64,000 bases of DNA from an uncultured Comamonas sp. (GTDB taxonomy: Bacteria > Pseudomonadota > Gammaproteobacteria > Burkholderiales > Burkholderiaceae_C), in NCBI GenBank assembly GCA_947306475.1, contig CAMZGS010000011.1, positions 62,001 to 126,000 of the forward strand, read 5' to 3'. Shown here in pieces: positions 1-64,000 of the stretch; position 1 is the first letter of the stretch; every line of letters starts with the position of its first letter. The position numbers were made by a program, and so were the translations under genes. A model generated the notes under the pieces. It had not been told where the DNA came from. It saw only the letters and a list, made by a program, of their open reading frames with translations, and did no database searches.

Positions 1-331
1 CGCGGTGGGCATCCAGCGGCGTGGGCACGCACAGGATCAGGGCATCGACCTCTCCGGTGCGGGCAAAGTCCGTGGTGGCCTCAAAGCCGCGCGCACGCGC
101 GTGGGCGATCAAATCGGGGGTCAGGCGCTCGATATAGCTGCCGCCGCGGTTGAGCGTCTCGACTTTGACCGGATCGATGTCAAAGCCGAGAACCCGCAGG
201 CCCACTTCCGCAAAGCGCAGCGCCAGCGGCAGGCCTACGTAGCCCAATCCATAAATGCCAACCACTGCCTGCCCTTGGGTCAGGCGCTCTTGCAACGAGG
301 TCAGTGCCGGGGAAAGAGGTGATGCATGCAT
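1..331 (-). CDS. Nucleotide-sugar 6-dehydrogenase, N-terminal part (gene runs off the left edge)
   Basis: Only the first 110 codons are inside the window. They start at the ATG at 331 and read leftwards. Residues 23-39 form a Rossmann dinucleotide fold of the form GIYGLGYVGLPLA, followed by an acidic strand end (GFDIDP, residues 49-54) and CVPTPLD at 101-107. This combination is typical of UDP-glucose / UDP-N-acetylhexosamine 6-dehydrogenases (WecC, TviB, WbpA type). These enzymes oxidise the C6 hydroxyl of a UDP-sugar to a uronic acid with two NAD+ for surface polysaccharide synthesis. The catalytic cysteine and substrate domains lie outside the window, so the exact substrate cannot be told. 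Confidence 0.85.
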   Translation of the reverse strand, partial: MHASPLSPALTSLQERLTQGQAVVGIYGLGYVGLPLALRFAEVGLRVLGFDIDPVKVETLNRGGSYIERLTPDLIAHARARGFEATTDFARTGEVDALILCVPTPLDAHR

Positions 332-507
332 GCGCCGCAGTGTAAGAGCGCATTTGCAACCAAAACGCAAAAGCCCTTGCCAAGGCGGCCCAGGTGTCAT
401 TGGGGGTTGTAAGAGGCTGTAAAAGATAGCTGCAGGCGCTGGCCAGCTATGGTTTTCAGGAAAAAAACCATCTGAAATCTTTGTATAGCAAGCGCAAGAC
501 GCTTCTA

Positions 508-1437
508 TTAAATGAGCATCTGTGCCACCTGTCCCCAAAACCGCTGCGCCAATGCCCGCGCTTCTTCCCACACAGGCAGCACCGCGGCTGAAGGCTGCAC
601 AGCCTCCATATCCCACGTCCATGCGGGCACTTCGCCCTGCACGGGCATGAAGCGCATGGGCAGCATGTCGTAGCACGGCGCCAGCGCCCAGCGCTTGCCA
701 TTCCACAGCAAGGAGACGTTGCCATAGTGCCGATCGGTGTTGGCAATGAGTTGCCCAAAGGCATCCCACAATTGCAGGCGACGCGCGTCTTCAGCGCTCA
801 GCAGGCCTTGGGCGTGCAGACGCTGTGCGGTCTTGGCCCATTGATCGGTGGTGCCGACAAACTCGGCATTGAATGCCTCCAGCGACACCATGCCGATGCG
901 CCCTGGCGCTTGCCCTAGCAGATCTGCTGGCGGACGATCAAAGCGCTGCGCCGCCAAAAAGACGCGTCCGGCGCGCTCATGCAGCTGGGTATGAGCGACG
1001 GGCTGCCCCGCCGCGTGCAAGGTGCGCAAGGCCAGATGCTCGCAGCGCAGCAGCAGGCGAAAACGCTCTGCCACCGGGTTGTCGCCGGCGGGGGAGAACT
1101 TCACGATCCAACTGTGGCCCTGTCCATCCAGGCAGCAGAACTTGGGTTGCTCACCTCCAGTGCTGGAGCCGGGCACGGCACCTTCCATGGCGGCTTGCGC
1201 CAGGGCGGGATAGTCGTCTGGCTCGGCCACGGGCAGCGGCAGGCCACTGCGCCGCAGGTAGCGCTGCAAGGCCGCCTCGCCCACGATCAGGTTGCCCGGC
1301 AAGTCGTCACCAAACTGCGTGATGGCCAGCAGTACGTCGTCCTCACGCCACTGGCGGGGGGCGCTGCTCAGGGACTGATGCAGGTACTGCCGGGCAAAAC
1401 TGCGCCCCAGAAAACCCTGGGGCCGCATGTCCTGCAT
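508..1437 (-). CDS. HipA-family kinase of the YjjJ/HipH type, apparently N-terminally truncated
   Basis: The product is 309 aa. It has the HipA-fold kinase motifs: SSTGGEQPK (91-99, the HipA loop region), a lysine at 113 in IVKFS, the catalytic loop NTDRHYGN (233-240) and the metal-binding YDMLP (256-260). The opening residues MRPQGFLGR are characteristic of YjjJ-like proteins, where this motif follows a winged-helix N-terminal domain of about 130 residues. No such domain is encoded upstream. The frame runs straight back into the metH terminator and the end of metH. The gene is therefore either a short kinase or a 5'-deleted remnant. No HipB-like antitoxin is adjacent. The start at 1437 is chosen because everything upstream in frame overlaps metH on the same strand. 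An ATG three codons later is an alternative. Confidence 0.75.
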   Translation of the reverse strand: MQDMRPQGFLGRSFARQYLHQSLSSAPRQWREDDVLLAITQFGDDLPGNLIVGEAALQRYLRRSGLPLPVAEPDDYPALAQAAMEGAVPGSSTGGEQPKFCCLDGQGHSWIVKFSPAGDNPVAERFRLLLRCEHLALRTLHAAGQPVAHTQLHERAGRVFLAAQRFDRPPADLLGQAPGRIGMVSLEAFNAEFVGTTDQWAKTAQRLHAQGLLSAEDARRLQLWDAFGQLIANTDRHYGNVSLLWNGKRWALAPCYDMLPMRFMPVQGEVPAWTWDMEAVQPSAAVLPVWEEARALAQRFWGQVAQMLI

Positions 1438-1463
1438 GGAAAAACTGCTCACTCTGAACAGAA

Positions 1464-1493
1464 AAAAGGCCACGCAATGCGTGGCCTTTGCAG
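1464..1493 (-). terminator. Rho-independent terminator of metH
   Basis: Near-perfect palindrome AAGGCCACGC / GCGTGGCCTT. On the minus strand it is followed by a run of six T. It lies 20-50 bases beyond the metH stop codon and just before the HipA-like gene, so metH transcription should mostly end here. Confidence 0.85.
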
Positions 1494-1513
1494 GTAACCA
1501 GGATGCGCGCCTC

Positions 1514-4270
<2,757 letters not shown>

Positions 4271-4478
4271 AGGACTCACTTGTGGGAAAACAGGGGGCAA
4301 AACGAGGGCAAAGAGGGCGGATTTTAGCGACTACAGGTTTGTGAGCACTCTGCGCTGATATGGCGGCCCTGGAAGGCCTGCCGCAGCCCCCGGATTGATG
4401 GGCCGCCACTCCCGGCACGGTACGGGGCCCGGATCAGCAGACAGCAGCCCGGCCGACGCAACAAGCTATTGATTCATG

Positions 4479-4554
4479 AGCTGCTTGCGCTGATCTGAAA
4501 AGATTTTTGCAATCAAAACCATCCAAAAACCTTTTTGGGACAGCGCAGGCAGCT
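4479..4554. repeat. Palindromic repeat element, copy 1 (intergenic)
   Basis: A 76-bp imperfect palindrome with terminal arms AGCTGCTTGCGCTG (4479-4492) and CAGCGCAGGCAGCT (4541-4554), matching at 13 of 14 positions. The AT-rich centre is low-GC compared with its surroundings. It lies between metH and the regulator gene. It shares arm architecture (AGCT, then 3-4 bases, then a GCGCT-like core) and length with the copies at 20958, 35696 and 41034. Confidence 0.7.
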
Positions 4555-4555
4555 A

Positions 4556-6004
4556 TCAAATCAATGAATCTCCACCTTCGGCGCGTGGCGCGCCAGCGGC
4601 TTGCTGCTCCTGCAGGGCACGCAGCCGCCGGTACAGGGTGCGGGGGCTGATGCCCAGTGCACGGGCCTGCTCCAGGCGTGTGCCCTGCGGGCCGTGCAGG
4701 GCAGCGCGCAGGGCATCGTCCTGCAAGGCACGCAAGGCGCGGCGCGGCGCCGAAGGGGTGGGCGGGATGTGCTCGTTGGCATCCACCCCGATCTGCCGGG
4801 GCACAAAGCCCAGGGCTCGCTGCACGGTGGCAGCGCTGATGCTGTGCCCGTCGGTCAGCAGCGCAGCGCGCACCAGCACGTTGCGCAGCTCGCGCACATT
4901 GCCGGCAAAGGGGTGCTGGGCCAGCGGCTGCAAGGCCTGCGGGGCCAGCTCCAGCCGCCGCCCCGGGGCGATGCGCTGCAGCAGGGCCTGCACCAGCAAG
5001 GGAATGTCGCCCGCGCGCTCGCGCAGCGCGGGCAGGGTGATGGGGAAGGCGCTCAGGCAGTGGTACCAGTCAGCACGCAGGCGGCCCTGGCGCACCAGGG
5101 CGGGCAGGTCGTGGCGCGTGGTGGCCAGCAGGCGCACGTCGGCGCGGCGCAGTTCGCTGCTGCCCACGCGCCGGTAAGTGCCGCTTTCCAGCAGACGTAG
5201 CAGCTTGGCCTGCACGCCCAGGGGCAGATCGCCCACTTCCTCCAGCAACAGGCTGCCGCCGTGCGCCGCTTCCACCAGGCCGCTGCGCGCGCCTTGGCCG
5301 CCGGCGCCCTTGGCCAGGCCGAACAGTTCGGCCTCCAGGACCGCCTCGCTCTGGCCGCAGGCATCGACCACCACCAGCGGGTGCGCCGCCCGTGCGCTGG
5401 CCTGGTGGATGGCGCGTGCCGCCAGGGTCTTGCCGGTGCCGGTCTCGCCGTGCAGCAGCACGCAGGTTTCGCTGGGCGCCACGCGCGCCATCAGCTCCAG
5501 CGCCGCACGAAAGGCTGGTGCGCGCCCCAGCAGGGGCTGTTCGTCGGGGTGGCTGGCGGCCAGCGGCAGGATGTGGATTTTTTCCAGGAAGTACTGCGCC
5601 TGCCCCGGCCCGGTGTGCAAGGGTTGCAGCTCGATGTGGACGTATTCCTCGCCCCGGCTGGTGTGGTGCAGGTGCAGCACGCGCTCGCGCTGGCCGCTGT
5701 ACAGGGCACGCGCCAGCGGGCAGGTTTCCCCGGCCTGATCGCAGGGAACGTCGGAGTGGTGCGAGACGGCATGGCAGGTGCGCCCCAGCACGGGCGTGTT
5801 CTGACCGAACTCGCGCCGGTAGGCACTGTTGGCGGCCAGGATGCGGTAGCGGCTGTCGAACAGCACATGGGGCTCGGGCAGGGTTTCCAGCCAGGCCTCC
5901 AGCACGGGCGGCAGCGTTGACAGCAGCCCGTCGGCAGCGGCGGGGCCCACGGCGGCCAGCGCCACCGAGGCGGCATGAGGGGGATGTTTGCGGGGCATGG
6001 GCAT
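4556..6004 (-). CDS. PAS-AAA+-Fis transcription regulator (NtrC-like), GAFTGA motif degenerate
   Basis: With the ATG at 6004 as start the protein is 482 aa. An N-terminal PAS-like sensor (about 40-115) contains a cysteine/histidine-rich stretch with CHAVSHH followed by PCDQ and TCPL, a pattern that could bind metal, haem or sense redox (inference). The AAA+ domain has Walker A GETGTGKT (186-193), a Walker B-like LLLEEVGD (252-259, where the usual LFLDE is changed) and an arginine-rich sensor region. A C-terminal Fis-type helix-turn-helix ends the protein. Where sigma-54 activators carry GAFTGA, this one reads GAGGQGA (233-239). That suggests it may not remodel sigma-54 holoenzyme, as in TyrR-like relatives. 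It is divergent from ccoG. The start is uncertain: ATGs at 6055 and 6085 are also in frame, and none has a clear ribosome-binding site. Confidence 0.8.
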   Translation of the reverse strand: MPMPRKHPPHAASVALAAVGPAAADGLLSTLPPVLEAWLETLPEPHVLFDSRYRILAANSAYRREFGQNTPVLGRTCHAVSHHSDVPCDQAGETCPLARALYSGQRERVLHLHHTSRGEEYVHIELQPLHTGPGQAQYFLEKIHILPLAASHPDEQPLLGRAPAFRAALELMARVAPSETCVLLHGETGTGKTLAARAIHQASARAAHPLVVVDACGQSEAVLEAELFGLAKGAGGQGARSGLVEAAHGGSLLLEEVGDLPLGVQAKLLRLLESGTYRRVGSSELRRADVRLLATTRHDLPALVRQGRLRADWYHCLSAFPITLPALRERAGDIPLLVQALLQRIAPGRRLELAPQALQPLAQHPFAGNVRELRNVLVRAALLTDGHSISAATVQRALGFVPRQIGVDANEHIPPTPSAPRRALRALQDDALRAALHGPQGTRLEQARALGISPRTLYRRLRALQEQQAAGAPRAEGGDSLI

Positions 6005-6015
6005 GGGGCAGAAAA

Positions 6016-6054
6016 CTGCCAGCAAGTGACAAATCTGGCAGCAATTGTCTGCCA
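6016..6054. promoter_or_regulatory. Repeated CTGCCA/TGGCAG half-sites, candidate operator
   Basis: Three half-sites occur in 39 bp: CTGCCA (6016-6021), TGGCAG (6036-6041) and CTGCCA (6049-6054). The last two form a perfect inverted repeat with a 7-bp spacer. The cluster sits between the regulator start and the sigma-54-type promoter, a natural place for a binding site of the adjacent Fis-type regulator. The assignment is inferred from position and symmetry only. Confidence 0.5.
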
Positions 6055-6068
6055 TGCGGCATGATTTT

Positions 6069-6084
6069 TGGCACACTTCCTGCA
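6069..6084 (+). promoter_or_regulatory. Sigma-54 (-24/-12) type promoter towards ccoG
   Basis: TGGCACACTTCCTGCA matches the RpoN consensus TGGCACGNNNNTTGCW at all fixed positions except two. It keeps both the GG and the GC dinucleotides at the right spacing. The start of transcription would fall near 6095, about 180 bases before the ccoG start codon. An AT-rich stretch follows immediately. Confidence 0.6.
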
Positions 6085-6274
6085 TGCCAAATAAAAAATT
6101 GTTTTTATATCAACAAGTTACCAAAGAAAAGAATCAGGCTGGCTACTGTTACTCATCTTGATCAGAATACAGACCACCTGCCTGCTGCCAGGTAGCGGGT
6201 ATTCCAGAGGCAAGTGCACAACGCCCTGGTCCCGTGGCGGCAGGTGCTGTGTTTGGCTTTTGTGGTGGCCTGCC

Positions 6275-7705
6275 ATGTCATGTGAACAACGTCCCGATAA
6301 ATCTCCCGACTCTCCCCCCAAAGAGGAAAAGAAATATGTGAGCTTTTACGCCGCCAAGCAGAAGGTGTATCCGCGCGCCATCGACGGTGTGTTCAACCGC
6401 TGGCGCTGGGTGATGGTGTGGATCACGCAGTTGGTGTTCTACGGCCTGCCCTGGCTGCAATGGGGCGAGCGCCAGATGGTGCTGTTCGACCTGGGCGCGC
6501 GGCGTTTCTATCTGTTCGGTCTGGTGCTGTACCCGCAGGACTTCATCTACCTGACGGGGCTGCTGATTCTCTCGGCGCTGTCGCTGTTCCTGTTCACGGC
6601 GGTGGCCGGGCGGCTGTGGTGCGGCTTTACCTGCCCGCAGTCGGTCTATACCGAGATCTTCATGTGGCTGGAAAACCGCATCGAGGGCGACCGCAGCGCG
6701 CGCATTCGTCTGGACAAGGCGCCCTGGACCTCGTTTGAGAAGATCTGGAAGAAGGGCACCAAACAGCTGGTCTGGATTGCCGTGGCGCTGTGGACTGGCT
6801 TTACCTTTGTGGGCTACTTCGTGCCCATCCGCAGCCTGGGCGCGGAAATCCTGGCACTGCAAGGCTCGTGGCAGATTTTCTGGATGTTTTTCTACGCCTT
6901 TGCCACCTATGGTTTTGCGGGTTACATGCGCGAGCAGGTGTGCAAATACATGTGCCCCTACGCGCGCTTTCAGAGCGCGATGTTCGACAAGGACACGCTC
7001 ATCGTCACCTACGACAGCCAGCGCGGTGAACCGCGCGGTGTGCGCAGCAAGAAGGTCGATCCCAAGGCCGCCGGCCTGGGCGACTGCATCGACTGCTCGC
7101 TGTGCGTGCAGGTCTGCCCCACCGGCATCGACATCCGCAACGGCCTGCAGTACGAGTGCATTGGCTGCGGTCTGTGCGTGGACGCCTGCAACTCGGTGAT
7201 GGACAAGGTCGGCTACCAGCGCGGTCTGATCCGCTTTGCCACGCAGAACGGCATGCTGCAGCGCTGGACCAACAACCAGATGGTGCGCCGCGTCTTCCGC
7301 CCGCGCGTGCTGGGCTACAGTGCTGTGCTGCTCACCCTGGCGCTGGCCATGCTGATCAGCCTGAGCACACGCACCCCGCTGAAGGTGGACGTGGTGCGCG
7401 ACCGCGCAACCCTTTCACGCATGGTGGCCGGCGGCAAGCTGGAGAACGTCTATCGCCTGCAGATCATGAACGCGACCGAGGCGCCGCAGCACTACCGCAT
7501 CAGCGTCAAGGGCCTCAATGGGCTGGAGCTGGCCTCCGAGTCCGAAATCCTGATCCCCGCCACCGAATCGCGCTGGGTGCCGGTGCAGGTGCATCTGCCC
7601 TACGGCAACGCCGATGCCGGTTCGCACCCGATCTACTTTGAGGTGCAGGCCGTCGAACACCCGGCCAGGGTGGAAGAAAAATCCGTCTTCCTGGTGCCGC
7701 GCTGA
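6275..7705 (+). CDS. ccoG: Cytochrome c oxidase accessory protein CcoG (4Fe-4S, cupric reductase-like)
   Basis: A 476-aa inner-membrane protein. Several membrane helices are followed by polyferredoxin cysteines (CGFTCPQS; CKYMCPYARF; CIDCSLCVQVCP; CIGCGLCVDAC) and a C-terminal periplasmic immunoglobulin-like FixG domain. CcoG supports assembly of cbb3-type cytochrome oxidase, probably by supplying reduced copper. It usually sits beside ccoNOPQ, but here it is a single gene divergent from a PAS-AAA+ regulator and behind a sigma-54-like promoter. The start at 6275 (MSCEQRP) is chosen because the N-terminus then aligns with the family. In-frame codons from 6158 would add an unlikely cysteine/tryptophan-rich leader. 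Confidence 0.93.
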   Translation: MSCEQRPDKSPDSPPKEEKKYVSFYAAKQKVYPRAIDGVFNRWRWVMVWITQLVFYGLPWLQWGERQMVLFDLGARRFYLFGLVLYPQDFIYLTGLLILSALSLFLFTAVAGRLWCGFTCPQSVYTEIFMWLENRIEGDRSARIRLDKAPWTSFEKIWKKGTKQLVWIAVALWTGFTFVGYFVPIRSLGAEILALQGSWQIFWMFFYAFATYGFAGYMREQVCKYMCPYARFQSAMFDKDTLIVTYDSQRGEPRGVRSKKVDPKAAGLGDCIDCSLCVQVCPTGIDIRNGLQYECIGCGLCVDACNSVMDKVGYQRGLIRFATQNGMLQRWTNNQMVRRVFRPRVLGYSAVLLTLALAMLISLSTRTPLKVDVVRDRATLSRMVAGGKLENVYRLQIMNATEAPQHYRISVKGLNGLELASESEILIPATESRWVPVQVHLPYGNADAGSHPIYFEVQAVEHPARVEEKSVFLVPR

Positions 7706-7763
7706 TCGCCACCCGCACCAGCGCAAAAGCGCAGGCTGCACACACGCCCTACACTTGGGCCCC

Positions 7764-8624
7764 ATGTGCAACGCCTGCGCTTTTTCTCTTTCAGCACCAT
7801 CCCTGGCCCGCCGCCGCTGGCTGCATCTGGGCCTGGCTGCCCTGACCAGCACCTGTCTGCCCGCAGCCCAGGCCCAGGTGGAGGTGGGCCAGGCCTCCCG
7901 CATGCGCCATCTGGTCCCCGCAGCGCAGCTGGAAGAAGCGGCGCAGCAGCAGTACGCCCAGGTTCTGGCCCAGGCCAAGGCCAAAGGTGCGCTGCTGCCA
8001 TCCACCCACCCCCAGGTGCAGCGCCTGCACGCCATCGCCCAGCGGCTGATCCCCTTTGCCCACGCCTGGAACGACCGCGCCAGCCAGTGGAAGTGGCAGG
8101 TGGCGCTGATTCGCAGTGACGACATCAACGCCTTCTGCATGCCCGGCGGCAAGATCGCCTTCTTTACCGGCATCCTGGAAAAGCTGCGCCTGAGCGACGA
8201 TGAGGTGGCCATGATCATGGGCCACGAAATGGCCCACGCCCTGCGCGAGCACGCCCGTGAGCAGCTGGCCAAGAACACCGCCACCAGCATCGGCATCAGC
8301 CTGGGTGCACAACTGCTGGGGCTGGGCGATGTGGGCAGCTACGCCGCACGTCTGGGCGGGCAGCTGCTGAGCCTGAACTTCAGCCGCAGCGACGAGACCG
8401 ATGCCGACCTGGTCGGCCTGGAGATGGCCGCCCGCGCCGGCTACAACCCGCAGGCAGCCGTCACCCTCTGGGAAAAAATGGGCCAGGCCACGGGCGGCAG
8501 CGGCCCGGGGCTGAGCTTTCTGTCCACCCACCCCAGCGGGCCGCAGCGCATCCGCCAGCTGCAGGCCAACGTCCCCAAGGTGCTGGGGCTGTACCAGAGT
8601 GCCCGCCAGAACGCCCGGCGCTAG
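7764..8624 (+). CDS. M48-family zinc metalloprotease, exported
   Basis: A 286-aa protein with an arginine-rich N-region, a hydrophobic stretch and AQA-type cleavage site (about residues 17-38), so probably periplasmic. The zinc site is GHEMAHA, with the third ligand expected in the later DETDADLVG segment. This is the layout of YggG/LoiP-like M48 proteases, which degrade misfolded envelope proteins. Starts upstream of 7764 would run into the ccoG stop region. It lies 58 bases behind ccoG and may be co-transcribed with it. Confidence 0.88.
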   Translation: MCNACAFSLSAPSLARRRWLHLGLAALTSTCLPAAQAQVEVGQASRMRHLVPAAQLEEAAQQQYAQVLAQAKAKGALLPSTHPQVQRLHAIAQRLIPFAHAWNDRASQWKWQVALIRSDDINAFCMPGGKIAFFTGILEKLRLSDDEVAMIMGHEMAHALREHAREQLAKNTATSIGISLGAQLLGLGDVGSYAARLGGQLLSLNFSRSDETDADLVGLEMAARAGYNPQAAVTLWEKMGQATGGSGPGLSFLSTHPSGPQRIRQLQANVPKVLGLYQSARQNARR

Positions 8625-8684
8625 GCTGTGGGGAATTGCCGCGGGCGCCTGCCAACACCCGGGCAAATCCCTACACTGGAGCCC

Positions 8685-9224
8685 ATGTCGCAACAACCTG
8701 CCAGCGCCACGGCGCACCACGCTGTCAACACTTCCTCTTCCCAGGCCCCCGTACCCCCCATGCCCCCCACCGGACTGCAAGGCCGCCGTCGGCGTCTGCT
8801 GTTCGTCTCCCTGTACGAGCTGATTGCCATTGCCGTCACCAGCGTGCTGTTCATGGTGACCGGCCAGCAAGCCGGTGAGTCCGGCGCCATGGCCGTAGCT
8901 GCTTCGGCCATTGCCATTGCCTGGAACGTCACCTTCAACCACCTGTTTGAGCTGTGGGAGGCGCGCCAGAGCGTCAAGGGCCGCTCGGTGCTGCGGCGCG
9001 TGGTGCATGCCATCGGCTTTGAAGGCGGCCTGGCGCTGGTGCTGATTCCGCTGATGGCCTGGTGGTTCGACATCTCGCTGTGGCAGGCCACGGTGATGGA
9101 GGCCGGGCTGCTGGTGTTCTTCCTGATCTACACCTACGTCTTCAACTGGGCGTTCGACCGCATCTTTGGTCTGCCCGCCTCGGCTCAAGGCGCTGCACCC
9201 ACGCCCAAAACCGCTACGCCGTAA
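8685..9224 (+). CDS. PACE-family multidrug (chlorhexidine-type) efflux transporter
   Basis: A 179-aa membrane protein with four predicted helices in two tandem bacterial transmembrane-pair repeats. It carries the hallmark charged and aromatic positions of the AceI/PACE family: YELIAIA in helix 1, [10 protein letters not shown] at the end of helix 2 and [10 protein letters not shown] at the end of helix 4. The N-terminal 45 residues are a low-complexity Pro/Ala/Ser tail. PACE pumps export chlorhexidine, dequalinium and natural polyamines by proton antiport. The stop codon region overlaps the 3' end of the convergent chemoreceptor gene by 11 bp. Confidence 0.85.
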
Positions 9225-10815
9225 GCAGGCACTGCACGTGCATGGCTGCAGGCGCTGCTGCCAGCTTAAAGCGCCCAGCACCGGCCTCTAGGCGCAGCGC
9301 CTGGGTAAACAACTCTTGCGCTGCCGCGTGCGATTGGGCCACCAGCGCCGCGTTTTGGTCGGTCATTTCATCAAGGGCCTGCACCGCTGCACGGATTTGC
9401 GCAATGCCCTGGTTTTGGGCCTGCGCAGCCTCGGTCATCGAGGCGATCAAGGCGCTGACCTCATGCACATCACCGACGATGCCCCGCATGCGCTGGCCCG
9501 CCTGCTGCGCCAGTTGCTGGCCCGAGCGCATTTGACGGTTCGAGTGCTCCATCAAGCGGCGAATTTGCTGCGCTGCCTGCGCGCTGCGCTGTGCCAGGGC
9601 GCGCACTTCAGCAGCCACCACGGCAAAACCACGCCCTTGCGGGCCGGCGCGCGCCGCTTCCACAGCCGCATTGAGCGCCAACAGATTGGTCTGAAAGGCA
9701 ATGCCATCGATCACCTCCACAATGGTGGCAACTTGCTGATTGCTCTCGGCCAGCGCTTGCATGCTGCGCACCACCTCTTGCACCACTGCATCGCCACTGG
9801 CGGCCGTCTCGGCCACGCTGCGCGCGCTGCGATCGGCATGCAGCGCGCTATCGGCCAAGTGGCTCACCCAGCCAACCATCCGCTCAATGCTGAGCACCGT
9901 GGCGCGCAGCTGCTGAGCGGCGCTGCTGGTGCGATCCGAGAGTGCATGGTTATCCTGTGCCATCTGGTTGGAGGCTGCAGCCACCGCCTCCACACCGCCT
10001 TGCACCTGCCCGACCAAAGTGCGCAGCTGCAGCGTCATTTGCGCCAGTGCCTGGGTCAACTGGCCCAAATCGTCGCGGCGCTGGCTGTGCGGCACCTGGC
10101 TTAAGTCGCCAGCCGCAATGGTTTGCGCTAGCTGCACGGCCGCTGCCAACGGCTGGGTGATGGAGCGTATGACGGCACGCGAAAGCAGCGCCCCCAGCAG
10201 CGCCATGCACAACCCCGTGCCCGCGGCCAGCCACTTAGCCTGGCTGCTTTGCGCTGCGCCGTCCTGCAGCACCTGTGTGCGCTGCGCTTGCAAAGTGGCG
10301 CCCAAATCGTCCAATGCGCGCACATAGCGCTGTGCTGCGGGAATCAAAGCGGCATCGACCACCTGCTGCGCCTCCCAGGCCAAGCCCAGATCGCGCGCGC
10401 GGTAGGCCTGCTCGTAGGCTTGCAGCACGCTTTGACGCTGCTGCTCAACCCGCGCCAGCGCCTCCTGTTCTTGTGTGCTGTGCGTGCCCGCTTGCACCTG
10501 CTGCTGCAGGCTCTGGGCCTGCTGCATGAGGGCGCGCGCCTTGTGCGAGAGCTGGGCAATCAAATGCTCTTCCGACGAAAGCACACTGGCCAAAGCTGCC
10601 TCCACGCCCTGCAGCGTCAGCGCCTGCCAGCGCAAGGCCAGATGGATGCGCTGATCGGTGTCCTGCACGGCTTGAGCCACACGCTGCTCCACGCTTTGCA
10701 AGTAGCTGAGCAAGCCCCCCGCCACGATGGCGCTGCACAACAGCAGCCCCACAAACAAGGTCCACATTTTGCGGGTCACAGAAAGATCGTGAAAAATCTT
10801 TTTCAAAGACGCCAT
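9214..10815 (-). CDS. Methyl-accepting chemotaxis protein with four-helix-bundle sensor
   Basis: A 533-aa receptor. Transmembrane helix 1 spans about residues 18-37, followed by a glutamine-rich helical periplasmic domain (4HB_MCP-like), transmembrane helix 2 near 195-215, a HAMP linker and a cytoplasmic signalling hairpin. The tip reads [23 protein letters not shown], the canonical CheA/CheW contact. No C-terminal CheR-tethering pentapeptide is seen. It is a single gene, far from the chemosensory operon at 30800-40907, and could feed either a flagellar array or that pathway. Confidence 0.93.
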
Positions 10816-11079
10816 GCTGCCGATCCTTCCTCCATCTTCGCCCTACTTGTTCAAGTTAGGGCACTGCTTGTGCCCACGGCGCTGACGATAAGAAATAGAC
10901 ATGACGCGCTTGTGACAGCGCCGCTTCCCTCCAGTTGCTTGCAAAAAATTTTTAATAAAAAACGGTTTCTTGCCTTACCCAATAAGCACAATAAGCTATT
11001 GATTTTGAAATAGCTCAGCCGAACACCCTCGGCAAGCTGGCGGTTTAACATCGCGCCAGCATTTTTTTGGAGCGTTTTC

Positions 11080-12366
11080 ATGGGCCTGTTTACCTGGTCA
11101 GAAAAATCCCCAGCCGTGCTGCAAGGCGGCGGCGTCATCGGCCCCGATGAACGTCTGCCCTGGGCGCAAACCGGCTTGATGGGGGTACAACACGTCATTG
11201 CCATGTTCGGTTCCACCGTACTGGCGCCCATCTTGATGGGCTTTGACCCCAACTTGGCGGTGCTGATGAGCGGCATCGGCACGCTGATCTTCTTCCTGAT
11301 CACCGGCGGCAAGGTGCCCAGCTACCTGGGCTCGTCCTTTGCCTTCATCGGCGTGGTGCTGGCAGCCACTGGCTATAGTGGCCAGGGCGCCAACGCCAAC
11401 ATCGGCGTGGCGCTGGGCGGCATCATCGCCTGCGGTGCGGTCTATGCCCTGGTGGGCCTGCTGGTGCAGGCCATCGGCACGCGCTGGATTGAGCAGCTCA
11501 TGCCGCCCGTGGTCACCGGGTCGGTGGTGGCCATCATCGGCCTGAACTTGGCGGCTGTGCCCATCAAGAACATGGCCGCCAACAACTTCGAGGCCTGGAT
11601 GCAGGCCATGACCTTCACCTGCGTGGCGCTGGTGGCCGTGTTCACACGCGGCATGCTGCAACGCCTGCTGATCCTGGTCGGGCTGATCGTGGCCAGCCTG
11701 TTCTACGCCCTGTTCACCAACGGCCTGGGCTGGGGCAAGCCCGTCGATCTGAGCGGTGTGGCCGCCGCCCCCTGGATCGGACTGCCCAGTCTGCACACGC
11801 CGGTGTTCAACGCCAACTCCATGCTGCTGATCGTGCCTGTGGTCATCATCCTGGTGGCCGAGAACCTGGGCCACATCAAGGCCGTCACCGCCATGACCGG
11901 CAAGAACCTGGACCGCTACATGGGCCGCGCCTTCATCGGTGACGGCATTGCCACCATGGTCAGCGGCGCAGCAGGCGGCACCGGTGTGACCACCTATGCG
12001 GAAAACATCGGCGTCATGGCCGCCACGCGCATTTACTCCACCGCCATCTTTCTGGTGGCGGCGCTGCTGGCACTGCTGCTGGGCTTTTCGCCCAAGTTCG
12101 GTGCGCTCATCCAGGCCATTCCGCTGCCGGTGATGGGCGGTGTCTCCATCGTGGTGTTCGGCCTGATTGCCGTGGCCGGCGCCCGCATCTGGGTGGACAA
12201 CCGCGTCAACTTTGCTGACACCCGAAACCTGATCGTCGCCGCCATCACCCTGATCCTGGGCACCGGCGAGTTCACGCTCAAGTTTGGCGACTTCGCCCTG
12301 GGCGGCATCGGCACCGCCACCTTTGGCGCCATCGGCTTGCACTGGCTGCTCTCGCGCGGGCGTTAA
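11080..12366 (+). CDS. rutG: RutG-like pyrimidine (uracil) permease, NCS2 family
   Basis: A 428-aa polytopic inner-membrane protein. It resembles E. coli RutG over its whole length: PDERLPWAQT near the start, VQHVIAMFGSTVLAPILMG, ITGGKVPSYLGSS, LVAENLGH and GGTGVTTYAENIGVM. NCS2 permeases import nucleobases with protons. The gene is preceded by a good GGAG ribosome-binding site. None of rutA-F lies nearby, so it probably serves general uracil uptake rather than the Rut pathway. Confidence 0.85.
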   Translation: MGLFTWSEKSPAVLQGGGVIGPDERLPWAQTGLMGVQHVIAMFGSTVLAPILMGFDPNLAVLMSGIGTLIFFLITGGKVPSYLGSSFAFIGVVLAATGYSGQGANANIGVALGGIIACGAVYALVGLLVQAIGTRWIEQLMPPVVTGSVVAIIGLNLAAVPIKNMAANNFEAWMQAMTFTCVALVAVFTRGMLQRLLILVGLIVASLFYALFTNGLGWGKPVDLSGVAAAPWIGLPSLHTPVFNANSMLLIVPVVIILVAENLGHIKAVTAMTGKNLDRYMGRAFIGDGIATMVSGAAGGTGVTTYAENIGVMAATRIYSTAIFLVAALLALLLGFSPKFGALIQAIPLPVMGGVSIVVFGLIAVAGARIWVDNRVNFADTRNLIVAAITLILGTGEFTLKFGDFALGGIGTATFGAIGLHWLLSRGR

Positions 12367-12450
12367 AGCACGCTGTCTGCCAGCTACTTAAGGGCTTGAT
12401 ACCCCGTACAGATACGGGTTACTACTGATAGCATCCTTGGCGCTGTTAGG

Positions 12451-12527
12451 CCGCCCTCTCGGGCGCCGCTCGCATCCTCCGGGCATGGCGGAGGATGCAC
12501 ACGCGGGCCCCGGGCGGCTGCTTTTTT
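12451..12527 (+). ncRNA. Structured 5' leader of the CoA-transferase gene, candidate attenuator
   Basis: The leader holds a perfect 10-bp hairpin GCATCCTCCG (12472-12481) / CGGAGGATGC (12489-12498). The element CCGCCC (12451-12456) can pair locally, as CGCCC-TCTC-GGGCG (12452-12465), or distally with GGGCGG (12512-12517). The distal pairing is followed at once by six T (12522-12527), giving a terminator-like form. The two pairings are mutually exclusive, as in attenuators and riboswitches. I do not recognise it as a known RNA family. Confidence 0.45.
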
Positions 12528-12549
12528 CCTGCAGATTGGAGCACCCTGT

Positions 12550-14064
12550 ATGACTTTGGCCGACCGCGTCCGCTTCCCCCAATTTCACAACCGCATCATG
12601 AGTGCAGCCGAGGCAGCCGCCCTGATCCCCCACGGCGCCAACGTGGGCATGAGTGGCTTTACCGGCGCGGGCTACCCCAAGGGCCTGCCCCAGGCCATTG
12701 CCGAGCGCGCCAGGGCCGAGCACGCTGCGGGCCGCCCCTACAAGCTCAATGTGTGGACGGGCGCCTCCACCGCCCCCGAGTGCGACGGCGTCATGGCTGA
12801 GGCGGCTGCCATCGGCCAGCGCCTGCCCTTCAACACCGACCCCACCACGCGCAAGCAGATCAACGCCGGGCAGATCGACTTCATCGACATGCATCTGTCG
12901 CACGTGGCGCAGCACGCCTGGTTCGGCTTCTTTGGCAAGATGGACGTGGCCGTGATCGAAGTGCTGGGCGTCACGGCCGATGGCCTGCTGATCCCCTCCA
13001 CCGCCGTGGGCAACAACAAGACCTGGCTGGAGATTGCCGACAAGGTGATCCTGGAAGTCAACACCCGCCTGCCCATCCAGATGGAAGGCATGCACGACAT
13101 CTACTACGGCACCGCCATTCCGCCACGGCGCATGCCCATCTCCATGACGCATGCCGACAACCGCATCGGCGAGCCTTACCTCAAAGTCGATCCCAGCAAG
13201 GTGGTGGCCGTGGTGCACACGCACGGCGGCGACCGCAACAACCAGTTCAGCGCACCGGACGAAGCCTCCAACCGCATCGCCAGCTACATCATCGACTTCC
13301 TGGTGCATGAGATGCACGCCGGGCGCCTGCCCAAGCAGATGCTGCCGATCCAGTCGGGCGTGGGCAACGTGGCCAATGCCGTGCTGGCGGGCCTGCTGCA
13401 CGGGCCGTTCGAGCAGCTGCTGGGCTTTACCGAGGTGCTGCAGGACGGCATGCTCGAGCTGCTGCGCGCCGGCAAGATGAGCCGCGCCTCGGCCACGTCG
13501 ATCTCGCTGTCGGCCAAGGCGTTTGAGGATTTTGAGAAGAACATCGACTTCTACCGCAGCCGCATCATCCTGCGCCCGCAGGAAATCTCCAACCACCCCG
13601 AGCTGGTGCGCCGCCTGGGCGTGATTGCCATGAACTCGATGATCGAGGCCGACATCTACGGCAACATCAACTCCACCCACCTGATGGGCAGCAGCATGAT
13701 GAACGGCATCGGCGGCTCGGGCGACTTTGCGCGCAACGGCTATCTGTCGTTCTTCGTCACGCCCTCGGTGGCCAAGGACGGCAAGATCAGCTGCATCGTG
13801 CCCATGTGCTCGCACGTCGATCACACCGAGCACGACACGCAGATCATCGTCACCGAACAGGGCCTGGCCGACCTGCGCGGCCTGGCCCCACGCCAGCGCG
13901 CCAAGGTGATGATCGACAAATGCGCCCACCCCGACTACCGCCCCATGCTGCAGGACTACTTCGACCGCGCCTGCAGCAAGGGCGCGCTGCACACGCCGCA
14001 CATCCTGACCGAGGCGCTCTCCTGGCACCAGCGCTTCCTGGATACGGGCGATATGCGCGTTTGA
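12550..14064 (+). CDS. Acetyl-CoA hydrolase / succinate:acetate CoA-transferase family protein
   Basis: A 504-aa protein of the class I CoA-transferase (AarC/SpcA, acetyl-CoA hydrolase) family. The active-site glutamate that forms the CoA thioester is expected at Glu295 in GFTEVLQDG, nearly the same position as Glu294 of AarC. The glycine loop GIGGSGDFARNG and the ADIYGNINSTH segment are also present. It would interconvert succinyl-CoA/acetate with acetyl-CoA/succinate, or hydrolyse acetyl-CoA, and so link to acetate or citric-acid-cycle metabolism. The start at 12550 follows a GGAG ribosome-binding site (12538-12541). A structured leader lies directly upstream. Confidence 0.9.
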   Translation: MTLADRVRFPQFHNRIMSAAEAAALIPHGANVGMSGFTGAGYPKGLPQAIAERARAEHAAGRPYKLNVWTGASTAPECDGVMAEAAAIGQRLPFNTDPTTRKQINAGQIDFIDMHLSHVAQHAWFGFFGKMDVAVIEVLGVTADGLLIPSTAVGNNKTWLEIADKVILEVNTRLPIQMEGMHDIYYGTAIPPRRMPISMTHADNRIGEPYLKVDPSKVVAVVHTHGGDRNNQFSAPDEASNRIASYIIDFLVHEMHAGRLPKQMLPIQSGVGNVANAVLAGLLHGPFEQLLGFTEVLQDGMLELLRAGKMSRASATSISLSAKAFEDFEKNIDFYRSRIILRPQEISNHPELVRRLGVIAMNSMIEADIYGNINSTHLMGSSMMNGIGGSGDFARNGYLSFFVTPSVAKDGKISCIVPMCSHVDHTEHDTQIIVTEQGLADLRGLAPRQRAKVMIDKCAHPDYRPMLQDYFDRACSKGALHTPHILTEALSWHQRFLDTGDMRV

Positions 14065-14081
14065 GGTTTTGAAGTATGCGG

Positions 14082-14103
14082 GGCCGCCCCTTACCGGGCG
14101 GCC
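14082..14103. terminator. Hairpin between convergent genes, possible bidirectional terminator
   Basis: Perfect 8-bp stem GGCCGCCC / GGGCGGCC with a 6-base loop. It lies 17 bases after the CoA-transferase stop and about 50 bases beyond the stop of the convergent nuclease-like gene. There is no T-run on either side, so the assignment as a terminator rests on position only. Confidence 0.35.
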
Positions 14104-14152
14104 AATGGTTGCCTGGCCTCACGCAACAGCCGCCGCCACCAAACCCTGGCCG

Positions 14153-14647
14153 TCAGGTCGGGGGAACCACCAACACGGTGGCCTGAAGATCAATCCGGAA
14201 ACCGTACTTCCTGAAAAAACGCAGCTTGAATTCGCTGTCTAGGGGTACAAAAACCTTGTGGCGTTTGTTGCAGGCAAATGCCTTTTTGTGCCGAAATACC
14301 TGCAAGTCGTGATGTGCGGCCAGCAGCTCAATGGTGGAAGACAACTGCCCAATCGCCCGCTGTTGCCAGTCTGCTTTTTGGTCCTTCAGCTCCACCAAGT
14401 ACAGCAGGTTGGACGCAGTCAACATGCCATCGCAGCGCCCTTGACCAGGCAAGGCAGCGTCCTGAATCACGCATTTATCGATGGCCGTAAAGATGATGGA
14501 TAGACCCGACGGGTTGTCAACCGTAGCCACCCATTTGTCAGGATGGTCAGTATCCACATAAGCAGGCGTGGTGTTCTGGTCATCGCACAGGCCAAACCGT
14601 TTCTGGTCAAAGGGACCGCTCTGGCACGCCGACTGAAAGAAGTCCAT
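14153..14647 (-). CDS. Small protein with a PD-(D/E)xK nuclease-like motif, partner of the ATPase
   Basis: A 164-aa protein that I do not recognise by family. Residues 72-88 read CDGMLTASNLLYLVELK, with Asp73, Glu86 and Lys88 spaced as in PD-(D/E)xK nucleases (D, a hydrophobic beta strand, then ExK). Gln101 in AIGQLSS sits one helix later, as the conserved Gln often does in this fold. It has no signal peptide or membrane segment. The stop codon of the upstream ATPase (TGA) directly abuts this ATG, so the two proteins should be translationally coupled and probably act together. Base composition is clearly less GC-rich than neighbouring genes, which suggests acquisition by transfer. The nuclease role is inferred from the motif alone. 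Confidence 0.6.
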   Translation of the reverse strand: MDFFQSACQSGPFDQKRFGLCDDQNTTPAYVDTDHPDKWVATVDNPSGLSIIFTAIDKCVIQDAALPGQGRCDGMLTASNLLYLVELKDQKADWQQRAIGQLSSTIELLAAHHDLQVFRHKKAFACNKRHKVFVPLDSEFKLRFFRKYGFRIDLQATVLVVPPT

Positions 14648-15922
14648 TCAAATCGCCTCTTCCAGTTCTAGCAGTTTATCGAACAACTCATTGCCGGTAC
14701 GCAGCCAGCCGTTGAGCACGTTGTCATCCGACGGAATGCCCTCAAAACACGGCAGACGGGTGATGCTGCCATCGCGCTCGCTGCATTGGTAGATCGCCAC
14801 ATCGTCGGGCGCCAGCAAGGCTGTGGGAGGCACAATTTCCTCCAGCCTAGTCTGCAAATCCGTGCGGCCACTTTCGACAATGCGCTGCTGCACGTGCCTA
14901 GCCTGAATGGCCAGACTCAGGTAATTGACGATGTACGGGCTGTGCGTTGTCAGCACCAAGCGGTTGTGTGGCCCCTGACTGTTGAAGGCCAGCAGACTCT
15001 TGAGGATGTCCCACTGCGACGATGGAAACAGGTTTTGCTCTGGCTCTTCCACGATGTTGATGAATGCCGTCTTATTGAACCGGGCCGACAGCACCGACAG
15101 TGCCGCCCGTTTCTGCTCATCGGTCAGCGTAGGGTTGGCAAAAATGCTTTCCACCCCTTGCTTGAAGCGCGCTAGCTCGTCGGCACTCATGGGCTGCTGG
15201 CTGAGTTGGCTTTGTTCCTGCACCGTACGGGCCAGATACTCACTGACCAGATACAGCGGTACAAACGACTGAAAACCACTGGAGGCATCGGTCAACCGCA
15301 GTTTGTGCCCCGGCCCCTTGAGGTTGAGGATGCCATTGAGCTTGTCGTACTCGATTTCACTCTGGTTGATGGGCAGGCGCATCACCCCACGCAGGCTGTG
15401 CTTGGCCTGCTCAAAAGCCGTCAGAAACTCTTTGAGCGCATCGGACGACAGTTTCAGCTCCCGAGGGTTGCGCACATACGCAATGAAATTGCGCTCCGCC
15501 GGTACATACATCACCTGGGGCAAGGCATAGCCTTGGTTGCCCGACTCGGTGATGCTCATCTGACGGTCACCGGCGTACTCAGTAATACTCAGTTGCCCCC
15601 CGGCATAACGGATGGAGCAGGCACTGCCCTGGTACTCGATTTCAGCATCCCCCCACTGATTAGATTCGAGGTAATGCTCCAAACGGTGGTAGGTGAGAAA
15701 CTGGCTTTTCAGGCGGCCTTTGCGCTCAAACCATTTTTTCTCGTAGTCACCACGCACCAGCGCTTTTTCCATCCACGAAAACGTGGAGAACAGCTTGGCC
15801 ACCGTGCTCTTGCCTGCCCCCTGATTGCCAATGAAGACCGTCACCCGCTTGAAGTCGATCCAGCCACCGTTGTCCGACAGGCCGGGGCCGATAGGGCCAA
15901 AATTTTTGAGAAAGAGACGCAT
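14648..15922 (-). CDS. AAA/ABC-type ATPase of the OLD-like group (defence-type), first gene of a two-gene cassette
   Basis: A 424-aa ATPase with Walker A GNQGAGKST (32-40), an ABC-like signature DASSGFQS (212-219), Walker B FINIVEEPEQNLFP (287-300) and LTTHSPYIV (324-332). This order matches the AAA_15/AAA_21 ATPases of OLD, PtuA and AriA type. No TOPRIM nuclease domain follows, in contrast to OLD or GajA. The C-terminal 90 residues have no motif I know. The nuclease activity may come from the abutting downstream gene. GC content is lower than in the flanking metabolic genes, and no ribosome-binding site is obvious. The pair sits alone between a CoA-transferase gene and ilvA. Confidence 0.8.
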   Translation of the reverse strand: MRLFLKNFGPIGPGLSDNGGWIDFKRVTVFIGNQGAGKSTVAKLFSTFSWMEKALVRGDYEKKWFERKGRLKSQFLTYHRLEHYLESNQWGDAEIEYQGSACSIRYAGGQLSITEYAGDRQMSITESGNQGYALPQVMYVPAERNFIAYVRNPRELKLSSDALKEFLTAFEQAKHSLRGVMRLPINQSEIEYDKLNGILNLKGPGHKLRLTDASSGFQSFVPLYLVSEYLARTVQEQSQLSQQPMSADELARFKQGVESIFANPTLTDEQKRAALSVLSARFNKTAFINIVEEPEQNLFPSSQWDILKSLLAFNSQGPHNRLVLTTHSPYIVNYLSLAIQARHVQQRIVESGRTDLQTRLEEIVPPTALLAPDDVAIYQCSERDGSITRLPCFEGIPSDDNVLNGWLRTGNELFDKLLELEEAI

Positions 15923-16180
15923 GCTGGATTTCGTTCTATCGAGGCTTGCACATAGCAGAAGATGCGGTGGAGGCAGCGTGGCGCAGGCTGCCGTTCAGTA
16001 GATCGACTGAAGATACACGAGAAACTAGGCACACCATAGGCCGGTCAATGGCCCCCATGCCGCTCCATATCGCTCCGATAACAAGAGCATCTGCCACTGA
16101 TTCTGGTTGGTTTTCATGTAGTTTTCTATCTGAAATTTAGAAAAATCAAACGGCTACAGCTCTTTTTTATAGAGCAAGCA

Positions 16181-17380
16181 CTACACCCGCACCGCCTCCA
16201 TCCCCTGCGCCTGCAGGGCTTGCAGCACCTGCTCCACATGCGCCTGATTGCGCGTCTGCAGCACGAATTCAATTTCCACGTTCTGCGCGGCCAGCAGGGT
16301 GAAGGCGCGCTGATGGTGCACTTCCTCGATGTTGGCGCCGGCCTGCGCCACGGCGGCGGTGATGCGGGCGAGCACGCCGGGCACGTCGCGGGCGCTGACC
16401 TTGATGCGCGCCAGGCGGCCGGAGCGCACCATGCCGCGCTCGATGATGGCGGCCAGCAGCATCGGGTCGATGTTGCCGCCCGACAAAATCAGGCCCACTT
16501 TTTGGCCCTGGAACTGCGCGCCGTGGCGCAGCAGTGCCGCCAGGCCCGCAGCGCCTGCGCCTTCGACCAGGGTTTTTTCGATTTCCAGCAGCATCAGCAC
16601 GGCTTGCTCGATGTCGCCCTCATCGACCAGCAGCAGGTCATCGACCAGTTCGCGCACCACGGCGGCAGTGAGCTGCCCGGCAGTGGCCACGGCAATGCCT
16701 TCGGCGATGGTCGATTGGCCGATGGGCAGATCAAGCCCGCGCACGGCATTGAGCATGGAGGGAAAGCGCTGCGTCTGCACGCCGATGACGCGGATCCCGG
16801 GCTTGAGCGCCTTGGCCGCTGTGGCCACCCCGGCAATCAGGCCGCCACCACCCACAGAGACGATGAGCGTGTCCAGGTCGGGCTGCTCGGCCAGCATCTC
16901 CAGCGCCAGCGTGCCTTGGCCTGCGGCCACGGCTTCGTCGTCGTAGGGGTGGATGAAGGTCAGTTGCTGCTGCTCGGCCAGGGCGTAGGCGTGCTGGCGC
17001 GCTTCCTCCAGCGTGTCGCCGTGCAGCACCACTTCAGCGCCAAAGCTGCGCGTGCGCTCCACCTTCACGCCGGGGGTGAAGCGCGGCATGACGATGACGG
17101 CGCGCAGCCCCATGCGCTGCGCGTGGTAGGCCACGCCCTGGGCGTGGTTGCCGGCGCTCATGGCCACCACGCCACGCTCCTTCTGTGCCGCCGTGAGCAG
17201 CTGCAGGCGGTTGCAGGCGCCGCGCTCCTTGAACGAGGCGGTGAACTGCAGGTTCTCGAACTTCAGATAGACCTGTGCGCCGGTGATCTGCGAAAGGGTT
17301 TGCGAGACAACGCACGGCGTCTGCAGCACCTGGTCGCGCAGCCGTGCGGCAGCGGCGTGGATATCGTGAAAGGTCAGCAT
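16181..17380 (-). CDS. ilvA: Threonine ammonia-lyase with C-terminal ACT domain
   Basis: A 399-aa PLP enzyme that deaminates threonine to 2-oxobutyrate, the first step of isoleucine synthesis. The PLP lysine lies in TASFKERGACN, and the phosphate-binding loop is SVGGGGLIAG. The catalytic core is followed by a single ACT domain (about 325-399, VPGVLARITAAV...), the architecture of the roughly 400-aa short form. The start ATG at 17380 has a pyrimidine-rich upstream sequence and no Shine-Dalgarno match, so initiation may be weak or leaderless. It is an isolated gene, away from other ilv genes. Confidence 0.92.
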   Translation of the reverse strand: MLTFHDIHAAAARLRDQVLQTPCVVSQTLSQITGAQVYLKFENLQFTASFKERGACNRLQLLTAAQKERGVVAMSAGNHAQGVAYHAQRMGLRAVIVMPRFTPGVKVERTRSFGAEVVLHGDTLEEARQHAYALAEQQQLTFIHPYDDEAVAAGQGTLALEMLAEQPDLDTLIVSVGGGGLIAGVATAAKALKPGIRVIGVQTQRFPSMLNAVRGLDLPIGQSTIAEGIAVATAGQLTAAVVRELVDDLLLVDEGDIEQAVLMLLEIEKTLVEGAGAAGLAALLRHGAQFQGQKVGLILSGGNIDPMLLAAIIERGMVRSGRLARIKVSARDVPGVLARITAAVAQAGANIEEVHHQRAFTLLAAQNVEIEFVLQTRNQAHVEQVLQALQAQGMEAVRV

Positions 17381-17591
17381 GGGAGGAAAAAGCAACAAAA
17401 AGAGGAGCTGGATGCGCTTGTCCAGCAAGCGTTTTCGGCGGATTTTGCTTATAGCGCAGAATGCAAGACATTGCTGCTGCCAGGCCCGCCATCCTCCACC
17501 GGCAACACCGGCCACACCCCCGGGGAATCCCGAAGCACCCCCTTGCCGCGCCCTGCGCCGGGGATGGACGGACGCACAATGCGAGCCGACA

Positions 17592-17616
17592 CCGGCCGCC
17601 TTGGGCCGGCATTTTT
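17592..17616 (+). terminator. Terminator-like hairpin just upstream of the MFS gene
   Basis: CCGGCC (17592-17597) and GGCCGG (17604-17609) form a 6-bp stem, followed by CATTTTT. It ends 12 bases before the GTG start of the MFS gene, and no complete gene precedes it on this strand. It may be a weak attenuator, or chance in GC-rich DNA. Confidence 0.3.
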
Positions 17617-17628
17617 CCCCACAGCCCC

Positions 17629-18825
17629 GTGATCCGCCGCGACGAAATTCTCTTGCTCTGCACCGGCTTTCTGGCCACCTTGAGCAGCATTGGCCTGGCG
17701 CGCTTTGCCTATACGGCACTGATGCCGCAGCTGGTGCTTTCCGGCTGGTTCAGCGGTGAGCAGGCCGCCTACCTGGGGGCAGCCAATCTGCTGGGCTACC
17801 TGGTGGGCGCCCTGAGCGCTGCGCCCTGCGCCGAGCGCCTGGGCACACTGCGTGTGCTGCGCGGCTGCCTGTGGGCCGTGGCGCTGAGTTTTGCCGCCAG
17901 CAGCTGGCCGCAGAGCATGGCGGTGTTTGCCTGGTGGCGCTGGGTGGCGGGCGTGGCCGGGGCCATGCTGATGGTGCTGGGGCCGTCGGCCGCCATGGCC
18001 GCCGCTGCACCTGCGCGGCGCGCGCTGCTGGGGCCGCTGATGTTCAGCGGTGTGGGCATGGGGGCGCTGTTTTCTGCGCTGATCGTGCCCAGCCTGCTGC
18101 ACTGGGGGCTGTCCACCGTCTGGCTGGCGCTGGCCGCCACGGCGGCGCTGGTGGCCCTGGGCGGGCAATATGCCGCCCGGCACATGCCTGCGCCCCAGCC
18201 CATTGCCATCACCCCCCAGTCGCCGCATGGTCTGCCGCTTGCCGCGCCGCTGTGGACACTGGCCGTCGTCCTGGTGATGGTGGCCTACATGCTGGATGGC
18301 TTCGGCTTTGTGCCACACACGGTGTTCTGGGTGGACTACCTGCGGCGCGAGCTGGCGCTGGGCAATGCCTACTCGGCCACGCAATGGGCGGTGTTCGGTC
18401 TGGGCGCCATGGTCGGGCCGCTGGCTGTGGCGTTCTGCGCCACGCGCTGGGGCTGGTGGCGTACCATCACCGGCGGCTATGTGATCAAGGCCTGCGCGAT
18501 CGGCCTGCCGCTGCTGTGGGGCAGCGCCCTGGGGCATGGGCTCTCGGGCTTTGCCGTGGGGGCGCTGTCGCCGGGCGTGGCAGCCATCACCTCCGGCTAT
18601 CTGATGCAGCTGGTCGGCGCAGCGCGACACAAGAAAATGTGGGGCTACGCCACCGCCGGTTTTGCCCTGCTGCAAGCCACTGCCGGCTACAGCATGGCCT
18701 GGATCTACGCCAGTGTGGGCAGCTACCGCCCGCTGTTCATGCTGGGTTGCGCTGCCTTGCTGGTGGGCACCGCACTGGTGGCCTGTTCGCGCCTGAGTAC
18801 ACCGGCTGTCGCCAACCCATCCTGA
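17629..18825 (+). CDS. YbfB/YjiJ-family MFS transporter
   Basis: A 398-aa protein with about 12 hydrophobic segments. The opening GFLATLSSIGLARFAYTALMP is the signature region of the YbfB/YjiJ (MFS_4) exporters. The second half begins at a central break rich in Pro/Gln (about residues 185-205). Substrate is unknown. The GTG at 17629 gives the family N-terminus. An upstream ATG in the same frame would add an unrelated Pro/His-rich stretch. The downstream nitronate monooxygenase starts 21 bases after the stop and probably shares the transcript. Confidence 0.85.
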   Translation: MIRRDEILLLCTGFLATLSSIGLARFAYTALMPQLVLSGWFSGEQAAYLGAANLLGYLVGALSAAPCAERLGTLRVLRGCLWAVALSFAASSWPQSMAVFAWWRWVAGVAGAMLMVLGPSAAMAAAAPARRALLGPLMFSGVGMGALFSALIVPSLLHWGLSTVWLALAATAALVALGGQYAARHMPAPQPIAITPQSPHGLPLAAPLWTLAVVLVMVAYMLDGFGFVPHTVFWVDYLRRELALGNAYSATQWAVFGLGAMVGPLAVAFCATRWGWWRTITGGYVIKACAIGLPLLWGSALGHGLSGFAVGALSPGVAAITSGYLMQLVGAARHKKMWGYATAGFALLQATAGYSMAWIYASVGSYRPLFMLGCAALLVGTALVACSRLSTPAVANPS

Positions 18826-18845
18826 ACGGACAAGGAGGTCCGCTT

Positions 18846-19922
18846 ATGACCGCAATCGCCCCCTGGATGCAGCGCCTGGGCATGCTGCACCCCATCATTC
18901 AGGCCCCCATGGCCGGCACCTCCACGCCCGAGCTGGCCGCCGCCGTTTCGCACGCCGGGGGGCTGGGCTCCCTGGGGCTGGGTGCGCACAGCGTGGAGCA
19001 GGCGCATGCCGACATCCTGCGCACGCGGGAGCTGACGCAGGCGCCCTTCAACGTCAACCTGTTCTGCCACCGCAACGCCCATGCCGATCCCGAGCGCGAT
19101 GCAGCCTGGCTGGAGTACCTGGCACCGGAATTTGCCCGCTTCGGCGCCAGGCCGCCGCGGCGGCTGGAGAACATCTACCCCTCGGCCGTCGGCAACGGCC
19201 CGCTGCAAGGCATGATCCTGCAACTGCGCCCGGCGGTGGTGAGCTTTCACTTTGGGTTGCCGGAGCAGCCGTTCATCGATGCGCTGCGCCGCGCCGGCTG
19301 CCTGACCATGGCCTGCGCCACCTCGCTGGATGAGGCGCTGCACATCGAGCAGGCAGGCATCGACGTGGTGATCGCCCAGGGCATGGAAGCCGGCGGCCAC
19401 CGGGGCGTGTTCGAGCCCGAGCACGACCAGTTCATGGGCACGCTGGGGCTGGTGCAGCTGCTGGTGCGCCACACGCAGCTGCCGGTGGTGGCTGCTGGCG
19501 GCATCATGGACGGCACGGGCATTGCCGCAGCCCTGCAACTGGGCGCCTGCGGGGTGCAGATGGGCACGGCCTTTGTGCTCTGCCCGGAGAGTGCGGCCAG
19601 TCCCGCCTATCGGGCGACGCTGCAAAGCCCGCGCAGCATGCACACGCAGCTGACCAGCGCCATCTCCGGCCGGCCGGCGCGCGGGCTGAGCTCGCGCCTG
19701 CATACGCTGGGGCAGCGCTATGGGCAGGCGCTGCCGGATTACCCCAGAGCGTACGACGCGGCCAAGGCCCTGCACCGGGTGGCCAGCGCCAGCGATTGCC
19801 ACGATTACGCGCCCTTCTGGGCCGGCCAGGGCGCCCCGCTGGCGCGTGCGCTGCCTGCGGCAGAGCTGATGCACACCCTGTGCCAGGAGCTGTACGCTGC
19901 GCAAAAAAATAGCGCCCGCTAA
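18846..19922 (+). CDS. Nitronate monooxygenase family flavoprotein
   Basis: A 358-aa FMN-dependent TIM-barrel protein. The N-terminal PIIQAPMAG, the FMN-phosphate loop GMEAGGHRG, VAAGGIMDG and the MGTAFVLC segment identify the 2-nitropropane dioxygenase/NMO family, which oxidises alkyl nitronates such as propionate 3-nitronate. The ATG is preceded by a strong AAGGAGGT ribosome-binding site. It lies directly behind the MFS gene, which suggests a small detoxification/export operon (inference). Confidence 0.88.
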   Translation: MTAIAPWMQRLGMLHPIIQAPMAGTSTPELAAAVSHAGGLGSLGLGAHSVEQAHADILRTRELTQAPFNVNLFCHRNAHADPERDAAWLEYLAPEFARFGARPPRRLENIYPSAVGNGPLQGMILQLRPAVVSFHFGLPEQPFIDALRRAGCLTMACATSLDEALHIEQAGIDVVIAQGMEAGGHRGVFEPEHDQFMGTLGLVQLLVRHTQLPVVAAGGIMDGTGIAAALQLGACGVQMGTAFVLCPESAASPAYRATLQSPRSMHTQLTSAISGRPARGLSSRLHTLGQRYGQALPDYPRAYDAAKALHRVASASDCHDYAPFWAGQGAPLARALPAAELMHTLCQELYAAQKNSAR

Positions 19923-20123
19923 AGGCGCAGCTTCATTTGGCTTATCACTAATCTATATCAAGATACAGGCGGGCACACCCCAGTTTTCAAGGGTTTTGTC
20001 TGACAATAGCGCACTTTGTTGCAGCACAGCATGCTGCTGGCCAGGGAGATGGCATCGGTGCCCGCTGTGCGGCGCCGGGCTCCACTCCCGCCTGTTTTCT
20101 CCATCTGTTTCTTTTTTGCCGCA

Positions 20124-20897
20124 ATGAGTGCCTTTCTTGAAGAACGCGTGCTATCCGTGCACCACTGGACCGATCGTCTTTTCTCTTTCACCACGACCCG
20201 CGACAAGGGGCTGCGTTTTTCCAACGGGCACTTCACCATGATCGGCCTGCGCGTCGATGGCAAGCCGCTGCTGCGCGCCTATTCCATCGTCAGCCCCAAC
20301 TGGGAGGAGCACCTGGAGTTCTTCTCCATCAAGGTGCCCGATGGCCCGCTGACCTCGCGCCTGCAGAACATTCAGGTGGGCGACACCATCCTGGTCGGCA
20401 AGAAGCCCACCGGCACGCTGGTGACCGACTACCTGCTGCCTGGCAAGAACCTGTACCTGATCGGCACCGGCACCGGGCTGGCGCCGTGGCTGTCCATCAT
20501 TCGCGACCCGGACACCTACGAGCGCTTTGAGAAAGTGATCGTGGTGCACGGCGTGCGCCACGTGGCCGATCTAGCCTACAAGGACCTCCTGGAAAAGGAC
20601 CTGTTCGAGCACGAGATCCTGGGCGAGATCGTCAAGGACAAGCTGATCTACTACCCCACCGTCACGCGCGAGCCCTTCCGCAACCAGGGCCGCATCTCCG
20701 ACCAGATCGAAAACGGCGTCTTCCCGCAGAACATCGGCCTGCCCGCGCTGGATCCGGCTGTGGACCGCGTCATGCTGTGCGGCAGCCCCGAGATGCTGGA
20801 CACCCTCAAGCACATGTTCGAGGCCCGCAACTTCAAGGAAGGCAATACCTCCACACCGGGCGACTTCGTGATCGAACGCGCCTTCGTGGAAAAGTAG
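20124..20897 (+). CDS. fpr: Ferredoxin/flavodoxin-NADP+ reductase
   Basis: A 257-aa FAD enzyme of the bacterial Fpr type. The FAD motif is RAYSIVSP, the NADP-binding glycine motif GTGTGLAPWLS. The C-terminus ends in the typical VIERAFVEK, whose terminal segment stacks near the flavin. It transfers electrons between NADPH and ferredoxin or flavodoxin and supports oxidative-stress and Fe-S metabolism. The start at 20124 (MSAFLEERVLSVHHWTD) matches family length. A strong terminator follows 29 bases after the stop. Confidence 0.95.
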   Translation: MSAFLEERVLSVHHWTDRLFSFTTTRDKGLRFSNGHFTMIGLRVDGKPLLRAYSIVSPNWEEHLEFFSIKVPDGPLTSRLQNIQVGDTILVGKKPTGTLVTDYLLPGKNLYLIGTGTGLAPWLSIIRDPDTYERFEKVIVVHGVRHVADLAYKDLLEKDLFEHEILGEIVKDKLIYYPTVTREPFRNQGRISDQIENGVFPQNIGLPALDPAVDRVMLCGSPEMLDTLKHMFEARNFKEGNTSTPGDFVIERAFVEK

Positions 20898-20925
20898 GCC
20901 CGCGCTCACGGCATTTTTGCTTGCA

Positions 20926-20957
20926 GAGGCAGCCCGCAAGGGGCTGCCTCTTTTTTT
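20926..20957 (+). terminator. Rho-independent terminator of fpr
   Basis: Perfect 10-bp stem GAGGCAGCCC / GGGCTGCCTC with a 5-base loop, followed by seven T. Confidence 0.95.
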
Positions 20958-21037
20958 GTAGCTGTAACCGCTTGCAAGGCGTTGTATTTGACAGGTTTTC
21001 TGCCATAAAACCAATGGATACCAGCGGTAATAGCTAC
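20958..21037. repeat. Palindromic repeat element, copy 2 (intergenic)
   Basis: An 80-bp imperfect palindrome. The left arm GTAGCTGTAACCGCT (20958-20972) and right arm AGCGGTAATAGCTAC (21023-21037) match at 13 of 15 positions. It begins directly after the T-run of the fpr terminator. The arms share the AGCT...CGCT design of the other three copies. Confidence 0.7.
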
Positions 21038-21148
21038 GTTTTTTGGTTTTTACTGCATCCGTCTGTGCATTTGCCCGCCAGGCGCAGGCGCGGGGGGCGC
21101 TCCTAAAATGGGCGCCCGCCGTCTGCTGCGTCCCTGCCTGCTTCCGTC

Positions 21149-22489
21149 ATGTCCGAGACCTCCTCTTCCCCATCCACCCCTGGCCGCCAGCGGCGCTCGT
21201 GGCTTGCCACGCTCAAGGTCTATGGCCAGCCGGCCAGCCTGCGCATGCTGGCGCTGGGTTTTTCCGCCGGGCTGCCGCTGCTGCTGGTGCTGGGCACGCT
21301 GTCGTTCTGGCTGCGCGAGGCGGGCATCGACCGCACCACCATTGGCTATCTGTCCTGGGTGGGGCTGGCCTATGCCTTCAAGTGGGCCTGGTCGCCGCTG
21401 GTCGATCGCCTGCCGCTGCCGTTGCTCACGCGCTGGCTGGGGCGGCGGCGCAGCTGGCTGCTGCTGTCGCAGGTGACGATTGCCGCCGGCCTGCTCGGCA
21501 TGGGCTGGCAGGATCCGCAGCAGGCGCTCATGCCCCTGGTGTGGTGCGCGCTGGCGGTGGCCTTTGGCTCGGCCACGCAGGACATTGCGCTGGATGCCTA
21601 CCGCATCGAATCGGCCTGCGCCCAGGAGCAGGCGGCACTGGCCGCCACCTACCAGACCGGCTACCGGCTGGCAATGATCTGGGCCGGCGCCGGCGTGCTG
21701 TGGCTGGCCGCGCAGGCGCAGGGCGATGCCAGCGGCTACCACCCGCAGGCCTGGCGCTGGGCCTACAGCATCATGGCAGCCAGCATGGTGCTGGGCATGG
21801 CCACCGTGCTGCTCTCGCCCGAGCCGGCACCGCAGCCGCTGCCACCCAGCCGCAACCTGGACGAGTGGCTGCAAGGCGCGCTGGTGGCGCCGTTTGCCGA
21901 CTTTCTGCAGCGCTACCGCTGGCAGGCAGTACTGGTGCTGGGCCTGATTGCGGTGTACCGCATCAGCGACGTGGTGATGGGCATCATGGCCAACCCGTTC
22001 TATGTGGACATGGGCTACACCAAGGAGCAGGTGGCCGCCGTCACCAAGATCTACGGCGTGCTGATGACGCTGGCCGGTGCCTTTGTGGGCGGGGCCATGG
22101 CCCTGCGCTGGGGGGTGATGCGCGTGCTGATGCTGGGCGCGCTGCTGTCGGCCAGCAGCAATCTGTTGTTTGCCTGGCTGGCCGGGCAGGCACCCACGGT
22201 GCTGGGGCTGACGCTGGTGGTCAGCGCCGACAACCTGGCCGGCGGCATTGCCTCGGCGGCCTTCATCGCCTATCTGTCCAGCCTGACCAATGTGCAGTAC
22301 TCGGCCACGCAGTACGCGCTGTTCAGCTCCATGATGCTGCTGGCACCCAAGTGGCTGGCGGGTTTTTCCGGGCGTTTTGTCGATGCCTTTGGTTACCCCA
22401 GCTTTTTTGTTGCCACGGCCTGCCTGGGTCTGCCGGTGCTGCTGCTGGTGGCCCTGGCAGCACGCATAAAAACCGGCGCAGACCGTTGA
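21149..22489 (+). CDS. ampG: AmpG-like muropeptide permease (MFS)
   Basis: A 446-aa polytopic membrane protein. The segments YLSWVGLAYAFKWAWSPLVDR, GSATQDIALDAYRIE and YRISDVVMGIMANPFYVDMGYT are characteristic of AmpG, which imports anhydromuropeptides for peptidoglycan recycling and AmpC signalling. It is shorter than E. coli AmpG (491 aa) but has the normal helices. The last codons overlap a hairpin that serves as terminator for the convergent cnoX gene. Confidence 0.85.
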   Translation: MSETSSSPSTPGRQRRSWLATLKVYGQPASLRMLALGFSAGLPLLLVLGTLSFWLREAGIDRTTIGYLSWVGLAYAFKWAWSPLVDRLPLPLLTRWLGRRRSWLLLSQVTIAAGLLGMGWQDPQQALMPLVWCALAVAFGSATQDIALDAYRIESACAQEQAALAATYQTGYRLAMIWAGAGVLWLAAQAQGDASGYHPQAWRWAYSIMAASMVLGMATVLLSPEPAPQPLPPSRNLDEWLQGALVAPFADFLQRYRWQAVLVLGLIAVYRISDVVMGIMANPFYVDMGYTKEQVAAVTKIYGVLMTLAGAFVGGAMALRWGVMRVLMLGALLSASSNLLFAWLAGQAPTVLGLTLVVSADNLAGGIASAAFIAYLSSLTNVQYSATQYALFSSMMLLAPKWLAGFSGRFVDAFGYPSFFVATACLGLPVLLLVALAARIKTGADR

Positions 22490-22503
22490 CCAGTCTGCGC
22501 CGG
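22467..22503 (-). terminator. Terminator of cnoX, overlapping the 3' end of ampG
   Basis: Perfect 11-bp stem CCGGCGCAGAC / GTCTGCGCCGG (22473-22503) with a 9-base loop. On the minus strand it is followed by TTTTT. The ampG stop codon lies within the loop, so one sequence codes for the end of AmpG and terminates the opposing transcript. Confidence 0.85.
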
Positions 22504-22536
22504 AAGCTATGAAAATTTTCTGATGCCGCTGTTCAA

Positions 22537-23493
22537 TCAGTTGAGCGCCATGCTCAGCTTGCGGCGGTAGCTGTTGATCAGGGCGGTGACCTCGTCCTGC
22601 TCGGCCGCGCCCTTGCCCAGCAGCTCGATACCGCCGGCGCTCTTGCCGGGTGCGGCTTCCTGCTTCCTGGGCCTGGGCGGGGTGAGCAGTTCCAGCACGG
22701 CCACAAACAGCTTGCGCGCGGCCTGCTCGTTCCAGGTCTTGTCGCGCATGATGATTTCCAGCAGCTCATCCATGCAGGCCACCCACTGGCCGGCTGCTGC
22801 CAGCAGCTGGGCCTTGGCAAAGCGGGTGTCGAAGTCGCGCCTGTTGTGCTCGATGGCGGCCTCGAACTGCGCCAGCGGCCACTGGGCGCGCGGGTCGTTG
22901 TGGGCAAACACCACGCATTGCAGCCATTCGTTGAGCGCCACAAAGCGCAGCGGCTTGGGCACACGCTTAAGCGGCTCCTGCAGCAGGGCGGTGGCTTCCT
23001 CAAGGCCGCCACTGGCAATCAGCAGGCGCACGTAGTCAAAGCGCGCATCGTCGTTGCCGGGGTCGGCGGCCACGGCCTCGGCCAGCTTCTGCAAGGCGGC
23101 GTCGGTGTCGCCGGCCTGCATCAGTTGCTGGGCCTCTTCGGCCTCGGCTTCGGCGTGCAGGGCCTCTTCGCTGGGCAGGTGCTTGTCCAGGAAGGCGCGC
23201 ACCTGGCCCTCGGTCTGCGCGCCCATGAAGCCATCGACGGGGCGCCCGCCAATCATCAGAACGCAGGTGGGCACGCTGCGAATGCCGAACATGGCGGCAA
23301 TCTGCTGGTTGGCGTCCACATCGATCTTGGCCAGAATGAAGCGGCCGGCGTACTCGGTCTCCAGCTTCTCCAGCGTGGGCACCAGGGTCTTGCAAGGGCC
23401 ACACCAGGTAGCCCAGAAGTCCACCAGCACAGGGGTGTTCATGGAGGCGGCAACCACCTCGGCTTCAAAGTTTTCTAGGGTGATGTCGATCAT
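22537..23493 (-). CDS. cnoX: Thioredoxin-TPR co-chaperone CnoX (YbbN)
   Basis: A 318-aa protein. The N-terminal thioredoxin fold (1-105) has an intact WCGPC active site, unlike E. coli CnoX, which has SxxC. The C-terminal two thirds are helical TPR repeats (TPR_19/20 type). CnoX holds oxidatively damaged proteins and passes them to GroEL and DnaK. The ATG at 23493 has a GGAG ribosome-binding site at good spacing and is preferred to a TTG two codons upstream. A CxxC form should also have redox activity. Confidence 0.9.
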   Translation of the reverse strand: MIDITLENFEAEVVAASMNTPVLVDFWATWCGPCKTLVPTLEKLETEYAGRFILAKIDVDANQQIAAMFGIRSVPTCVLMIGGRPVDGFMGAQTEGQVRAFLDKHLPSEEALHAEAEAEEAQQLMQAGDTDAALQKLAEAVAADPGNDDARFDYVRLLIASGGLEEATALLQEPLKRVPKPLRFVALNEWLQCVVFAHNDPRAQWPLAQFEAAIEHNRRDFDTRFAKAQLLAAAGQWVACMDELLEIIMRDKTWNEQAARKLFVAVLELLTPPRPRKQEAAPGKSAGGIELLGKGAAEQDEVTALINSYRRKLSMALN

Positions 23494-23583
23494 GGGCAAA
23501 CTCCAGCAACAGGCGGCCCGGTCACAGCGGGCAGAATCCGGTGATTCTCCCGCATATTGGCAGCCACCCTACAGGAGCGCAGC

Positions 23584-24540
23584 TTGATCCGCATTTCCAA
23601 CCTCGTCTTCGAATACCCCGGCCACCGCGCCCTGGATGGCATCAGCCTGCACATTGAGGCAGGCAGCGTCACCGCACTGGTGGGCCCCAATGGCGCGGGC
23701 AAGTCCACGCTGCTGCGCTGCATGGCGGGGCTGGAGCAGCCGCTGTCCGGGCAGATCCGCGTGCACGGCATCGACGTGGCCGCGCAGCCGCGCCTAGTGC
23801 ACCGCCACCTGGGCTATCTGTCCGACTTCTTTGGCCTGTACGAGCGCCTGACGGTGGCCCGAGGCCTGGAATACGCCGCACTGGCCATGGGGCTGGAGCG
23901 CACGGCTGCGCAGGCGCGCGTGCAGCAAGTGGCACAACAGCTGGATTTGCTGGCGCTGCTGGAGCGTCGGCCCGCGCAGCTCTCGCGCGGCCAGCGCCAG
24001 CGACTGGCCATTGGGCAGGCCATCATCCACCAGCCGGCGGTGCTGCTGCTGGATGAACCGGCCAGCGGCCTGGATCCCGAAGCGCGCGCCAGCCTGGCGC
24101 AGCTCATGCGCCAGCTGCAGGCACAGGGCATGACGCTGGTGGTCTCCAGCCACATCCTGAGCGAGCTGGACGAGTACTGCACCCACATCCTGGCGCTGCG
24201 CGCTGGCCGCATCGAAAGCCACGGCCCACTGCAGCCCACGCACGAGCAGGCACAGCTGCAACTGTTTGCCCTGGAGCTGGCGCACACCCCCACGCCCGGG
24301 CAGCTGCGCGCCTGGTTCCCCGAAAACGCCAGCGTGCAGTGGCACGACGGCGCTCGCCCCCCAGGAACATCCGGCGAACCGCTGCTGCTGTGGCTGCCCG
24401 GTGCGGCTGCCGAGCGCGCCGTCCTGCTGGCGCAATGGGTGCAGGCGGGCGCACCCGTTGCCAGCCTGGCGCCGCAGCGCGAGAGCCTGCAACAACGCTA
24501 TATCCGCCGCACCGCCCCAGCCGAGAAAGCACAGCCATGA
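23584..24540 (+). CDS. ABC-2 type transporter ATP-binding protein (TTG start)
   Basis: A 318-aa ATPase. Walker A is GPNGAGKST, the Q-loop region lies near HLGYLSDFFGLYERLTV, the signature is LSRGQRQRL and Walker B is VLLLDEPASGLDP with the H-loop SSHI. The C-terminal 90 residues resemble the extensions of gliding/Nod-type exporters. A TTG at 23584 is the best start: it is preceded by AGGAG at 7-base spacing, and the next residues IRISNLVFEYPG begin the ABC fold. The stop overlaps the permease start as ATGA. Confidence 0.9.
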   Translation: MIRISNLVFEYPGHRALDGISLHIEAGSVTALVGPNGAGKSTLLRCMAGLEQPLSGQIRVHGIDVAAQPRLVHRHLGYLSDFFGLYERLTVARGLEYAALAMGLERTAAQARVQQVAQQLDLLALLERRPAQLSRGQRQRLAIGQAIIHQPAVLLLDEPASGLDPEARASLAQLMRQLQAQGMTLVVSSHILSELDEYCTHILALRAGRIESHGPLQPTHEQAQLQLFALELAHTPTPGQLRAWFPENASVQWHDGARPPGTSGEPLLLWLPGAAAERAVLLAQWVQAGAPVASLAPQRESLQQRYIRRTAPAEKAQP

Positions 24541-25883
24541 CACGACTCCTGCACAACCCCGAATTCCAACGCCAGCTGTGGCTGAACTGGCGCCCCAGCC
24601 TGGCGCTGTGGACACTGCTGCTCACCGGCCTGATCCTGGCGCTGCCGCTGGCCCTGTCCAGCCCCAGGGAGCGCCTGCCCAACCTGGGCATGACCGCACT
24701 CATCGGCCTGTGGGCCGCCACCACGGCCTACGCCAGCATGCTGGCAGCACGCAGCCTGAGCGAGGAGCTGCGCCACAACACCTGGGACTGGCAGCGCCTG
24801 TCGGCCCTGACACCCTGGCAAATGGCCTGGGGCAAGCTGCTGGGCGCCACCGTGCCGGCCTGGCTGTACGCCGCCCTGTTTGGCCTGACCAGCGTGGTGA
24901 CGGCCTCCGTCTGGGAGATGCTGTGGTCCGAGCACCGCGCCTGGCACATGCTGGCGCTGGCGGTGCTGTGGGGCCTGGGGCTGCAGACCTGGTCCATGAA
25001 TACCGTGCTGGTGCGCTGGGAGAGCGGCCCCTGGCAGCAGCGCAGCCTCTGGTTGCTGGTGCTGCTGGGCCTGCCCTTCCTGCTGGGGCTGCTGCGCGGC
25101 CTGCGCAAGCAACTCGGTCCCGCCCCCTGGTGGGGCTGGGATCTGGGCCCCTGGGGGCTGGCCTATGTCCTGGGGGTGGCCGCTTTGGGGTTGGGGCTGC
25201 TGGCCCTGTGGCGCCAGCTGTGCCAGCGTCTGGACGTGGCCACCCTGCCCTGGGCCTGGCCGCTGGGGCTGCTGGCGGCTGGTATTGCCAGCGCAGGCGT
25301 GTGGCACAGCAGCCTGGCGCACCTGTGGCCCCATCTGGCCGGGCTGGCCCTGCTGGCCACCGCCTTCATTGCCCTGCAGCACATGGGCGGGCACGCACGG
25401 GCCTGGCACCAGGTGCGCTGGAGCGTGCAGCGCCAGCAATGGCGCGCCGCCCTGAGCGCGCTGCCCCTGTGGCCGGTGAGCTGGCTGCTGGCGCTGGTGG
25501 CCGCGACCATCGCCTGGGCGCAGCCCGACACCTCCGCCCAGGGCTGGTGGCTACTGCTGGCCTGCATCCAGCTGCTGCGCGAAGGCCTGATCCTGACCGG
25601 CTTTGCCCTGCAGGCGCAGCGCTGGAAGTCGCCTGCCGCCGTGTTTGCCGTGACCTGGCTGGTCATCAACCTAGTGCTGCCACTGCTGGCCCTGGGCACT
25701 GTGGGCGAGGCGGCAGCCACAGCGCTGCAGCCGCTGGCGGTGCTGCTGACCACGGTGCCCCCGCCCGATGCCCTGCCCCGCAGCTGGGCCTGGCTGGCGC
25801 TGCTGGCACAGCTGCTGCTGGCGGCGCTGTGGGTGGCATGGGCAGCCCGCCAGCCACAAAAAACCACTTCGACCCTAGGGTAA
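24537..25883 (+). CDS. ABC-2 type transporter permease subunit
   Basis: A 448-aa, very hydrophobic, Leu/Trp/Ala-rich protein with about ten membrane segments. The cytoplasmic motif SEELRHNTWDWQRLSALTPWQMAWGK is typical of permeases paired with CcmA-type ATPases. It overlaps the ATPase gene by 4 bp (ATGA), so the two subunits are translationally coupled. Substrate is unknown. No periplasmic binding protein is encoded nearby, consistent with an exporter. Confidence 0.85.
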   Translation: MTRLLHNPEFQRQLWLNWRPSLALWTLLLTGLILALPLALSSPRERLPNLGMTALIGLWAATTAYASMLAARSLSEELRHNTWDWQRLSALTPWQMAWGKLLGATVPAWLYAALFGLTSVVTASVWEMLWSEHRAWHMLALAVLWGLGLQTWSMNTVLVRWESGPWQQRSLWLLVLLGLPFLLGLLRGLRKQLGPAPWWGWDLGPWGLAYVLGVAALGLGLLALWRQLCQRLDVATLPWAWPLGLLAAGIASAGVWHSSLAHLWPHLAGLALLATAFIALQHMGGHARAWHQVRWSVQRQQWRAALSALPLWPVSWLLALVAATIAWAQPDTSAQGWWLLLACIQLLREGLILTGFALQAQRWKSPAAVFAVTWLVINLVLPLLALGTVGEAAATALQPLAVLLTTVPPPDALPRSWAWLALLAQLLLAALWVAWAARQPQKTTSTLG

Positions 25884-25924
25884 ACCCACTAAACTGGCGC
25901 GTTTTTGTAACTGGGGTTTTGTAA

Positions 25925-27904
25925 ATGGGAGCTGTGCAAATCTCGTCGATCGTCAACCGTCAGGATGTCGCCCCATCGACGAGGCCAACCGCCAGCGCAA
26001 GCGGCTGGAATGCCTTGTCGCTGCGCACGCGGGTGTTCCTGGTGGCATCGCTGGCGCTGACCGCCGTGGTGGTGCTGGTGGTGCTGCTGCAATCCTCTCT
26101 GGTGCGCCACGAGCAGATCGAGCGCATGCAGGAGCATGAACTGCCCACGCAGCTGCGCGAGATTGCCGCCAACGTGCAGGCGCGCCTGAACCTGTCCATT
26201 GCCGGCTCGGAAGCCCTGGCCAACCACACCCTGGTGCAGGACTGGGTGGCCCGTGGAGCACCCGAGGAAGGGCTGACCGAGATTGCCGCCGTCATGCGGC
26301 GCAGCCAGCGCTCGCTGCAGGCCAATGCCGTGTTCCTGGCCGCACAGCTGCCCGAGGGGGTGCGCTACTACCACTACCAGGACGACCATCTGCAAAGCCG
26401 CACCATGTTGCCCGGCGACCCCACCAACCAGTGGTACTTCGGCTTTTTGCAGCGCGGCGGCACGTTTGAGCTGAATCTGGACGTCAACCCCCTGAGCCAG
26501 ACCCTGCTGATGTACATCAACTACCGGGGCGAACCCAACGTCGCCGGTGGCGCCCCCGCCGTGGTGGCCGGTGGCGGCATGGGCATGGAGCAGCTGGCCA
26601 CCATGATCCGCGAGTACAAGGTCGGCACCTCTGGCCGGGTGATGCTGGTGCGCGCCGACGGTCAGGTCGATGTCCACCCCGACACCAGCCAGAACGGCAA
26701 GCTCAACCTGCGCGAGCTGCCCGGCTTTGCTCCGCTGCTGGCCAACGACTGGCAGCAGGCACGCCAGCAGCTGGTGGTGCAGGAAAGCGTGCTCGACGGC
26801 GTGCCCAGCTATGTGGCCGCGCTCTACCTGCCGGATCTGCAACGTTTTCTGGTTGCCCATCTGCCCGCACGCGAGGTGACCGAAAGCGTGGCACGCACCC
26901 AGTGGATCGCCCTGCTGGCCGGCGGCGTGCTGCTGGCCTTTGGCCTGCTCCTGCTCTACCCCCTGTCGGCACGCCTGGTGCGCCCGCTCAACAGCCTGCA
27001 GCACCAGCTGGCCCAGGTGACGCAGAGCCTGGACCTGAGCACGCGCCTGCACACCAGCGATGCGGCAGAAATCGGCCGCATGTGCCACGAGTTCAACCAC
27101 TTCATCGAGCGTCTGCACCATGTGTTCTCGGGCATGAGCACAGCCGTCGATGGCATCTATGCCCGCGCCAGCAACATCGCCCACGGCAACAGCGAACTGT
27201 CGGAGCGCACCAGCACCCAGGCCGCAGCCCTGGAAGAGTCGGCCGCCAGCATGCAGCAGCTGGCCACCTCGGTGCAGCACAACGCCGACAGCGCCCGCCA
27301 GGCCAGCGCCCTGACCAACAATGCCGCTCAGGTGGCCCAGGAAGGCGGCCAAGTGATGGAACAAATGGTGCAGAACATGCACGCCATCGAGCAAAGCTCG
27401 CGGCGCATTGGCGACATCGTGGGGGTGATCGACAGCATTGCCTTCCAGACCAACATCCTGGCCCTGAACGCCGCTGTGGAAGCCGCCCGTGCTGGCGAGC
27501 AGGGGCGCGGTTTTGCCGTGGTGGCGGCCGAGGTACGCAGCCTGGCGCAGCGCTCTTCGGCGGCAGCGCGCGAGATCCGCCAGCTGATCGAGGAATCGAC
27601 CCAGCGCGTGCACAGTGGCTCCGAGCGCGCCGAGGAGGCCGGGCGCACCATGCAGGACATCGTCCAGGCGGTGCAGCGCGTCTCCACGCTGATGCAGTCC
27701 ATTGCCGCCGCGTCGCAGGAGCAGGCCCAGGGCATCGTCAGCCTGACCGAAGCCACCAACCAGGTCGAGGGCCTGACCCAGCAAAACGCCCAGCTGGTGC
27801 TGGAAGTGGCCAGCGCTGCCACAGCCCTGGAGTCCGAGGCCAACCACCTGCACGAGCTGATGACCAGCTTCCGGCTGGTGGGCAACAATAGCTCGGCGCC
27901 GTAA
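25925..27904 (+). CDS. Methyl-accepting chemotaxis protein, dCache-like sensor
   Basis: A 659-aa receptor. Helix 1 spans about 37-60. A large periplasmic domain of about 260 residues with Cache features follows ([44 protein letters not shown]). Helix 2 lies near 325-347, then HAMP and a signalling domain with tip [26 protein letters not shown]. The region [22 protein letters not shown] is a methylation-helix sequence typical of Tar/Tsr-like receptors. The gene ends just before a terminator that separates it from purE. Ligand is not predictable from sequence; organic acids or amino acids are usual for this fold. Confidence 0.92.
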
Positions 27905-27933
27905 AATCGGCGGCTTTTCCCCTGCGGCAGCAT

Positions 27934-27973
27934 GCGCTCTCGGCACCAGATGCGTCCCTGAGAGCGCTTTTTT
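27934..27973 (+). terminator. Rho-independent terminator between the MCP gene and purE
   Basis: Stem GCGCTCTC (27934-27941) / GAGAGCGC (27960-27967), followed by six T. It ends 12 bases before the purE start, so purE transcription must start within or after it, or read through. Confidence 0.75.
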
Positions 27974-27985
27974 CACTTTCACACT

Positions 27986-28480
27986 ATGCAAGCCATCCAG
28001 ATCGGTGTGGTCATGGGCTCCAGCAGCGACTGGGACACCATGCAGCACGCAGTCGCCATCCTCCAGCAATTCGGTATCGCCTTCGAGGCACAGGTGGTAT
28101 CCGCCCACCGCATGCCTGACGACATGTTCCGCTACGCAGAAGCTGCGGCTGAGCGCGGCCTCAAGGCCATCATTGCCGGTGCGGGCGGCGCGGCCCACCT
28201 GCCCGGCATGATTGCTGCCAAGACCCCCGTACCCGTGCTGGGCGTGCCCGTGGCCAGCCGCCATCTGCAAGGCGTGGATTCGCTGCACTCCATCGTGCAA
28301 ATGCCCAAGGGTGTGCCTGTCGCCACCTTTGCCATTGGCAACGCCGGTGCCGCCAACGCGGCCCTGTTTGCCGTGGCCCTGCTGGCCAACGAAGACCCTG
28401 CACTGCGCGAAAAGCTCAACGCCTTCCGCGCCGAGCAGACCGAGGCGGCCCGCGCCATGACCTTGCCGGTGAACGCATGA
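27986..28480 (+). CDS. purE: N5-carboxyaminoimidazole ribonucleotide mutase
   Basis: A 164-aa class I PurE. The N-terminal VVMGSSSDWDTM, the SAHRMPDDM loop with the catalytic histidine and the AGGAAHLPGM motif are all present. It moves the carboxyl group of N5-CAIR to C4, giving CAIR in purine synthesis, and works with PurK, whose gene overlaps by 4 bp (ATGA). Confidence 0.97.
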   Translation: MQAIQIGVVMGSSSDWDTMQHAVAILQQFGIAFEAQVVSAHRMPDDMFRYAEAAAERGLKAIIAGAGGAAHLPGMIAAKTPVPVLGVPVASRHLQGVDSLHSIVQMPKGVPVATFAIGNAGAANAALFAVALLANEDPALREKLNAFRAEQTEAARAMTLPVNA

Positions 28481-29646
28481 GCCAAGATCGCAACGTCATC
28501 CTGCCCGGTGCCACGCTGGGCGTTTTGGGCGGCGGCCAGCTGGGCCGCATGTTTGCCCATGCCGCACAGGCCATGGGCTACTTCACCGCCGTGCTGGACA
28601 AGGACGCGACCAGCCCCGCCGGTCTGGTCAGCCACCACCACATCCGCACGGGTTACGAAGACCCGCAAGGTCTGGCAGAACTCGCCAAGCTGTGCGCAGC
28701 CGTGACCACGGAATTTGAGAACGTGCCTGCAGGCAGCCTGAACACCCTGGCGCAAAGCCTGCCCGTGTCGCCTGCTGGCAGCTCGGTCGCAATTGCGCAG
28801 GACCGTGCCAAGGAAAAAGCCCACTTTGTGCAATGCGGCGTGCCCGTCGCGCCCCATGCCGTGATTGAGACGCCCGAGCAGCTGGCCGCTGTTTCTGCCG
28901 ATCTGCTGCCCGGCATCTTGAAGACTGCCCGCCTCGGTTACGACGGCAAGGGCCAGGTGCGCGTCAAGACCCTGGAAGAGCTCGCCAAGGCCTGGGACGA
29001 TCTGGGCCGCGTGGCCTGCGTGCTGGAAAAAATGCTGCCACTGGCGCACGAATGCTCCGTCATCGTGGCGCGTGGTCGCGATGGTTCCATCGTGAACCTG
29101 CCCGTGCAGCGCAATCTGCACCGCGACGGCATTCTGGCCGTGACCGAGGTGTATGAAGGAAATGTGCCTGCAGCGCAGGCAGAGCAAGCGCTGGCAGCTG
29201 CAAAATCGGTAGCTGAAGGCCTGAACTACGTTGGCGTGCTGTGCGTGGAATTCTTTGTGCTGCAGGACGGCTCGCTGGTGGTCAACGAAATCGCCCCCCG
29301 CCCGCACAACAGCGGCCACTACAGCCAGAACGGCTGCGATGTCTCGCAGTTTGAGCTGCAGGTGCGCTGCATGACCGGCCTGCCGCTGGTGCAGCCCCGC
29401 CTGCACAGCCCGACCATCATGCTGAACCTGCTGGGTGACCTGTGGTTCAAGGACAGCGACACGGCCCAGACACCCGCCTGGGACCAGGTGCTGGCGCTGC
29501 CCGGCTGCCACCTGCACCTGTACGGCAAGGTCGATGCCAAGCGCGCGCGCAAGATGGGCCACCTGAACATCACCGGCGCCACGCCTGAACAGGTGCGCGC
29601 GACCGCCCTGAAGGCGGCGGAAATCCTCGGCATTGCGCCGTTCTAA
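28477..29646 (+). CDS. purK: N5-carboxyaminoimidazole ribonucleotide synthase
   Basis: A 389-aa ATP-grasp enzyme. The N-terminal preATP-grasp glycine motif is GVLGGGQLGRM. The ATP-grasp residues include KTARLGYDGKGQ, and the C-terminal NEIAPRPHNSGHY is the PurK metal/substrate signature. It makes N5-CAIR from AIR, bicarbonate and ATP. It is translated from the ATGA overlap with purE. Confidence 0.97.
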   Translation: MSQDRNVILPGATLGVLGGGQLGRMFAHAAQAMGYFTAVLDKDATSPAGLVSHHHIRTGYEDPQGLAELAKLCAAVTTEFENVPAGSLNTLAQSLPVSPAGSSVAIAQDRAKEKAHFVQCGVPVAPHAVIETPEQLAAVSADLLPGILKTARLGYDGKGQVRVKTLEELAKAWDDLGRVACVLEKMLPLAHECSVIVARGRDGSIVNLPVQRNLHRDGILAVTEVYEGNVPAAQAEQALAAAKSVAEGLNYVGVLCVEFFVLQDGSLVVNEIAPRPHNSGHYSQNGCDVSQFELQVRCMTGLPLVQPRLHSPTIMLNLLGDLWFKDSDTAQTPAWDQVLALPGCHLHLYGKVDAKRARKMGHLNITGATPEQVRATALKAAEILGIAPF

Positions 29647-29775
29647 GCGGTCACCGCTTGTAAAAAAGAAGCTGCTCGCGCTTATCCAACAATGGTTCAA
29701 GGCCACACCCTGGCTTGGGCGTTTGCAGCAAGGGCGTCTGCATTGGCGGGCCGTTGACACACAAAGGACATCAAG

Positions 29776-30774
29776 ATGATTTTGGATGGAACGCAGGATG
29801 CATCGATACAGGCCGCCGCCGCCGCCCTGCAGCGCGGGGAGCTGATCGGCCTGCCCACCGAAACCGTCTATGGCCTCGCGGCCGACAGCGACAACGACGC
29901 CGCCGTGGCGCAGATCTTCACCGCCAAGGGCCGTCCGTCCAACCACCCGCTGATCGTGCATGTGGCCGACGCCGACGCCATCATGCGCTACGCCAGGGAA
30001 GTGCCGGTGTTTGCCCAGCAGCTGATCGACGCCTTCTGGCCCGGCCCGCTGACGCTGATCCTGCCGCGCCTGCCCGATGCCGCCAAAGCCTCGACCGGCG
30101 GGCAAGACAGCGTGGGCCTGCGCTGCCCCTCGCACCCCGTGGCCCATGCCCTGCTCAAGGCCTGCCAGCAGCTGAACCCGCCCGTGTGGGGTGTCTCCGC
30201 CCCCAGTGCCAACAAGTTTGGCCGCGTCAGCCCCACCACGGCCCAGCACGTGGCGGCCGAGTTTGGTGACGAGCTGCTGGTGCTCGACGGCGGCGCCTGC
30301 GAGGTGGGGATTGAATCCACCATCGTGGACTGCACGCGCGGCGAGCCCGTGCTGCTGCGCCCCGGCGCCATCACGCGCGACGACATCGAACGCGCCTGCG
30401 GCCAGCGACCGCTCTCCAAAGAAGAGCTGCCAGCGCACACCCCACGGGCCTCAGGCACACTTTTGGCCCACTACGCACCGAATGCCAAGGTGCGTTTGAT
30501 GGATGCCAGGCAGCTCAAGGCTGCCGTGGAAATCCTCGGTCAGGATGCCCCGCCCCTGGCCATCTACCACCGCAGCCCCTTGCGCAGCCAAGCGCGCCAG
30601 CTGCAGCTGCGTGCCATGCCCAATCAGGCCGCAGACGCCGCACGCCAGCTGTTTAGTGACCTGCGCGATTTGGATGCGCTGGGTGTGCCGCTCATTTGGG
30701 TCGAAACCCCGCCCGACAGCGCCGACTGGGAAGGCGTGCGCGACCGCCTGCAGCGGGCGGCAGCGGCGGGGTAA
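29776..30774 (+). CDS. tsaC: L-threonylcarbamoyladenylate synthase, Sua5 type
   Basis: A 332-aa protein. The YrdC domain (about 10-200; GLPTETVYGLAADS, KGRPSNHPLIVH, SAPSANKFGRVSPTT) is followed by the C-terminal Sua5 domain found in long forms. It makes threonylcarbamoyl-AMP for the universal tRNA modification t6A37. A GGACATCAAG stretch before the ATG is the likely ribosome-binding region. About 130 bases separate it from purK, so it may have its own promoter. Confidence 0.95.
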   Translation: MILDGTQDASIQAAAAALQRGELIGLPTETVYGLAADSDNDAAVAQIFTAKGRPSNHPLIVHVADADAIMRYAREVPVFAQQLIDAFWPGPLTLILPRLPDAAKASTGGQDSVGLRCPSHPVAHALLKACQQLNPPVWGVSAPSANKFGRVSPTTAQHVAAEFGDELLVLDGGACEVGIESTIVDCTRGEPVLLRPGAITRDDIERACGQRPLSKEELPAHTPRASGTLLAHYAPNAKVRLMDARQLKAAVEILGQDAPPLAIYHRSPLRSQARQLQLRAMPNQAADAARQLFSDLRDLDALGVPLIWVETPPDSADWEGVRDRLQRAAAAG

Positions 30775-30799
30775 GCGGCGCACTTTTCAGGAAGACGCT

Positions 30800-31258
30800 T
30801 CAGGACGCGGCAGAGCCCAACGCCAGCCGCCGCACATCCACCAGCAACACCAGCCCCTGCGGCTGCCAGGCCAGCGCGCGCAGCCCCGGCATGCGGCAGC
30901 AGGCGGCCAGCAGCGGCGGCAAGGGGGTGATGGCACTGGCGGCCAGGTGCTCCAGGGTCAGCGGCGCGGGCACGCTCAGGCGCGTGGGGGCATCGCCACG
31001 CTGCCTGGGCCGCAGGTGCAGGCAACGGCGGGGCCGATCGGGATCGGGCTGCGGCAAACCCAGAAGGGCTTCCAGCGTGAGCAGCTCGGTGTCTGCCGAG
31101 CAGAGGGTGAGGGCCTGCACATGCGCTGCTTCCAGGGCGACATGCAGCGCCCCCAGGCACACCCGCACCACGTGCAGACTGGTGGCGGCGGCTCCGCCCG
31201 TCTGGCTGGCGCCGGGCGGTATGTCTGCGGCGGAGGAGGGGATGCTGGCGCCAGTCAT
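30800..31258 (-). CDS. Degenerate CheW-like protein at the end of the chemosensory operon
   Basis: A 152-aa protein with no clear family match. The central and C-terminal parts follow the CheW beta-barrel pattern weakly (LHVVRVCLGALHVALEAAHVQAL near the start, ALAWQPQGLVLLVDVRRLAL at the end, like the final strand of CheW proteins), but the usual conserved glycines are missing. It starts 14 bases after the CheW gene and is the last gene of the minus-strand operon. Wsp-type pathways use two CheW proteins (WspB and WspD), and this could be the second. The function is inferred mainly from context. Confidence 0.6.
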   Translation of the reverse strand: MTGASIPSSAADIPPGASQTGGAAATSLHVVRVCLGALHVALEAAHVQALTLCSADTELLTLEALLGLPQPDPDRPRRCLHLRPRQRGDAPTRLSVPAPLTLEHLAASAITPLPPLLAACCRMPGLRALAWQPQGLVLLVDVRRLALGSAAS

Positions 31259-31272
31259 GGCGGGCAATGCGC

Positions 31273-31809
31273 TCAGGCGCCCAGGGTCTGGGCGTAGTCG
31301 CCCAGCAGGCGCTCGACATCCAGCACGGTGACGGGCTGGCCCTGCCACTGCAGCACGCCCAGCACCAGCGGACGCAGATGGTCGGCCACGTTGGCCGGCG
31401 GTGGCTGCAGGTTGCTGTTGGGCACGTCCACCACATCGACGATGCGATCGACGCGCAAGCCGCTGCGCAGCCCGCCGCCGGTGGCCAGCACGATGGCGCT
31501 GCTGCTGGCCACCGGTGCGGGGTTGGCGGGCAGCTGCAGCAGCTGCTGCAGGCGGATGACGGATTCAATGTCGCCGCGCACGTTGATCACCCCTTCCAGC
31601 GAGGGCGGGCAACCCGGGATGAAGTGCACTGGCGTGTCGGCCAGGATTTCCTGCACATGGCTGCCGTGGAAGGCAAACTGGCTGCTGCCCAGGGCAAACA
31701 GCACCAGCTGGGTGTGCGGTTCATCGACGTTGACCACCTCCTGCTGGGCACTGTGGTGCTGCTGCAGGATGTCGTCCAGGGTGGCGTGGCTGGCCGGCTC
31801 GGCGCTCAT
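31273..31809 (-). CDS. CheW coupling protein of the Wsp-like pathway
   Basis: A 178-aa CheW. An N-terminal extension of about 30 residues is followed by QLVLFALGSSQFAFHGSHVQEIL, the GCPPSLEGVINVRGDIESVIRLQQLL strand pair and GLRVDRIVDVVDVP. It bridges receptor and CheA kinase. The ATG overlaps the stop of the diguanylate cyclase gene as ATGA, so expression of output enzyme and coupler is linked. Confidence 0.92.
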   Translation of the reverse strand: MSAEPASHATLDDILQQHHSAQQEVVNVDEPHTQLVLFALGSSQFAFHGSHVQEILADTPVHFIPGCPPSLEGVINVRGDIESVIRLQQLLQLPANPAPVASSSAIVLATGGGLRSGLRVDRIVDVVDVPNSNLQPPPANVADHLRPLVLGVLQWQGQPVTVLDVERLLGDYAQTLGA

Positions 31810-33500
31810 TGCGGCTCCCCGGCGGTGCTCAGCAGGACACGGTTGCGCCCGGCGCGCTTGGCCCGGTAGAGCGCCTGATCGGCAGCCTCGCGCAGCACTT
31901 CGAAGCTCTGGTACTCAGGGAAGGCAGCCACGCCGGCGCTGAAGGTGCAGTGAAACTCCTGATCGCCGTTGTAGAAGCTCACGCGCGCAAAATCCTGGCG
32001 CAGGGTGTCGATCAGCTGGGCGGCGGATTCGGCACTTTCGTTGTGCAGGATGATGGCAAATTCCTCCCCGCCGTAGCGCCCGATGATGTCGGCGCTGCGC
32101 AGGCGCTGCTGCAGCACACGCGACAGGGCGATCAGCACCTGATCGCCCATGGGGTGGCCGTAGGTGTCGTTGACCACCTTGAAGTGGTCGATGTCCAGCA
32201 TGACAAAACTGAGCAGCCCCCCCGTTCGCTGCGCCTGGGCCAGCGAACGCTCCAGCAGCTGGGTGGTGACGGTGTGGTTGAACAGGCCGGTGAGGCTGTC
32301 GCGCGCCATCAGGCCGCGCAGGGTACGCATGCGCTCGGCGCGCACGGCCACGGCGCCGATCAGCTCCAGCGGGTTGACGGGCTTGCTCAGCGCCCCTTCG
32401 ACGCCGATCTTCATGGCGCCCAGCAGCTTCTGGCGATCGGTCTCTGCCGTCAGATAGACGATGGGCAGGCCCACGTACTGCACGTCCTGGCGGATGACGG
32501 CGGCCACCTCCTGACCGCTGCAGTGCGGCATGTACATGTCCATCAGCACCAGGTCGGGGCGGAAGGTGTTCAGCGTCTGCAGCACCTCGCGCGGATCGTG
32601 CAGGGTGTGCGTGCTCATGCCCGCCTGCTGCAACAGCAGGGCGTGGTACTCGGCCACAGCCGGTTCGTCATCGACGATGAGGATGCGGTACGGCTCGGGC
32701 TGGTCGTGGTGCGTGAGGGTGTCCAGTGCCTCCACCAGCACGTTGGCGCGCACCGGTTTGACGAAATAGGCCTGCCCGCCCGCGCGCACGGCGCCCAGGC
32801 GCGCATCGAAGTCGCTGCGCGAGGACAGGAACACCGCAGGCACGGGCGCGCCGGTTTCCTCGCGCAGCTTGAGCAGCACGTCGATGCCGGCGCGCGCGCC
32901 CTGGGGGAAGTGCACGTCCATGATGACCGCATCGGGGCGGCGCTGCAGAAAGGCTTCGCGCAGGGCCTGCGGATCGGTAAAGCCGCGCGCCTCGTAGCCA
33001 AAGCAGGCCAGCTGCGCGGCCAGCTGCTCCAGCATGATGGCTTCGTCGTCGCACAAATACACCAAGCGGCCATGCGCCTTGGCCTGGACTTGCGGGTCGT
33101 TGACCAAGGCAAAGCCAGAGCCAGGGGTGTTGCTGGCCAGCAGCGCCTGCTCTTGCGCGGTGCTGAGCAATTGCTGCAAACATTTTTGCAGCAGCTCGCG
33201 CCACTGGGCCGGGCGGTCTTGCAGCAAGACCTCGCCCTGCTCGGCGTAGCTGCCCAACAAAGAAAAGCCCAGGGAGCGGCCCGTACCCTTGAGGTTGTGC
33301 AGCAGGCGAAACAGCTCTGCCGCCGGGGCGCCATCGGCATAGGTGTGGGTGCCAGCTTGCGCCGCGCCATCGCCCATCCTGTCCAGCAGGCTTTGCATAT
33401 GTGCCAGCTGCCTGGGCAGCTGCAGGACATAGGTCTGGCGCAGCTTGGCCATTTTCTCGCTGGCCTGGGCGGCGGTGTTGAGTGGTCGAGGCTGAGTCAT
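31806..33500 (-). CDS. HPt-REC-REC-GGDEF diguanylate cyclase (Wsp-pathway output, WspR analogue)
   Basis: A 564-aa signalling protein. An N-terminal HPt domain has its phospho-histidine in LLHNLKGTGRS (His68). Two receiver domains follow, with aspartates at 195 (VIMDVHF) and 321 (VLMDMYMP) and lysines in FVKP and LSKP. The GGDEF domain has RYGGEEFAI (GGEEF 477-481) and an upstream RSAD (468-471) that is a good allosteric I-site. It should make c-di-GMP when phosphorylated. Classical WspR has only REC-GGDEF, so the HPt and second receiver are extra phosphotransfer steps. Overlaps of 4 bp link it to the genes on both sides. Confidence 0.95.
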   Translation of the reverse strand: MTQPRPLNTAAQASEKMAKLRQTYVLQLPRQLAHMQSLLDRMGDGAAQAGTHTYADGAPAAELFRLLHNLKGTGRSLGFSLLGSYAEQGEVLLQDRPAQWRELLQKCLQQLLSTAQEQALLASNTPGSGFALVNDPQVQAKAHGRLVYLCDDEAIMLEQLAAQLACFGYEARGFTDPQALREAFLQRRPDAVIMDVHFPQGARAGIDVLLKLREETGAPVPAVFLSSRSDFDARLGAVRAGGQAYFVKPVRANVLVEALDTLTHHDQPEPYRILIVDDEPAVAEYHALLLQQAGMSTHTLHDPREVLQTLNTFRPDLVLMDMYMPHCSGQEVAAVIRQDVQYVGLPIVYLTAETDRQKLLGAMKIGVEGALSKPVNPLELIGAVAVRAERMRTLRGLMARDSLTGLFNHTVTTQLLERSLAQAQRTGGLLSFVMLDIDHFKVVNDTYGHPMGDQVLIALSRVLQQRLRSADIIGRYGGEEFAIILHNESAESAAQLIDTLRQDFARVSFYNGDQEFHCTFSAGVAAFPEYQSFEVLREAADQALYRAKRAGRNRVLLSTAGEPQ

Positions 33501-33892
33501 GTCTGATGTGAATGCTGGGCGGACGGTGCCGGGCGCGGCGCGGCCAGCACCTGGGCAACCACCGGGGGCAGGAGCTCGTCCAGAGAGCCGTCCTTCACCA
33601 GGCAGGCATCCAGGCGCGGCTCCTGGGCCAGCAGGCCCTCGGGGCTGTCGCCGGTGAGCAGGATGAATGGCAGCGTGTTGCCCTGGGCGCGCAGCTCGCG
33701 AAACAGGTCGATGCCGCTGACCATGGGCATGTGCATGTCGCTGATCACCAGGGCGATGGCGCTGTCGGCGTTGAGCTGTTCGGCCGCTTCGATGGCGTTT
33801 TCCGCCAGCAGCGCAGTATGACCCAAGTCTTCCAGCACGGCAGCGATCATGGCCGCAGCCAGAGGGTCATCATCTACGACGAGGATTTTCAT
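33497..33892 (-). CDS. Single-domain response regulator (CheY-like)
   Basis: A 131-aa receiver. Acidic residues VVDDD at the start, the phospho-acceptor in LVISDMHMP, the threonine in LLTGDS and the lysine in LVKDG are in place. It has no output domain, so it probably acts as a phosphate sink or as a relay between the CheA hybrid and the HPt domain of the next gene product. It overlaps the cyclase start as ATGA. Confidence 0.92.
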   Translation of the reverse strand: MKILVVDDDPLAAAMIAAVLEDLGHTALLAENAIEAAEQLNADSAIALVISDMHMPMVSGIDLFRELRAQGNTLPFILLTGDSPEGLLAQEPRLDACLVKDGSLDELLPPVVAQVLAAPRPAPSAQHSHQT

Positions 33893-33958
33893 GCGTGTTT
33901 CCTTTGCAGGTGACCGGTCGTGGCACGGAGCGCGCGGCGCTTGGGGCTGCCTGGGGGG

Positions 33959-36238
33959 CTAGCCCAGCAGTGCGCGCAGTGTATCGACCAGGTTGCTTTG
34001 GTCAAAATCTCCCTTGACGATGTAGGCATCGGCCCCCACCAGCATGCCGCGGCGCTTGTCTTCTTCCTTTTCGCGCGAGGTGATGATGATGATGGGCGTC
34101 TGGCGGTATTGCTCGTGCTCGCGCAGCTGAGCGGTGAGGGTAAAGCCATCCATGTGCGGCATTTCCACGTCGGTGAGGATGGCATCGAACTGGGTGTGCA
34201 GCGCCTTGCGCAGGCCATCGACGCCGTCCTCGGCCAGGGTGACTTCGTAGCCATAGGCCTGCAGCACGTCCTTTTCGATCTCCCGGGTGTTGAGCGAGTC
34301 GTCCACCACCAGCACGCGCTGGGGCGCGCCGCTGCCCGGAGCCGCCGCAGCCTCGGCGCTGCCGGCTGCAGCACTGGTACTACCCTGGCGCAGGCGCCGT
34401 GCCTGCTCCAGCAGGGCCGGGGTGTGCAGCACGCTCACCAGATCGTTGCTGCCGGTGGTGACCATGCCCGCCACCCAGGGCAGGTGGCGCAGGTGCGCGG
34501 GCAGTGGCTGGATGACCATGTCGCGCTCATCAAGCAGGCTGTCGATGCGCAGGGCGATCTTGTCGTGGCGCACCTGCAGCACCACCAGCAGCATGTCGGC
34601 CGGCGCTGCGCGTGTGGCTGTCTTGCCGCGCGGCGGTGCGGGCAGTTGCAGCAGCTCGGCCAGCGCCACCACGGGCACAAACTCGTTGCGCACGATCACC
34701 GCCTGGCGCTGGGCCACCTGCAGCAGGGCGCTGCTGGGCAGGCGCATCAGCTCGGCCACGTACTGCGCGGTAAAGCCAAAGGGCAGGCCCTGGGCCTGCA
34801 CCAGCAGCACGCGCAGCATGGCCAGCGACATCGGCAGGCGCAGGCCGAAGGTGGTGCCCTGGCCGGGCTGGGTGGTGACGCTGATGGAGCCCTGCAGCGC
34901 ACCCAGCACGGTCTGCTTGACCACGTCCATGCCCACGCCGCGCCCGGACAGGTCGGTGATGATGTTGCTGGTGGACAGGCCCGGCAGGAAGATCAGATCG
35001 ACCACTTCCTGGTCGCTCATGGCAGCGGCCTTTTCAGCGCTGAGCAGGCCTTTTTTCACCGCCTTGTCGCGCACGCTTTGCAGGGGGATGCCGGCGCCAT
35101 CGTCCTGAATGTCGATGGCCACCCAGCCGCCATCCTGGCGTGCGCGGATGGTGATCTGGCCCAGCGCCGGCTTGCCCGCGGCCTGGCGCTGCTCGGCGCT
35201 TTCGATGCCGTGGTCCACGGCGTTGCGGATCAGGTGGATGATGGGGTCGGCCAGCTGGTCGATGAGCTGGCGGTCCAGCTCGATCTCGGTGCCGCTGACG
35301 CTGCATTGCACCTGTTTGCCCACGCTCTGGCCCAGCTCGCGCACCAGGCGCGCAGCCGGCTCCAGCACCATGCCCAGCGGCAGCATGCGCATGATCAGGG
35401 CGCGATCGTGCAGTGCGCCCATTTGCGCTTCCTGCGCCTGCGCATCGTCCTTGAGGGCGCGGGCAAACTGCTGCAGGCGCTGCAGGCCGGCCTCATCCAG
35501 CTGGTCGGCCAGCTCGCGCTGCAGCTGCTGCACGTCCTGCACGCGCTGGCGCATGCGCGCATGGCTGGCCACCACCTCGCCCATGAGCTTGATCAGCGCA
35601 TCGAGCTTGTCCAGGCGCACGCGCACCGTCTCGGCGGTTTTCAGGCGGGGCTGGGCGGTGGTGTTGCCCGAAATGGGCGATTCTTCATTTTCAGGAGCTA
35701 CTGGCGCTGACCCAGTCTTGTTTTCCGGTATTTTTTGCCCTGAAATGACCGACTCATCAGCGTGAGCAGCTATGCTTTCCTTGTTTTCCGGCGGTGCTTC
35801 TGCGCTGGGGGCCGTGTCATCGGCAGCAGCGGGCGTCAGGGCCCGGGCCAGCTCGGCCTTCAGGCCGTCGGGGGCCGGGGGCAGGTCGGCAGCAGCCGTG
35901 CCCTGCGCCAGGGCATCGACCTGGCTGGCCAGATGGTCCGCGCTGCGGTAGAGCAAGGCCCCCAGCGCCGGGCTGAAGGCCAGGCTGCCATCGCGCAGTG
36001 CGCCCAGTACATCCTCCGTGGCGTGGGCCAGCTCGGTGATGGGCGTCAGGCGCAGCATGCGCGAGGAGCCCTTGATGGTGTGCGCCGAGCGAAACAGCGC
36101 ATTCACCGTTTCGGCATCGGCATGGCTGCCCGCTGCGGCGGCCTGCTGCAGCTGCGCCAGGCCCTCCCCCAGACGGCTGAGGTGGTCGCGCGCCTCTTCG
36201 ACAAACCGGCCAATGAATTTCTGGATGTCGATGGCCAT
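33959..36238 (-). CDS. CheA-REC hybrid histidine kinase (WspE-like)
   Basis: A 759-aa kinase. The HPt domain has His53 in SAHTIKGSSRM. A linker follows, then the dimerisation domain (VRVRLDKLDALIKLMGEVV, about 205-225), the HATPase domain with HLIRNAVDHGIE and DLSGRGVGMDVV, a CheW-like P5 domain and a C-terminal receiver with VLVVDDS and ILTDVEMPHMDG. This is the WspE layout. The linker at about residues 150-195 is unusual. Its DNA is lower in GC and contains a copy of the palindromic repeat found elsewhere between genes. The gene starts 3 bases after the CheR stop. Confidence 0.95.
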   Translation of the reverse strand: MAIDIQKFIGRFVEEARDHLSRLGEGLAQLQQAAAAGSHADAETVNALFRSAHTIKGSSRMLRLTPITELAHATEDVLGALRDGSLAFSPALGALLYRSADHLASQVDALAQGTAAADLPPAPDGLKAELARALTPAAADDTAPSAEAPPENKESIAAHADESVISGQKIPENKTGSAPVAPENEESPISGNTTAQPRLKTAETVRVRLDKLDALIKLMGEVVASHARMRQRVQDVQQLQRELADQLDEAGLQRLQQFARALKDDAQAQEAQMGALHDRALIMRMLPLGMVLEPAARLVRELGQSVGKQVQCSVSGTEIELDRQLIDQLADPIIHLIRNAVDHGIESAEQRQAAGKPALGQITIRARQDGGWVAIDIQDDGAGIPLQSVRDKAVKKGLLSAEKAAAMSDQEVVDLIFLPGLSTSNIITDLSGRGVGMDVVKQTVLGALQGSISVTTQPGQGTTFGLRLPMSLAMLRVLLVQAQGLPFGFTAQYVAELMRLPSSALLQVAQRQAVIVRNEFVPVVALAELLQLPAPPRGKTATRAAPADMLLVVLQVRHDKIALRIDSLLDERDMVIQPLPAHLRHLPWVAGMVTTGSNDLVSVLHTPALLEQARRLRQGSTSAAAGSAEAAAAPGSGAPQRVLVVDDSLNTREIEKDVLQAYGYEVTLAEDGVDGLRKALHTQFDAILTDVEMPHMDGFTLTAQLREHEQYRQTPIIIITSREKEEDKRRGMLVGADAYIVKGDFDQSNLVDTLRALLG
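35696..35771. repeat. Palindromic repeat element, copy 3 (inside the CheA coding region)
   Basis: A 76-bp imperfect palindrome. The left arm AGCTACTGGCGCTGA (35696-35710) and right arm TCAGCGTGAGCAGCT (35757-35771) match at about 11-12 of 15 positions. It codes for part of the CheA inter-domain linker without breaking the frame. The length equals copy 1 exactly, and the arm design is shared with all copies. Confidence 0.6.
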
Positions 36239-36241
36239 AGC

Positions 36242-37822
36242 TTACAGCCCCTCCTCTGCCGGTGCGGACGCAGCGCTTTGCGCCAGGTGGCGGGTGCACA
36301 GGAAGCGGATTTGCGCCGCCGGCAGCTCCAGCGGCAGGTAGCGCAGGCCGGTGGCTGCGCCCTCCGCCGCCGCACCCTCCTCACCAGAGGCGCCGCCCAG
36401 CAGCTGCAACACCACGCGCCAGCTGCGCTGCGCCTGCTTGAGCGCCTCGGGCGTGCCCTGACTGCGCAGCACGTCGGCCAGGTAGTAGTGCGCGGGCCAG
36501 CAGGCGTGCTCGGCGTACACCGCCTGGCGCAGCCAGCGGATGGCACTGGTGGCATCGTCGCTCCACTTGGCCGCCAGCCCCAGCAGCACGCAGGCATCCA
36601 CCGACCAGGGCTGCTCCTGCAGCACCCGCTCGGCCAGCGCCTGGGCCGCGGCAAAGTCCTTGCGCTCCAGCAGGGCGTAGGCCTTGAGCAACAGCGCCTC
36701 GGCATGCGCAGGCTGCCGCGCCAGGAAGGTCTCCAGCGCCGCCAGGGCCTGGGCGTAGTGCTTGTCGTGCAGGGCCTGGCGGACCTGCTGCAGCGCCGCT
36801 GCTGCTGCATCCGCATCAGCACTGCCGGCCCCGCTGGACGTGACAGGGCGCTGCCAGCCTGCAGGCAGGGTCAGCGGGGCCGGTGCCACAGGCGGCGCTG
36901 CAGGCGCCACGGGCACTGCCGGCCGGGGTGCCGCCGTGGGTTTGGAATGTGTGCTGGTGTGTGGCGCCAGCGGTGGCCGGCCCTTGACGAAGTAGAACAG
37001 GCCGCCCTCTTCCACCAGATCGAGCACGCCCAGGTCGTTGGCCAGGGTTTCGGCGGTGCCGATCATGACAATGCCATCGTCCTTGAGCAGCGCGGCCAGA
37101 TGCTGCTGGATGGTGCGCCGTGTGGGTGTGTCGAAGTAGATGGAGACGTTGCGAAACAGGATGACGTCGCACTGCTGCAATGCTGCGGGCGCGTGGTCGT
37201 CCAGCAGGTTCAGCTCGTGAAAGCTCACCTGCTCGCGCACCTGGCTGTGCAGCTGCCAGCCGCCGCTGCTCTGACGCACGAAATAGCGCTGGCGGATGTG
37301 CTCGGGCACGCCACGGAAGGAAAAGTCCGAGTAGCACGCTGCGCGCGCCTTGCCCAGGGCATGGCTGTCGATGTCGGCCCCCAGCAGGGTGAACCAGCGC
37401 GACATGGCATCGCCGTACTTTTCCAGCAGGGCCATGGCCAGGGAGTACGGCTCTTCTCCAGTGGAGCAACCGGCCGAGAGGATGCGGATCGGCGTCTGCC
37501 CGCCGGTGCGCGCCAGCCAGCGCGGCAGGATGCGCTGCACCAGCAGGTCCAGCTGCTCCGACTCGCGAAAGAAATAGGTTTCGTTGATGGTGAGCAGGTT
37601 CACCAGCTCCTGGAACTCGGCGTCGCTGTCGGCACCGCCCTGCAGCAGGCGCTCCGCGTAGGTGGTGCTGTCCAGGCGCACGGCGCGGCTGCGCTCGTGC
37701 ACAGCGCGCGCCAGTTTGGCGGCATCCTGGCCTTCAAACTGCAGGCCGCAGCGGGCCTTGATCCAGTGTTGCAGCGGCACAAGCTGCGGAATGTCCGGCC
37801 AGGCCGGCGATGACTCAAGCAT
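36242..37822 (-). CDS. CheR-type methyltransferase with C-terminal TPR repeats (WspC-like)
   Basis: A 526-aa protein. The CheR domain has the ETYFFRE motif, the AdoMet-binding SAGCSTGEEPYSLAM and RNVSIYFD. A Pro/Ala-rich linker (about 280-330) leads to tandem TPR repeats (TPR_19-like, QALHDKHYAQALAALETFLARQPAHAEALLLKAY...). CheR-TPR proteins methylate receptors in Wsp-type systems. The ATG at 37822 lies inside the end of cheB, an 8-bp overlap. Starts further upstream would lie within cheB. Confidence 0.93.
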   Translation of the reverse strand: MLESSPAWPDIPQLVPLQHWIKARCGLQFEGQDAAKLARAVHERSRAVRLDSTTYAERLLQGGADSDAEFQELVNLLTINETYFFRESEQLDLLVQRILPRWLARTGGQTPIRILSAGCSTGEEPYSLAMALLEKYGDAMSRWFTLLGADIDSHALGKARAACYSDFSFRGVPEHIRQRYFVRQSSGGWQLHSQVREQVSFHELNLLDDHAPAALQQCDVILFRNVSIYFDTPTRRTIQQHLAALLKDDGIVMIGTAETLANDLGVLDLVEEGGLFYFVKGRPPLAPHTSTHSKPTAAPRPAVPVAPAAPPVAPAPLTLPAGWQRPVTSSGAGSADADAAAAALQQVRQALHDKHYAQALAALETFLARQPAHAEALLLKAYALLERKDFAAAQALAERVLQEQPWSVDACVLLGLAAKWSDDATSAIRWLRQAVYAEHACWPAHYYLADVLRSQGTPEALKQAQRSWRVVLQLLGGASGEEGAAAEGAATGLRYLPLELPAAQIRFLCTRHLAQSAASAPAEEGL

Positions 37823-38930
37823 GGCCACCCCCCAGCGCCACCATGCGCGCCACCATTTCGGCGGGGGTGAGCACCTGCTGCACCACACCACGCTCGATGG
37901 CGATGCGGTTCATGCCAAAGATCAGCGAGCTGGCCTCATCCTGCGCCCAGGTGCGTCCGCCCGCTGCGGCAATCGCGGCCAGACCCGCCGCGCCGTCGTG
38001 CCCCATGCCGCTGAGCACCATGCCCACGGCCTGCGCACCAAACACCTGCGCCACGGCGCTGAGCAGCACATCGCAGCGCGGGTGGTAGGGGTCGCCCTCG
38101 CAGCGCGGCGGCAGGTGCAGCAGGCCCTGGCGCGTCACGCTCAGGTTGTTCTCCGAAGGGGCGATGTAGATCACCCCCGGCTGCAGCGGCTCGCCATCCT
38201 GCGCCAGCCGCACCGGCAGCTGGCACAGGCCCGCCAGCCAATCGACCATGCCCTGGGCAAAGCCGTCGGAAATGTGCTGCGCCACCAGCACCGGGCAGGC
38301 AAAGCCACGTGGCAGGCAGGGCAGCATCTGCGCCAGCACCTGCGGCCCGCCGGTGCTGGCCGCAATGGCAAACACCCAGGGGTAGGGGCGCAGGCTGGCA
38401 AATTGCGCCTGCAGTGTGGCGCCGGAGGCGCTGCCGGGTGGATTCGATGCTGGTTGCGCCGGTGGGGGCACGGTCGCGTCAGCGGCTGGCGCAGCGCAAG
38501 GCACTTGCCCAGACCGCGGGCGCAGGCGTGTGATGACCGCCACGCCCGCCAGCAAACGCACCTTGGCAATAAAGGCAGCCATGGATTCGGGCGTCGTGTC
38601 GGGCTTGGCCACCACTTCCAGCGCCCCACGAGCCACTGCCTGCAGGGCATGCTGGGCATCGGCGGCGCTGCTGACCACCAGGATGGGCACGGCGCGGCTG
38701 CACATGATGGCCTCAATGGCCTGCAGACCATCGACGCCGGGCATCTCCAGGTCCATGGTGACCAGATGGGGACGCAGGCTGGCGGCCATTTCCTGGGCCT
38801 GCCGACCGTTGGTGGCTTCGCCCACCACCTGGATGTCGGCCTGGGTCTCCAGGATGCTGCGCAGCAGGCCACGCACCACGCTGCTATCGTCAGCAATCAG
38901 CACACGGATCGGGACAGCGGGAGTGAACAC
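37815..38930 (-). CDS. CheB-type protein-glutamate methylesterase (WspF-like)
   Basis: A 371-aa protein. The receiver domain has VLIADDS and the phospho-Asp in VTMDLEMPG (Asp59). A Pro/Ala linker (about 145-170) leads to a methylesterase domain with the catalytic Ser in AASTGG, His in AQHIS and Asp in GMGHDGA. It removes methyl groups from the receptor to adapt or switch off signalling. It starts 15 bases after the receptor gene and overlaps the CheR gene. Confidence 0.95.
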   Translation of the reverse strand: MFTPAVPIRVLIADDSSVVRGLLRSILETQADIQVVGEATNGRQAQEMAASLRPHLVTMDLEMPGVDGLQAIEAIMCSRAVPILVVSSAADAQHALQAVARGALEVVAKPDTTPESMAAFIAKVRLLAGVAVITRLRPRSGQVPCAAPAADATVPPPAQPASNPPGSASGATLQAQFASLRPYPWVFAIAASTGGPQVLAQMLPCLPRGFACPVLVAQHISDGFAQGMVDWLAGLCQLPVRLAQDGEPLQPGVIYIAPSENNLSVTRQGLLHLPPRCEGDPYHPRCDVLLSAVAQVFGAQAVGMVLSGMGHDGAAGLAAIAAAGGRTWAQDEASSLIFGMNRIAIERGVVQQVLTPAEMVARMVALGGGHA

Positions 38931-38945
38931 GCAGGCTCCCTACGC

Positions 38946-40907
38946 TCAGGGGCGGGCGCCGGCCTGGGGAGGCTGTGGCGCCTGCAGTGCATCGGCCCGG
39001 AGCTTGAACTGGTGCACCAGGGCATCCAGGTGGGCGGACAGCTCGGTCATTTCCTGGCTGACCTGGGAGATCTGCGTGATCGACTGCGCCGTGTGTGCGC
39101 TGGCGGTGACGATTTCGCGCAGCGCCACCACCACCTGGCTGCTGGCGGTTTTCTGCTGCTGGGTAGAGAGCGAAATCTGCTGCGCTGCGCCGCTGGTCTG
39201 GCTGGCAGCGCTGACGATGTCGTTGAGCCGCTCGGTGGCGTGGGCGCTGGCGGAAATGCCCGCTTCGATACCGGTGGCGCCTTTTTCCGAGGTGATGACC
39301 AGGCGCGCGATCGAGTCCTGAATCTCGCCGATGCGCGTCTCGATCTCGCGCGTGGAATCGGTCACGCTGTCGGCCAGGCGGCGGATTTCTGCAGCCACCA
39401 CCGAGAAGCGCTTGCCCGCCTCGCCCGCGCTGGAGGCTTCCAGCGCGGCGTTGAAGGCGATCAGCTTGGTCTGGTCGGCCACGGTGTTGATCAGCTCCAT
39501 CACCTTGCTGATCTGCTTGGATTTGGCGCCCAGCGCCACGATTTCCTGCAGGCTGTGCTGGTTGTCGCTGCGGATGTCGTTCATGCGGCCCAGCACGGTC
39601 TGCATGGCCTCGGAGCCCTTGCGCGAGCCCTCCAGCGTCTGGTTGGCGATATCGACCACCGAGCGCGAATGGTCGGCAATCTGCGTCGAGGAGGCCGACA
39701 GCTCCTCCATGGTGGTGGTGATCTCGGCCACCGAGGAGGACATCTGCGTGGACGTGGCCGCCTGCCCCTGCACCGCCAGCGCAATGTTCTGCGCCGCGCG
39801 GTGCACCTTGGCGGCGTTGGCGCCCACCTGCGCCACCATCTCGTGAAGCTTTGTCTGCATGGCCTGGGTGGCGCACGCCAGGGCGGCCACTTCGTCGGCG
39901 CCTTCAACATGGATGCTGCTGGTCAGATCGCCATCGGCCACCTGCTGCACGCCCTGGGTGACTTGCTGCAAGCGCCCAGTGATGTGGCGCGCGATCCATT
40001 GCGTCAGCGCCAGCCCCAGCACGATGGAGAGCACACCCACCACCACCGCCGTCCATTGCGCGCTGCGCAGCGAGGCGACAAACGTGCTGGTGTCCATGGC
40101 CACCTCCAGCACGCCGATGGGCTGGCTGGAGAAGTCGTACACCGGCGCCGCGTACACCGCCAGGGGCGTGCCGTTGATCTCGCGGTGGCCGAATTGCACC
40201 GTCCCGCCCATGGCCGCCTGCAGCGCGGCCGCATCCAGCAGCGGTGCCTTGCCCTGCGTGGCGGCCATGGTCTGGAAATGGCCGCCACTGCGGTCAAACA
40301 GGTGCAGGCCGACGTCCACACCGTTGTCCTGCTTGAACTTGTCCAGGAAGGCCTGGCCGAAGTTCATGCCGAATTCCACCGTTCCCAGATGCTTGCCGTT
40401 GCGCTGCACCGGCACGATGCCACGCATGCCCAGGCCGGCCACACCACCTTCCAGGCCGCGCACGGGCTGCTGGTTGCGGTTGGCCGCCAGCACCATAAAG
40501 CGGAAGGAGGACAGGTCATCGCCATGCTTGTGCGGCAGGTGCACGCGCAGCCAGGAGATGGCCGGCGGGGTGTGAAACTGGAACTGCTCCACGCCGTAGC
40601 GGCTGCTCAGCGTGGCAAAGCCCGGCACGAACCAGTCGGTCAGGGTCTGGCGGTCGCCCGCCTCCAGCCGCGCCTGCACTTCGGGAATGCCGGCCACCAG
40701 CGCGGCCATGGCCTCGGCATTGCGGCCTTCGGTGGCCATGGCGTTTTTCAGTGCCTGCAAATGGGCATCGAGGGCGCTGCGTTCGGCAGCGTGCACCAGA
40801 CCTCGCAGATTGGCCAGATTGGTGAAGGTCAGCGCCGCGCCCACCCCCGCAATCGCAATGCCCACCACCACCATGATCTTGGCCCAGAGCCCGAATTTCT
40901 GAAACAT
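38946..40907 (-). CDS. Methyl-accepting receptor of the Wsp-like pathway (Cache sensor)
   Basis: A 653-aa receptor and first gene of the operon. Helix 1 is near the N-terminus (KIMVVVGIAIAGVGAALTF). The large periplasmic domain has Cache-type features (SRYGVEQFQFHTPPAISWLR, VGLHLFDRSGG), and helix 2 (WTAVVVGVLSIVLGLAL) is followed by HAMP and a signalling domain. The tip reads VADQTKLIAFNAALEASSAGEAG, a variant unlike the other two MCPs here (which have [17 protein letters not shown]). That fits a separate array. ATG 40907 is preferred: AAGGTGG lies at good spacing, while the ATG at 40928 has none. Confidence 0.92.
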   Translation of the reverse strand: MFQKFGLWAKIMVVVGIAIAGVGAALTFTNLANLRGLVHAAERSALDAHLQALKNAMATEGRNAEAMAALVAGIPEVQARLEAGDRQTLTDWFVPGFATLSSRYGVEQFQFHTPPAISWLRVHLPHKHGDDLSSFRFMVLAANRNQQPVRGLEGGVAGLGMRGIVPVQRNGKHLGTVEFGMNFGQAFLDKFKQDNGVDVGLHLFDRSGGHFQTMAATQGKAPLLDAAALQAAMGGTVQFGHREINGTPLAVYAAPVYDFSSQPIGVLEVAMDTSTFVASLRSAQWTAVVVGVLSIVLGLALTQWIARHITGRLQQVTQGVQQVADGDLTSSIHVEGADEVAALACATQAMQTKLHEMVAQVGANAAKVHRAAQNIALAVQGQAATSTQMSSSVAEITTTMEELSASSTQIADHSRSVVDIANQTLEGSRKGSEAMQTVLGRMNDIRSDNQHSLQEIVALGAKSKQISKVMELINTVADQTKLIAFNAALEASSAGEAGKRFSVVAAEIRRLADSVTDSTREIETRIGEIQDSIARLVITSEKGATGIEAGISASAHATERLNDIVSAASQTSGAAQQISLSTQQQKTASSQVVVALREIVTASAHTAQSITQISQVSQEMTELSAHLDALVHQFKLRADALQAPQPPQAGARP

Positions 40908-41033
40908 GTGCTTCCACCTTGCGCCCATCCCGGGCCTGTTTGCTACACGAGTAGCGCAGGACTATAAAGCGGCGCCCAGGCTTTGGCCGCAGGGTCCCGG
41001 GGCCATGTGGTCATTTTTTCACCATAGATCAAA

Positions 41034-41119
41034 ACCATAGCTTCTACCGCTTGCATTTCCTGATTTTCAGATACTTTTTATTCTGAAATTCAGAAAACAA
41101 GAGCGGATCAAGCTATGGT
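41034..41119. repeat. Palindromic repeat element, copy 4 (intergenic)
   Basis: An 86-bp imperfect palindrome. The left arm is ACCATAGCTTCTACCGCT (41034-41051) and the right arm AGCGGATCAAGCTATGGT (41102-41119), with mismatches only in the central triplet. It lies between the Wsp-like receptor gene and amgK and is the most symmetrical copy in the window. Inner TTTCAG/CTGAAA words give a second smaller palindrome. Confidence 0.75.
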
Positions 41120-41164
41120 TTTTACCAAGGAACTCCGACCGGGCAGCGCCGGCCCACGCACACG

Positions 41165-42277
41165 CTACACGCGCCCGTAGGCAAAGCCGTATTGCGGCTG
41201 GATGTTTTCCAGCTGGTCGATCAGACGCAGCAGCGGCGCCAGCTCGCGGTAGCGGCTGCAGGTGCTGCGGATGTAGTGGATGAAGCGCGGCGCATCGGCC
41301 AGGTATTTGGGCTTGCCGTCGCGCAGCGTCAGGCGCGCAAAGATGCCGGCCACTTTCAGGTGGCGCTGCAGGCCCATCCATTCGACCGCGCGGTAGAACT
41401 CGCCAAAATCGGCGCCCCAGCCGCTGGCGCTGGTCGCCCCCACCAGGCCTGCCTTGCGCGCCTTTTCCCAGTAACGCACGGTGATGTCGATGACAAAGTC
41501 CTCTTCCCAGCTGATGAAGGCATCGCGCAGCAAGCTGGCAATGTCGTAGGTGATGGGGCCATAAACCGCGTCCTGAAAATCCAGCACCGCCAGCGGCTGC
41601 GTGCGCGGGTCAAGAGGCACCATCAGGTTGCGCGTCATGAAGTCGCGGTGCACGAACACACTGGGCGCGGACAGGTTTTCGGCGACGATGCGGTCAAACG
41701 TCTGCGCCAGCACGGCGCTTTGCTGGGCATCGAGCGTGGTCTGGCGGTGCTGGGCGATGTACCAGTCGGGAAACAGCTGCAGCTCGCGGCGCAGCAGTGC
41801 CTCGTCGTAGGCGGGCAACACATCGGGGCGCGAGGCCAGTTGCCACTGCAAGAGCAAGTCGCTGGCGTGGCGGTACCAGGCCTGGGCGTCTTGGGGACGG
41901 TTTTCGTCCAGGATTTCGATCAGCGTCTGCGTGCCCACGTCGGAGAGCAGCATGAAGCCCTGGGCCTCGTCCCAGGCCAGAATGTCGGGCACACGCAGAC
42001 CCGCTTGCTGCAGCAGCGCCTGCACCTGCACAAAGGGGCGGCAGTTTTCCTTGTCGGGCGGCGCGTCCATGACGATGCGGCTGCGGCCATCGGCCGCGTC
42101 GATGCGCAGGTAGCGCCGAAAGCTGGCATCGGCCGAGGCCGGGCGCAGGCTGGCGGGCAGCAGGCCATGCTCCTGCGCCACGGTATCCAGCCATTGGGTG
42201 AAGCCCTGTTCACGGGCGGGATCGGACCAAGTGACGGTCGCTGCGGTATTTGTGGGGTGGGGGATGGTTGCGCTCAT
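41165..42277 (-). CDS. amgK: AmgK-like N-acetylmuramate/N-acetylglucosamine anomeric kinase
   Basis: A 370-aa aminoglycoside-phosphotransferase-fold kinase. The catalytic loop is VFVHRDFMTRNLMV and the metal site VLDFQDAVYGP. The N-terminal region FRRYLRIDAADGRSRIVMDAPP is typical of AmgK, which phosphorylates recycled MurNAc at C1 in the cell-wall recycling route that bypasses MurA and fosfomycin. It diverges from lptD, the usual context. The MurU uridylyltransferase normally encoded next to it is absent here: a palindromic repeat and the Wsp-like operon follow. Confidence 0.88.
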   Translation of the reverse strand: MSATIPHPTNTAATVTWSDPAREQGFTQWLDTVAQEHGLLPASLRPASADASFRRYLRIDAADGRSRIVMDAPPDKENCRPFVQVQALLQQAGLRVPDILAWDEAQGFMLLSDVGTQTLIEILDENRPQDAQAWYRHASDLLLQWQLASRPDVLPAYDEALLRRELQLFPDWYIAQHRQTTLDAQQSAVLAQTFDRIVAENLSAPSVFVHRDFMTRNLMVPLDPRTQPLAVLDFQDAVYGPITYDIASLLRDAFISWEEDFVIDITVRYWEKARKAGLVGATSASGWGADFGEFYRAVEWMGLQRHLKVAGIFARLTLRDGKPKYLADAPRFIHYIRSTCSRYRELAPLLRLIDQLENIQPQYGFAYGRV

Positions 42278-42378
42278 GGATAATCGGATTCTACAAACCG
42301 CCCGGCTCGCTCCCGGCGTGTGCCCGCCCCCTTTTGTTTGCCGATCGCCGCCCCGGCGCCTACCCGCTCAACGTTACC

Positions 42379-44751
42379 GTGCTTGTCCGTTTGCACCCCC
42401 TGTCCTTGCCTGCCGTGCGCGTGCTGGCCCTGGCCTGCGCCCTGCCTGCGGCGTGGGCACAGCAGCCACCCAGCGCCTGGGATGCACCCTTGCCGCCGCT
42501 GCAACTCAAACCCAGCGCGCGCCTGCAATCCGAAATTGCGCCTGCGGTGCGCAACCAGCTGCCGCTGTACGTGCAGGCCGATCGCTTTGAGGGCCAGACC
42601 GACATCCGCGCCAGCCTGCAAGGCCATGTGCAGTTGCGCCGAGGTGACACCATCATCCGCGCCGACCAGGCCGATTACACGCTGGCCGACGACACTGTCC
42701 ACGCCCAGGGCAATGTGCACATCAATCGCGGCGGCAACATCTACCAGGGCACACAACTGCGCCTGCAGGTCGATGCCTTCCAGGGCGACTTCACTGAGGC
42801 CACCTATCAGTTTCTCGACACCCAGGGCCACGGCGCTGCCCAGCGCGTGGAGTTCCTCAGCCGCGAGCGCTCCACCATCCACCAGGCCACCTACACCACC
42901 TGCCAGCGCGACGAGGCAGAAGACTGGTCGCCAGACTGGGTGCTGCAGGCCAGGCGCATGGAGCTGGACCGCGCCACCGACACCGGCATGGCCTATGGCG
43001 GGGTGCTCAAATTCAAGGATGTGCCCATCCTGCCGGTGCCGGCCATCAGCTTCCCCCTCTCGGACAAGCGCAAATCCGGCCTGCTGCCGCCCACCTTCGG
43101 CATCGACAGCATCAGCGGCTTTGAGTACGCGCAGCCGTACTACTGGAACATTGCGCCCAACCGCGATGCCACCATCACCCCTACGCTGATGAGCAAGCGC
43201 GGCGTCAGCCTGGGCACCGAGTTTCGCTATCTGGAGCGCAACTACGGCGGCGACATCACGCTGAACTACATGCCCAGCGACAAGCTGCGCGACCGTGACC
43301 GCTGGTCGTACGCCTGGCGCAACCGGGCCGACCTCTCCGGCCTGCTGCCCGGCCTGCGTGCCGATCTGAAGCTCCACCGCGTCAGCGACGACAACTACTG
43401 GCGCGACTTTTCCCTGCCCGGCAGCAACGGACTGCTGGATGAGCGCCTGATCGAGAGCTACGGCACGCTCAGCTGGTCGCGCGATGGGCACAGCTTCCTG
43501 GCGCGTGCCCAGCAGTGGCAGACCCTGCAGGATGTGGACGCGCCCATTGCCCCGCCGTTTGACCGACTGCCGCAGCTGCAATGGCGTTACGCACCGCAAA
43601 CGCTGTACAACCCCTGGGGCCTGGACTGGAAGCTGGAAGCGGACACCACGCGCTACCGGGCACGCACCATCGATGGCCGCCAGCACAGCGACAACGGCCA
43701 GCGCAGCTATTTTGCGGCTGAGGTCAGCCGCCCCTTCCTGCGCCCCGGTGGCTTCATCACCCCCAAGCTGAAGCTGCATGCTGCCAACTACCGCTTTGAA
43801 AACGACCGGCCAGAACGCAACAGCAGCCACTCGCTGGCGCTACCGACCTTCAGCCTGGACAGTGGCCTGATCTTCGAGCGCCCCACCCAGATTCGCGGGC
43901 GCAACTACGTGCAGACGCTGGAGCCACGCGCCTTCTACACCTATACGCCGTACCGCGATCAGTCCATGCTGCCGCTGTACGACTCGGCACTGTCGGACTT
44001 CAACCTCACCAGCATCTACAGCGAAAACAGCTACACCGGGCATGACCGCATCGCCGACAACCACATGGTCACCGTGGGTCTGACCACGCGCTACCTGCGT
44101 GCCGACACGGGCGCCGAGGTGGCGCGGCTGGGCGTGGCCCAGCGCATGCGCCTGGCCGATCAGCGTGCCACCCTGGGCTACGACGCACCCGGCACCAAGG
44201 GCTGGTCGGACATCCTGCTGGGCGCCGGCTTCACCTGGGGCAAGCGCTGGAGCATCGATGGCCTGGTGCAATACAACCGCGACATCGAGCGCACCACACG
44301 CACCACCTTCAGTGGTCGCTACCACCCGGGCCCCTTCAAGGTCATCAGCACGGCCTACCGCCTGCAGCGTGAAAACAGCAGCCCGGTGGCCAATCAGGGC
44401 AGCGAACAGGTGGAACTGGGCTGGCAGTGGCCCCTGACGCAATCGGCACAAGGGCGCTGGTACAGCGTCGGGCGCCTGAACTACAGCATGTACGACAAGA
44501 AAATGGTCGATACCATCGTCGGCCTGGAATTTGACGGCTGCTGCTGGGTGGGCCGCGTGGTGCTGGAACGCCTGCAAAACAGCGTCACACGCTCCAATAC
44601 GCGGCTGCTGTTCCAGCTGGAGCTGGTGGGCTTCTCGCGCCTGAGCCTGGGCGCCAATCCGCTGGCCAGTCTGCAGGAGCACGTGCCGGGCTACCAGCCT
44701 CTGCACAGCGTGCCCAGCACGCCCCCCAGCCGCTTCAGCAATTACGACTAA
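42379..44751 (+). CDS. lptD: LPS-assembly protein LptD
   Basis: About 790 aa with a signal peptide ending in AWAQ, a periplasmic OstA-like jellyroll (LQGHVQLRRGDTIIRADQADYT) and a long outer-membrane beta-barrel. The family cysteines are partly visible: one in TTCQRDEAED, before the barrel, and a CC pair in DGCCWVGR near the end. With LptE it inserts LPS in the outer leaflet. The GTG at 42379 is chosen for signal-peptide fit. Codons upstream remain open to 42250, but that stretch covers the divergent amgK promoter region. surA follows after 21 bases. Confidence 0.93.
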   Translation: MLVRLHPLSLPAVRVLALACALPAAWAQQPPSAWDAPLPPLQLKPSARLQSEIAPAVRNQLPLYVQADRFEGQTDIRASLQGHVQLRRGDTIIRADQADYTLADDTVHAQGNVHINRGGNIYQGTQLRLQVDAFQGDFTEATYQFLDTQGHGAAQRVEFLSRERSTIHQATYTTCQRDEAEDWSPDWVLQARRMELDRATDTGMAYGGVLKFKDVPILPVPAISFPLSDKRKSGLLPPTFGIDSISGFEYAQPYYWNIAPNRDATITPTLMSKRGVSLGTEFRYLERNYGGDITLNYMPSDKLRDRDRWSYAWRNRADLSGLLPGLRADLKLHRVSDDNYWRDFSLPGSNGLLDERLIESYGTLSWSRDGHSFLARAQQWQTLQDVDAPIAPPFDRLPQLQWRYAPQTLYNPWGLDWKLEADTTRYRARTIDGRQHSDNGQRSYFAAEVSRPFLRPGGFITPKLKLHAANYRFENDRPERNSSHSLALPTFSLDSGLIFERPTQIRGRNYVQTLEPRAFYTYTPYRDQSMLPLYDSALSDFNLTSIYSENSYTGHDRIADNHMVTVGLTTRYLRADTGAEVARLGVAQRMRLADQRATLGYDAPGTKGWSDILLGAGFTWGKRWSIDGLVQYNRDIERTTRTTFSGRYHPGPFKVISTAYRLQRENSSPVANQGSEQVELGWQWPLTQSAQGRWYSVGRLNYSMYDKKMVDTIVGLEFDGCCWVGRVVLERLQNSVTRSNTRLLFQLELVGFSRLSLGANPLASLQEHVPGYQPLHSVPSTPPSRFSNYD

Positions 44752-44772
44752 CCCCCAAGGAACCGATTTGTG

Positions 44773-46182
44773 ATGATGCTTCGCTTCAACACCCTGCCCC
44801 GCCAGATAGCCCTGGGGGTGACCTGCCTGGCCGTGGCCTGCGCCAGCCTGGCCCAGACTTCGGCGCCGCCGGCCAAGAACCCGGCCCTGGAAAAGGCATT
44901 GACCGATTCGGCCACCCAGGCTAGGGTGCCGCCGACGCCCAGCGGCGTGCGCACGGCCGACTACATCATGGCCGTGGTCAACTCCGAGCCCATCACACGC
45001 AATGAAGTCCTGGCGCGCAGCCAGCGCGTGCTGCAGAACATGGCCGAACAGGGTGCGCAGCAGCTGCCCTCCACCGAGGAGCTGATGCCCGACGTGCTGG
45101 AGCGCCTGATCCTGGAAAAGACCCTGGTGCAACACGCCAGGGAAACCGGCCTGCGGGTGGACGACTTTGCCATCGACCAGGCCGTGGAGAACGTGGCCCG
45201 CCAGAACGGCGGCACGGTTGAAGCGCTGCTGGCACAGCTGAAGAAGCAGGGCATCAGCGCCGCGCAGCTGCGCCAGGAAATCCGTGACCAGATGCTGATC
45301 CAGCGCCTGCGCGAGCGCGATGTGGACAGCCGGGTGCGTGTCACCGATCTGGACATCGAGCAGTACCAGGCCCAGCAGCGCCGCGCCACGCCGACCGGCG
45401 CGCCGCAGGCCCTGAATCTGGGCCACATCCTGATTGCCGTGCCCGAGACAGCCAGCGCTGCGCAGGTGACCAACCTGCAGCACAAGGCCGAGCAGGCACT
45501 GCAGGCGCTGCGCAGTGGCGTGGACCTGCCCACTGCGGCTCTGCGTTACTCGGACGCCGGCGAGCCGGAGATGGGCATGCGCCCGGCCGAGCGCTATCCC
45601 CAGGCCTTTGTGAACGCCGTGACCAACACGCCGGTGGGCGGCATCGTCGGGCCGCTGCGCAGCCCGGCAGGCTTTCACATTCTGGTGGTACTGGACAGAA
45701 GCAGCGCCGGCGTGCCCAGCGTGGTCACGCAGCACCACGCCCGTCACATCCTGCTGCGCCCCTCGGCCCAGCTGACCGAACGCCAGGCCGCCGAGCAGCT
45801 GCAGGAGCTGCGCCAGCGCATCGAACGCGGTCAGGCCAGCTTTGCCCAGCTGGCACAGCAGTTTTCGCAGGACGGCAGCGCAGCCGATGGCGGCGACCTG
45901 GGCTGGTCCAGCCCCGGCCAGTTTGTGCCCGAATTCGAGCGCGTGCTCCAGACCCTGCAACCGGGCGAGATCAGTCAGCCCGTGGTCTCGCGCTTCGGTG
46001 TGCACCTGATCCTGCTGGAAGACCGCCGCCAGGTCACGCTGAATGCGCGCCAGCAACGCGAATTGCTGCGCAACATCGTGCGCGAGGAAAAACTGGAGAA
46101 GGCCTACACCACCTGGGCGCAGGAGCTGCGCAACCAGGCCTATGTGGAGTACCGCAACGCCGATGGTTCGGTGCGGCGCTGA
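44773..46182 (+). CDS. surA: Periplasmic chaperone/peptidyl-prolyl isomerase SurA
   Basis: A 469-aa protein. The signal peptide ends near ASLAQ (about 28). The SurA N-domain ([17 protein letters not shown]) is followed by two parvulin domains starting at [12 protein letters not shown] and [11 protein letters not shown]. It escorts outer-membrane proteins, including LptD, whose gene lies directly upstream in the same operon. The start is an ATG pair preceded by a GTG; an AAGGAA ribosome-binding site (44757-44762) fits the ATG at 44773. Confidence 0.95.
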
Positions 46183-46232
46183 CCGCCCACCCGCCATGGG
46201 CACTTGTGGAACACAGACAAAGGACAGATCCG

Positions 46233-46997
46233 GTGAAGCACATCCCGCGCAAACGCTTTGGGCAAAACTTTCTGGTTGACGATGCCATCATCGACGGCAT
46301 CGTGAGTGCCATCGCTCCCCGCGCGGGCGAGCCGATGGTGGAGATCGGCCCCGGCCTGATGGCCCTGACCCAGCCGCTGCTGGAACGCCTGGGCCATCTG
46401 ACGGTCATCGAGCTGGATCGTGATCTGGCGGCGCGCCTGCGTAGCCGCCAGGGGCTGAACGTGGTCGAGTCGGACGTGCTCAAGGTCGATTTCACCGCCC
46501 TGGCTGCCACCCTGGGCGTGCCCAGGCTACGCGTGGTGGGGAATCTGCCCTACAACATCTCCAGCCCCATTCTCTTTCACTTGCTGGATCACGTGGATGT
46601 GGTGCAGGACCAGCACTTCATGCTGCAAAAAGAGGTGATCGACCGCATGGTGGCCCAGCCAGCCACGGCCGCGTACGGGCGCCTGTCCGTGATGCTGCAG
46701 TGGCGCTATGCCATGGAAAACGTGCTGTTCGTTCCACCGGAAAGCTTCAACCCGCCGCCCAAGGTGGACAGCGCCGTGGTGCGCATGCTGCCGCATGCCG
46801 AGCCCGCGGCGCTGAACCGCTCGGTGCTGGAGGCACTGGTGCAGGTGGCCTTCAGCCAGCGCCGCAAGATCCTGCGCAACACCCTGGGCCGCTGGCTGGA
46901 AGAAAAATCCTTTTCCGGCACCTTCGACCTGCAGCGCCGCGCCGAAGAAGTGAGCGTGGCCGAGTACACCGCCCTGGCGGCACAGATTCCCGCCTGA
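46233..46997 (+). CDS. rsmA: 16S rRNA dimethyladenosine transferase
   Basis: A 254-aa KsgA/RsmA. FGQNFLVD at the N-terminus, the AdoMet site [11 protein letters not shown] and the catalytic [10 protein letters not shown] are all present. It dimethylates A1518/A1519 in 16S rRNA. The GTG at 46233 ([13 protein letters not shown]) has an AGGA ribosome-binding site at good spacing and gives the family N-terminus. The operon order lptD-surA-rsmA is conserved in proteobacteria. Confidence 0.96.
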
Positions 46998-47029
46998 GTC
47001 CCCGTCGCAGCAGCAGGAGAGCTGCGTGA

Positions 47030-48523
47030 TCACATACGCTCGTCTGCATCGGCAGCGGCCCTGGCATCCGACTGGGCTGCCAGGGCCGGCAGGCGCAGCC
47101 GCACGCAGGTCCCCGGCGGCTGGCGTTCGGGATGCGCATCCAGCAGCGTCACCTGGCCACCGTGCTGCAGTGCAATTTCCTGCACGATGGGCAGGCCCAG
47201 GCCGGAGCCATCGGCTTCATTGCCCAGGGCCCGATAGAAGGGCTGGAAGACCAGCTCCCTTTCCTGCGGGGCAATCCCGGGGCCGTTGTCTTCAATTTCC
47301 AGCACCACTTCCTTGTTGTCCGGATCGGGCAGCACCCGGGCAGTGATGACGGCAGGGCGCTGTGCGGTCGAGGGGGAATAGTGCAAGGCATTGGTCAGCA
47401 GGTTGCTGACCAGCTCCTTCAGCAAGGTGGCGTTGCCCAGCACCCAGACGTCGGGGCGCTCTGCCTCCGCCCCCTCGTAGCCCATGTCCGCCTGTCTGGC
47501 CAGGGCCTGGGGTAGCAGATCCTGCAGGACATCCACCACCAGTTCCACCATGTTGCACGGCTGCCGCTGCAGCTGGGTGCCGGCGCTTTCGGCCCGCGCC
47601 AGGGCCAGCAGCTGGTTGACCGTGTGCGTGGCACGCACGCTGGAGCGTCCGATCAACTGCAACGAACGCTTCAACTCCTCTGCACTGACATCCATGCTCA
47701 ACGCCAGGTCGGCCTGCATGCGCAGGCCCGCCAGCGGGGTCTTCAACTGGTGTGCAGCGTCGGCCAGAAAGCGTTTTTGCGTTGCCAGCGATTCGTTCAG
47801 CCGGCGCAGCAGATCGTTGACGGCATCCACCAGGGGCACCACCTCCTGCGGTACGGCCCGCAGGTTCAGGGGGGAGAGGTCTTCTGGCTTGCGCGCGCGA
47901 ATGCGCTCTTCCAGCCGCTGCAAGGGCTGGATGCCACGCGCCAGCGCCAGCCAGACCAGCAGCACAGCCAGCGGCAGGATGACCAGCTGCGGCAGCATCA
48001 CGCCCTTGATGATCTCCGTGGCCAGAATGCTGCGCTTGGCGCGCGTCTCTGCCACCTGCACCAGCGCAGGGCCCTCGGTCTCCCAGGGCAGGCGCACCCA
48101 CAGGGTCGCCACGCGCACGTCCACCCCGCGCAACTCATCATCGTGCAGCACCACCTCACCCACACGCACGCCCTGATCGTGCGACAAAGGCGGGGGCGGA
48201 AAGTCGTCCTCTCCGGCCAGCAATTGGCCGGAATGGCTGCGCACGGCAAAGTAGAGCAGGTCCGCCTCGTCGGCCTGCAGGATCTCGTGCGCCGGCAGCG
48301 ACAGGCCAAAGCCAAGGCGTCCGTCGGACTCCAGATAAATTTGCTGTGCCAGCGCGCGGGCGTTGTACTCCAGGGCACGATCAAACGGCTTGTTGGCCAG
48401 CGACTGCGCCACCAGCCAGGTCAGCGCCAGGCTCAGCGGCCACAGCAGCAACAAAGGCGTCAGCATCCAATCCAGAATCTCACCGAACAGGGAGCGCTGC
48501 TCGCGCTGGAAGAGTTTCACCAT
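47030..48523 (-). CDS. TctE/QseC-like sensor histidine kinase, no adjacent response regulator
   Basis: About 497 aa. Helix 1 (LTPLLLLWPLSLALTWLVAQ) and helix 2 (PQLVILPLAVLLVWLALARG) flank a periplasmic domain of the 2CSK_N type. HAMP, the H-box FLADAAHQLKTPLAG and the ATPase motifs NLLTNALHYSP, DNGPGIAP and GSGLGLPIV follow. In related species such kinases pair with a TctD/QseB regulator directly upstream, but here the upstream gene codes for a TerC-type protein. The partner is probably encoded elsewhere. The ATG at 48523 is preferred to a TTG at 48541. It is convergent with rsmA. Confidence 0.92.
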   Translation of the reverse strand: MVKLFQREQRSLFGEILDWMLTPLLLLWPLSLALTWLVAQSLANKPFDRALEYNARALAQQIYLESDGRLGFGLSLPAHEILQADEADLLYFAVRSHSGQLLAGEDDFPPPPLSHDQGVRVGEVVLHDDELRGVDVRVATLWVRLPWETEGPALVQVAETRAKRSILATEIIKGVMLPQLVILPLAVLLVWLALARGIQPLQRLEERIRARKPEDLSPLNLRAVPQEVVPLVDAVNDLLRRLNESLATQKRFLADAAHQLKTPLAGLRMQADLALSMDVSAEELKRSLQLIGRSSVRATHTVNQLLALARAESAGTQLQRQPCNMVELVVDVLQDLLPQALARQADMGYEGAEAERPDVWVLGNATLLKELVSNLLTNALHYSPSTAQRPAVITARVLPDPDNKEVVLEIEDNGPGIAPQERELVFQPFYRALGNEADGSGLGLPIVQEIALQHGGQVTLLDAHPERQPPGTCVRLRLPALAAQSDARAAADADERM

Positions 48524-48586
48524 ACGCTGACTTTGGGGCAAATATGGCCTAACTGTATGCCATACCAGCGGCGTCAGCTATCGATT

Positions 48587-50143
48587 TCAAGAGCTCAGGC
48601 GCTTCACATCCACCAGTGCAATCCGGCGCTTGTCCATCTGCAACACTTCAAAGCGCAGGCCCTCTGCCTCCAGCACGGCGCCCACTTCGGGCAACTGCTC
48701 GAAATGCGCCAGCAAAAAGCCCGCCAGGGTGCTGTACTCGTCGTTCTGCGCCAGGGTATAGACCTCGGTTGCCGTCTCCAGGGCGTGCAAGTCCGCCAAC
48801 CCATCGACGATCCAGTGGCCCGGCTGGGCCTGGGGCTGGATGTCCGGCACCTCCCCTTCCTCGGGAAACTCTCCTGCAATGGCCTCCAGCAGATCAATGG
48901 GCGTGACCAGGCCCAGAATGCCGCCAAACTCATCGCTCACCAGGGCAACCTGTGCTCGAGAAGTGCGCAGCTGCTCCACCAACTTGATGACGCTGACCGT
49001 TGCCGGCACCACCAGGGGCTGGCGCAGGCTGCCCACTTCATCAATGTGTCCGTGGGTAATGATGTCGGCCAGCAGGTCACGCACCCGCGCCACACCCTGC
49101 AGGCGATCCAGTTCACCGCGCGCGACCGGCATCAGGCCATGGCGCGCAGTGAGCAGTTGCTCACGCAAGGCTTGCGGCTCCTGTTCCAGATCGATCCACT
49201 GGATGTCGGAGCGCGGCGTCATCACCGACTGGGCATTGCGTTCGGCCAGGGACAGCACCCCGCTGACCATGTGGCGCTCCTGCAGGCCAAAGGCCTGCTG
49301 TGCTTCGGCGCCGCCATCCACCACGCCGAGGGCATCGCCCGTGGCGGAGCTGCGCCCTCCCAGCATGCGCAAGATGGAATTGGCCGTCCGCTCACGCAGC
49401 GGAATGCGCGCCTGGTGACGGCGCAGGTTGCGCTGGGCCCACTGGTTGAAGAACTCGATCATGATCGAGAAGCCAATGGCGGCGTACAGATACCCCTTGG
49501 GCAGGTGGAAGCCCAGGCCCTCGGCCAGCAGACTCAAACCGATCATGAGCAGGAAGCTCAGGCACAACACCACCACCGTGGGGTGGGCGTTGACAAATGC
49601 CGTCAGCGGCTTGGACGCCAGCAGCATCACACCCATGGCGATGATCACGGCAGCAATCATGACCGGCAAATCGTCCACCATGCCCACCGCCGTGATCACC
49701 GAGTCCAGTGAAAACACCGCATCCAGCAGCACGATCTGCGTCACCACCACGGCAAAACTGGCCCACACGCGCGGCCCATTGGTGGTGTGCTCAATGCCTT
49801 CTAGGCGTTCGTGCAGCTCGGTGGTGGCTTTAAACAGCAAAAACAAGCCCCCCACCAGCAAAATCAGTGAGCGCCCGGAAAAGTCCAATGGCCCCAGAGA
49901 AAACAGCGGTGTGGTCAAAGTTACCAACCAAGAGACGATCGACAGCAGGCCAAGGCGCATCACCAAAGCCAGCGACAGCCCAATGACGCGGGCGCGATCG
50001 CGCTGCTCAGGAGGCAGCTTGTCGGCCAAGATGGCAATAAAGACTAGGTTGTCCACCCCAAGGACAATTTCCAAAACGATCAGTGTGATCAGTCCCAGCC
50101 AGATCGATGGATCCATGACCCACGCAAAGCTTATTGCATCCAT
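48587..50143 (-). CDS. TerC-family membrane protein with CBS and CorC/HlyC domains
   Basis: A 518-aa protein of the YoaE/YegH type. The N-terminal TerC domain (about 1-240) has [20 protein letters not shown] and [15 protein letters not shown], with the acidic metal-site residues in membrane helices. Two CBS modules (about 300-420, [13 protein letters not shown]...) and a CorC_HlyC transporter-associated domain (430-515) follow. TerC relatives export manganese or help metallate secreted proteins; CorC domains occur in Mg/Co efflux proteins. A clear AAGGAG site precedes the ATG. No yybP-ykoY riboswitch was seen upstream, unlike the second TerC gene at 55926. Confidence 0.9.
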
Positions 50144-50345
50144 GGCAACGCTCCTTGCTGGGCGATCAGGCAGCGCAGTGCCTGAGGAGAAGTGGTATTG
50201 AAACGAGACGAGAAATCAAAAGACAGCGCACGCATGCGCGAGGGGGGAGGTTTCATAGTGGGCGCAAATCTTACCGAAACTGTGCGCAAAATTCACAAAC
50301 TGCGTGCATTACGGGCAAGTTACTCGTAGCAAACCATTGGTTCAG

Positions 50346-51563
50346 CTAGGCTTTTGCCATACGCTGGAAAAAGCCCCCTGGCAAGCTCACCACCCAACCA
50401 TCCAGCTCCAACTCCAACAACTGGGCCTGCAGATGTGCAGCATCCAAGCCCGTGCGTGCGCCCAAGGCATCCAGTCCCACGGGGTCGTAGCCCATGGCCT
50501 CCAGAACAGGATGCTGGGGCGGCACGCTGCCGGGCGCAGCGGCTGGCCCGGAAAAGTCCAGAGGCAGACTGGTGGCTCCCTGATCGGCAGGCGCACGCCT
50601 GAGCGCCGGCGCCGTCGGCGCCTGCAGCTCTTCGATGATGTCCTGTGCGGTCTCCACCAGCTTGGCCCCCTGCCGAATCAGGGCATGGCAGCCGCGCGCC
50701 TGCGGCGCATGAATGGAACCCGGGATGGCAAACACCTCGCGCCCCTGCTCGCTGGCCGTGCGCGCCGTGATCAGGGAGCCTGAAGCCAGCGCGGCCTCCA
50801 CCACCAGAGTGCCGCTGCACAACCCCGAAATGATGCGGTTGCGTTTGGGGAAATTGTTCGCCAGCGGCGGTGTACCCAGGGGAAATTCGCTCAGCACCAG
50901 GCCATGCTGGGCAATGCGCCGTGCCAGATCCTGATGGCGCGCGGGATAGACCCGATCCAGTCCGGTACCTACCACCGCCACCGTGGCCAGGGTGTGCAGC
51001 GGGGCTGTCGCCAGTGCACCCTCATGCGCTGCGGCGTCGATGCCCGCCGCCAGACCGGAGACGACGGTCCAGCCCATTGCCGCCAAGGCGCGAGCAAACT
51101 GGTGGGCGTTCTCCGCCCCCTGGGCCGTGGGATTGCGCGAGCCGACCACCGCCAGGCAATGCACCATCTCCACCAGCGGCGCGGGGCGTTGCAGCCATGC
51201 TGCCGGCCCCTGCGCGTACAGCAGCAGCGGCGGATCGGCAATCTGCAGCAGCGCTGGGGGGTAGCGCGGGTCGCCCAGCGCAATCAGCGCCTGCTGCACC
51301 CCCGCAGCCGGGCTGTCGTGCAACCATTGCCATGTCTGCTGCGCGCGGTGCTCCAGATCGGGGACCGGCGTGGCCAGTTGTTCTGCCTGGGCTGCACTGA
51401 CGCAGGTGCGCCAGTCGGCAACGGTGGCGGCAAAGACCTGCTGCGGCGTGCCCAGCCGCGTCAGCAGCCGCCGGGCGCTGGCATTGCCGATGCCCGGTGT
51501 GCTCAGCAGCCGCAGCCACGCCAGCAGCTCCGGCTGCGTCCATTCGGGAACGGGTGGCGGCAT
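50346..51563 (-). CDS. dprA: DNA-processing protein DprA (Smf)
   Basis: A 405-aa protein. The N-terminal SAM-like region is followed by the extended Rossmann fold (AVVGSRNPTAQG, SGLAAGIDAAAHEGAL, GTGLDRVYPARH, EFPLGTPPLANNFPKRNRIISGL) and a C-terminal winged helix. DprA loads RecA onto incoming single-stranded DNA during transformation. It lies 24 bases downstream of the LysM-protein gene, the standard arrangement in this order. Confidence 0.96.
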   Translation of the reverse strand: MPPPVPEWTQPELLAWLRLLSTPGIGNASARRLLTRLGTPQQVFAATVADWRTCVSAAQAEQLATPVPDLEHRAQQTWQWLHDSPAAGVQQALIALGDPRYPPALLQIADPPLLLYAQGPAAWLQRPAPLVEMVHCLAVVGSRNPTAQGAENAHQFARALAAMGWTVVSGLAAGIDAAAHEGALATAPLHTLATVAVVGTGLDRVYPARHQDLARRIAQHGLVLSEFPLGTPPLANNFPKRNRIISGLCSGTLVVEAALASGSLITARTASEQGREVFAIPGSIHAPQARGCHALIRQGAKLVETAQDIIEELQAPTAPALRRAPADQGATSLPLDFSGPAAAPGSVPPQHPVLEAMGYDPVGLDALGARTGLDAAHLQAQLLELELDGWVVSLPGGFFQRMAKA

Positions 51564-51587
51564 GGCTGCCCCCTGATGCAGCAGGGC

Positions 51588-52784
51588 TTACTGCGGGTTC
51601 TGCAGGCGATCGCCCACCTGCACGCCACGACGCACGTCCATCACCAGCACGTAGGAGACGCGGTCGAACACGCGGAACACCATCGCCGTGCCGTTGGCCT
51701 GATCGGGCAGCTGCACCGTGGCGCGCTGCGGATCGGTCTTGTCCACCAACTGGCGTCCCTGGGTGATGAGCGAGAGCACCATGCCCGGCTGCATGCCATC
51801 CTGCTCGCCACGATTGATGCTCACCACCTGATGCTGGGTGCCATAGCGCATGGCGTTGCTGGTGTAGATACCGACCACCCGCGCATCCACCGTGTCCACC
51901 GGAGCATGCGGCACAAAGCTGCGGAACTGGCGCGGCGGCTCGGGCAGCAAGCGGTCGTTGGCGCGAATTTCTTCCTTGGCGTGGGCGATGTGCAGCGTCG
52001 CCGGAACGAAGCTCGTATTGCGCGGCTTTTCACCCTCAGCACCTGGCTGCTGCTCTGCAGGGGCCTCCTCCACCAGCAGCTCGGCCTTGCCGACGTACTG
52101 GGCCTCATAGCCCAGCACTTCCTTGGTCACCGGATCCACCAGCGGTGTGGCGCTGCGGAAAATGCGGTACATGGTCTGGCCATCGCCCTCGGCCACAAAG
52201 GGCTGCCCCTCGGGGCCGCGGGCATACACCTCATCGCCAGGGCTCATGAACAGGCGCTCGTCGGCGGTGGCGATCAGGCGCGGCGCCTGCGCCAGGGTCA
52301 GCTCCTGCACCACCAGGGGCTCGGCCAGGAAGGGCTCGATCAGGTGCATCTGCACCGTGGGCACGGCCAGATCGCTGACACTCTCAGAACGCACCCGTGG
52401 CGAGAGCTTGACGGTTTCGTTGCCGCTGGCGCTGGTGCGCAGACGCGCATAGCCGTTGGAGCGCTCCAGATACAGGGTCTGACCGGGATAGATCAGGTGC
52501 GGATTGGCGATGGCCTGCATGTTCATCCCCCACAGCTCGGGCCAGCGCCAGGGCTGACGCAGGAACAGGCCGGAGATGCGCCACAAGGTATCGCCCTTGC
52601 GCACGGTGTAGCTTTCGGGGGCATTGGGCGCCAAGGCGGAAAGTGGAACACCCTGTTGCGCCACCTGTTGCGCTGTTGCCTGTTGCTGAGCCGTAATGGG
52701 ATAGTTTTGTGCCTGCGCGGCATCGCTTGCAGCAGCGAGCGCCAGACCCACGGACAGCGCACAGGTAGAGGCAATGGCTTTCAT
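51588..52784 (-). CDS. LysM-domain envelope protein
   Basis: A 398-aa secreted protein. The signal peptide ends near AAQAQ (about 26), and one LysM domain (about 58-107; YTVRKGDTLWRISG...LWGMNMQAIANPHLIYPGQTLYL) should bind peptidoglycan. The remainder (about 110-398) is a conserved domain of unknown function found in betaproteobacterial proteins encoded before dprA. Divergent from def, with a 170-base shared promoter region. Confidence 0.9.
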   Translation of the reverse strand: MKAIASTCALSVGLALAAASDAAQAQNYPITAQQQATAQQVAQQGVPLSALAPNAPESYTVRKGDTLWRISGLFLRQPWRWPELWGMNMQAIANPHLIYPGQTLYLERSNGYARLRTSASGNETVKLSPRVRSESVSDLAVPTVQMHLIEPFLAEPLVVQELTLAQAPRLIATADERLFMSPGDEVYARGPEGQPFVAEGDGQTMYRIFRSATPLVDPVTKEVLGYEAQYVGKAELLVEEAPAEQQPGAEGEKPRNTSFVPATLHIAHAKEEIRANDRLLPEPPRQFRSFVPHAPVDTVDARVVGIYTSNAMRYGTQHQVVSINRGEQDGMQPGMVLSLITQGRQLVDKTDPQRATVQLPDQANGTAMVFRVFDRVSYVLVMDVRRGVQVGDRLQNPQ

Positions 52785-52954
52785 AGTGATGAATTTCCTT
52801 TACAGCACAGGGCGCAGGCCGCCCGGCGCTCGATACGACACAACCCCGCCGATTCTGTGGTCAAGGCCTGGATTCGGCAACGATTATCCAGGCCCTGCCC
52901 AGCATTGCAGGGCCAAAGTGGCCAAAATAGCGACAGTATTCGTTTAAAACTGTT

Positions 52955-53467
52955 ATGGCACTGCTTCCCATTCTTCGTTACCCCGACCCCCGCCTGCACA
53001 AGGTGGCCCAGCCTGTGGCCCAGGTGGATGCGCGCATCCGCCAGCAGATTGCCGACATGTTCGAGACCATGTACGACGCCAACGGCGTCGGTCTGGCGGC
53101 CACGCAGGTGGACTTTCACGAGCGCCTGATCGTCATCGACGTCTCGCAGGAACGCAACCAGCCCATCGTGCTCATCAATCCGGAGCTGACCTGGACCAGC
53201 GAGGAAACCCAGATCAACGAAGAGGGCTGCCTGTCGGTGCCCGGCATCTACGACGGCGTGGAGCGCCACAGCGCCGTCAAGGTACGCGCCCTCGACGAAA
53301 ACGGCACCAGCCGCGAGATCGAGGCCGATGGCCTGCTGGCCATCTGCATCCAGCACGAAATGGACCACCTGATGGGCAAGGTGTTCGTGGAATACCTCTC
53401 GCCCCTCAAGCGCGGGCGCATCAAGACCAAGCTGCTCAAGCAGCAAAAACAGGCTGCACAGGCATGA
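52955..53467 (+). CDS. def: Peptide deformylase
   Basis: A 170-aa metalloenzyme with the three family motifs: [17 protein letters not shown] (metal-ligand Cys) and QHEMDHLMG (two His ligands and the catalytic Glu). It removes the formyl group from nascent proteins. It overlaps fmt by 4 bp (ATGA), so both formyl-methionine enzymes are coupled. Confidence 0.97.
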
Positions 53468-54441
53468 AGGTCGTCTTTGCCGGCACGCCGGAATTTGCCA
53501 GCGCCGCCCTGCAACGCCTGGTGCAGGCGGGTTACGACATTCCCCTGGTGCTGACCCAGCCTGACCGCCCCGCCGGCCGTGGCATGAAGCTGCAGGCTTC
53601 GCCCGTCAAGCAGACCGCACTGGCGCATGGCCTGGCGGTGGCGCAGCCCCTGTCGCTGCGTCTGGATGGCAAATACCCGGAAGATGCCCAGCAGGCACGC
53701 GCCGCCTTGCTGGCTGCTCAGCCCGATGTGATGGTGGTGGCTGCCTACGGCCTGATCCTGCCGCAATGGGTGCTGGACCTGCCGCGCCTGGGCTGCCTGA
53801 ACATCCACGCCAGCCTGCTGCCACGCTGGCGCGGTGCTGCGCCCATCCACCGTGCCATCGAGGCCGGGGACACGCACACCGGCATCACCATCATGCAGAT
53901 GGACGCTGGCCTGGACACCGGCGCCATGTGCCTGCAACAGACGCTGCCGGTCGAGACACACGACACCACCGCCAGCCTGCACGACCGCCTGGCCGACATG
54001 GGGGCCGAACTCATCGTGCAGGCACTGCAGCAGGCACAAGCCGGCACGCTGACGGCCACGCCCCAGCCTGCCGAGGGCGTGACCTACGCGCACAAGATCG
54101 ACAAGCACGAAGCCTGGATGAACTGGCAGCAAAGCGCCGAGCAACTGGATCGGCGCCTGCGTGCCTTTACCCCCTTCCCGGGTGGCGCCACGCAGCTGGG
54201 CGACGAAGTGATCAAGATCTGGGCCGCGCAGGTCGAGGCCGCATCCGAAGCCGCTGCTCCGGGCACCGTCTTGAGCGCCGATGCCACGGGCGTGCTGGTG
54301 GCCTGTGGCAGCGGTGCGCTGCGCCTGACACAGCTGCAGCGTGCCGGCGGCAAGCGCCTGCCGGCTGCCGACTTTCTGCGCGGCTTTGCCCTGCCGGTGG
54401 GCAGCCTGCTGCACAGCCCACCTCAGGCAAACACTCCATGA
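53464..54441 (+). CDS. fmt: Methionyl-tRNA formyltransferase
   Basis: A 325-aa protein. The hydrolase-like N-terminal domain has FAGTPEFA, the folate-site [22 protein letters not shown] and the catalytic Asp region; the C-terminal OB-fold domain starts near residue 205. It formylates initiator Met-tRNA using 10-formyl-tetrahydrofolate. The stop overlaps the azlC start codon (ATGA). Confidence 0.97.
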
Positions 54442-55280
54442 ACCACGCCCCGGCCCGGCAGTGGCTGGCCACCATGCGCCATCCGGGCGTGCGCCTGGCG
54501 TGGCGCGACATGGGTGGCACCATGCCCGGCATCGCAGCCTGGGGGCTGGTGACTGGTGTGGCCATGGTGAAGGCGGGCATGTCGCTGCCACTGGCGGTAT
54601 TCATGAGCCTGGCGGTGTACGCCGGCAGCGCTCAGCTGTCGGTGCTGCCCTTGATGGCGGCGGGCGCACCGCTGTGGGTGGTGTGGTTCACCGCCCTGTG
54701 CGTGAACCTGCGCTTCGTCATCCTGAGCAGCATGTGGCGCAATTATTTCGACCACCTGCCGCTGCGCCACCGGCTGGCGCTGGGCTACTTCAGTGGCGAC
54801 GTGATCTTTGTGGCCTTCACCCAGCGCTACACCAGCCTGGAAAAGACGCCCGAGCAGCTGCCCTATTTCTGGGGCGCAGCCAGCATCAACTGGCTGTCCT
54901 GGCAGACCGCTTCGCTGGCGGGGATTTTTCTGGCCAACGTCATTCCGCTGGAATGGGGCCTGGGCTTTGCCGGGGTGCTGGCCCTGCTGGGGGTGCTGTA
55001 TTCCATGCTCAAGGACCGCGCCACCTCGGTGGCTGCCGTCGTGTCTGCCGCAGCCGCTGTGGCAGCCTTTGGCCTGCCACTCAAGCTCAACATCCTGGTG
55101 GCCATCGCTGCTGCCGTGGCCGTGGGCCTGATGCTGGAAGACGCCCAGCGCCGCGCACAGCTGCTGCGCCCCAGCCCCGGCATTCGCCCACCCGACCCGA
55201 CCAGAGGCGAGCAGCACCCGGTCCTGCCCCTGCCCCCGGAAGATGACACCGCTGCCGCACGCCAGGAGAAGCAACCATGA
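54438..55280 (+). CDS. azlC: AzlC-family branched-chain amino acid exporter, large subunit
   Basis: A 280-aa membrane protein. [58 protein letters not shown] and the later helices match AzlC/YgaZ. It forms an exporter with AzlD (YgaH) for valine-like amino acids or their analogues. The C-terminal 40 residues are a hydrophilic Pro-rich tail. It overlaps fmt and azlD by 4 bp each, so it is translated as part of the def-fmt operon. Confidence 0.9.
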
Positions 55281-55621
55281 TGGACGGCAACAGCCACTGG
55301 ATCTGGGCCTGGATCGCCACTGCGGGGCTGGCCGTGGTCACCGTGATCACACGCGCCTTCTTCCTGATCCCCAAGCGGGAGCTGCCACTGCCCGAGTGGT
55401 TCAAGCGCGGCCTGCGCTACGCTCCGCTGGCAGCGCTCACCGCCGTGATTGCGCCTGAAATCGTCATGCAGAACGGCCAGCTCATCAGCACCTGGCTGGA
55501 TGCGCGCCTGCCCGCCGTGCTGTGCGCGACGGTGTACTTCATCGCCCGACGGGGCATTCTGGGCACCATTGCCACCGGCATGGCGGTGTACCTGCCCCTG
55601 CACATCGGGCTGGGCTGGTAG
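55277..55621 (+). CDS. azlD: AzlD-family branched-chain amino acid exporter, small subunit
   Basis: A 114-aa protein with four hydrophobic segments. VITRAFFLIPKRELPLPEWFKRGLRYAPLAALTAVIAPEIV is the AzlD signature region. It completes the AzlCD exporter. The ATG overlaps the azlC stop. A manganese riboswitch for the next gene begins about 45 bases downstream. Confidence 0.9.
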   Translation: MMDGNSHWIWAWIATAGLAVVTVITRAFFLIPKRELPLPEWFKRGLRYAPLAALTAVIAPEIVMQNGQLISTWLDARLPAVLCATVYFIARRGILGTIATGMAVYLPLHIGLGW

Positions 55622-55665
55622 CCAGCCCGCGCAAAGCGCCGGTTTGTGGTCAAATACCGCCTTCT

Positions 55666-55836
55666 TCAAGGGGGAGTAGCTCCCTGCCTCGGCGCAGCAC
55701 ACCGCCCGCCGGGCAGATTGACAGGTCGTCAACACGAAGCGCAGTGCGCGCTTCCGGCCTGCCAGGCAATCCGGGCCAGATACAGCCGATTGCGAGCAAG
55801 ACCTTTGGGGCGACTGCCATCCATGGTCCCCCAAGG
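55666..55836 (+). ncRNA. yybP-ykoY (manganese-sensing) riboswitch upstream of the terC-type gene
   Basis: All hallmark segments are present in order: AAGGGGGAGTAGC (55668-55680), GTCGTCAACACG (55726-55737), CTGCCAGGC (55759-55767) and GCAAGACCTTTG (55796-55807). The first and last form the P1 helix (AAGG with CCTT). A second hairpin, CCTTTGGGG...CCCCAAGG (about 55802-55836), uses the same CCTTTGG segment and so competes with P1 as the expression platform. This family binds Mn2+ and commonly controls TerC/UPF0016 manganese exporters, as found here. Confidence 0.92.
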
Positions 55837-55925
55837 AGTCTGATCCCTGCGCCAGTGCCTGCTGGCGAACAGCTCCCTGCCATGCATGGCGTTGCCGCTG
55901 TGATCATTGGTACTGTGGAGCTTTT

Positions 55926-56690
55926 ATGGATCTGGACTTTCTGACCCACCTGTCGTTCTGGATAGCGCTGGGGCAAATCATTCTCATCGACATCATGCTC
56001 GGTGGCGACAACGCGGTGGTCATTGCCCTGGCCTGCCGCAAGCTGCCCGCCAGCCAGCGCACCAAGGGCATCATCTACGGCACGGCCGGTGCCATCCTGC
56101 TGCGCGTGGTGCTGATTGCCTTTGCCATGACGCTGCTGCAATGGCCCTTCCTGAAAGTGGCCGGTGCGCTGCTGCTGCTGTGGATCGGCATCAAGCTGAT
56201 CGCGCCGGAAGAGGAAGGCCACGCCAGCATTGAAGGCAGCGACCGCCTGCTGGCCGCCATCAAGACCATCATCGTGGCCGACCTGGTGATGAGCGTGGAC
56301 AACGTGATTGCCATTGCCGGTGCGGCGCAGTCCTCGCATCAGGACCACCAGATCCTGCTGGTCAGCCTGGGGCTGTTGATCTCCATTCCCATCATCGTCT
56401 GGGGCTCGCAGCTGGTCATTCGCCTGATGGAGCGTTTCCCCTCGGTCATCCTGGGCGGCGGCATGCTGCTGGGCTGGATTGCCGGTGGCATGCTGGTCAC
56501 CGATCCGGTGTTCGTCCACCCCGACAACTGGCAATGGATGCCCAAGCTGGGTACGCTGGACGAAAAGGGCCTGGCCGAAATCTCCAGGCCCCTGTACTGG
56601 ACGGCACACGTCAGCGGCGCCCTGCTGGTGCTGGGCCTTGGTATGTTTTTGAAAGCACATGGCGCGCGCAAATCCAACGTTTCAGGATGA
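55926..56690 (+). CDS. TerC-family membrane protein under Mn riboswitch control
   Basis: A 254-aa membrane protein with seven helices. IILIDIMLGGDNAVVIALACRKLP and LVMSVDNVIAIAGAAQ carry the paired acidic residues of the TerC metal site. The central loop (EEEGHASIEGSDRLLAAIK) is cytoplasmic. Members controlled by yybP-ykoY riboswitches, such as E. coli Alx, export manganese. The riboswitch directly upstream makes manganese homeostasis the most likely role. It is shorter than the second TerC protein in this window and lacks CBS domains. Confidence 0.92.
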   Translation: MDLDFLTHLSFWIALGQIILIDIMLGGDNAVVIALACRKLPASQRTKGIIYGTAGAILLRVVLIAFAMTLLQWPFLKVAGALLLLWIGIKLIAPEEEGHASIEGSDRLLAAIKTIIVADLVMSVDNVIAIAGAAQSSHQDHQILLVSLGLLISIPIIVWGSQLVIRLMERFPSVILGGGMLLGWIAGGMLVTDPVFVHPDNWQWMPKLGTLDEKGLAEISRPLYWTAHVSGALLVLGLGMFLKAHGARKSNVSG

Positions 56691-56759
56691 ATGGCATCTG
56701 AAAACCAGAAATGGCAAGCGCAACATGCTCACTATTTTGCAAACTGAAAGGAAGCTGCG

Positions 56760-57113
56760 ATGACCAAACTCTTGCTGCAATGGATGCTCAGCGCCGGGGC
56801 CTTGCTGCTGGTGGCCAACCTGTACAGCGGCGTGCAGATCAGCAGCTTCAGCTCGGCGCTGTGGGCCGCACTGGTGCTGGGGCTGCTCAACACCGTGCTG
56901 CGCCCGGTGCTGGTGGTGCTGACGCTGCCGGTCACCCTGCTCACCCTGGGGCTGTTCCTGCTGGTGGTCAACGGCCTGGTGTTCTGGATGGCTTCGGGGC
57001 TGCTCAGCGGCCTGCACGTGCGCGGCTTCTGGGCAGCGGTATGGGGCGCGTTGCTCTACTCCGGCCTGGGGCTGCTCATCGATTCACTGCTTACGCGCCT
57101 GTTCTCGCGCTAA
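56760..57113 (+). CDS. YvlD-like (phage holin 4-2 superfamily) small membrane protein
   Basis: A 117-aa protein made almost only of four hydrophobic segments. ALVLGLLNTVLRPVLVVLTLPVTLLTLGLFLLVVNG is the core of the YvlD/phage_holin_4_2 family. These are chromosomal proteins, not lysis genes; the biochemical role is unknown. A good AGGAAG site precedes the ATG, 70 bases behind the terC-type gene. The 3' end overlaps the convergent BepA-like gene by 30 bp. Confidence 0.88.
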   Translation: MTKLLLQWMLSAGALLLVANLYSGVQISSFSSALWAALVLGLLNTVLRPVLVVLTLPVTLLTLGLFLLVVNGLVFWMASGLLSGLHVRGFWAAVWGALLYSGLGLLIDSLLTRLFSR

Positions 57114-58607
57114 GGCCTGCACGGCGCGCAGGCGCGTGTCGATGATCGAAGCCTCAATGTGGTCCGCCTGTGCCCCGGCGCGCAGCGCCATGTCTTGCGC
57201 TGCCTTCAAGCGATCCAGGGCGGCGCTGTAGTCACGCACCGCCACCTGCGCCTCCGCCTGAGCACGCAGGGCGCGCAGCGGCTGGCTGGACTCCTGCCAG
57301 GCTTGCGCCAGCCATTGCCACGCCTGGGCATCCAGCGGATGTACTGCCACCCAGGTCTGCAAGGGGCCGCTGGCCTCGGCACCACGACCCAACGCCAGCA
57401 GGGCCCGACTGCGCAGCATGAGCCCGGGGCGCCGGCTGGCAGCTTCGGGGCCGGCAGCCTCCAGCCGCTGCAATGCCTGCGTCGGCTTCTGCGCTACCAG
57501 CGCCAGCTCCGCACCCAGCCAGGCGTGCTGACGCTGGGCACCGGCATCGCCTTGCGCCAGGGGGGCCAGTGCCTGCCACCACCGCTCTGCAGCGGCAGCG
57601 TCACGCAACTGCACTGCGGCCAGGGCGGCGGCATACAGCTGCCCCACCTGCACGCTGCTGCTGCGCTGGGCAAAGTCGCTCTGCGCCGGCACACTCACCC
57701 ACTGGCGCAGGCGGTCCACACCGGGTTGACTGAGCACCCGCGCACGCGCGGCCATCATGGCGTGCTCCACCGTGGTGCGCAGCGGTGCGGTACTGCCATG
57801 GGGCACACGCACCTGCATGTCGGCAATACGCTCGCTGGTCAGCGGGTGGCTGCGCAGGTACGGCCAGCTGCCGTTGTCGTTCAGACGGCTGGCCTGCTGC
57901 AATTTGTCGAACATGCTGGCCGCGCCCTGAGGGTTAAAGCCGGCGGGCTGCAACAGGCTGAAGCCCACGCGGTCGGCCTCACGCTCCATGTCGCGCGAGA
58001 AGCTCAACTGGTTCTGCACCGCTGCAGCCTGGCCACCCACAATTAGCGCCTGCGCCGCATCCGGGCTCTTGCTGGCCGCCAGAGCGCCCAGCAGCAGGCT
58101 GCCGATCACCAGCGGCATGTTCTTCTTGTCCTCGGCAAACATGCGCGCAATGTGGCGCTGGGACACGTGGCTCAGCTCGTGCGCCAGCACGGAGGCCAGC
58201 TCGTCGCTGCTGGTGACGGCGCCAATCAGCCCCAGGTGCACCCCCAGATAACCACCGGGCAGGGCAAAGGCGTTGATGCTGCGGTCCTTGCCCAGCAACA
58301 CCTCCCAGGCGAAGCGCTGGTACAGGTCCTCGCTCAGCTCTCCACGCTGCAAGGCGGCCTGCACCAGGGGCTGCCACACCTGCATGACGTAGTCGTGCAG
58401 CGGCGGGTCGTCGATGTAATCCGGATCGCGGTACAGGCTGGTGATGATGCTGTCGCCCAGCTCGCGCTCCTGGCTGATGGTCAACTGCGCGCCATCGCCC
58501 AGATGCGGCAGCTGCACCTGGGCCGGTGCGGGCATACAGGCCAGACACACCGCCAGGCACACGGCCGAACGCCAGGGGGCAGGCAAGCAACGGGAAAGCA
58601 GGGACAT
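57084..58607 (-). CDS. bepA: BepA-like periplasmic M48 metalloprotease with TPR region
   Basis: A 507-aa protein. The signal peptide ends near APAQV (about 30). The zinc site is LAHELSHVSQRH, with the third ligand in the MEREADRVGF helix. The C-terminal half (about 290-507) is a TPR-like helical solenoid. This matches BepA (YfgC), which degrades or assists stalled outer-membrane proteins such as LptD at the BAM complex. The window also encodes LptD and SurA, so much of that quality-control route is present. Divergent from moaC with a 73-base gap. Confidence 0.92.
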   Translation of the reverse strand: MSLLSRCLPAPWRSAVCLAVCLACMPAPAQVQLPHLGDGAQLTISQERELGDSIITSLYRDPDYIDDPPLHDYVMQVWQPLVQAALQRGELSEDLYQRFAWEVLLGKDRSINAFALPGGYLGVHLGLIGAVTSSDELASVLAHELSHVSQRHIARMFAEDKKNMPLVIGSLLLGALAASKSPDAAQALIVGGQAAAVQNQLSFSRDMEREADRVGFSLLQPAGFNPQGAASMFDKLQQASRLNDNGSWPYLRSHPLTSERIADMQVRVPHGSTAPLRTTVEHAMMAARARVLSQPGVDRLRQWVSVPAQSDFAQRSSSVQVGQLYAAALAAVQLRDAAAAERWWQALAPLAQGDAGAQRQHAWLGAELALVAQKPTQALQRLEAAGPEAASRRPGLMLRSRALLALGRGAEASGPLQTWVAVHPLDAQAWQWLAQAWQESSQPLRALRAQAEAQVAVRDYSAALDRLKAAQDMALRAGAQADHIEASIIDTRLRAVQALAREQARKQ

Positions 58608-58680
58608 GATCGTGCATCCTACAGGGAAGACTTTCTTATGATGCCCGGTTTTCCCACGGGTTCACGATTTCGAGATTCGC

Positions 58681-59175
58681 ATGAGCAGCACTGCCCCCTC
58701 CCCCCTCACCCACTTCGACGCACAGGGCCAGGCCCACATGGTGGACGTTGGCGCCAAGCCGACCACCCAGCGCACCGCCATTGCCCAGGGGCGTATCACC
58801 ATGCAGGCCGCCACCCTGGAGCTGGTGGCCAGCGGCAGCGCCAGGAAAGGGGACGTGCTGGGTGTGGCCCGCATCGCCGCCATCATGGCCGCCAAGAAAA
58901 CCAGCGACCTGATCCCCCTGTGCCACCCGCTGGCGCTGACGCGCGTGGCGGTGGAGTTTGCGCTGCAGCCCGAGCACAACGCCATCACCTGCACGGCCAC
59001 CGTGCAGACCGTGGGCCAGACCGGGGTGGAGATGGAAGCTCTGACCGCTGTGCAGGTCGGCCTGCTGACGATCTACGACATGTGCAAGGCGACCGACAAG
59101 ACCATGGTCATGGAAGGCATCCGCGTGCTGGAAAAGCACGGGGGCAAGTCCGGCAGCTGGGTGCTGCCGCAATAG
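58681..59175 (+). CDS. moaC: Cyclic pyranopterin monophosphate synthase
   Basis: A 164-aa protein. The motifs [22 protein letters not shown] and DMCKATDK hold the active-site histidine, acidic and lysine residues. It acts with MoaA in the first step of molybdenum cofactor synthesis. It is a single gene without other moa genes nearby and is closed by a strong terminator. Confidence 0.96.
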
Positions 59176-59186
59176 GGGACAGGCAC

Positions 59187-59223
59187 AAAAAAAACCGCCA
59201 GGCACGACGCCCTGGCGGTTTTT
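59187..59223. terminator. Bidirectional terminator between moaC and the FlgO-like gene
   Basis: Perfect stem AACCGCCAGG / CCTGGCGGTT with an 8-base loop. Runs of A before and T after it make it able to stop both the moaC transcript and the convergent lipoprotein transcript. Confidence 0.9.
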
Positions 59224-59280
59224 GATAGCTGCCTGCGCCCGCCCAGCAAGGGCTGGAGCGCATTTTTTCTCACATCCCGC

Positions 59281-59841
59281 TTACTTGAGCATGCGCTGCA
59301 CGTCGCGGTCGTTGGGGATGGCGTAGTCATGGCTGCGCACGATGCGGCTGTCGGCCGTGCGTACCAGCTTCATGCTGATGTAGGTGTACTGGTTGGCAGG
59401 CGAGTACGTCCCCACCAGCACCAGGGCAGCATTGTGCTGCGCTGCGATGTCGCGAATTTCGCGCGACAGCAGCAGCTCGCCCGTGCCTTCGCGCACATAG
59501 ACGTTGCCGCGCAGCTTCATCTCGGTGACGTTGAAGCCATTGCTGGCCAGCTGCGAGGCGTAGATCTCGCCCAGCGTGCGGCCCAAGGGGGCAGAGTGCT
59601 TCAGGTCGTTGATGTTCACCACCGTGGCCACCAGCACCGGTGCCTGACCCACCTGCTGCATGTCAAAGCCTTGCACCAGAGCGTCCACTGCCTTGCGGCT
59701 GCTGGCAATGAAGGGGTTGGAGGCGGCCGACTCATACGTCGGACCGGTATGGGCCGAGGACTGGGTGGGCTGGGAGGCACAGCCAGCCAGCGCCAGGGCT
59801 GCGGCCAGGGGCAGGGCATACAGGTACGGCTTTTTCATCAT
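59281..59841 (-). CDS. FlgO-domain outer-membrane lipoprotein
   Basis: A 186-aa lipoprotein. The signal peptide has the lipobox LAGC (Cys21). The mature part follows the FlgO fold (AVDALVQGFDMQQVGQAPVLVATVVNINDLKHSAPLGRTLGEIYASQLASNGF). FlgO-domain proteins stabilise the flagellar outer-membrane ring in Vibrio, but no flagellar genes are near here. It overlaps the upstream lipoprotein gene by 4 bp (ATGA), so the two probably work as a pair. Confidence 0.85.
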   Translation of the reverse strand: MMKKPYLYALPLAAALALAGCASQPTQSSAHTGPTYESAASNPFIASSRKAVDALVQGFDMQQVGQAPVLVATVVNINDLKHSAPLGRTLGEIYASQLASNGFNVTEMKLRGNVYVREGTGELLLSREIRDIAAQHNAALVLVGTYSPANQYTYISMKLVRTADSRIVRSHDYAIPNDRDVQRMLK

Positions 59842-60527
59842 CGATCCACCACATTGAAGTTGGAGACAGACACCACAGGCTTCAGGAACAGAGGTGCATC
59901 AACGTCTTCGAGGTAGTACACATCGGTCTTGCGCACCAGGTACTGATTGGCACGCTTGACCGAGGTGGTCAGGATCACCTCGGTATGGGTGGGGCCGCCG
60001 GCATTGATGCTATTGGCAAAGTCTGCCGCACCTGCCAGACCCAGGGTGGCCAGCAGCTTGGTATCCAGGTGCTCGTGACGCAGGCCATAGGCCGCCATCA
60101 GGCCACCAGCCAGCATGGTGAACTGACCGGGGATGAAGTACGGGCGATCGCTCTTGTGCACCACCACCTGCGTACCGTAGGACAGTTGCAGGTCTGCATC
60201 GCGTGCGTTGTCCAGCACGGTGACGCCGCTTTGCACCAGCTTGGTCACCAGGAACTCGCGGAAACCGCGGTCGAACTCGCTGGCCCGGTGGGGCAGGTCC
60301 ACGTAAATGGCCGTGTTGCGCGCCACTCCCACGCCTTCCAGGGTGCCCAGGGTCTGGGCCACCACGTCACGCGCCATCAGGTCCCAATGACCGGCCGAGC
60401 GGGCCTTCTGCTGGGTGGCATAGTCAAAGTTGGTAGCTACGGGAATCGGTGCCGAGCCACACGCAGTCAAGACGGCAACGCTGGCGCCTGCCAATGCCAT
60501 CAGACCAATGCTTTTCCATGAACGCAT
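59838..60527 (-). CDS. Lipoprotein encoded with the FlgO-like protein
   Basis: A 229-aa protein. The signal peptide ends in the lipobox LTAC (about Cys23). I do not recognise the mature domain; it contains a region similar in layout to FlgO/CsgG-type proteins (LVTKLVQSGVTVLDNARDADLQLSYGTQVV) and ends in a tyrosine-rich VYYLEDV stretch. The ATG at 60527 has an AAGGAAAA ribosome-binding site. The codons upstream to 60587 lack one. It is the first gene of a two-gene lipoprotein operon. Confidence 0.75.
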   Translation of the reverse strand: MRSWKSIGLMALAGASVAVLTACGSAPIPVATNFDYATQQKARSAGHWDLMARDVVAQTLGTLEGVGVARNTAIYVDLPHRASEFDRGFREFLVTKLVQSGVTVLDNARDADLQLSYGTQVVVHKSDRPYFIPGQFTMLAGGLMAAYGLRHEHLDTKLLATLGLAGAADFANSINAGGPTHTEVILTTSVKRANQYLVRKTDVYYLEDVDAPLFLKPVVSVSNFNVVDR

Positions 60528-60710
60528 AGGTTTTCCTTGAAGTAAATGGGGGCAGAAGCCCGGAAGGTGGGCAGGACCAAACGACACCCCGCCAAGCGGC
60601 GCATTATTTCAGTGAACTTCTAACACCTAGTCCAATCGCATAGCGTTTTGCTTCAATATGATGCAAAAACACGACAGCTGGCTCCGCCTTGAAACAGCTA
60701 TTTCGATAGC

Positions 60711-60747
60711 AAAAAATGCGCTCCCCATAAAGGAAGGAGCGCATTTT
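60711..60747 (-). terminator. Rho-independent terminator of pgk
   Basis: Perfect 12-bp stem AAAATGCGCTCC / GGAGCGCATTTT with an 11-base loop. On the minus strand it is followed by a T-run, 20 bases after the pgk stop. Confidence 0.95.
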
Positions 60748-60766
60748 CATGGAAATGTTACAAAGC

Positions 60767-61960
60767 TTAGCCTTGCGCGCGCTTTTGCAGGATTTCGAAG
60801 GCGGGCAGGGTCTTGCCTTCCAGCACTTCCAGGAAGGCGCCACCACCGGTGGAGATGTAACCCACATCCTTTTCGATGCCGTACTTGGCAATCGCGGCCA
60901 GGGTGTCGCCGCCACCAGCGATGCTGAACGCGCTGGACTGGGCAATGGCCTCGGCAATGGCCTTGGTGCCACCAGCAAACTGGTCGAACTCGAACACGCC
61001 CACCGGGCCGTTCCAGACGATGGTTCCAGCCTTCTTGAGCTGCTCGGCCAGCCTGGCAGCGGTTTCGGGGCCGATGTCCAGGATCATGTCGTCGTCGGCC
61101 ACTTCGGTGGCCTGCTTCACAGTTGCGGGGGCGTCGGCCGCAAAGGTCTTGGCGACGACCACGTCGGTGGGCACCGGCACTTCAGCGCCGCGTGCGGCCA
61201 TGGCGTCGATCACGGCCCTGGCTTCGCCGACCAGATCCGGCTCGGCCAGCGACTTGCCGATCTTCAACCCCGCCGCCAGCATGAAGGTGTTGGCAATGCC
61301 GCCACCGACAATCAGCTGATCGACCTTGTCGGCCAGCGACTTGAGAATGGTCAGCTTGGTCGAGACCTTGGAGCCGGCCACGATGGCGGCCAGCGGGCGT
61401 GCTGGTGCGGCCAGTGCCTTGTTCAGCGCATCAATCTCGGCCGACAGCAGCGGGCCGGCGCAGGCGATGGGCGCGAACTGGGCGATGCCGTAGGTGGTGC
61501 CTTCGGCGCGGTGGGCGGTGCCAAACGCGTCGTGCACAAAGATGTCGCACAGGGCGGCCAGCTTCCTGGCCAGCTCTTCCTTGTTCTTCTTCTCGCCGAC
61601 GTTGACGCGGCAGTTTTCCAGCAGCACGACCTGGCCGGGCTGCACCTGCACGCCATCGACCCAGTTGGCCACCAGGGGCACTTCACGGCCCAGCAGCTCC
61701 GACAGGCGCCTGGCGACGGGGGCCAGCGAGTCTTCGGGCTTGAACTCGCCTTCGGTGGGGCGGCCCAGGTGGCTGGTGACCATGACGGCCGCGCCGGCCT
61801 TCAGGGCCATCTCGATGGCAGGCACCGAGGCGCGCACGCGCGTGTCCTCGGTGATCTGCCCGGCATCGTTGAGGGGCACGTTCAGGTCGGCACGGATGAA
61901 TACACGTTGGCCTTGGGCCTTGCCCTGGGCGCACAGATCGGAAAAACGCAGGATGTTCAT
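60767..61960 (-). CDS. pgk: Phosphoglycerate kinase
   Basis: A 397-aa enzyme. The substrate site RADLNVP, the [11 protein letters not shown] motif, [10 protein letters not shown] and the nucleotide-binding GGDTLAAI and STGGGAFLE segments are complete. It makes ATP from 1,3-bisphosphoglycerate in glycolysis and runs in reverse in gluconeogenesis. A single gene with its own terminator; no gap or fba gene is adjacent. Confidence 0.98.
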
Positions 61961-62054
61961 GAAAAATAGCGCTGGAAAGCGGATACAGGAGCGAAAAATC
62001 GCGCGTATTGTAGGCAGGCTGGACCGCAGCGGTTACCACTGGGTTACTCCAGCA

Positions 62055-62615
62055 TTACTTCCATTGCGACGGCTCCACCAGCACCATGCCCAGCTCGCTC
62101 GATAGCGTCAGCTGCCCTTCCTGCACCGTCGCCTGCAACTGCATGCTGCGCTGCGCCAGCGCGGCCAGTTGCTGTGCCACCTCGGCCGGGATGCGATACA
62201 CCGCCAGCTTGTGCAGGCGCGCCACCTTGTTTTCTATGCCTTTCCACCACACCTCTGCCGCTGGCCCAAAGGGGTAGAGCAGCACCTGATCGGACTTGTT
62301 GCAGGCCCTGGTGATGGGCTTTTCTTCCGGCTGACCCACTTCGATCCACAGGCGCCTGGCGCCCGTGAAGTCGGTGATGTGCACATCCGGATCGTCCGGG
62401 TCGCATAAACCCGCGCCAAAGGCCAGCGTGCCGTCGCCGCCGCACAGTGCCTGCAACTGCCAGGCGTTGAGCGCCAGCGCCACCAGGCGCACCATCATGC
62501 GCTCATCGGTTTCGCTGGGGTGACGCGCCAGCGTCAGGTTGTGGTCGGCGTAGTAGCCATGGTCGATGTCGGCAATCGACAGATTGGCTTTGAAGATGGT
62601 GGATTTGAGTGCCAT
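62055..62615 (-). CDS. yaeQ: YaeQ-family protein
   Basis: A 186-aa protein. MALKSTIFKANLSIADIDHGYYADHNLTLARHPSETDERMMVRLVALAL is the typical YaeQ N-terminus, and the core has WIEVGQPEEKPITRACNKSDQV. YaeQ has a PD-(D/E)xK-like fold and was found as a multicopy suppressor of RfaH loss; its direct function is unknown. The ATG at 62615 gives the family start. Confidence 0.93.
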   Translation of the reverse strand: MALKSTIFKANLSIADIDHGYYADHNLTLARHPSETDERMMVRLVALALNAWQLQALCGGDGTLAFGAGLCDPDDPDVHITDFTGARRLWIEVGQPEEKPITRACNKSDQVLLYPFGPAAEVWWKGIENKVARLHKLAVYRIPAEVAQQLAALAQRSMQLQATVQEGQLTLSSELGMVLVEPSQWK

Positions 62616-62665
62616 GTGCAGCCCGGAAATGAAAAAGCAAACCGCCATTGGAACGCATCTGGCGC

Positions 62666-63939
62666 TCACAGATTGGCCGCTGCCAGCACTTCGGGCAAAT
62701 CGGTGAGCCCCTGCAGCACTTTTTCGATGCCATCCTGGCGCAGGGTCTTCATGCCGGCGCGCAGGGCACTGGCGCGGATCTCCTGGGCCGGTGCACGCTG
62801 GCGGATGTGGCTGCGAATGGCTTCATTGACGGTCATGAGCTCGTACAGGCCCATGCGCCCCTTGTAGCCAGTGTGCTCACAATGCTGGCAGCCCACGCGG
62901 TGCCACAGGTGTGCGGTCTGGCCTTCGCCCTGCTGGGCCTGCAGTTGCCTGAGCCAGCGACTGATGAGGGCGGTGCGTGCCTCCTTCATGGGCACATCCA
63001 GCGCCCCATGGCTGGCCTGCAGATACAGGTCGGCCAGCTGCCCCAGTGCCTCGGCGGTGACGGGTGCAGGCGCCCGGCAGTGCTTGCACAGGCGCCGCAC
63101 CAGACGCTGGGAGAGGATGGCAATCAGCGCATCCGAGAACGTGAAGGGCTCCAGACCAATTTCCAGCAGGCGCGTCACGCTCTCGGGCGCCGAGTTGGTG
63201 TGCAGCGTGGACAGCACCAGGTGGCCGGTGAGCGAGGCCTCGATGGCAATGCCGGCGGTTTCGGCGTCGCGCATCTCGCCGATCATCACCACATCGGGGT
63301 CGGCACGCAAAAAGGCGCGCATGGCTGCGGCAAAGGTCCAGCCGATGCGCGGGTTGACCTCGACCTGGCGCAGCCCGCGCTGGGTGATTTCGATGGGGTC
63401 TTCCGCGGTCCAGATCTTGCGCTCGTCGGTGTTGATTTCGCTGAGCACCGAGTGCAGCGTGGTGGTCTTGCCGCTGCCGGTGGGGCCGCACACCAGGATC
63501 AGCCCGTAGCTGTGGCGCATGGCCGCGCGCAGCTGCGTCAGGTCGTCGTGGCTCAGGCCGACGCTGTCCAGCGGCAGGGGCTTCTGGCTGGCAAGCACGC
63601 GCAGCACCACATCTTCCAGGCCCTGGTACGTAGGGATGGTGGCCACGCGCAGCTCGACCTTGAGGCCGCCGAAGCGGGAAAAGTCGATCTTGCCGTCCTG
63701 TGGCTTGCGATGCTCGGAGATGTCCAGCGTGGCCATGATCTTGATGCGCGCCGCTGCGTCATGAAGCGCAGTTGATCAAGCAAGGGGTAGTCGCCCGGAT
63801 CGTCCAGCAGCACGGCCACAGCATCGCCCTGCAGCCCCAGGGGCGGCACCGCTGACCGCTGCTTTTTTGTTGCTGCTGCAGGTGCAGCGCCGCCGCCATG
63901 ATCGGAGATTGTTGTCAATTTGTAAATCTTGACACACAC
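62666..63939 (-). pseudogene. GspE/PilB-type secretion ATPase gene, 5'-truncated and with an internal deletion
   Basis: The C-terminal ATPase is intact from about 63750 to the stop at 62666: LDISEHRKPQDGKIDFSRFG, Walker A GPTGSGKTTT, the Asp box AEDPIEI, Walker B RADPDVVMIGEMRD, the His box STLHTNS and a CxxC...CxxC zinc site. Upstream, in another frame, a short fragment (63750-63880) reads VAVLLDDPGDYPLLDQLRFMTQR, which in full-length relatives lies about 150 residues further towards the N-terminus. The intervening part, including the ASDIH-E-P segment, is missing, and the two pieces differ in frame. The first several hundred residues are absent too. A truncated ATPase could start at 63736. 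Confidence 0.75.
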
Positions 63940-63954
63940 TTATTCGCGCAACAC

Positions 63955-63989
63955 AAAAAAAAAGAGAGCGCGTTGCGCTCGCGCTCTCT
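63955..63989 (-). terminator. Terminator of a minus-strand gene beyond the right edge
   Basis: Perfect 10-bp stem AGAGAGCGCG / CGCGCTCTCT with a 7-base loop. On the minus strand it is followed by nine T, so a gene on this strand must end just outside the window. Confidence 0.9.
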
Positions 63990-64000
63990 GCAATTCAAAG

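Follow-up and report, generated by a model that had tools for sequence, protein, structure and literature searches.

A PDC-M29 gene pair in an uncultured Comamonas sp.: an ABC/OLD-type ATPase and a candidate PD-(D/E)xK nuclease with a probable role in phage defence

Introduction

What are two genes of low GC content doing in an otherwise ordinary metabolic region of a Comamonas genome? The question is raised by a stretch of 64,000 nucleotides from an uncultured Comamonas sp. (assembly GCA_947306475.1, contig CAMZGS010000011.1, positions 62,001 to 126,000; hereafter the window), in which a gene for an ATPase is directly followed by one for a small protein. The original prediction, made from the sequence alone, took the two for a candidate defence cassette, not yet described, that pairs an OLD/AAA_15-like ATPase with a separate small PD-(D/E)xK protein.

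Results

The gene pair

Both open reading frames lie on the minus strand at their predicted positions (Table 1), and the ATG of gene B immediately follows the TGA of gene A. The flanking metabolic genes have a GC content of 0.651 and 0.666 and the window as a whole 0.655, whereas A has 0.563 and B 0.537. The two genes are therefore about 10 GC points under their neighbours, in line with the lower GC content named in the original prediction. The residues D73, E86, K88 and Q101 of B are likewise as claimed, both by position and in the alignment, but the Walker A lysine of A is K38 and not K39.

Table 1. Features of the gene pair and its insertion in the window.
Feature	Position	Strand	Remarks
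Gene A	14648-15922	minus	424 aa, ABC/OLD-type ATPase; PADLOC PDC-M29A
Gene B	14153-14647	minus	164 aa, PD-(D/E)xK-type nuclease candidate; PADLOC PDC-M29B
A: Walker A GNQGAGKS, residues 32-39	15806-15829	minus	K38 in 34/35 aligned ATPases
A: ABC signature-like SSGFQ	15269-15283	minus	S215 and G216 in 35/35 ATPases
A: Walker B end EEPE (E292-E295)	15038-15049	minus	35/35 ATPases
A: H-loop THSP (H327)	14936-14947	minus	H327 in 35/35 ATPases
B: motif RCD, catalytic-type D73	14429-14437	minus	D73 in 35/36, C72 in 35/36
B: motif E86-L-K88	14384-14392	minus	E86 in 35/36, K88 in 36/36
Two-gene cassette insertion	14057-16107		Right edge at 16078-16107, from blastn against L104 and L105

Compared with the nearest relative (locus L002), A has a dN of 0.0281 and a dS of 0.4989, and B a dN of 0.0703 and a dS of 0.5808 (NG86). 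The changes at the three codon positions number 16, 13 and 101 in A and 16, 7 and 47 in B, with the third position dominant. Since dN is far below dS in both, A and B are maintained protein genes and the pair is not a chance arrangement. The E and K of the B motif are also invariant in 16 divergent partner proteins. A promoter and terminator scan gave no more than chance.

Family identity and fold

In PADLOC-DB 2.0.0, A matched PDC-M29A (E 4.7e-181, residues 2-423 on profile positions 3-409 of 410) and B matched PDC-M29B (E 3.4e-68, residues 1-161 on profile positions 1-161 of 162). We take PDC to stand for phage defence candidate. Judged by these near full-length matches, the pair in the window belongs to PDC-M29, a candidate family already catalogued, and is not a new kind of system. 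The same two genes stand side by side in both and no difference was seen, the PADLOC entry being a candidate only. The description of the pair as undescribed and assignable to no named system thus does not hold: a PADLOC run had been proposed as a check, a direct match had been named beforehand as the outcome that would speak against novelty, and a direct match to a catalogued entry is what the run returned. What remains of the original prediction, an OLD/Septu-type ABC ATPase with a separate small PD-(D/E)xK-type protein, is supported. The name PDC-M29 appeared in no paper in a search of the open-licence literature, outside which most subscription papers lie. Two other PDC entries, called putative and never verified before, were tested and showed no activity (PMC12409345).

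Pfam matched A to AAA_15 and AAA_21 and gave no credible match for B. The predicted fold of A is of the PtuA type, and the Septu ATPase is among its best matches. B has the PD-(D/E)xK motif at the appropriate position, and its fold is weakly matched in solved structures, including the DNA-cutting enzymes McrC, FokI, EndoMS and Hjc. Foldseek searches of B against the PDB and viral models gave no match with E below 0.05. When solved structures were searched by sequence and by profile, nothing relevant appeared, one search giving only FtsE at 9.5e-05, and NCBIfam gave nothing above cut-off. Four cysteines of B (C8, C59, C72, and C126) are nearly invariant, and most of the distant partners keep C72. 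Together with a weak Cas4 match in PADLOC (E 0.027), which was the only match of B there besides PDC-M29B, these cysteines suggested a Cas4-like iron-sulphur nuclease. We did not adopt this assignment, since the distant partners do not keep all four cysteines.

Comparison with known systems

Septu carries an HNH nuclease motif in PtuB and cleaves tRNA-Tyr (PMC13096335), whereas B of the window has the conserved D...E-x-K instead. B gave neither an HNH match in Pfam nor a PtuB match in PADLOC at E up to 1, and membership in Septu (PtuAB) or the PtuAB retrons was rejected for the missing HNH partner, although the ATPase fold is of the PtuA type. Membership in OLD, Gabija or PARIS was also rejected: neither A nor B had a TOPRIM family among its Pfam matches at E up to 1, and the partner has D...E-x-K. 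PD-T4-4 is listed in a review table as an AAA_15-type ATPase with a PD-(D/E)xK nuclease (PMC10952713), the same combination as proposed for the window. B had no PD-T4-4 match in PADLOC at E up to 1, where the presence of a PD-T4-4_B model in the library is unconfirmed.

WonAB, with accessions AWB73975.1 for WonA and AWB73976.1 for WonB, consists of an ABC ATPase and a PD-(D/E)xK nuclease, aborts phage infection and inhibits translation, and needs both activities (PMC12137116). WonB has a mass of 16.1 kDa and is inactivated by K71A; when overproduced, it blocks translation while genomic DNA stays intact, and WonA is needed for its toxicity. The authors of that work relate WonAB to PD-T4-4 and to an 'OLD-ABC ATPase + Novel REase' operon. 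The window has the same layout, with an ABC/OLD-type ATPase gene carrying ABC motifs followed by a small gene of PD-(D/E)xK type. B is larger than WonB (18.5 kDa vs 16.1) and has a conserved N-terminal stretch of its own.

The likeness to WonAB was drawn from its published description and through a pair in an E. coli prophage (L116), to whose ATPase A of the window is about 25% identical. The L116 partner (145 aa, 16.14 kDa, motif lysine K71) equals WonB in mass and lysine number, and the L116 ATPase has K33, R181, E300, and H336, near K34, R182, E300, and H333 of WonA. Distant ATPases with the same kind of small partner were found at seven loci (L040, L039, L111, L112, L113, L082, and L116). 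One of these pairs lies between phage structural-like genes (L040), two are on plasmids (L111 and L112) and one is in a phage clone (L113). These distant pairs and the likeness of L116 to WonAB place the window pair as a branch of a class already described in the literature. In 10 of 5426 E. coli genomes L116 is present along at least 80% of its length; the prophage (P2-like by eye) has it at 3574-5321, annotated as an AAA family ATPase and a hypothetical protein. At L111 the plasmid pair (2983-4687, Bacteroides finegoldii) stands amid a run of glycosyltransferase genes. Locus L082 (7750-9472), in the same-genus genome G428, has a different ATPase and a 153-aa VELK protein.

Co-occurrence and distribution

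Scanning genome contigs with B gave 35 loci, and an A homologue lies directly upstream in every one of them, with a spacing of -14 to +4 bases and the order A then B kept throughout (the contig of L005 covers just the end of A). The reverse search with A alone (E up to 1e-20), in 395 genomes of Bacteroidota, the phylum of locus L014, gave at least 24 matches at no fewer than 23 places in at least 20 genomes; these are lower bounds, as four first-look candidates per genome were scored. A partner matching the B profile was present at 22 of the 23 places, counting once a locus broken in both genes (L075 and L078) and leaving an in-frame TAG within A of L057 as it is. Whether the small protein always occurs beside the ATPase had been proposed as a check; it does in the 35 loci and, in the other direction, the two are together at 22 of 23 places. 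The exception is L077 (G737:C8, 1483-2736), an A homologue beside which stand a methyltransferase-like gene (by eye) and one that matches a model of type II restriction enzymes.

The pair is rare. B occurs in 2 of 398 genomes of the window's phylum, and at the level of the genus 2 of 37 genomes have a close A; both counts include the genome of the window. In 14 control genomes the B model matched none and the A model matched eight at E 0.001. B was not found in phage records, and the A1 profile was not found in viral contigs.

Insertion and history in Comamonas

The predicted interruption of an ordinary region was confirmed as an insertion of about 2 kb. Seven same-genus stretches were compared for empty sites, of which L104-L108 were informative (L103 has the left flank only and L109 ends with its contig). 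The flanks lie close together in L104 and L105, two same-genus genomes with 50 and 19 bases in place of about 2.0 kb. L106, L107, and L108 also lack A and B; here the flanks are 362, 369, and 450 bases apart. No further recognisable gene is present inside the cassette. The pair is co-inherited and gained or lost in a patchy manner; an acquired cassette with a probable defence role is supported.

On a quick tree of the 35 ATPases, with 10 of 32 inner branches starred, the window falls in a supported clade of eight rows. The other seven are all flanked by type I restriction genes, and the window pair is solo. (L005 is absent from the tree and from alignment A2, and L035 from alignment A1.) The sister genome (L002 in G419, Comamonas sp.) still has hsdR beside the pair. 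Methylase_S matches occur on two further contigs of the window's own genome (G000), whose nearest HsdR is 35% identical to the HsdR of L003, compared with 72% for the G419 copy beside the pair. Given the restriction-flanked clade, the hsdR of G419 and these identities, restriction genes were most likely lost from the window cassette, the direction being our reading. At L002 the neighbouring ilvA (7924-8730) is reduced to pieces.

Type I restriction context

Type I restriction genes stand beside the pair in 11 of the 35 loci (phmmer with a few chosen queries). Eight have hsdS upstream and hsdR downstream (L003, L004, L006, L007, L008, L022, L024, and L027), with hsdS immediately next to A in L003, L004, and L008 and other genes between in the remaining five; hsdM is present in six of the eight (L003, L006, L008, L022, L024, and L027). 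L002 and L005 have hsdR only, and L035 has hsdS only. The HsdR proteins of Pseudomonadota and those of Bacteroidota do not find each other (phmmer, 1e-8). Around 33 of the 35 loci, leaving out L005 and L035, which are cut by contig ends, up to two open reading frames on each side gave 120 crudely called neighbours, of which seven match Methylase_S and eight match SWI2_SNF2. PADLOC placed type I models among the matches listed for these neighbours, the best 25 of 180 families. The flank available at the 23 Bacteroidota places is about 1.5 kb, and four of them have a neighbour that resembles hsdR or hsdS (L060, L061, L062, and L069).

In the other 24 loci no type I genes were detected within the available stretch, and few defence genes were recognised, partly by eye and partly among the best 25 PADLOC families. 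The prediction that the pair lies in defence islands therefore stood for the 11 loci with type I genes beside the pair; that every PDC-M29 locus is in such an island was not borne out among those listed PADLOC matches. Further defence genes may be hidden, since recognition was partly by eye and drew on the best 25 of 180 families. Under the family's name, no report of PDC-M29 in type I operons was found in the open-licence literature, a body that most subscription papers are outside of.

Discussion

The pair is real, maintained, patchily distributed and probably defensive. We consider it highly probable that PDC-M29 is a branch of the phage-defence modules in which an OLD/ABC-type ATPase acts as sensor for a small separate PD-(D/E)xK nuclease, a class whose tested examples are WonAB and, according to PMC12137116 and the review table of PMC10952713, PD-T4-4. 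The most likely mechanism is as follows. A would dimerise around ATP and carry B. A phage-induced change, such as a blocked restriction enzyme, an altered nucleotide pool or damaged DNA, would shift the ATPase, and the shifted A would activate B. B would then cut a nucleic acid on which phage growth depends, RNA (for instance tRNA or rRNA) being the likeliest target, and the infection would abort. By analogy with WonAB, the pair is likely an ATP-gated abortive nuclease; from such comparisons we infer its defence activity, complex formation, trigger and target. We take A as an activator rather than an antitoxin because the WonAB ATPase is needed for the toxicity of its nuclease, and the RNA-cutting abortive reading rests on WonAB and on the tRNA-Tyr cleavage by Septu.

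B might instead act on DNA and break down that of the phage itself. The weak fold matches to McrC, FokI, EndoMS and Hjc point that way, but excess WonB blocks translation without damage to genomic DNA (PMC12137116), and tRNA is what Septu cuts (PMC13096335), a system that supplies one of the best ATPase matches to A. We rate DNA cleavage as possible, at somewhat below an even chance. A cellular maintenance role without any part in defence seems very unlikely. Several copies have housekeeping-like neighbours (by eye), and Cran1 is a non-defence OLD-family ATPase in archaea (PMC12796447); however, the rarity of B in its own phylum and of A in Bacteroidota and in the genus, the empty sites, and the restriction-operon and mobile-element contexts all argue against it.

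The remaining alternatives concern the trigger, and both are compatible with the ATP-gated nuclease proposed above. A pair between hsdS and hsdR could sense an anti-restriction block of the type I enzyme and abort the infection like PrrC, which resides within a type I locus and is triggered by inhibition of the latter (PMC12707154). The eight loci with hsdS upstream and hsdR downstream, the eleven with one or both, and the two HsdR groups are consistent with such a guardian. Yet most loci have no type I genes detected, the window pair lacks them and is still under purifying selection, and published work names the hsdS-hsdR junction as a potential hotspot of defence systems (PMC12255303). We regard such a guardian as unlikely. 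Quite unlikely, too, is the more specific proposal that PDC-M29 is a modular type I guardian at home in the hsdS-hsdR junction of Pseudomonadota and Bacteroidota, in which the ATPase senses the blocked complex and activates the PD-(D/E)xK effector, and solo copies like that of the window are descendants with a different trigger. The pair may rather be a companion at a recombination hotspot that hits a different class of phages than the restriction enzyme, with no mechanistic link to it. TgvAB is such a complementary system inside a type I operon (PMC11411939), and DarTG2 lies between hsdS and hsdR (PMC12255303). The latter source also reports an ATPase pair at that junction, which may belong to this family. 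On the tree the restriction-flanked label changes at least five times, and loci lacking type I genes outnumber those with them. We favour an independent companion over an obligate guardian because so many copies stand without type I genes; this is also the sole point that separates the two, and we put the companion at slightly better than even. PrrC, TgvAB, and DarTG2 resemble some PDC-M29 pairs in lying inside an hsd operon and are different proteins, set apart by their published descriptions (PMC12707154, PMC11411939, PMC12255303).

With these results, a PADLOC candidate known by a serial number gains a hypothesis at the level of mechanism, a genomic habitat and a tie to the WonAB class. In each of two phyla PDC-M29 is found more than once within type I restriction operons, and this recurrence is the part worth following. 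The natural series of hsdM-hsdS-[A-B]-hsdR, A-B-hsdR and solo A-B would allow the guardian and the companion to be told apart.

Some of the loci hold further genes near the pair. Between hsdS and A, L006 also has a DUF262 (GmrSD-type)-like gene at 6907-8700 (by eye), and L022 (8244-8678) and L024 (5065-5457) have a small protein of one family there, GxxExxY/PDDEXK_3-like by eye. Upstream of the pair in L028 (5159-7909) is a gene for a 917-aa protein that resembles a STAND-type NTPase by eye and is a possible defence gene.
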